Program-made: the position numbers and the translations under genes
DNA from: an uncultured Mycoplasma sp.
GTDB lineage: Bacteria; Bacillota_I; Bacilli_A; Mycoplasmatales; Metamycoplasmataceae
Length of the DNA stretch: 38,514 nt
Assembly (NCBI GenBank): GCA_947039385.1
Contig: CAMQYR010000002.1
Coordinates: 1-38,514, forward strand
Reading direction: 5' to 3'
Notes under the pieces: model-generated
Seen by the model: only the letters and a program-made list of their open reading frames with translations
Told to the model about the DNA's origin: nothing
The model's database searches: none
In this document: one piece after another, positions 1 through 38,514 of the stretch
Numbering within the stretch: position 1 is the stretch's first letter
Layout: each line of letters opens with the position of its first letter

Positions 1-253
1 ATCTTGAACATATTTCAATTTTTTTAGTTAATTTTTTAAGTTGTAGTGAACATGTTTTGTATTTTTTATCTCTTACATATAATTGTTTCACAAAAGGTTT
101 TTCCCCCTCAATAACTTTATTAAAATTTAAGTCTAAAGAAAACTCTGCAATTTCATGACCCAAACTATGAAAATAATCCATTAATAATCTAGTATATGTT
201 TCTATTCCGCCAATTCTATTATGTGTGTGTTCTGTTAAAATTAGTATTTTCAT
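1..253 (-). CDS. Glycosyltransferase family 4-like protein, N-terminal part (truncated by window edge)
   Basis: Minus-strand ATG at 251-253; translation MKILILTEHTHNRIGGIETYTRLLMDYFHSLGHEIAEFSLDLNF... has the typical GT4 N-terminus (GGIETYTRLL). Its ATG overlaps the TAA of the upstream helicase (TAATG). Confidence 0.7.
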   Translation of the reverse strand, partial: MKILILTEHTHNRIGGIETYTRLLMDYFHSLGHEIAEFSLDLNFNKVIEGEKPFVKQLYVRDKKYKTCSLQLKKLTKKIEICSR

Positions 254-3200
254 TACTTCTCAGATTGTCAAATTATATAATCAAGTTGTCCGGGTTCATT
301 ACTTAATGAAGATTTTATTTTATCAATTAATTTAACTTTGTCAATATTTCATTCATATTCTTTAACTTTAAATGTATTGTATCCTCTATCTTCTAGGAAA
401 TATTGGCGATCAATTTCTTCAATCATTTCTTTAACGGAACGATTCGATTTTCATTCTTCTATTAATAGAGCTTTTAATATTTTTTTAGATTTTTTATTTA
501 TGATTAATAAATCAATTTGTTTTGAGCCAACCTTAATATTAACCTTAATATCATATTTACTACTTAAATTTTTAATTAAATCACCATAAATATTTTTTAC
601 AATGATTGATGAAAAATCAATTTCATCAATCACATCATCTTTAATATTTGAAACATTAAGCAATCCCGTTCCTTCGTTAATATCATCAATATTTTCCATT
701 TCATAGTTAACAACCTCAATAGTTTTGTTGGCTTTTGTTGCATCTAAGTATTCAATAAATTTTTTAAATATTATGGCATTTTTATTATTTATATTCGAAA
801 CTCTGATTTCATCACCCATTAATGACTTGACAATAATCATTTTTGATCTTGCTCTAGTTATGGCAACATTAAGTCTGTTTGAACCACCTTTTGCATTAAG
901 GGGTCCGAAGTTATTTCTGATCACACCCTCAATGTTTTTTCCATATGATATAGACAAAATAACCAAATCACCTTCATTTCCTTGCACATTTTCAAGATTA
1001 GTTATTACAATTGTATTGTTTTCAATCTTTTCTTTAAGTAAGTCAGGAAACTTGCTTGATTTTTCAATTAGCAAATTTTCAATTAATTGAGATTGTTTGG
1101 AATTAAAAGTTATAACTAATATTTTTTCATAAGTTTCATGATGTTTAATAAGTAAATCAATAACCATATCAGCTTCTTCTTTATTCATTTGAATTCAAGT
1201 TCCATTAATATCAATAACTTCTATTCCTTTTTCGGTAATCCCACATTTTGTAGCAACTTCAAGATTGTTGTTGTAAATAAATTTATTTGAAAACTCAATT
1301 AACTCTTTAGAATCAGATCGATAGTGATTTTTTAAGTGAAATTCATTTCATCAAGAAACCTTTGCTCTATCTAGCAAAGATTCTGCTGCATCAAAATCAT
1401 CTAAATCAAAGTCAACATTTGTTATTTTAGATGCAAAAAATGAAGATGGTTTTAGTTGCTTGTCATCTCCTGAAACAACCTTAACTTTAGCTCTATAAAC
1501 AAGAGGATAAGATCTTTCAATGGACATTTGGGAAGCTTCATCAAAAATACCATAATAAAACTCTTCTTGGATTAGTGGAATCATATCAGAAACATTATCA
1601 GGACGACAAACTCATACTGGGAATAACTTTTTAAGAGAGTGATAATATTTTTTCACAAACGGCGTAATTGGAGGATAAGTTCCTGATGATGCAATACGAA
1701 GAACATTAGCAATTTCATCTTTTTCATCTTTTGATAGTTTAACCAAATAATTTCTTAGTGAATTGATATATTTTTTAAATATCAACTCTTCAACCATTGA
1801 TGATGAACGAATAGCTTCTTTTCTAAGTTGTGTAATGATGTCTTGTAAATGGAGTCCCTTTACTTCTAAAAACATAGGAATTTCCTTGACAATATCATTT
1901 CATAGTGAAATTGTTTTAAGTTTTACAAATTGATCTTGATTAATTGGTGAAGTTATATGTTTCATAATTTCTCCAACAACTGATAAATTAAATAATGTAA
2001 AATTTTCTAGATACAAAACTTTAATATATGGTAATGATAATCATGATCAATCTCTGAGAATTGTTTGATTTTTAGGACTAAAAATATCTTTAATTTTATA
2101 TAACTCTAATAATAATGAATTATCAAATCCAAAAAAATCTTTAAATTCAATAAAATCTTCAACAAATTCTAACTCTAATATATCAATATTTTTAATAAAA
2201 GTTCTAAACATATCGATAACTTCAGGCATATTTTTTGAAGTTAATTTAACAATTTTAAGTGGTAAATCACAATTATCAATGTCACTAATAACTTTTTTAT
2301 TTTTTACAAATTCAGCAAAGATAATTTCTGTTTTTGCTACATCACTTGATGATTCATCAAATATATTTAAAAATTTATTGATTTTTTTACCATTTTCTTC
2401 AAAAAACTTAAATCAATCATATCTAGCAATTTCTTTTTTATATTTATCTTTAAAATTTTCACATAAATTTGAAAATCCTATTAATTCTTCTTTGGAAACC
2501 TCTTTTAATTCCGGTTTTTTTGAAAACAATTTTTTTGTAAAAAATATATAATCATCAATTCTTTCTAAAAAATCACTTTTTTGTTTAGGAGATTTTACAA
2601 TAAAGTCTTCGTATTCTTTTTTATTTTCATATTTTTGCTTAAATTCAAAAAAATTTTCAAACAATATATTAAGTTTTTTTCCACCTAATAAATATGATTC
2701 AACTAATTTTATATTTAGTGAAATCTTAGATTTAATTTTTTTAATGTGTTTTATTATTTCAGAATCACTTTTCATTTCTTCTAATTTATATTTCTTAATA
2801 AATTTTTTATATTTTAAATATTCATCAAAAAAATCATTAATTTTAGAAATATTATATTCAATCATAAGTTTTTGCATTGTTTCATAAATGGTTGTATTTT
2901 TTGAAGATTCAATAGATATATTGGATAATCACTCATTGCATATTTGTTCACCTAAATCATTTTTTAATTCTTGATACTTTGAATAATCTAAATCAAAAAC
3001 ATTATCATTATAATCTTCAATTATTCAATGTTTTTTTACTAATGTAACTAATTCCGAGTATCAGTCTTGGTAGTTATTAAAGAACATTAATTCATTTTTT
3101 TCCATTTTTAGTGATTCAATAGTAGCATTTTTTGTATATCGCGAAGGTTCGCGATATCATTGTGTTCCTAAAATTGAATTCAATGAACCAATTTTCTTGT

Positions 3201-4395
3201 AAAAATCTTCATAATTTCTATTATCACAAAGATATAATGTAAATTGAGAAAGAGAGTTTATACGAGAGGTCAAAACATCTAAAGCTGCTTTTTTTTCAGA
3301 AACCATTAAAACACTACGCCCTTTTATTAAAGCGTTTGAAATAATGTTTGCAATAACTTCAGATTTTCCTGTTCCTGGAGGACCATAAATTAAGGTTGAT
3401 TGTTGTAATGAAGAGGCAACAGCATATTTTTGAAAAACATTTAAAGGACGATTAATTTCCATTATATCCGATTCTTTAATAACCTTGTCTTCGTAATATT
3501 TAATAGACTTAAAATTTCCATCCATTTGTGATTCAAAAGGATCTAAATTTAATTCAATTATTTTTTCTAAATCTTGTTTTAAGGCAGAACCACCAGGTTC
3601 AAAAATTCCAAATACAGTTGAAGCTTCAATTTCTAAAATTGAATATTTTTCTGTTAAGTCTTTACTATCTTCTTTAATAAAGTTAACTAAGTTGTTAGCA
3701 TTATATTTAATTTTATATCCAACCATTGATTCAAATGTTTGGATATTATCTATAAGTGATAAGGGTTTTAATAAATCGTTTGAGTTTATTTTAGATGGGT
3801 ATTCTTTATTTAATATAACACGAAGTTTTTCATTGACAATTATTTCATCATCTATTCTTCTAAGGAAAAGTTTAGAACCTTCTTCAATTACTTCAACTTT
3901 TTGGACCACAATGGGTGCTTTAATAGCCAAATTATTTCCAATTTTACCTTTTAGAAATTGATAAGATACATAAAGTGGTCAAATTGCTGAGTCATTGTAA
4001 TATTGTTTTGCAATTTTATTAATTCCAATAAATGTTTTTTTTGCTGATTTCATTTCTAAAATAAAGTAATTCATTGCTTTCTTTTTATTTGCTTTAAAAT
4101 TAGAATTTAGACCATTTAGCATTACTGTTGAAATATAAAATCCATTATCAGAAATAATGTTTGCAAATTTATTAATATCATTAGCTTTGTTTAATTCTTC
4201 TTCAAAAAAAGCCACACCAGAGGCTGTTGAAATTTCAAGTTGACTAGTTTTTTTATTGATAAAATCCAAAAAACCTTCTTTTTTAACATATTTTAATATG
4301 TCAATATGTCTATTTGATAAATTTGTTCTAACACAATAATCAATTGGATTTATAGTTATTAGATTTAATAATTTCTGTTTAATGGCTCTCTTCAT
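253..4395 (-). CDS. Large SF1 (AAA_11/AAA_12-type, DUF4011-family-like) helicase with C-terminal Vsr/MTES_1575-like nuclease domain, ~1380 aa
   Basis: ORF fragments 3979-4395, 3157-3930, 2413-2877, 2047-2229, 1612-1875, 1351-1584 and 451-1188 share one frame and each ends at TGA (Trp). Walker A LIYGPPGTGKSEVIANI; motif II-like FDEASQMS; VVSGDDKQLKPSSFF; motif VI LNVAITRARSKMIIV. C-terminus KQIDLLIINKKSKKILKALLIEEWKSN...IDRQYFLEDRGYNTFKVKEYEW follows the Vsr-like pattern. Terminates TAA 253-255. Confidence 0.88.
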
Positions 4396-4500
4396 TTTGT
4401 TTGTAATCCTTCTTATTTATTATATATAACAATAATTTAAAATATATTTTTATTACTTATTATATTATCATTCTTGCTTGAATTTTTGGTATTTATTACT

Positions 4501-4536
4501 TATTATTATTTTTTTTATTTTTTTTATTTTTTTTTA
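4501..4536. repeat. Phased homopolymer T-tracts (T8-A-T8-A-T9-A) upstream of the antiporter operon
   Basis: Directly read: TATTATTA TTTTTTTT A TTTTTTTT A TTTTTTTTT A. Confidence 0.85.
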
Positions 4537-4556
4537 TTCATATTTATTTTTTTAGT

Positions 4557-4586
4557 TCTATAATGATTGTTATAGATATTTCTATA
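4557..4586 (+). promoter_or_regulatory. Candidate promoter -10 (TATAAT 4559-4564) embedded in overlapping inverted repeats
   Basis: TCTATAA(4557-4563)-TGATTG-TTATAGA(4570-4576), then TATAGA(4571-4576)-TATT-TCTATA(4581-4586); three half-sites share the central arm. Confidence 0.5.
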
Positions 4587-4620
4587 CACACAATAATAAA
4601 TTAAAACGAAAGGTGTATTT

Positions 4621-6258
4621 ATGAATTTTATTAAATCAAAAAACAAACAATCAAAACCTATAAATAAAAAAATTTCTCTATTACAGTTAGTTGGACTAAG
4701 TATTGCGTTTTTTGGATCAATTAGAAATGTTCCACAAGTTGCTAAAGGGGGTTATTCATCAATATTGTGAATGATTATTTCTCTTGTTATTTTTGTTATC
4801 CCTATGGCTTTTATTGCTGCGGAACTTGCAACGGGTTGATCTAAAAAAGGCGGGCCTGAAGTTTGAGCAAGAGAAGCTTTTGGTCGAAAATGAGGTTTTT
4901 TAGTCTCTTGGCTCCTATGGGTCCAAATGTTTTTTGGAATGGTTATTATTTCTGTTGGTCTTGCAACAATGCTTGCATATGTAATAGGAAACCCAGAAAT
5001 TACTACCTCATGAGGTAATGGCGAACTTAAAACTTATTCGCTTAGTGAAGACCCAATTTATTTGTTGTTTATGACTATTGTTATTTATTGAATAATAACA
5101 GGACTAAATATTTATTCAACTAAAGTAGGAAAATCATTAGTTAGTATAGGTTCAATTGTTGGTATTTATATTCCATTTATAAGTTTAACATTATTTTCTA
5201 TTATTTATATAGGTCAAACATCTGCTGATGGTACTTTTATAAATAATATACCTGATAGTTTTTTCCCAAATTCAGATAGTGTAGGAGTTGTTCCAAAGAG
5301 TGCTAATGGATTACAATTATTCTCACAAATAATGTGAATATTTATTGGACTTGAAATTGCATCTACTAGAGCTAATGAAATTGATAATCCTAAAAAGAAT
5401 TTTTCGCTAGGTTTATTGATTGTGCTAGTTTTGATGGTTGTGTTTAATCTTGGTGTTGGTTTATTATTTGCTGCAATAGTTGAACCAGGTAAAATCGCTC
5501 TTGCTGATGCTGTAATTATTCCATTTAAATTAATTACAGAATATTGAAAAGTTCCTTGAATTATGAATATATTTGCTTTATTAATGGCATTTGGGATGTT
5601 TACACAATTGAATTCATGAGTTTTAGGACCATCAAATGCTATGTATGCTAGCGCCAGCAAAGGAACAATGCCTTTAGTTTTCCATAAAAAAACAAGCAAA
5701 GATGTTCCAATAACTTTTGTAATAATTCAAGCTATTGCAGTTACTTTATTCGCTACATTATATGCAGTGCTTACTATTTGTGGAGCAGGAAATGTGTTTG
5801 GAATATTGTTAAATGAAACTATAATTTTATATTCTGTTGCATATGTAGTTATGATTGCTTCATTTATAAAATTAAAATATTCAAGACCGAACGTTGTAAG
5901 AGGTTTTACCATTCCGGGTAAAAAAATAGGAGCTTGAATGTTTGCAGGTTTAGCTATGTCTGGTGTTTTTATGGCTATTCTTATGACTTTCTTTCAAGAT
6001 CAAAAGAACATTACAATGTTTCTTGTTCAAGATATTGTAATTTACATTGGTCTCTCTACAATATTAATTGCAATACCGTTATTGATATCTTTATCAAAAA
6101 GTTTTAAAAATAATTTATGATTGACTGATGAAGAAAAACAAATAATTGATGAAGAAAAACATGAAGAGCAAAATGAATCTGTTATGCAACAAGAAGAAGT
6201 AAATAATATTGAAACAAAACCAATTCATTCGAGAAAAAAACGCCCCCCTATAAAATAA
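4621..6258 (+). CDS. APC-family amino acid antiporter (GadC/tyrosine-tyramine exchanger-like), 545 aa
   Basis: ATG 4621, TAA 6256-6258, TGA read as Trp. IRNVPQVAKGGYSSILWMIISLVIFVIPMAFIAAELATGWSKKGGPEVWAREAFG is an APC signature; multiple TM segments. Immediately upstream of a decarboxylase gene. Confidence 0.88.
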
Positions 6259-6329
6259 ATAATCAATAGTATTTAAAACACAAAACAATTTATTAAATTA
6301 AATCAAAACAAAAAGGAAAACAAATAATT

Positions 6330-8189
6330 ATGAAAAACAACAAACAACAAATAGATTTTAAAGCATTATTTTTAGGCTCTAAATCAGAAAACTTTAGCTC
6401 TTTCAAAGAATTAATAATTAATTCTTATGACGATGCTGCATCATGAAGAAAAAACTTTCACTCAAAAGATAAAGACATAATAACATCTTATGATAAAAAA
6501 ACAAAATCATATATTGATACACAAAGCAAAATGGAGGGTGTTTTATCTAATCTCTCATCTTTATTGAGAGGCGGTAGTATTCCTTGACACTCACCTAGAT
6601 ATATTGGACATATGAATAGTGAAACACTTATGCCGGGTCTTATTGCCTATTTTGAAGCAATGTTTTATAATGGAAATAATGTTGCGTATGAGTCATCACC
6701 AGCAACTTCTAAAATGGAGTCAGAAGTTGGTATTGATTTTTGTAACATGTTAGGTTATGATCCTAAAAAAGCTTGAGGTCACATATGCGCTGATGGGTCT
6801 ATTGCTAATTATGAAGGTTTATGATATGCAAGAAATTTTAAATCATTACCTTTTGCAATTAAAAAAGTTTTTCCAAAACTTGTTATTGGAAAAAATGATT
6901 GAGAATTAAGTAATATGTCAGTGGATGAAATTTTAACTTTGTTAGATAAAAATACAGAAAAATGAGATGCTATTAAGTTGAATTCTGTTCGTAGTGACTC
7001 AACTGATATTAATAAATTAGGAAAAGTTTTTGTTCCTAAGACAAAACATTATTCTTGACTAAAAGCTGCCGATATATTAGGTATAGGAACAGATAATGTT
7101 ATTCCTATTGATGTTGATAATAATTTTAGAATGGATATTGATAAATTAGAGAAAGAAATCCAAAAATGTATAGATTCAAAAACTCCTATTATTGCTGTTA
7201 TATCTGTTGTAGGAACAACTGAAGAAGGAATGTTTGATCATGTTGATAAAGTTGTAGAACTAAGAAATAAAATAGCAAAACAAAACGCTTGATTTTATTA
7301 TCATATAGATGCAGCTTATGGTGGTTATGCAAGATCAATATTTTTAGATGAAGATGGAAGTTTAATTCCGTTTAAAGATTTACAAGGAAAATATGAAGAA
7401 TATGGTGTATTTCAAAATAAAGTAAATTGACCATCTCAAAATGTTTATAATGCTTTTGCTGCAATGGGTGAATCTGAAAGTATAACAATTGATCCTCATA
7501 AAATGGGATACTCTCCTTACTCTGCTGGAGGGATTGCTATTAGAGATATAAAAATGAGAAATGCAATTTCTTACTTTGCAACTTATGTGTTTGATCAAAA
7601 AATTGATATTCCAGATCTTTTGGGTGCCTATATGTTAGAGGGTTCTAAAGCTGGAGCAACCGCTGCTGCCGTTTGAACTAATCACCAAGTAGTTCCATTA
7701 AATATTTCTGGACACGGTAAATTGATTGGTCATAGTATTGAAGGTGCATTGAATTTTTATAATCACTTAGTGAATACACAACAATATAATATAAATGGAA
7801 TAAAAGTAAATGTGTTTTTATTGACAAACCCCGATTTCAATATGGTAGATTATGTTTTTAATGTTGATGGGAATACTTCGCTATCAAAAATGAATGACTT
7901 AAATCAAAAAATATATGAAAAAACTTCTTTTGTTCAAGGTGATACATATTTAAATAATTTAATATTATCTCACACTAATTTTTCAGAAGAAGAATATGGT
8001 AATGCTCCGTTAGATTTATTGAATAGAGCTAAAATAGATTCTAAAGAGTTTGAAAAAGAAGGTGTTAATATTTTAAGATCATGTATTTTATCTCCATGAC
8101 TATTTGATAAAGATATTTCAGCTTATTTTAATGAAATATTTGATAATTCTATAAAAGAAAAATTAGCAGAAGTTTTAATATTAAAATAG
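6330..8189 (+). CDS. tdc: Pyridoxal-phosphate-dependent tyrosine decarboxylase-like enzyme, 619 aa
   Basis: ATG 6330, TAG 8187-8189, preceded by AAAAGGAAA. PLP-lysine motif [36 protein letters not shown]; blocks [51 protein letters not shown] closely resemble lactic-acid-bacterial TyrDC as remembered. Confidence 0.85.
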
Positions 8190-8233
8190 GTGGCTTTTAT
8201 TAAATAAAATTAATTAATAAGAAGGAGTTTGTT

Positions 8234-8869
8234 ATCAAAATTTCAAATGGTTTACTACCATATTTCGATTTATTTGTTATATATACATTTTGTTTATTTC
8301 AAATTACCTATAATGTATTAACAATAATAAAAATTAAAAAAAGCAAAAATAAAATAACAATTTCAAAATTGTTATTTTCCTATTTTTTTTGGACATATCC
8401 TATTATTTATTCAATTTTACCAATGTTATTATCTTTTAAAGAAGGAATTAATTTTGGATTACTTATGGTTTACTTGAGAATACCACCAATAACCATAACG
8501 GCTTTATTAATAATTTATTGAACAGTTGATATTAAATTTCACAATAAAAAAACAAATACACTTGAAAATATATCTAATTCAACTTTTTTGTATGATGACA
8601 GTAATTTCAATAAAATTTTAAATAGTAAAAATATTTTTAAAAAAAAAATATTAAAAACTAATAACAACTTTGTTAACAAGATAGATAATGCAAATGATTT
8701 AGATGAAGTTCTTAGGTTGGTGGCTGATATTCAAGGTTGATTTATCGGTAAAGATAAATTTAGTTGAATGTGATTAAATAAAAAGATATGCACTCAAGAT
8801 TTCTATAAACAAATATTTAATAATGTATGTTATATAGCTCAAAGAAAAATATTGAATTTTTATTTATAA
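8234..8869 (+). CDS. Small membrane protein of unknown function, ~211 aa, apparently noncanonical (ATC) start
   Basis: Open frame with TGA=Trp ends at TAA 8867-8869: IKISNGLLPYFDLFVIYTFCLFQITYNVLTIIKIKK...; SD-like AAGAAGGAG at 8219-8227; no in-frame ATG/GTG/TTG near the SD. Absent from the ORF track. Confidence 0.6.
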
Positions 8870-9307
8870 TTTTTTTAAAGTCGCCAATTAAAATACCAAT
8901 TTTAAAGAAACTTGTATTTTATTCTTATTTCTTGTTTAATTACCAAGAAAATTATAATTAAAATAAAATTAATTATTTCAATATATTAAATTTTTGTAAA
9001 AAAGATATTCTTTTGTTTTGAATTTAATTAAGTCATTAGAGATTTTTAATTTATCTAAATAAATTATTTTATTTAGATCAACATGAATTTCAATTTTGAT
9101 AGTGAGTTTCACAATTAATAATTGAAACTATTAAAACAAGTTTATGAAGATCTTTTAAAAAATAATTTTCTTAATTAGACATCAACATCTAAAACAAGTT
9201 ACATTAAGAATTAAAATCAGGCAATAAAGAAACAATTGTTTTGGTAGAAAAGATTCCATTAAAGTTTTTGGTTATTTCATAAACTTTGTAATTTAGATTA
9301 TAATATT

Positions 9308-9465
9308 TTATTCTTGCTTTTCTTCAGACATTTTATTTTTCTTAATTAATTTCGCTTTTTCTCTTTTCAAAAACATTTCATAAGAATAAATTTTTGTCGC
9401 TAATAATAAATCTTTGTTTCCACTTTGTAAAATGATTTGCTTGACAATTTTTGTGTTTTGTAAAA
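9308..9465 (-). pseudogene. C-terminal remnant of an unidentified protein in a decayed intergenic region
   Basis: Minus frame KTQKIVKQIILQSGNKDLLLATKIYSYEMFLKREKAKLIKKNKMSEEKQE* has protein-like composition but no intact N-terminus. Confidence 0.35.
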
Positions 9466-9541
9466 TATCTTTCTAATTTCTAATGGTTTCGCTTGCTAGT
9501 CTGAATAGTTTTTTTCTTCAATTTTATAATTTATAATTTTT

Positions 9542-9570
9542 TTGTTTTATATTTCAAAAAATGTTATAAT
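9542..9570 (+). promoter_or_regulatory. Sigma-70-type promoter: -35 TTGTTT (9542-9547), -10 TATAAT (9565-9570), 17-nt spacer
   Basis: Direct motif reading, located ahead of the candidate RNA. Confidence 0.55.
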
Positions 9571-9576
9571 AAGATT

Positions 9577-9729
9577 AGCTTATTTAGGAAAATCTAAATA
9601 GGTTTTAAAGTCGAGAGACCTATGAAACATCTTTACAATATCGTATGGTATTCTTCAATTGAATAATGAAATAAAAAATCGTAGGCGTTTATGATAAACC
9701 ACTCTCAGTTATAAGGGTGGTTTTTTTAT
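9577..9729 (+). ncRNA. Candidate structured small RNA or riboswitch-like leader (~150 nt)
   Basis: Own promoter, no ORF, CTTATTTAG/CTAAATAGG hairpin, competing ATAGGT/ACCTAT pairing, and a terminator hairpin AACCACTCT...AGGGTGGTTTTTTT. Confidence 0.5.
9697..9729 (+). terminator. Rho-independent terminator (AACCACTCT-CAGTTATA-AGGGTGGTTTTTTT)
   Basis: Inverted repeat followed by a T run. Confidence 0.75.
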
Positions 9730-9763
9730 ATGAAATCTCTTAATAATATTTATAATTAATTGA

Positions 9764-9769
9764 TATAAT
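9764..9769 (+). promoter_or_regulatory. Candidate -10 (TATAAT) for the M42 peptidase gene
   Basis: TATAAT 20 nt upstream of ATG 9790; SD AAGAGGTG lies between. Confidence 0.4.
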
Positions 9770-9789
9770 CTTAATTAAGAGGTGATTAT

Positions 9790-10878
9790 ATGAATGAACA
9801 AGATAAAAAAATATTTAATAAATTAAAAGGTTATTTAGATATTCATGGTATGTCCAGATACGAAGAAGAAGTTGCTATTCAATTAAAGAAAACAGTTAAT
9901 GAAAAGTTAATGTATGAGAGAGATGGGTTTGGATCAATGATTATAAGTCATAAACAAAAAAATAATGGCCCTATAATTCAAATTGCAGCACATATGGATG
10001 AGGTTGGTTTTATTGTTCAGGATATTTTGGATAATGGCCAATTAAAGCTTTCTATGATTGGTGGAATTTGACCATTGACGGTTATTGGAACTAAAGGTAT
10101 TTTATTTTTAAATAATAACAAAAAATTGGAAGGAATTTTTGGGCATACTTCAATTCACATTTTAGAGAGTGAAAAAAGAACAAAAGCCCCAGAATTAAAA
10201 GAACTATTTTTTGATGCAGCATTTTCTTCAAAAAAAGAGGCAGATACTATAGGTGTTGAAATTGGTAATAGAGTTTGCTTAACAGGGGATGTTTTTTCTT
10301 TTGGTAAAGAAGGAAAATTTATAGCTGGAAAAGCAATGGATAATAGAGCTGGAGTTACTATTATTGATGAACTAATTATGAGACTAAGAGATAAAGAGTT
10401 AAAAAACAATACATACTTTGTTGGAACAACACAAGAAGAGGTGGGTACTAGAGGGGCTAAAACCTCTGTATCTAAAATAAAACCACATGTAGCCATAGCC
10501 ATTGATACTTGTGCAGCACATGATACATTTGGTGCAATTCCAGGAACACAAAAATTAGGTGAAGGTGCTGCTTTAAGAATAAAAGATGGCGGAACACTAA
10601 TGGATCCTAAATTAATTGACTACATTATGGGTATCGCTAAAAAAAATGGAATAAAAGCATATAAATATGTCGCACAAGGAGGCGGAACAGATGCTGCACA
10701 ATTACAATATGGCTCAAATGGAGTTGCCACAATAACCATTTCGATTCCTCAAAGATATTTACATTCACCATTAGGGGTTTGTCATTTAGATGATTTGAAT
10801 GCAACTATTGAACTAATTGAAAAAACAATATTAGATTTAGATCAAAAAATATTTGATTCAGTGATTAAATATTCATAG
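9790..10878 (+). CDS. M42 family metallopeptidase (glutamyl/deblocking aminopeptidase), 362 aa
   Basis: Fragments 9790-10071 and 10075-10878 share a frame with TGA=Trp. QIAAHMDEVGFIV, AGKAMDNRAG, VGTTQEEVGTRGAKT, AQGGGTDAAQLQ. Confidence 0.9.
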
Positions 10879-10959
10879 TTTCAAGGTAATTTTTGTAAGC
10901 AAACAATTTGGTTTTTAGTTAATCAAAGTTTTCTACTTTTAATTTATATAATTAAAACA

Positions 10960-12555
10960 TTAAGGTAATGTATTGGTTTCATTTACTAACTTTAAATCAT
11001 TTTGATTTTCAATTTCCAAGTCAATATTCTTAAATAGGTTTTTCTCACCTTGAAATCTAAAAAGCAAATAATTTATAAGTGGTAATAATACAAAAATTAA
11101 AGCAAATACTAATTGCAAGATGACAACAACTAAATTTGATATAGCAATCCCTACTCCATGATACAAGGATGCATCATTTATATACAAACCTCAATTAGAA
11201 TTGCCATTTTTATCTTGAATAGCTGATAATATAACAAATATTAAACTAAGCAACATTGAAAGAAATACACCGATTATAGATATGAAAACAAAAATAGAGT
11301 ATATTCAAGGATACTTACTTTTATGTGTTGTTTTTTTAATATATATATTTTTTCAGTATAAAAATATTAATGTAGCATAAACTAAAAAGAAAAAGAAAAC
11401 AATATAGTTTGACATACCATCTACAAAATTATCTGAGTTCATTAGAATGGTGGGAATTAGAATAACAAGCCACCAAAATGTTAGTGCAAGCAGTTGATAA
11501 ACCAACCCTGAATTTTTATATCCAATTTTTTTATTTAATTGTTTTGAAAAAAAAACTTTTTCAGAAAGAGAAATATTTTCAAATTCCGAAACTGCTCCTG
11601 CAATAATTGCGTTTGTTGTACCAGTTGCAGAAATAAAAATAAAAAACACCACAAATACACTTAATCCATTTTCAATATTTTTATTACTAGCAAAAACATT
11701 TTGGATTATTGATTCAACTGCTCCTGCCCCCTTGCTATCATAATGTAAAATAGTTGCCATAGTAACTAGCAAGTAAACCATTACAACCAATAACATACTC
11801 ATAATGAAAACCTTAGAAACAATCTTTTCACCACCTTTAATTTTTTTAGAAAGCGATCCCACTCCAACAAATGCATCAAATCCAAACAGAGCAGCGGGAA
11901 GAGACTTCATCATTCCTTGAAAAACCATTACAAATGAATCGTTTTTATTTTCATTGGATGGTATAAAAGCATTTACACCACCTTGATGGTTGGAGTTAGG
12001 CAAGCCAATACCTACAAAAATAGCTATTATTAATGGAACAAACTTTAGGACTGTGGTTATGGATGTAAATATTCCGGATGATTTAATTGAAATTTTGTTG
12101 AGAAAAACATAAAATAATAATAAAGCAATAGAAAGAATAGCAACTCCATAAATAGGTATATTAACATTTTTATTATTTAGTTGAAGAAATCTCACAAAAA
12201 ATTCAATTGAAAAAAAAGATAAAACGATTGATAAAATACTATTATAAAAAAAAGAATAGTTTATTGTAACGGTATGTCTAAATCAATTTTGTTTTTTTGT
12301 TGAAATATTTTGAGCTCATCCAGATAATCCTGCAGGACCATTAGTTTTGACCATAGCAATTTTTCCAAAATGAATAGCTACTAAAAAAGCTATGGCTCCA
12401 GAAATAATTCATGTGGAAATTCAAGCTCAACCATTACCATTCACTTCGGCAGCAATACTTTTGTTTTTAAAGAAAATTCCAATCCCCACTATAGAACTTA
12501 TACAAATTGAAAGAGCTGAAAAAAAACCAAGTTTTTTGAAATTTTCTTCTTTCAC
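10960..12555 (-). CDS. APC-family amino acid permease, 531 aa
   Basis: GTG start 12553-12555 with SD AAAGGAG; VKEENFKKLGFFSALSICISSIVGIGIFFKNKSIAAEVNGNGWAWISTWIISG...; TAA 10960-10962; fragments in one frame with TGA=Trp. Confidence 0.85.
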
Positions 12556-12572
12556 TATTTTCTCCTTTGTTG

Positions 12573-12608
12573 AAATAATTTGTTTTATAAAATTAAAACA
12601 AATTATTT
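12573..12608. repeat. 15-bp perfect inverted repeat between UPF0154 and the permease
   Basis: AAATAATTTGTTTTA-TAAAAT-TAAAACAAATTATTT; contains the UPF0154 stop codon. Confidence 0.8.
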
Positions 12609-12830
12609 AGCATTTTTCATTGATTTCATAACATTTCTTATTTGAGCTTCTGAAGGTTTTCTCCCCATTTGAAGAAACATTGCTCTAATCATTTTTTCAG
12701 TAATTGGAGGATTTTCTCTCAATTGTTTTTCAAACATTTTTTTTGTAAAAAAGAATCCTAAGAAACCTCCAATTAAAAATAAAACAATTGACAAACCAAT
12801 TATTAATCCAACACCAAGTCATAAATTCAT
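12603..12830 (-). CDS. UPF0154 (YneF-like) small membrane protein, 75 aa
   Basis: ATG 12828-12830: MNLWLGVGLIIGLSIVLFLIGGFLGFFFTKKMFEKQLRENPPITEKMIRAMFLQMGRKPSEAQIRNVMKSMKNAK, the typical UPF0154 signature. Confidence 0.9.
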
Positions 12831-12909
12831 AAATACCCCCCAATTCTAACAAAAATAATTATATCATTTTTAAGTTCTAATAATAAAATATACAAAATGG
12901 ATAATTATA

Positions 12910-13731
12910 TTATTTTTTACTTTTAATTTTATCAACTATAATCTTAATTATAATTGGCAATATTAAAATTATCAAAATAGAAAAGAAAAATATTCTTCGG
13001 TAAGCTTTGTTCAATTCATCAATTGTTTTGTGAATTTCTATTTGTGAAATAACTTCATTACCAAAAAATGATTGAATATCTAGAATTCTCTTTTTTCTAA
13101 AAATTGTAAATCAAATATGGATAGTCATAACGCCAATCAAACAAATAATCATGTATATTTCTAAATATTCTGGTTTTGGACCTAAATCATTAATTCATGC
13201 TTTAAAATTAAATACTCATCAGTTAACGTCTTTTAATCATCAAAACATCAAAACAATTATTACTCCATAAAATAAAATGCCAATTGTAATTCAATTGTGA
13301 GCAACTTGTTTTTTATATAACTTGATGTAAATATCAGATATAAATGGTGGGGTTGTTTTTAAGCCAGAGGCTAAATCATCACGGTAAATATCAATTGAGT
13401 TTTTTGAGCTTCTATATTCTATAAAAGTGTAAATAAATTTTCCTAATGAAGATAAGGCAATTATTGAAGTTGGAACATATCAAAATCATCCTCATTTTAA
13501 TATCGTAGGTATTAATGAAATAATAATAATTTGTGATAGAAATAATAAAAAGCACAATACAAATACAAAAACATATCTTGTATTTTCATGTTTAAATACC
13601 TTATAAATTCCATTAGGGATAATGCCCTTAGGATCTTTTTTATAAATTGAATTTATTTTAACAGATGAAACTTTATATGGATTTTCTATAAAAGTAATTG
13701 TTCCAGTATCATAAATAGGTTTTATTTCCAT
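12910..13731 (-). CDS. Multi-pass membrane protein of unknown function, 273 aa
   Basis: MEIKPIYDTGTITFIENPYKVSSVKINSIYKK...; continuous frame with TGA=Trp to TAA 12910-12912; several TM segments. Confidence 0.75.
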
Positions 13732-13792
13732 AATTTCTCCATACTATTATATTATATTTATAAATTATATCAAATCCTTATAATTATTAAAA

Positions 13793-15613
13793 TTACATTT
13801 TTGTGTTTATGTAAAATAAAAGCATTTCAATATCGGCTGGATTTATTCCGGAAATTCTATAGGCTTGCCCAAGTGTTTCGGGCCTTATTTTTATAAGTTT
13901 TTGTTTAGCTTCTATTGCTAAATTTGGAATTGATTCATAATTAATATTATTTGGTAATTTCATAAATTCAAGTCTAATCATTTTTTCTGCAGCAATATTT
14001 TGTTTTTTAATATAACCTTCAAGTCTAGATTGAATAATTAAGCTATCTTTGTATTTAAAATCTTTAATAAAATCATCTGCATCAACATCAGGTCTAATAA
14101 GTACTTTAAATATTGATTGTCCATGCAATATTTTTAATTTAATAGCAATAGGATTAGTAGAAGAAATATATATATTTTTTAATTCTTCTATTTTATTGCT
14201 GATTGTTAAATATTTTAATTTGATTTCATCAAATCTTTTTTTGGTAATCATATTAGATTCTAAAGCATATTTAGCTAACCTAATGTCAGAGTTATCATTT
14301 CTTAATAATAATCTATATTCAGCTCTTGAAGTTAACATTCTATATGGTTCATTTGTTCCCTTAACTGTCAAATCATCAACAAGAACTCCGATGTATGAGT
14401 CGCTTCTTAAAATATTTAATGCTTCTTTATTTTTTAATTTTAATGAAGCATTAATACCAGCTATTAAACCTTGTCCAGCCGCTTCTTCATATCCGCTTGT
14501 CCCATTTATTTGTCCTGCAAAATATAAATTATCAATCAATTTTGATTCTAGTGACTTGTATAGCTGAAGTGAGTCAATTGCATCATATTCAATTGCATAT
14601 CCTCATTTAGCAACTTTTGAATTTTTTAATCCAGGGATTGTTCGAATAAATTTTTTTTGAATGTTAATTGGCATTGATGTTGACAAACCATTTATGTAAT
14701 AAATATCTCCTTTAGCTGTTTCTGGCTCAAAGAAAACCTGGTGTCTTTCTTTGTCTTTAAAGCGAACAATTTTATCTTCTATTGACGGACAATAGCGTGG
14801 CCCAACCCCATTAATTAATCCTGAGTACATGCTTGATTTTTTCAAATTGTCAATTATAATTTTATGAGTTTCACTGTTTGTGTATGTTAAGAAACAGTGA
14901 ATCTGTGATTTTAATTTTACATGTGATCAATAAGAAAAATTTAAATCTTCATTTTCTAACACTTCTTCTTCGACTTCTGAAAAGTCAATAGAATTTGTAA
15001 AAATTCTTGCTGGTGTTCCTGTTTTAAGTCTCATTAGTTTAAAGCCGATATCTCTTAAATTTTGAGATAGTTTTGAAGAAGTAGAATCTCCGTCAGGCCC
15101 AGAAATTGTAATATCACTTCCACGTAAAATTCTTGAATCCATATATGTTCCTGTGGTTATTATAGTAATTTTGGATTTTATTTCTTGTCCATTATCTAAT
15201 ACAACACCCATAACTTTTTTATCATAAATAATAAGTGAACTGACACTTTTTTCGATAATAGTTATATTTTTATCTTTTTCAACATATTCTAGAATTATTC
15301 TTGAATACTTATCTTTGTCAATTTGAGCTCTAATAGCTCTAACTGCCGGTCCTTTTGATTGGTTAAGCATTTTAACTTGAATCATTGATAAATCAGCAAA
15401 ATATGCTTGCATTCCACCCAGTGAATCTATTTCTCTTGTTATAATTCCTTTTGCCGGTCCGCCAATTGATGGATTACAAGGCATAGATGCTAGTTTATTT
15501 TTATCCAAAGTTATAAGGGCAACTTTGAAATTTTGTTTTGATAATGCAAATGCAGCTTCAATACCAGCATGGCCACCACCAACAACTATACCATCAAATA
15601 TTTTTTTATTCAT
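13793..15613 (-). CDS. mnmG: tRNA uridine-5-carboxymethylaminomethyl modification enzyme MnmG (GidA), 606 aa
   Basis: [27 protein letters not shown]...[24 protein letters not shown]...[18 protein letters not shown]; three fragments in one frame with TGA=Trp. Confidence 0.97.
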
Positions 15614-15657
15614 ATATACTTTCTTGTTAAATATAGACTAACACTTATATAAATGAT

Positions 15658-15708
15658 ATTTCAAAATTAAAAAAATAAATATAAATTTTATTTTTTTAAT
15701 TTTGAAAT
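15658..15708. terminator. 22-bp perfect inverted repeat (ATTTCAAAATTAAAAAAATAAA / TTTATTTTTTTAATTTTGAAAT) downstream of pyrG, upstream of mnmG
   Basis: Direct reading: arms 15658-15679 and 15687-15708, 7-nt loop. Confidence 0.6.
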
Positions 15709-15715
15709 AAAATAA

Positions 15716-17311
15716 TTATTTTAAACTTTTTAAAAAGTTTGTAAATAAAGGGTGTGGATGCAACGGTGTAGCATTAAATTCAGGATGGTATTGGGTACCT
15801 AAATAAAACTTTTTATTATTCATTTCACAAGTTTCTATTAATCCATTTTTTATGTCAAAACCAGAAAAGGAAAAATTAAGTGTTTCCAATTTTTTTACAA
15901 ACTTTTTATTAACTTCATAACGGTGTCTATGTCTTTCAGAAGTCACACTAACACCATATATTTTTTTTATAAGAGATCCTTCTTTAAAAGCAACATCTGA
16001 TGACCCTAATCTTAATGTTCCGCCAAGCGAACTTTTTTCTTTGTTTATTAAATCAAAAATAAATTCACCTTTCTTAGATATTTCAGAAGAAGTTGCATTC
16101 TTATATCCAACTATTCTAGCTTGAGCAATAGTCATAGCTTGCATTCCTAAACAAATTCCTAAAGTTGGAACATCATTTTCTCTTGACCAAATAGAAACCT
16201 CAATTTTACCTTCAAATCCACGAACTCCAAAACCTGGTAGAATAATTATTCCATCAAAATTTTTCATTTTTGATTCAACATTATCTATTGTTATATTTTC
16301 TGATGCAATTCATATAAAATCTAATGAAACATTTTCATAAACAGATGATATAAAAAGCGCTTCTTTAATTGATTTATATGCATCTTCAAATTCTGTATAT
16401 TTTCCAATCATACCAATTTCTTTTTTCTCTTTCCCTCCTTTTTTAATTTTTGAAACAAATTCTGCTCATGGCTCTAAATTTGGCTCATCATACTTCATTT
16501 TAAAATATTTTAAAATATTTTTTGCTATATTTAAAGTTTCCAAAAACAAAGGAATTTCATAAACACAAGCAACGTCATGCAATGGTATAATTAATTCTTC
16601 TTTTAAAAATATAAAGTTTGATATTTTTGTACATATTGATTGTGGTAGTTTTTGATGACTTCTTAAAATAACCATATTTGGTTTTATGCCCAAAGCTAAT
16701 AATGAAGAAAGAGAATATTGTGTTGGTTTTGTTTTGAAATCTTTAGAAGTTTCTAAAAAAGGAATGTATGTTGTGTGAATGTAGAAAGTTTTATCTTTAT
16801 TAAAAGAACCGAATTCAGCAATAGCTCTAATAAATGCACTTGATTCCATGTCGCCAACCGTTCCTCCTATTTCTATTATTAAAAAATCGGGTTTGTGAAT
16901 TTTTGCTGTTTTAACAATTACTTCAAGTATTTCATTTGTAAAGTGAGGAATAATTTGAACAGTTTTACCATTATAAAATCCAGCTCTTTCCTTATTGATT
17001 AAATTTTGAAAAATTTTTCCTGAAGTATAATTAGAATCTTTTGTCAATTTTTGATCTATAAATCTTTCATAATGTCCTAAATCTAAATCGGTTTCACCAC
17101 CATCGCTAGTAACATAAACTTCTCCATGTTCATATGGAGAAAGAACTCCGGGGTCCTGATTTAAATATGGATCAAGTTTTTGGATAAATATTTTATGTCC
17201 TCTAGATTTTAATATGTTTCCGATGGAAGCTGAAATAATTCCTTTTCCAATTCCCGAAACCACACCACCTGTAACAAAAATAAATTTTGTTTTCCCAACT
17301 ACTTTCCCCAT
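15716..17311 (-). CDS. pyrG: CTP synthase, 531 aa
   Basis: KFIFVTGGVVSGIGKGIISASIGNILKSRG...QKLDPYLNQDPGVLSPYEHGEVYVTSDGGETDLDLGHYERF; GATase domain PGFGVRGFEGKI...PTLGICLGMQ. Fragments in one frame. Confidence 0.97.
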
Positions 17312-17505
17312 TAAAATTCCTCACAAGATTGTTTTTTATTAATGATAACATTTTAAATCAAAAAGAATTAAATTTATAAAATTCATAATCATAATTCAAT
17401 TATATTAAAATAAATTATTAATTTTTTATACTATCAATAATAACGCTATATTCGAACACTTCTATTTATGTATGAAAAAAAATGTCATATTTAATAGTTA
17501 CATAT

Positions 17506-18420
17506 ATGAGTATAAACAAAACAACTATGAGGCGAATTATTAAATTGATTAAAAAAATATTAATATTAATAGGATCGCAACACATTAGTTATAATCATAC
17601 CATCAGTAGTGATTGCTAATAAACATAACGACTCGCCCCAAAGGAACGCGTTTGTTTCAATTTTAGTAGGGATCTTGGTATAATAAAACAAGATTAGCAT
17701 AAGATGACTTACAAAGTTTTACAGTTATAAATAAAGATAATAGTTTTTTAAAAGAGATAAACCCCCATTTTTTTCAAGTATTATTAAGATAGGAGAAAAT
17801 GCATTTTTAGTTGTATTTCTTTACAATCTATTCAGTCACAACAGTTGGTAAAGAAGCGTTGAAAGGAACCATCAAGTTTTAGAAGCAACAAGTATTTTAA
17901 TTCCATTATCCTTAAAAGACTTAGTAGACAATACGGAGTTAAGTCCCGATATTTTAAAACAACTTAAATATCAAGATGATAAACCAGTTAATAGAGGTGT
18001 TTTAACAAAAGATATAGTAAAAGAAAATATGAATGGAGCACGATTGACAAAAAAACATATTTAAGTAAAACTGATTTAAACGGATATACAAGCATTGTCA
18101 AAGAAGCATTTACCATGATGAGATAATTAACTGAATAGATTTACTTGATTCAGTTGTAACTCTTGAAAAGAGTGCATTTGCATTTGCAACAAAATTACAA
18201 AAAATCACTATTCCTGACACAGTTATATCTATTGGGAAACAAGCGTTTTAGTGGATGTTCTAAATTAGATAATTTGCAAAAAGGGAAACTTCCAAAATAC
18301 ATTGATATATATGATCTTTTTTAAATGTAAAGGTAACAGACATCTACTTGCTAGATAATTTTAACTACCAAGAATGAATTCAGAAAATGTACCAATACGT
18401 AATACCCCCGTTCTAATCTA
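17506..18420 (+). pseudogene. Decayed BspA-like leucine-rich (LRR_5) secreted/surface protein
   Basis: Signal-peptide-like MSINKTTMRRIIKLIKKILILIGS then a frameshift into LVIIIPSVVIANKHND; later frames carry KSAFAFATKLQKITIPDTVISIGKQAF (LRR_5) then TAG and frameshifts. Confidence 0.7.
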
Positions 18421-18674
18421 TAACCTATAATATCCTGGTTTAATTGCCTAAAACATCAACATCTTCATGGGATATTTGGACAGAAGACAAGAAGAGTTAT
18501 TATGTAATCTTGGATTTCCTAAAGAGAAATTATGACCAAAAACTGACTTAGATCATTTACTCTTTTTTCATACATAAATTATAGTGTAGTTAATCATTAC
18601 ATTTTAATCTTTCCACACTTTGTAATCATTATTTAATATTCATACATTATTTTTGCTATATAATAAATAATATT

Positions 18675-19184
18675 ATGAATTTAGAAAAATATATTATGAA
18701 TATTCCTGATTTTCCTGAAAAAGGAATAAATTTTAAAGATATTTCACCTTTGTTAGCTGATGGAGAAGCATTAAATTATAGCGTTATTAAAATGGCAAGT
18801 CACTCATTAGATGCAGATGTTATTTTAGGTCCAGATGCTCGTGGTTTCTTGTTTGGAACTCCGGTTGCAGCAATATTGTCAAAACCATTTGTTATGGTGC
18901 GCAAACAAAAAAAACTTCCTGGAAAAGTTATTCAGAAAGAATATAAATTAGAATATGGCAAAAAAAACGTTTTAGAAATACAGAAAAATAGAATTAAATC
19001 AGGACAAAAAATTATCATTATTGATGATGTATTGGCAACAGGAGGAACAACTAAGGCAATAATTGATTTAGTTGAATCTCAGGGTGGAAAAGTAATTAAA
19101 ATAATTTTTTTATTAGAATTAATTGCATTAAAAGGTATGGAAAAATTTTCAGGAATTGAAGTAATTTCATTAGTAAAAATGTAA
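18675..19184 (+). CDS. apt: Adenine phosphoribosyltransferase, 169 aa
   Basis: IPDFPEKGINFKDISPLLAD, LGPDARGFLFGTPVA, IIIDDVLATGGTTKAI. Confidence 0.97.
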   Translation: MNLEKYIMNIPDFPEKGINFKDISPLLADGEALNYSVIKMASHSLDADVILGPDARGFLFGTPVAAILSKPFVMVRKQKKLPGKVIQKEYKLEYGKKNVLEIQKNRIKSGQKIIIIDDVLATGGTTKAIIDLVESQGGKVIKIIFLLELIALKGMEKFSGIEVISLVKM

Positions 19185-19206
19185 GGTTACTTTAGAGGAG
19201 GTTTTT

Positions 19207-21042
19207 ATGAAAGAATATAAAAAATATATAGATATACCTGAAAAGTATAGGTTTGATTTAGATTTTTTGTTGGAAGGCATACCAATAGAAGAACATATAA
19301 AAAATTATTTTAAATTAATTGAATTTGAAATAATTGAAAAAGATTCTAAGTATGACACACCTGAAAAATATTTACAAAATATACAAAACGGTGAAAAGGC
19401 ATCAATATTGGCAAACAAAATATTTAATTATATTAGTAATAATATAAATGTAAATATCGTTTCTCCAGAATTTAACAAGCTACAAGATGATTTAGAGTTT
19501 AAGTTATTTGAGTTTAATAAAAGGTTAGGGTCAGAAACAAATAGATTTTTTAATAATGAAGATAAATTAAGAGCATGAGTAGAATTACCATCTTTTAAAA
19601 ATTATAGAAAAGATATAATCTTTGCTTTAAATGGAAAAAAACATAAATTATCAAATAGCATTGAAGAATTTATCAAAAATATATCAAGAGCAGAAATTAG
19701 TGCAACTGATGTTTTTGGTATTTTGTCAAATTCTGAATTAAATTATAAAGAAGCCATTTCTAAAACTGGGAAAAAGACAAAGATAACTTTAGCAAATAGA
19801 GTTTCTCTTTTGAAATCAAAAGATGAGTTAGTTCGCAAGACCACATTTAATAATTGAAATGATGCATCACTTAAGCACAAAGGAACTTTTTCTAATTTGT
19901 TATATCAACATTTTAAAAATATTTCTACTTGATCTCTTGAAAGAAAATATGATTCAAGTGTTCAAGCTTTAATTGATGAAGATCAAGTAGATGATAAATT
20001 ACTTCAAGTGTTATATAAGGCTGTTCAAGATAATAATCATTATTTTCAAAGATTTTATTCTTTAAAAAGAAAATTTTTCAAAATCAAATTTGACAAAGAA
20101 ATGAAGCCATGAGACGGATTATTACCTTTAGTAGATATTAAAATTGATTATACAATTGAAGAGATGCAAAAAGAAGTTTATAATTCTTTAGAACCTATGG
20201 GAAATGAATATACAAGTAAGATAAAAGAAATGTTTGACAATAGATGAGTGGATTATTATTCAGTTCAAAACAAAAGATCAGGAGCATATTCAATAGGAGC
20301 ATCTTTTGGGTTAGAAAAAAAATATATTTTAATGAACTTTGATGGTTCAATTAGATCAGTTGCAACACTTGCGCATGAGGCGGGACATTCTATGCATTCA
20401 TATTTTTCTGATAATTCACAGCCAATAAGCCTTGCTCAATACCCAATTTTTTTAGCTGAAATTGCTTCTATTTTTAATGAGTTAATGTTGCAAAATTATT
20501 TATTAAATAACATTAAAGATCAAAATCTTAAGTTTCATTTACTATCAGAAGCAATTGAAGATTTTGAAGGAACAGTTCGTAGACAAACAATGTGATCAAA
20601 TTATGAATATGATTTATATAATTTAATAGATACCGGTAAATCTATTTCAACTTTTGAAGAAATAAAAAAAGTTTATGCAGAAAATGCTAAAAAATATTCT
20701 CTTAAAAAGAATGCTAAATTTGATAAGGATAATCAATTAATTGCTGCTGTAACTGTTCCACATTTTTATTATGATTTTTATGTATACAAATATGCAATAG
20801 GATTTATTGTTGCAAATTCATTTTTTCAAAAATATAAAAAAGAAGGTTTAATTGCATTACAAAATTACATTAATAAATTTTTAAAATCTGGCGGTTCTAA
20901 ATGGCCTATTGAGATATTGAATGATGCAGGAATCGATCTTTACGATCCAAATATTTATTATGAAGCATTTAATGTTTTAAAAATTAAAATTGATGAATAT
21001 GAAAAAATTGGAAATAAAATTTTCAAAGTAAAAAATAAGTAA
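19207..21042 (+). CDS. pepF: Oligoendopeptidase F, 611 aa
   Basis: [17 protein letters not shown] zinc motif, M3 family layout; continuous frame with TGA=Trp, TAA 21040-21042. Confidence 0.93.
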
Positions 21043-21045
21043 TTA

Positions 21046-21864
21046 TTACTTATTAACCAACTCAATAATTTTTTTACTAATAGCATTTGTATTATTGTTT
21101 CCAATTGTAGGCTTAATTATTTTAATTAAATCTTCAGTTGAGTTTTCTACGGCAAAACCAAATTCTTTAGAATGCATTATCATATCTAAATCATTTCCCG
21201 AATCTCCAAATGTAGCAATATGATCTTTTGCAATATGTAGATATTCTGATAAAAATTCTAAACCGGTTCATTTAGATATTCCTAGCGGATTAACATCTAT
21301 AAAAATGCCATTTGTTAGAAAAACATTTTGTTTGTGTAAAAATAATTTTTGAATAATAGGGAACACTTTAGTGCATTTTTCACGACTACCTTGAAGAGCG
21401 AGCTGTGTTATTATTTCATTATTAAATAGCATTTTATATTCTTTATTTTTTTTAATAAAAGTGATAAGTTTAAGATTGAATTCATCATCTATTAAAATGC
21501 TATTATAAAACCTTTTTGTTGGTCAAGTGTATGTTTTTGATTCTGTGTGTAGAATATATGAAAAATTAAATTCCTTGGCAAGATCCAACATTGTGAAATG
21601 ATTTTTTGATGATATACTTTTAATAAATATTATTTTTTGATTTTTAATATCATAAACTAAAGATCCATTATTACAAATAAAGAAATCAATATCGGGCATT
21701 ATTTCTAATAAATCTATAGCTCTTGAGTAAGGTCTACCAGTAGCAATAACTATATAGCTACCCTTAGACTTAGCATATTTAAAAGCTTTGTTTGTATCTT
21801 TGTGTGGTATTCCTTCATCTGTTAGTATTGTCCCATCAACATCAGTTGCAAATATCATTTTCAT
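21046..21864 (-). CDS. Cof-type HAD hydrolase, 272 aa
   Basis: MKMIFATDVDGTILTDEGIPHKDTNKAFKYAKSKGSYIVIATGRPYS; stop TAA 21046-21048, convergent with pepF 3 bp away. Confidence 0.9.
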
Positions 21865-21883
21865 AAACCCTCTTTAAACATTA

Positions 21884-22594
21884 TTATGTATTATTTTTTC
21901 GATATTTATTAATTTTCTCTTTTTTTAATTTTGGAATAGAAAAAATTAATGTGAATTCACCTTTAATAACTTTAGGCATTTTCATTATTATTTCTTTGGC
22001 CGTTCCATAAAAGTGCTCTTCAAATTTTTTTGTTAATTCTTTTCCTAAGAAAATTGATTCTTGTCCATTGAATACTTCATTTAAAATTTCAAGAGTAAAG
22101 AGAAGTTTATGTGGTGCAATAAAAAAAATATAAGTTCCATTTGTTATTTGATTTATTTGACTTATCATTTGAGATTTTTTATTTTTAGGAAAACCTAGAA
22201 AAGTAAAGTTAGGACCTAAACCAGAAATAACTATGGAAGTAGTTAGTGCTGATATTCCGGGTATAATTTCAAATGAAAAGTCATTTTTTTTAATTTCTTT
22301 TAGTAAATTAAATCCAGGGTCTGCAATCATAGGCATTCCTGCATCACTAATTAAAGCAACATTTTTTTTATTATTTAATAGTTCTATTATTCCCTTTGAA
22401 GAAGCGACTTCATTAAAATTATGATATGAAATAATTTTTTTATCTTTTATCTTTAGAAAATTTAGCAAAACTTTAGATGTCCTTGTATCTTCACAAGCAA
22501 TATAGTCTACTGCTTTAAGTGTTTCAATAGCTCGAAGTGTTATATCTTGTAAATTACCTATTGGAGTTCCTACAATGAAAAGTTTACCCTTCAT
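21884..22594 (-). CDS. rsmI: 16S rRNA (cytidine-2'-O)-methyltransferase RsmI, 236 aa
   Basis: GKLFIVGTPIGNLQDITLRAIETLKAVDYIACEDTRTSKVLL, ALISDAGMPMIADPG. Confidence 0.95.
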   Translation of the reverse strand: MKGKLFIVGTPIGNLQDITLRAIETLKAVDYIACEDTRTSKVLLNFLKIKDKKIISYHNFNEVASSKGIIELLNNKKNVALISDAGMPMIADPGFNLLKEIKKNDFSFEIIPGISALTTSIVISGLGPNFTFLGFPKNKKSQMISQINQITNGTYIFFIAPHKLLFTLEILNEVFNGQESIFLGKELTKKFEEHFYGTAKEIIMKMPKVIKGEFTLIFSIPKLKKEKINKYRKNNT

Positions 22595-23513
22595 AAATTT
22601 TTACCATTCTTAGCAAAAAATTTTCTTTTTGTAGATTGAAATTTCCTTTGTTATTTAAATTTTTTCTAAAAATAGATATTTCTTGAAGCATAGGTCCATA
22701 GTCTTTATTCCTAATTTTATATTTATTAATTAATGATTTGTGATTTGGAAATAATGGAAATTTTTCATCAATTGAAGTTTTTAATTGATAATAAAAATAT
22801 TCTAAAATACACAATAAATAGTTAACATTTTCCTTAGAAATATATTTGCTTAATTTAATTTTCATTTCATTAGGATTCAAAAGTCCAAAATTTAAAGCGA
22901 TAAATATTTCTTGATAAATCTTTTCAAAGTTTGTCATGTCAACTTGTTTAATTTTTTCTATACTTGGGAAAATATTTGCAAACAATCTAGTATATTTTTT
23001 ATCAATTTTGCTTTCAACAAAATCATCAATTATTTGATTTATTGTTTTCCTTTTAACTAAAATATTTTGCGATCTAGATTTAATTGTTGTGATTATCATA
23101 TCAATTTTATTTGTTGTCATAATAATATGAGTGTTGTATGAAGGATCTTCCATATATTTTAATAATGAATTTAATGAAAATTTATTTCCCAAATCAATAT
23201 CATTAATTATTAAAATTTTCTTATTGTTGTTAACTAAAGAAGTATTTGACATATTTTTAATAGTTGAAACTATATCATTTTTAGTGATTAATTTTTTTTC
23301 AGGGTTTATAACTAGTAAATCGGGGTAGTTTAGTTCTTCGAATGTTTTGCTTTTCATACATTTATTAGTATTACAAATCATCAATTTTACAGCTTCAAAA
23401 GCAACTTCTATTACATCTACACCAGGTTCGCCAAAAAATAAATAAGCATGAGAAAAAGTGTTATTAATTTTAGCATTTTCTATCACTTTTAGAGATTGAT
23501 TTTTATTGAACAT
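22584..23513 (-). CDS. holB: DNA polymerase III delta' subunit-like, 309 aa
   Basis: HAYLFFGEPGVD, KKILIINDIDLGNKFSLNSLLKYMEDPSYNTHIIMTTNKID; between tmk and rsmI as in other Firmicutes/Mollicutes. Confidence 0.85.
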   Translation of the reverse strand: MFNKNQSLKVIENAKINNTFSHAYLFFGEPGVDVIEVAFEAVKLMICNTNKCMKSKTFEELNYPDLLVINPEKKLITKNDIVSTIKNMSNTSLVNNNKKILIINDIDLGNKFSLNSLLKYMEDPSYNTHIIMTTNKIDMIITTIKSRSQNILVKRKTINQIIDDFVESKIDKKYTRLFANIFPSIEKIKQVDMTNFEKIYQEIFIALNFGLLNPNEMKIKLSKYISKENVNYLLCILEYFYYQLKTSIDEKFPLFPNHKSLINKYKIRNKDYGPMLQEISIFRKNLNNKGNFNLQKENFLLRMVKIYEG

Positions 23514-23521
23514 ATTTAAAA

Positions 23522-24151
23522 TTATAAAGTATTTATTATTTCCATTATTTTTTTAATGATTTTTTTTGAAACTTCTTGTATATCAAGCGTACCATCAATT
23601 ACAATAAAGCGCTCTTTATTGGCATTTATTATTTCATTATATCCATTGTATATTTTTTCAAAAAAATCAATTCCAGAATTCTCTAATCTATCAAATTTAT
23701 TGTTTTTTTGAGCTATTCTTTTCATTGCTAATTTAGGAGAAATTTTAATAAAAAAAGTTAAATCGGGTTTCATATTATCTGTAACTATGGAATTTAGCAA
23801 TTTTATTTTATCAATGCCCAATTCTCTTCCTGCTCCTTGATAAGCTAATGAAGAATCAATAAAACGATCACAAATAACAATTTTATTTTTTTTTAGTGCA
23901 GGATTAATTATTTTCGTTAAATGTAATTTTCTAGATACTAAATAAAGAAGAGCTTCAGACATAGGGTCAATGTCATAGTTAGGAGATAAAACAAATTCAC
24001 GAATATGTTCAGCTTCTTTCAATCCAGTTCCACCGGGTTCTCTTGTGAACACAAAATTGTCATTAAGATTTTTTTGTTTTAAAAATTCAATAAGTTTTTT
24101 TATAGCTGTTGTTTTTCCAGAACAATCTAATCCTTCAAATGTAATAAACAT
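23522..24151 (-). CDS. tmk: Thymidylate kinase, 209 aa
   Basis: MFITFEGLDCSGKTTAIKKL, FTREPGGTGLKEAEHIREFVLSP, DRFIDSSLAYQGAGR. Confidence 0.97.
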   Translation of the reverse strand: MFITFEGLDCSGKTTAIKKLIEFLKQKNLNDNFVFTREPGGTGLKEAEHIREFVLSPNYDIDPMSEALLYLVSRKLHLTKIINPALKKNKIVICDRFIDSSLAYQGAGRELGIDKIKLLNSIVTDNMKPDLTFFIKISPKLAMKRIAQKNNKFDRLENSGIDFFEKIYNGYNEIINANKERFIVIDGTLDIQEVSKKIIKKIMEIINTL

Positions 24152-24732
24152 TATTCACTCTCTTTTCTATTTTTAAGTGCATACTGAAAAGTTAGTTTAT
24201 CAATATATTCAATTGATGCACCAACAGGAACGCCATTAGCTAAATGAGAAACTTTCACTTTTGATGATAGTTGTTCATCAATGAAATTTGCAGTTAGTAT
24301 TCCTTCAATGGTAGCGCTTAATGCAATAATAATTTCATCAAAATTTGATGAATATTCTAACAAATTTGAAATGTCAAAATTTACATGTTTTTCAAATTTG
24401 TTATTAAACAAAATCGGAAAAACATAATATTTTCCCTTAAAAAAACCTCATTCTTCATATCTAGAAATATCTTCTATATGTTCGACTATCATTAATTTAT
24501 TTTCTCTAGTTTTTAAAGAGCAAATATTACAAAGTTTGTTAGTTGTATAATTTTTACAAATTTCACAATTATTAATATTTGTTCTTAACTCATTTAGTAA
24601 AAACAAAAATTCATTAAACTCAACATCATCAAATTTAAGTATTTGATGTGCCATTCTTTCGCTTTGTTTATTTCCTATTCCCTCAAATTTTTTGAAAAAA
24701 AAAGCAAGATTAGAGATTTCGTTGGAATCCAC
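24151..24732 (-). CDS. recR: Recombination protein RecR, 193 aa
   Basis: GTG start 24730-24732; FEGIGNKQSERMAHQIL, CEICKNYTTNKLCNIC, IIIALSATIEG; two fragments joined through TGA=Trp (EEWGFFKG); overlaps tmk. Confidence 0.95.
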
Positions 24733-25023
24733 CTAAAATCCCATTCCCTTTTGGTTTTTAGGAGAAATCTTATCATACTCTTCACTTATAACATCCATAA
24801 TTTCATTAACAGCAATAATAATAATATCTTGTAACGTTTCTTTATCATCAGGGTCTATTAGAGCATCATTGATATTCATTTCAATTATTTCTCTATTTCC
24901 ATTTGCTTTAATAATAATTCCTTGTTTTTCTACAGAAAAAACTTTTCCTTTTAAATCAGATTCTTGTTTTTCCATTACTGCTTGCATTTTTTTTGCCTGC
25001 TCCATCATTTTTTTAATATCCAT
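24733..25023 (-). CDS. YbaB/EbfC family nucleoid-associated protein, 96 aa
   Basis: MDIKKMMEQAKKMQAVMEKQESDLKGKVFSVEKQGIIIKANGNREI; dnaX-ybaB-recR order. Confidence 0.93.
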   Translation of the reverse strand: MDIKKMMEQAKKMQAVMEKQESDLKGKVFSVEKQGIIIKANGNREIIEMNINDALIDPDDKETLQDIIIIAVNEIMDVISEEYDKISPKNQKGMGF

Positions 25024-25025
25024 AA

Positions 25026-27080
25026 TTACCTCTTATCTTTTTTGTTAAATATGTTTCCAAATATATTTAACCCTTTCTTTTCTGCTTCGAAAGACTCCGA
25101 AGTTGTAGGTTTAATTATTTCTTTTTTTGGCAAAGGTGAAAGAAGGGATATTGGATCTGGGAGACTTCCATTCATTTTTAATTCTTTAAATAATTCAGCG
25201 GAATCTAAAAAATTAGTTTTTGTTATTGCGAAAATATGTCTAGTATTACCAAATGTGTGAAACATAAAATTAATTAAATCATCATTATTACTATTCATTA
25301 GCAAGAAATCAATTGATGCTTTTTCTTCAGAAGAAAATAACACAAAATCTTTTGAAGATGTTATTATTTTGCAATTTTCTAAATAACTAATTATTTCAGA
25401 ATATTCATTTTTTGTTGATAACAAAGATTCTGCCATTTTTGTTTTGGAATTTATGATGTCTTCTTTATTCCCTAATAAAAATAAATTAATAATGTCTGGT
25501 TGGGTTAATACTTTTTTTTCTTGTATATCAAGATTTTTATTATTTTTACTTGTAAAATTAAAGTCCATTTCATTGATTCGTTTCATATTAAAAGAATTCG
25601 TTTTTTCAAAGTCATTAGTTTGTGATTTTTTGTTTTGTTTATTCTCTAAAATTTCATTAGTATCATAAACAATAGCATTATTATCGATATGACCCAACAT
25701 TGACCCTTCAATATGGTCTATATCAATATTGGCTTCATTTGATAAATTCAAAATATCTGTGGTATCTTTAATTAATTGTGCACCATCATCTTCATTTTTA
25801 AAAAACTTTTCCTCATTATTAAGAGATTTGCCTCCATCTTTTGTGTTTTCATATGTATTAACATCTTTTTTAGAATTTTTGTGATTTGGTGTATCTTGTT
25901 GAATAACAAAATTATCTGTAATTTCATTTATTTTAACATAATTTGTATTAGTATTTTCTTTTGCGGTTGTTCTAATTGATTTGTCGACATTCTTGATAGT
26001 ATTAAAATTATTATTTTTGCTTAGTGAACAAATTTTTATAATAGCAATTTGAGATAATTGTTGGGGTATATCGCTATATTTAATTTCATTAAGAAGAGTG
26101 ATTAAAACATCTATAACATCATATACAAAATCTTCTTGTAAATAAATGGTGCTTAATAACTTAGGATCAAATTCTTGAATTATAGATTCGTCACCTGTTT
26201 TAGAAAATAACAAATATTCTTTTAATAAGTTTATTAGAGAATTTAATAATCTTCTTATATCAATTCCTTGGTTAACTAAATTATTAAATAATTTTAACGC
26301 AAGACTAACAAAATTGTTTGCACAATGTTGTAACAATAAAACTTGATTTTTTTTTGATGTTAGTCCAAAAACATCATTAATATCTTCCATTTTAATATTT
26401 GAATTTGAATAAGCATTAATTTGATCAGAAATTGAAAGTGCATCACGCAGCGATCCGTTTGATAAATTTGCAATCATTTCTATAACTCCAGATTCAGAAT
26501 TTATTTTTTCTTTTCCAAAAACAAATTTAATTTGTTTTTGGATAACATCTTTAGATATTCTTTTGAAGTTATATCTTTGTACCCTGCTTAAAATTGTTAG
26601 TGGTAATTTATCAGGGTCAGTTGTTGCTAATATAAAAATAATATGTTTTGGGGGTTCTTCTAATGTTTTTAACAATGCATTAAAAGCGCCCTTTGTTAAC
26701 ATATGAACTTCATCAATAATGTAAACTTTATATTTGAATTTAGTAGGGGAAAATTTAACTTTTTCTCTAAGTTCTCTTATTTCATTTATCCCATTATTGG
26801 AAGCTGCGTCAATTTCAATTACATCCACAGAATTATTAATTGACATAATACATTGTGGACAAGCAATTTCTATGTTTTGATTGTGCCCACAATTAATAAC
26901 ATTGGCAAAAATTTTGGCAACTGATGTTTTTCCAGTCCCTCTTGGACCCGAAAAAAGATATGCATGTGATATTTTTTTTAATTTTATTAAATTTATAAGA
27001 GTTTTAATAACGTGATTTTGACCCTCTACTTCAACAAAATTAGCTGGTCTATATGTTCTGTAAAGTGCTTTATAATTCAT
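25026..27080 (-). CDS. dnaX: DNA polymerase III gamma/tau subunit, 684 aa
   Basis: YRPANFVEVEGQNHVIKTLINLIKLKKISHAYLFSGPRGTGKTSVAKIFA, IDAASNNGINEIRELREKV, EVHMLTKGAFNALLKTLEEPP. Confidence 0.97.
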   Translation of the reverse strand: MNYKALYRTYRPANFVEVEGQNHVIKTLINLIKLKKISHAYLFSGPRGTGKTSVAKIFANVINCGHNQNIEIACPQCIMSINNSVDVIEIDAASNNGINEIRELREKVKFSPTKFKYKVYIIDEVHMLTKGAFNALLKTLEEPPKHIIFILATTDPDKLPLTILSRVQRYNFKRISKDVIQKQIKFVFGKEKINSESGVIEMIANLSNGSLRDALSISDQINAYSNSNIKMEDINDVFGLTSKKNQVLLLQHCANNFVSLALKLFNNLVNQGIDIRRLLNSLINLLKEYLLFSKTGDESIIQEFDPKLLSTIYLQEDFVYDVIDVLITLLNEIKYSDIPQQLSQIAIIKICSLSKNNNFNTIKNVDKSIRTTAKENTNTNYVKINEITDNFVIQQDTPNHKNSKKDVNTYENTKDGGKSLNNEEKFFKNEDDGAQLIKDTTDILNLSNEANIDIDHIEGSMLGHIDNNAIVYDTNEILENKQNKKSQTNDFEKTNSFNMKRINEMDFNFTSKNNKNLDIQEKKVLTQPDIINLFLLGNKEDIINSKTKMAESLLSTKNEYSEIISYLENCKIITSSKDFVLFSSEEKASIDFLLMNSNNDDLINFMFHTFGNTRHIFAITKTNFLDSAELFKELKMNGSLPDPISLLSPLPKKEIIKPTTSESFEAEKKGLNIFGNIFNKKDKR

Positions 27081-27248
27081 AAGAATAATTTTATCATTTT
27101 GTTACTGCAAAGTTTCTAAAATTATAATATATTTATTTAAACATTGTCAATCAAACTCAAACAATGAATATTTATTATTTAAAGTCTCTTAAGTTATTTA
27201 TGGTATATTAATAGTTGTAAAATGAGAAGTTATAAGGTGTCAAATAAA

Positions 27249-28586
27249 ATGAATATAAAAAACATATTAAAAAATGAAGTAGAAATTGAAAAATTATCAA
27301 TAAGTGGTTGAATAACAGCAAATAGAGGAAATGCAAAAATAAGATTTTTAAACATAAATGATGGGTCAACTGTTACATCATTACAAATTGTTATAAAATC
27401 AAACATTACAAATTTCAAGGAAATTGAAAAGTGAAGAATAGGTTCTTCTGTGTTAATCAATGGAACTTTTGTTAAAATGAGTAATGTAGAGCAAAAGTTT
27501 GAGTGTCAAGCAGAAGAAATATTTTTGTTAGCATTAGCTGATGATGATTTCCCTATTCAAAAACAGGAGATAAATTTAGAAACACTTAGAGAAACATTGC
27601 ACACAAGACATAGAACAAATTTGATAAAATCAGTTATGTTGATAAGATCTACTTTATCAAAAGAAATTCATAATTTCTTTGACAATAACGATTTTCTTTA
27701 TATGCATTCTCCTATAATTACTTCTAATGATGGAGAAGGCGCTGGCGAAACATTTTTCATAGATAGCGAAGTTAAAAAAGATTTTTTTTCTAAAAAAGCA
27801 ACACTTTCTGTTACTGGACAATTGCATGCCGAATCTTACGCATTAGGTTTTAAAAAAGTTTATACATTTGGTCCAACTTTTAGAGCTGAAAATTCTAATA
27901 CAAAAAAACATGCTGCAGAATTTTGAATGTTAGAACCAGAGGTGGCATTTTCAAACCTTAATGATATAATAACTCTTGCTGATGATATGTTAAAATTTGT
28001 TATTAAAAAAACAATTGAAAAACATCCAGACGAATTCAATTTTTTAAATGTAAAAAGTGGAAACAAATTATTGAACAGTATTGATTTATATATTAAAAAT
28101 CCTTTAAAAATTATTGATTATAAAGATGCTATTTTAATATTGCAAAATGCAAAGGCTGATTTCGAAAATTCTAAAATAAAATTCGGAATAGATTTTAATT
28201 CAGAACATGAAAAATACTTGGCTGAAGTTCATTTTAACGGGCCGGTCGCAATAATTAATTATCCAAAGGATTTTAAAGCTTTTTATATGTATTTAAATGA
28301 TGATAAAAAAACAGTTGCCGCATTTGATTTGCTAGTTCCAGGAATTGGTGAATTAATCGGCGGTTCTCAAAGAGAAATAAGGTTAGAAGTGTTGAAAAAT
28401 AGAATGAAAATTATGGATATTGATCAAGAAGATTTAAGATGATATTTAGATCTTAGAAGATTTGGTAATGCCGGATCTGCAGGTTTTGGTTTAGGTTTTG
28501 AAAGGCTTGTAATGTATGTTACAGGAGTAGAAAACATTAGAGATGTAATTCCATATCCAAGAACAGTTGGAAACTTAAAAATGTAA
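27249..28586 (+). CDS. asnS: Asparaginyl-tRNA synthetase, 445 aa
   Basis: [109 protein letters not shown]. Confidence 0.95.
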
Positions 28587-28619
28587 TTTTGTGATATAAT
28601 CCTTTATAGGGAAGTACAA

Positions 28620-29612
28620 ATGGTTTCATTAATTACACCAATATACTCAAATAAAATTCATAAGAATTTTTTTAGTTCTATTTTAGAACAAACTGATAAA
28701 AATTTTCAAATAATAATTTTTACAAATAATATTTCAATTGATTTAACAAATTGTATGAAAGAGATTGAAGCATTTAATTCAATAAAAATGCAAGTTATTT
28801 TTACAACCAAAAGATTAGGGTTTAATGAAGTTATAATAAGAGGAATAAAATTATCAACTGGTTCTCATGCTATAATAGCAAATTCAAGTGAGAGTTATTT
28901 AAATAGTTTCGTTGGTGATTTAAATAATATTATTGAAAAACATAAAGATGTTGATATTTTGGAATTTAAAGCTTCTATAAAAGGGTTTGAAAGATGAATC
29001 CCTTTAGAGAGATGCGATTTGAAACAAGATTATTCATTTAATATTTTGGAATATCCAAAAATTGTTGTATATGCACAACCATTTATTTCTAACAAAATTT
29101 TTAAAGTTTCTTTAGCTCTCTTTGCAAGTAAACAAATGTCATATATAGAAACTAAAACGCATTTAACAATTGCATTTCTATATATGATGCTTTTAGAAGC
29201 CAAAACATATGTGTATGTTAATAAGATTTTTGCTAATATTATTATTGAAGAGAGCGACATACCTAACTATATGTTTTTTTATAAAGAATGAAAAAAAATT
29301 AGACAAAAATATGAAATTGAAAAAAGGTTGTTGCAGGAAATTGAATATGCACAAATGTTTTATATAGAAATAATAATACCTATGTTATATTCAAGTAACA
29401 AATTAACCAAAGTTATATTTATTTACTCAAACTCAAATAAAGTTTTACAAACAAAAATATATGATAAGAATAAAAATATTAGAGAACAAGAAGCTAGTTC
29501 ATTCATTTCAACAAATAAGTATATGTTGTTAAATTTATTGGAGACAGAATATTTAAGTAAATCACATCCACCTAATGAGTGGCCCAAAATGTTAAAACTG
29601 TTTAAAGAGTAA
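28620..29612 (+). CDS. GT2-like glycosyltransferase-fold protein, apparently degenerate, 330 aa
   Basis: MVSLITPIYSNKIHKNFFSSILEQTDKNFQIIIFTNN...KLSTGSHAIIANSSESYLNSF: GT-A layout, but the usual DxD region reads NSSES. Fragments joined by TGA=Trp. Confidence 0.65.
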
Positions 29613-30286
29613 TGAAAAAAATTAATCAACCTGCAGGTTTTTGAATAAGGATTTTATCAATATTAATTGATACAATAATATTCTCAATTATTTCTATTTC
29701 TTTATCATTAATAGCTATTAATAAAAAAGGTACAAAATTTGAGATAATACCATGAGCATATTACGTTTGAATGATATTGACAATAATTGAAATAATAATT
29801 TTATTTATTTTAATTCCAATTTTATTTAATGGAAAAACAATTGGAATGTTTTGTACACAAATAGAAATTTATTCTCTCACAAAAGAACCAATGTGATTAG
29901 TGGTTTTGAGAAGAAATAAATTTTTTTCATTTTTATGAATATTTGCTATATTGGTGTCAATGAGCTTTATTAGTCCACAATTAGCACAAAAGATGATTCT
30001 TATTTCAAATAAAGAAAAACTAGTAGGTAGTGAAGAATTAATTTCTCTTAATACATTGGAAATGGCGCTAATATCAATACCGACAACAACATCGAGCATT
30101 ATTGTTTTTATAAATATTTTTATGACATTATCAATGGGAATGAATAAGGATGCATTGAGCATTAATGATAGAATATCTCTAACTCAAATCGTATATACGA
30201 AAAAAACAATTACTATTTTTGATGAACAAAACAAAATAATTTTAAAAGAAGAAGTTAAAAACAAGAATATTGTTTGAAAGGAATAA
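29612..30286 (+). CDS. RDD family membrane protein, ~224 aa
   Basis: MKKINQPAGFWIRILSILIDTIIFSIISISLSLIAI...NGKTIGMFCTQIEI; TAATG overlap with the upstream gene. Confidence 0.75.
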
Positions 30287-30287
30287 A

Positions 30288-32465
30288 ATGAACAAAGAAG
30301 TTGGAATAAATGCAAGTGATGGAATATATGGAAATTTAAACAAAGAACAGAAGGCAGCAATTTTAAATATTGATTCACCATTAAGAATTATTGCTGGGGC
30401 AGGATCTGGTAAAACTGGTGTTTTAACAAAAAAAATAGTGTATTTAATCAGAAAAATTAATATCAAACCAGAAAGAATAATGGCATTAACATTTACTAAT
30501 AAAGCAGCTAATGAAATGAAATCAAGAGTTATTGATATTATTGGAGAAAAAGGTTTGGATGTAGTAATATTAACTTTTCATGCGCTTTGTTCAAAATTTT
30601 TAAAACGTGAAATTCATAATATAGGCTATTATAATAAATTTATTATTCTCGATTCTTCAGATCAACGCTTCATATTAAGAAATATATATAAAGATTTAGA
30701 AATATCAAGCTCTATAATATCATACGCAACAATTTTAAGCTATATTTCAAAATCAAAAACATCGCTTAGTACTCCTGCAGATGAAAAAAAAATCGCTATT
30801 AGTGACACCGACTTATTAAAATGTGAAGTTTACAAAAGATATGATGAAGAAGTTAAAAAGAAAAAATATCTTGATTTTGATGATTTATTAATATTTACTA
30901 ATCAAATTTTAGTTGATTTTCCAGAAATAGCAGATTATTGGAAAAAACAATTTGACTATATTTTAGTTGATGAGTTTCAAGATACATCCATTCTTCAATA
31001 TAACATAATAAAAAATATATCAAATAAAAAAAATATAACTATTGTTGGTGATCCAGATCAAACTATTTATTCTTGAAGGGGGGCTGATATTAATTCAATC
31101 AATAACTTCCACCAAGATTTTCCAAATACAACCACAATTACAATGGATACCAATTATCGTTCTACAAAGAAAATTTTAGATGCAGCAAATAGATTGATTC
31201 GTTCTAACAAAAATAGGATGCCTAAATCTCTTAATACTTTTAATGAAGTGGGCGAGGGAATTGAATTTCATTATGCTTACTCTCAAGAAGAAGAAGCTAG
31301 ATGAGTTGTGAATAAGATTAATGAGTTGAAAAGAAATAAAATACAATTAAAAGACATTGCCATTTTTTATAGATCAAATTTTTATTCCAGATTAATTGAA
31401 AGTGCCTTACTAGGAGAAGCTATAAATCATAAAATTTTTGGTGGACAGAAATTTTATGAATTATCAGAAATAAAAGATGCCATTTCTTTCTTGTGAACTA
31501 TATCAAAAGATACACCCCAATTACATTTTCATAGAATATTAAATATACCTTCTAGAAAAATAGGTCCAGCAACAGAAGCAAAATTACTTAGTTTTGCTAA
31601 TGAGAAAAAATTAAACCTCTATGAAGCACTAATAGAGAATTATAAAGTGCTACCAGTGTCAAAAGAAATAAAAGCAAAAATTGTAGAATTTTTAAATGAG
31701 ATAAGAAGACATAAACGAATTATTGAAAAAAGAACAATATCCATAAGCAAAACTTTGGAATCATTTTTAAATGCTATTAAATATTTAAAAGCAATTAAAG
31801 AATCTTCGAATGAAAATGATACAAAATATGAAAATATTATGGAACTATTAAAAGCTATTGATACATGAGAAACAAATAATCCAAATTTGGGTCTTGAAGA
31901 TTATTTGGAAGAGATTAAATTGATTAATATGTCTTTTGATCTTGGTGAAAATGCAATAAACTATATAACTTTAATGACAATACATGCATCAAAAGGGTTA
32001 GAATTTAAAAATGTATTTCTAATAGGATTAAATGAAGATATTTTTCCTTCTAACAAAGTAAACGAGATAGATGACGATGATTTAAGAGAAGAAAAAATGG
32101 AGGAGGAAAGAAGACTTGCTTATGTTGCAATTACAAGGGCGAAAGAAAGATTATTTGTTTCTGGAGCTCGCGGAAGTAGCTTTATTTCTAATATAGTTCA
32201 ACAAAAATTGCCCTCTCGGTTTATTTCTGAAATGGGTTTAGATGTTTCGGCTTTTGTTAGTGATTTAGTCATAATTAAAAATTTTAAAAACGATATAAAG
32301 ATTAATAAAAATTATGTTATAGGAGATGTAGTATCTCACATAACATTTGGTAAAGGAATTGTTTTAGATTTAGACGGCGATAAGATTACAATTAAATTCA
32401 ATAATGATACAGTTGGTGTTAAACAGTTTATAAAAAACCACAAATCAATTGAAAGGGTTGAATAA
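30288..32465 (+). CDS. pcrA: UvrD/PcrA-type ATP-dependent DNA helicase, 725 aa
   Basis: LNKEQKAAILNIDSPLRIIAGAGSGKTGVLTKKI, ALTFTNKAANEMKSR, VDEFQDTSILQYNI, GDPDQTIYSWRGADI, TIHASKGLEFKNVFLIG, EEERRLAYVAITRAKERLF. Confidence 0.96.
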
Positions 32466-32466
32466 A

Positions 32467-33972
32467 ATGTCTACTCTTTTATTATTATTGCTAATAATAT
32501 TTCCTATATTTTGTCTAGTTTTTATTTCTAATGTTTTGTTCAGTTTTCTAAAAAAAGTTAAAATAAAATCAAGTGCCGGATTTTTTTTGCTTGATATTGA
32601 TTTAAAAAATAATAGATTAAGAAAAACCAATCTTCTTAATAAAGAAGAAAAAAGTCAAGAGGTTGAATATTTAAGTGAAGGTTGAATGGATATAAATATT
32701 TTCTTATCTAGTATTTCTAAAACTAATGAAGAAAAGTTTTTAATAGCTATTAATGCTATAACAAAAAATAGTGATTATGTAAAATTTATTATTAAAAATG
32801 ATAGTTTAATAGAGCCGGCTTACTCTGTTCAGTGGCTTGTTGAATTATTTAAAACAAATGATTTAGTAAGTGCAACTGTGCGATGAGACTATATTAAAAA
32901 TATACCTAAAAATTTAACAATAATTAGCAAGGAAGAATTATTCAAAAATCAAAATAAATATAAATCTTTTATTGCATTTAATTTAAAAACAAATGATCAA
33001 AATGAATTTCAAGTATTTATGACAATATTATGTGCAATTTTAAAACTTAAAAATCTTGAGTTTTTAATTTCCAAAAGTATTGTTACATTAATTATATATG
33101 GAGAAAATAATGAAGAAATAGAAAAGAAAATAAATTATGTTCTATCAAAAATTAAAAAAGGAAAAACGGAAAAAGAACTTTTACTTTATTATGATGGTTT
33201 AGGAATTGTTGAAAGTGATGGAGTCACTAATATCAATGATTTAGCAAAAATAATGAATCGAATTTATTTTTCATTAATCAAATCAAAACAACTAAAAAAA
33301 CCATTTTTATTTAACATTAAAAACATATTTTTTAATGAATTTGAAGAATTTAAAGAAAATTATGCAATTCTCAATAATATAATTAAATCAAAAAATATTC
33401 CAACGATAAAAACTCCAATCATAGAATTCAAATCAAAAAATATAATTGCTAATTACATTAAACCAATTCCTAAATATTTAGACAATTTTTGAACAAATAT
33501 GATAATTCAAAATAAAAATATTTTGCCTAATTTGGATGACTTTTATTTTGAAAAAATAATTAATTCATTAGATCAATATGATCAATATTTTATAGATATA
33601 AATGATTATATGATTATACAAAATATAGAAAAAATTAAGCATCATATAAGTTTAATCTTTATAATTCAATTTAATGAACTAGCAAATATTAATAACTTAG
33701 AACTAATTGTTTCTAACTTAAAAGCAAACAATATAAAATTTGGAATAAAAATATCAAATATTGCATCAGAAGTTATTACGCTTATAGAATTTATAAAGCC
33801 ACACATTATTATAATTAGAGAAGAATTAATTAATACCTCTGATTTAACAAAATTTTTAAATTTAAAACAATTAATTACTTTATCTAAAAAAAATCCAGTT
33901 ACTTTAATTTTTGAGAATCCAGCAAAATCTGAATTCTCAAAAAACACAATAAATTATTACTATAATAAATAA
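32467..33972 (+). CDS. Membrane-anchored protein resembling a degenerate GGDEF-EAL protein, 501 aa
   Basis: N-terminal TM (MSTLLLLLLIIFPIFCLVFISNVLFSFL); middle KYKSFIAFNLKTNDQNEFQ...IVTLIIYGENNEEIEKKINYVLSKIKK is GGDEF-like; C-terminal half has the EAL strand/helix order (LIFIIQFNELANINNLELIVSNLKANNIKFGIKISNIASEVITLIEFIKPHIIIIREELI) without catalytic motifs. Confidence 0.5.
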
Positions 33973-33976
33973 TTTA

Positions 33977-35605
33977 TTAAATAAAGTCTTTCAAATCTTT
34001 TTTTATTATGTAATTAACTTTATGAATATATTTTTTAGCAACATTCTTTTTGCTTCATATACTAGTTATTGTGTTTTCAAGTCTTATATAAATAATAATT
34101 TTTCTATTAATGTAATTGAATTTTATAAAAAATTCAACTCCACTTTTAAGTACTATTTTTGCAATTAAATTTTCATGTAAATCATTACTAATTTTAAATC
34201 TAGTCACATTATCAATTTGAAATCATTCATTTGTTCGTGAATTTTGAATGTTATCTAACCACAAATTAAATTTATATAAGTCATCATTATAAATTAGAGT
34301 GTATGTTTTATAATCGCCATACATTTTTGATAAGATATTTTTTTGGGAATAAATATTTAAACGTTGTGTTTCATAATAATTTATCATTTCTAAAATTTTT
34401 ATTATTAGATGGTGAAAACCAAATTCAATTATTTTGTTTTCACCAAATATAAATTGACCATCTTGATTTCAATAAAACAACAAATATTTATTTTTTACAA
34501 TTTGAAGATTCTCAGTTACAAATAGTTCTAAATTATATTTATTTATTAAATTTTTTATAGATTGGATTGGAGGTATATCGGTTCCTATGTAAGAGTTAGA
34601 AAAATTATTATAATTAGTATTAATTTCTGTTAAAAAGAAGTTTAAAAACATTAATGTTATATCATTGGAATCTAAGTAAATGACTTGTTTTCCATTGAGA
34701 ATAAACAATATTAATTCTGATCCATTTTTTGTTGTACAAATGAGTATATGACATTTATTTTTCATTGCAAATGCAATATCTTTTCGGTAAAAATTTGTAT
34801 AAGTTTTTGGTGTTTTAGTCTTTTTTTTATAAATATTTCCTTTGTTTATATTGTTATTTATCACATAATTAAAGTCCATATTACCCAATATTTTTTTTAA
34901 AATTTTAGTAACACCATCATTATAATTTGAAACACCAATTTTGATTTTTCGTCTATCATGTTTTCTATTTGAAAGTGAAAGTATTTTAGATATATAATCA
35001 CTTATAATTTTATTATTTGATAGAAATTGTACCTTTGCAGTTCTGGATTGAACTGAGAAAATATTATAATTATCCATTTCTAATTTAATTGTTTCTAAAA
35101 TATTTTTTTTAATATTTAGTCCATTTTTATCAATAAAAAATACATTAAAAACTTCATCATTATATATATTTTTTTCTATTATAATACTCCCATCCAACTC
35201 TAATTTTTTAACAGTTCTACAAATAAATTTTTTGTCATAACCATTATATAAATTAAAAGCTGTTGATGTAATTCCTTCAAATTCAAAGACATCCGCAATA
35301 TCCTTTAGAAATGATTTAATTTCCGGAGACCCATCACTGGAAATTAAAATATCAATTTTAGATTTATCAGAATTATTGTCAACCATTATTTTTGCAAAAG
35401 AATGAGCTATTAATTTTACAGTTAATTTATTAAGTGTTCCATAACTTACTCCAATTCTAGCGATAATTTTTTTTTCATCAAAAAATAGCTTTTCAAAAAA
35501 TTTTTTTTCATCATTAGTACCAATAATTTTAGAAAGTTTTTTCAATAACTTTTTATCATCATCGAATTCTTTTTTTCATTTACTTAGTATTTCGTTATTA
35601 TCCAT
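33977..35605 (-). CDS. Phosphohexomutase (PMM/PGM)-fold pseudoenzyme, 542 aa
   Basis: ATG 35603-35605, TAA 33977-33979, TGA=Trp. YGTLNKLTVKLIAHSFAKIMVDNNSDKSKIDILISSDGSPEIKSFLKDIADVFEFEGI and C-terminal WNQDGQFIFGENKIIEFGFHHLIIKILEMINYYETQRLNIYSQ follow the alpha-D-phosphohexomutase layout; active-site motifs are replaced. Confidence 0.65.
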
Positions 35606-35675
35606 ATTTATTAATTTTATCAATTTAAATTGATAAAACAACAATCATTTAACTTTTATTGTTTATAATTAAAAA

Positions 35676-37466
35676 ATGGATAAATCAAAGATAAGAAATT
35701 TTTCAATTATAGCTCATATTGACCATGGTAAAAGTACATTAGCTGATAGAATACTCGAATATACAAAAACAGTAGATGCTCATTCTTTACATGCACAACA
35801 CTTAGACACGATGGATCTAGAAAAAGAACGTGGCATAACTATAAAACTTAACGCAGTTCAAATAGAATATAAAAATTATTTATTTCATCTTATTGATACT
35901 CCAGGGCATGTTGACTTTACCTACGAGGTTTCAAGGTCTTTAGCAGCCTCTGAAGGAGTATTATTGCTTGTTGATGCAACTCAAGGTATTGAAGCCCAAA
36001 CTCTAGCTAATGTTTATTTAGCTTTGGATAATGATTTAGAAATAATTCCTATTATAAATAAAATTGATTTACCTTCATCTGATCCAGACAGAATAAAAAA
36101 AGAAATTGAAGATATTATAGGTATTTCAGCATCTGATGCAATTTTAATATCTGCAAAAACTGGCAAAAATATTGAGGGAGTTTTTGATGCAATTATAAAA
36201 CGTATTCCTGCACCTAAATCGTGTGATGATTCATTGCCATTAAAGGCATTAGTATTTGATTCATATTTCGATTCTTTTAGAGGTGTTATTCTTTTGGCAA
36301 GAATTTTTGATGGACAAATAAAAATAGGTGATGAATTTTTTTTTAAGTCAAATAATAAAAAATTTACAGTAACTGAACTTGGAGTTAAAAAACCACAAGA
36401 AATAAAAAGGAAACAACTAACTTCTGGTGAAGTTGGTTGAATATCCGCATCAATAAGAGAAGCGAAAGATGTTGCTGTAGGAGATACAATAACATTGGTT
36501 AAAAACCCAACAGCAGAATCATTGAAAGGATATAAAAAAATGAATCCTGTTGTTTATACTGGTTTCTATCCAATAGATGGAAAAGACTATGACTTATTGA
36601 AAGATTCTTTGGGGAAAATGGCTCTTTCTGATTCTTCAATAACTTATGAACCAGAAACTTCAAAGGCATTGGGATTTGGTTTTAGAATTGGTTTTTTAGG
36701 TTTACTCCATATGGAAATTTTACAAGAAAGATTAGAAAGAGAATTTGGTATTGAAATAATAGCCACAGCTCCATCGGTTGAATTTAAAGTATATAAAACC
36801 GATAAAACTGTGCAAGTAATTGCAAACCCATCAGAATTTCCTGACAAAGTAAATATTCTAAAAATTGAAGAGCCATATATCCGTGCAACAATAATAGTTA
36901 ATGATGAATTTATTGGAGTAATAATGGAGTTGTGTCAAATCAAAAGAGGGGTTTATATTGATTTAGAATATATAGATGGATCTAGAAGAAAGTTAATATA
37001 TGAATTACCACTTGTAGAAATTATTTTTGATTTTTTTGATAAAATGAAATCAGCTTCTAAAGGGTATGCTTCATTTGATTATGAATTAATTGATTATCGA
37101 CAATCCAATTTAGTTAAACTAGACATTTTACTAAATGGTGAGAAAGTAGATGCTCTGAGCGCAATAATTCACAAGGATTTTTTAGATTTTAAAGCTAGGG
37201 ATTTAACAAAAAAATTAAAAGAAGTAATTCCGCGTCAAAATTTTGAAGTTCCAATTCAAGCTATGTCTAATGGGAAAATAATTTCTAGAGAAACTGTTAA
37301 AGCATATCGAAAAGATGTAACTGCAAAATTATATGGGGGAGATGTTACTCGAAGACAAAAATTGCTAAAAAAACAAAAAGCCGGTAAAAAAAGAGCTAAG
37401 GCCTTTGGTAAAGTAGAAGTTCCACAAGAAGCATTTTTAGCAATTTTAAAAACAAACAATTCTTAA
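35676..37466 (+). CDS. lepA: Elongation factor 4 (LepA), 596 aa
   Basis: [104 protein letters not shown]. Confidence 0.98.
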
Positions 37467-37604
37467 TTTATAAATTAATTTAATATTAAATAAAAATATT
37501 AGAGTTAACATATTTCAAAAAAAATAAAAAAATAAAAAAATATTCATTATAATATAAATTATTTAATATTGAATTATCATTAAGAAATAAGAATGTGAGG
37601 AAGC

Positions 37605-38514
37605 ATGTTTAACACCAAAAAACTATTAAGTATAGGAATTATTAGCGTATTGTCAACACCTTTGGCGCTATTATCTTGTGGCAACGTTTCACAGGATAAA
37701 GCTATTTCTAATAATAATTTAAACTTAAGAGAAGACTTAAATGTTAATCAAGAGGGCGTTGTACAAGGTTTTGCAAAGGGGTTTAGTGGAAAAAAACTTG
37801 TTATTAACAATACATATAATGATATTGTTGTAACTAAAATTGCACCACGAGCATTTGCTAATGCAGGTCTAACTTCATTATATATTTCAAAAAACATTCT
37901 TAGCATTGGGAAAGATGCTTTTGTAGGTAATGATAATTTAAAAGGAATTAATATATCTTTTTGAAAAGGGAGTTCTTGAATTAAAAATTTAAATAGTTTA
38001 GGTTTGACGTCAAAACAACAAGCAGTGATTAATTGAAAACAATCCTTTGCTGGTACAACTTTAAAACCGGAAGATGTAATATCTTTAGGTTGAGATAAAA
38101 AAACAAAAATAACACTTAAAGATTGAAAAGATGATGCACCTAATGTAACCAACATTGCATCAGATGCCTTTAAAGATAATGCACAAATTACAGAAATCGA
38201 TATCCCAAATTCAGTTATATCGATATGGGATGTTGCATTCAAAAATACCAGTTATTTAAAAACAGTAACATTTGAACCTAACTCTCAATTAAAAACTATT
38301 GGATATAATGCCTTTGAAGGTTCCGCTATTACAAAATTGGAAATCCCCAATTCAGTGGCAATTATTAGAGGAGATGCTTTTAAGGACACTACTTCTCTTA
38401 GCGGACAAAATATATCAATGCCATGATCTTTTAATAATGGTTCATCAACTCCTTCATACGGTTTTACTCAATCACAATGAGATGCGATTGTATGAAAACG
38501 TCCCTTTACAGGTA
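37605..38514 (+). CDS. BspA-like LRR_5 surface lipoprotein, N-terminal part (runs off window)
   Basis: Lipobox ...ISVLSTPLALLSCGN; LRR_5 units IAPRAFANAGLTSLYISKNILSIGKDAFVGND, ITEIDIPNSVISIWDVAFKNTSYLKTVTFEPNSQLKTIGYNAFEGSAITKLEIPNSVAII; TGA=Trp. Confidence 0.88.

Follow-up and report, generated by a model that had tools for sequence, protein, structure and literature searches.

The window, that is, the whole 38,514-nt stretch of DNA analysed here, contains an intact open reading frame on the forward strand (32467–33972). Read with genetic code 4, it extends from an ATG at 32467 to a TAA at 33970–33972 and encodes 501 amino acids, with three tryptophans specified by TGA codons. A Shine-Dalgarno-like AAAGGG precedes the ATG, which follows the stop codon of pcrA (TAA, 32463–32465) after a gap of 1 nt, and the 3′ end of the gene lies 4 nt short of a convergent gene. 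The protein belongs to the NCBIfam family NF045955 ('MHO_4530 family protein'), with a full-length score of 143.4 bits where 125 is the cut-off (residues 5–499 on positions 2–515 of the 515-position profile). This entry provides a name alone, without fold, domain or function. Combined with an AlphaFold2 model, Foldseek and hhalign, the match points to a transmembrane (TM)-anchored, degenerate PAS-GGDEF-EAL protein.

The upstream gene pcrA (30288–32465, forward strand) encodes a UvrD/Rep-type helicase (TIGR01073, E 4e-186, under the equivalog cut-off). It is found immediately 5′ of the MHO_4530-family gene in 76 of the 77 loci whose flanks were read, the one exception being truncated by a contig end. 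In M. hominis, the locus numbers place MHO_4530 just after pcrA (MHO_4520), and an expression array lists the two genes (PMC5533444). Upstream of pcrA, and on the same strand, lie genes for a weak GT2-like glycosyltransferase (28620–29612; E 7.8e-5, just below the cut-off) and an RDD membrane protein (29612–30286); both occur between asnS and pcrA in most of the loci read in the GTDB family of this genome (f1, 135 genomes searched). The product of the convergent neighbour (33977–35644, reverse strand) is similar to the putative phospho-sugar mutases of the MAG5620 family (E 5.8e-24, under the cut-off). Its sequence has no SHNP-type catalytic loop, and it is apparently a second dead enzyme kept beside the MHO_4530-family gene.

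Predicted fold and domain layout

The AlphaFold2 model of the full-length protein, built with the window protein and four relatives (five sequences; pLDDT 64.7, pTM 0.36), begins with one helix at residues 2–28 (32470–32550, forward strand), in agreement with the N-terminal TM segment of the original prediction. The helix is followed in the sequence by KKVKIK, which by the positive-inside rule would place the C-terminus in the cytoplasm. A PAS-like domain comes next (residues ~37–144; 32575–32898, forward strand), as indicated by the order of its secondary-structure elements (from strand 37–45 to strand 133–144), Foldseek matches and a weak profile match. The degenerate GGDEF-like domain (residues ~163–276; 32953–33294, forward strand), which has no GGDEF motif, is suggested by the model, Foldseek and an alignment via the proS-linked family described below, and shows the succession β-α-β-β-α-β in the model (β165–173, α178–192, β197–202, β205–211, α215–231 and β242–249). 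The remainder of the protein is predicted from hhalign and from Foldseek on a separate C-terminal model to form a degenerate EAL-like barrel (residues ~286–501; 33322–33969, forward strand), with barrel-like strands and helices from about strand 313 to strand 479–482. The barrel is short at its C-terminal end, where the QG motif and the last helix are missing. A GGDEF-like segment followed by elements in EAL-barrel order, as first read from the letters alone, is also the order seen in the model; the barrel order assigned to the last ~170 residues holds, whereas the length does not, the EAL-like part spanning ~200–215 residues.

A Foldseek search of 350,542 PDB chains with the full-length model shows PAS-GGDEF-EAL or GGDEF-EAL proteins in all of the top 17 places, the best match being the PAS-GGDEF-EAL protein PA0861 (5xgb, E 1.1e-10) and others including DosP, MorA and LapD. 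Global TM-scores of these matches are low (0.25–0.30), as expected when a model leaves the orientation of domains unsettled. Modelled separately, the C-terminal 226 residues reach a pTM of 0.67, and all of the best 50 PDB matches listed for this model are EAL domains or proteins, with LapD first among them (E 2.7e-8, TM-score of 0.64 over the query). Such a result is specific, given how many barrels of other kinds are deposited in the PDB. The structural similarity to EAL and GGDEF folds that the original prediction called for is thus clear with both models, and the C-terminal domain is, by its predicted fold, an EAL-type barrel. FixL PAS and PAS-GGDEF-EAL structures are among the best Foldseek matches, and Pfam detects no PAS domain in the window protein. 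The GGDEF half is suggested by the order of elements in the model and by the Foldseek matches to GGDEF-EAL proteins; its own profile score is not significant. Assignment of the PAS and GGDEF domains, both predicted, draws on the model together with the full-length alignment to the proS-linked family.

Homology to EAL proteins and gene order

The window protein has no match in a Pfam search and so does not reach the gathering score of PF00563. Neither the protein nor the family profile retrieves anything significant from PDB sequences, the best profile match, PLK4 kinase (E 0.08), being a chance one. Among 34 family members, no Pfam family scores better or recurs more often than EAL, which is matched by just two members (best E 0.0064). 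When profiles are compared by hhalign, the family (71 sequences) aligns with the EAL proteins of f2, a family taken to be Spiroplasma-like (93.8%, E 1.8e-7), and at 58% with GGDEF-EAL proteins of the bona fide kind (columns 185–531 on 218–590, E 1e-4), against at most 0.9% for decoys made of unrelated clusters from the same neighbourhoods. The C-terminal half taken separately gives 94.6% with the f2 EAL proteins (E 6.5e-8; top decoy 2.1%). The PAS/GGDEF half taken separately gives 32.6% at best, with the proS-linked family, and about 0 elsewhere; the first part of the PAS-like region shows a weak profile match to the PAS-like region of that family.

The proS-linked family consists of degenerate TM-PAS-GGDEF-EAL proteins from another order of the same class (f11/f16; for example, L151 and L149). 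The mycoplasma family aligns with 30 of its sequences over nearly the full length (95.1%, E 3.4e-8, columns 47–516 on 57–538), and the proS-linked family in turn aligns with bona fide GGDEF-EAL proteins (E 1.2e-12). The gap is bridged by proteins encoded 3′ of pcrA in two other families of the mycoplasma order, one in f6 (E 2.3e-9 over the full length; best Pfam match EAL, E 0.0016) and one in f28 (E 9e-10; best Pfam match EAL, E 0.019). A profile combining all these proteins and run over 999 open reading frames retrieves, down to E 0.004, only EAL proteins and the pcrA-adjacent L185 (f27), a positional candidate after pcrA that is matched by this combined profile alone (E 7e-8). Another positional candidate after pcrA (L184, f7, 516 aa) received no confirmation by profile. 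Two f3 genomes retrieved with the family profile (E 0.002–0.008) were discarded; in the one examined, the matched open reading frame is proS, a chance match.

Gene order connects the same proteins. In all 30 f11 loci, proS lies directly 3′ of the proS-linked family gene, with gaps of 0–41 nt. The pair formed by an EAL-like gene and proS is also present in f4 (L152 and L153), f28 displays the order pcrA, a gene for a 568-aa protein, proS, and seven deep-branching f1 loci (L042, L045, L046, L054, L055, L058 and L175) have the MHO_4530-family gene between pcrA and proS. We take proS at the EAL-like loci to encode prolyl-tRNA synthetase, judging from its sequence and from the cluster it falls into. 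Gene position and sequence agree, which argues for common descent of the MHO_4530 and proS-linked families. The proS linkage has been lost in most f1 loci read, and the f2 EAL gene adjoins mgtE, with pcrA elsewhere in the f2 genomes, so that not every lineage of the order has the gene linked to pcrA. Because the pcrA link is absent from f2 and the proS link is lost in most of f1, these linkages may reflect inherited gene order rather than function. One f5 genome of 1.4 Mb (G223) has pcrA-like sequence at four sites, and at three of these it is interrupted by in-frame TAA or TAG stops, as in decaying duplicates.

Membership of the window protein in the EAL superfamily by ancestry is supported by these sequence comparisons, and the GGDEF-EAL reading originally proposed is supported in both fold and ancestry by Foldseek, profile–profile alignment and synteny.

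Active-site residues, conservation and second messengers

The functional residues of bona fide GGDEF-EAL proteins were mapped onto the family by two routes, directly and via the proS-linked family, which agree at all positions aligned in both except for a one-residue shift at the EAL motif. E483, the Glu of 'AEGVE' (33913–33915, forward strand), is the sole canonical EAL active-site residue retained from the catalytic and metal-binding set E(AL), N, E, DD, K, E and Q, and is present in 58 of 71 sequences. At the other positions, E(AL) is replaced by a variable K/N/T/S or hydrophobic residue, N by D/K, DD by K/Y-I and K by I/V. GGDEF, EALxR and DDFG strings occur in none of the 71 family sequences, and ExLxR occurs in one, in a chance-like manner. 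The earlier statement that no GGDEF, EAL or metal-ligand motifs remain is therefore accurate for the motifs, across all 71 sequences, but not for the canonical residues, given the conservation of E483. The same positions are lost in the proS-linked family of the other order, so that loss of catalysis is likely ancestral and not a by-product of mycoplasma genome reduction. The aligned sequences thus suggest that it predates the mycoplasmas, independent loss in the two families being a conceivable alternative.

The family HMM finds a homologue in 128 of the 135 f1 genomes, nearly always in single copy, and in the other seven a homologue lies directly 3′ of pcrA (E 3e-8 to 1e-35); the MHO_4530-family gene is therefore present in 135 of 135 genomes. 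Its identity falls to 15–20% across genera, and dN/dS values calculated pairwise among close relatives range from 0.045 to 0.108. The gene is thus under purifying selection (dN/dS about 0.05–0.11). Orthologue conservation, proposed as a check at the outset, proves complete among the genomes searched, and 'relic', the label first given to the gene, is misleading in view of this distribution and of the dN/dS values. The curated cut-off of NF045955 is passed in just 105 of the 135 gene-bearing f1 genomes, leaving about one-fifth of true members unnamed. Two further observations each concern one genome: two matches in G031 (C1:18171-19703 and 683363-684895) have identical scores and probably represent an assembly duplication, and the gene at G110:C1:577035-578638 seems broken by in-frame stops or a frameshift, possibly as a recent pseudogene.

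The genome from which the window derives (94% complete) shows no match to the EAL family and none to GGDEF (PF00990). It encodes the c-di-AMP synthase DAC (E 7e-39) and a complete, separate GdpP (E 1e-177). At 94% completeness, absence from this genome alone is no proof, and the family-wide absence of clear GGDEF proteins is the stronger evidence. PF00990 exceeds its cut-off in one of the 135 f1 genomes, where the match is GdpP. It gives weak matches in nine, and the four of these that were inspected as possible GGDEF cyclases are all GdpP. The lack of detectable c-di-GMP synthesis agrees with published accounts in which mycoplasmas have retained c-di-AMP and not c-di-GMP (PMC10333796, PMC11535214); literature searches on c-di-GMP in Tenericutes or Spiroplasma yielded almost nothing except PMC11535214. 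The hint of c-di-GMP reception contained in the original prediction is not sustained: retention of the gene does not imply c-di-GMP signalling, because the genome yielded no GGDEF protein and ExLxR, the c-di-GMP-binding motif, is gone.

Proposed role and comparison with known systems

We consider it probable that the MHO_4530-family protein is a catalytically dead, membrane-anchored PAS-GGDEF-EAL pseudo-enzyme acting as a c-di-GMP-independent sensor or scaffold. It is kept under strong selection without sign of messenger synthesis, and so for another job. The gene would have been inherited vertically from a pseudo-enzyme lineage already located beside proS, whose c-di-GMP chemistry had probably been lost before the mycoplasma order arose. 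By analogy with characterized degenerate proteins, the single N-terminal helix would tether a cytoplasmic protein to the membrane, the PAS and GGDEF-like modules may dimerise and respond to some ligand or cue, and output could pass through the surface of the EAL-like barrel, binding protein or RNA as in CsrD, YdiV or LapD. According to this proposal, c-di-GMP is predicted to be neither made nor degraded, and presumably not bound. CsrD in E. coli and YdiV are examples of degenerate GGDEF-EAL proteins whose action does not involve c-di-GMP (PMC10333796). PcrA and ProS are obvious candidate partners. We regard as evenly balanced the further proposal that the messenger was lost from this pseudo-enzyme lineage before the mycoplasma order arose, and that the protein has since persisted, near-core and in single copy, in an entirely different, c-di-GMP-free role, for example, as a membrane tether for a factor of translation or of RNA or DNA processing (PcrA, ProS), or as a sensor of a new ligand.

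It is unlikely that the protein is instead a cyclic-dinucleotide receptor, recognizing imported or host-derived c-di-GMP, or the cell's own c-di-AMP, through a degenerate EAL/GGDEF pocket in the manner of LapD and FimX. Its fold is nearest to those two non-catalytic receptors, the genome encodes a c-di-AMP synthase and GdpP, and the predicted mouth of the barrel carries an (I)(Y/F)EN motif beside one conserved Glu. However, ExLxR, reported to decide whether an EAL receptor binds c-di-GMP (PMC10333796), is absent apart from the single chance-like match, the genome has no GGDEF match and the positions of the canonical pocket vary between species. An active phosphodiesterase, or another hydrolase with altered chemistry centred on E483, is very improbable: this residue is among the most conserved polar ones and aligns with the catalytic Glu by both routes, but the other catalytic and metal positions (E, N, E, DD and K) are lost together with the QG motif and the last helix, and the homologous family of the other order has Thr or Ser at the position of E483. 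The protein could also be an unrelated α/β membrane protein whose likeness to EAL is a modelling artefact, given a five-sequence model of moderate confidence, the lack of a Pfam match and the f3 proS profile match (E ~1e-3), which illustrates that weak HMM matches arise by chance. We give this little credence, as three independent lines agree, namely, the fold search with two models, profile homology with decoys and proS/pcrA synteny, and the synteny partners include proteins that Pfam recognizes as EAL. That the protein has split off from a GdpP-type ancestor (TM-PAS-degenerate GGDEF-DHH) and participates in c-di-AMP breakdown was rejected as extremely improbable, for although GdpP has the TM-PAS-GGDEF order in common and occurs in f1 genomes, hhalign against GdpP yields no more than noise (≤1.9%), the match of the C-terminal half is to EAL and not to DHH, with no DHH/DHHA1 match, and the complete GdpP of this genome is a separate protein.

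These results provide a fold and an ancestry, on the evidence of model and profiles, for a hypothetical protein of all 135 f1 genomes searched, including M. hominis MHO_4530. Interpreted as a c-di-GMP-independent pseudo-enzyme, it suggests that a c-di-GMP architecture has outlived c-di-GMP under strong selection, and hence that a PAS-GGDEF-EAL scaffold may serve functions without a messenger that matter enough to withstand genome reduction. Degenerate PAS-GGDEF-EAL pseudo-enzymes are already known; what distinguishes this one is its near-core status without detectable c-di-GMP synthesis.

Among known systems, CsrD, an RNase E specificity factor of E. coli, is likewise membrane-anchored with degenerate GGDEF and EAL domains, and is c-di-GMP-independent (PMC10333796). 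The f28 bridging protein shows a weak match to its NCBIfam model (E 0.005). CsrD differs in its N-terminal GAPES4-HAMP region and in acting on CsrB/C RNAs, so that the likeness is one of kind rather than of demonstrated orthology. LapD and FimX, degenerate EAL receptors for c-di-GMP, are the closest solved structures to the C-terminal domain among the matches listed; neither the ExLxR binding motif nor a source of c-di-GMP was found here. The proS-linked family (f11/f16) shares the architecture, near-full-length homology, loss of catalytic residues and a 3′ proS as in the deep-branching f1 loci. It departs from the window protein in having an EAL domain visible to Pfam (28.3 bits for L151, just under the cut-off of 31.3), often Asn/Asp-Glu at the GGDEF site, and Thr or Ser in place of E483.

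The f2 proteins are homologous in their EAL half (E 6.5e-8), and their active site is mostly lost as well. They differ in having several predicted TM segments, a stronger Pfam EAL match and an mgtE rather than a pcrA/proS locus, and are probably a separate lineage. The f2 loci include L136 (5921-9381), which encodes a multi-TM protein with a Pfam-significant, largely degenerate EAL domain and adjoins mgtE. f2 thus represents a second EAL-like lineage in mollicutes, poorly covered in the literature found. Finally, U1 of Ca. Oceanoplasma callogorgiae, which has a TM segment and an EAL match and is among the top ten transcribed genes, was regarded by its authors as a hint of c-di-GMP use (PMC11535214). 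In these features, this mollicute gene recalls the MHO_4530 family, and a simpler reading may apply to it, since an EAL-like protein of this order can be an inherited one without catalytic activity.
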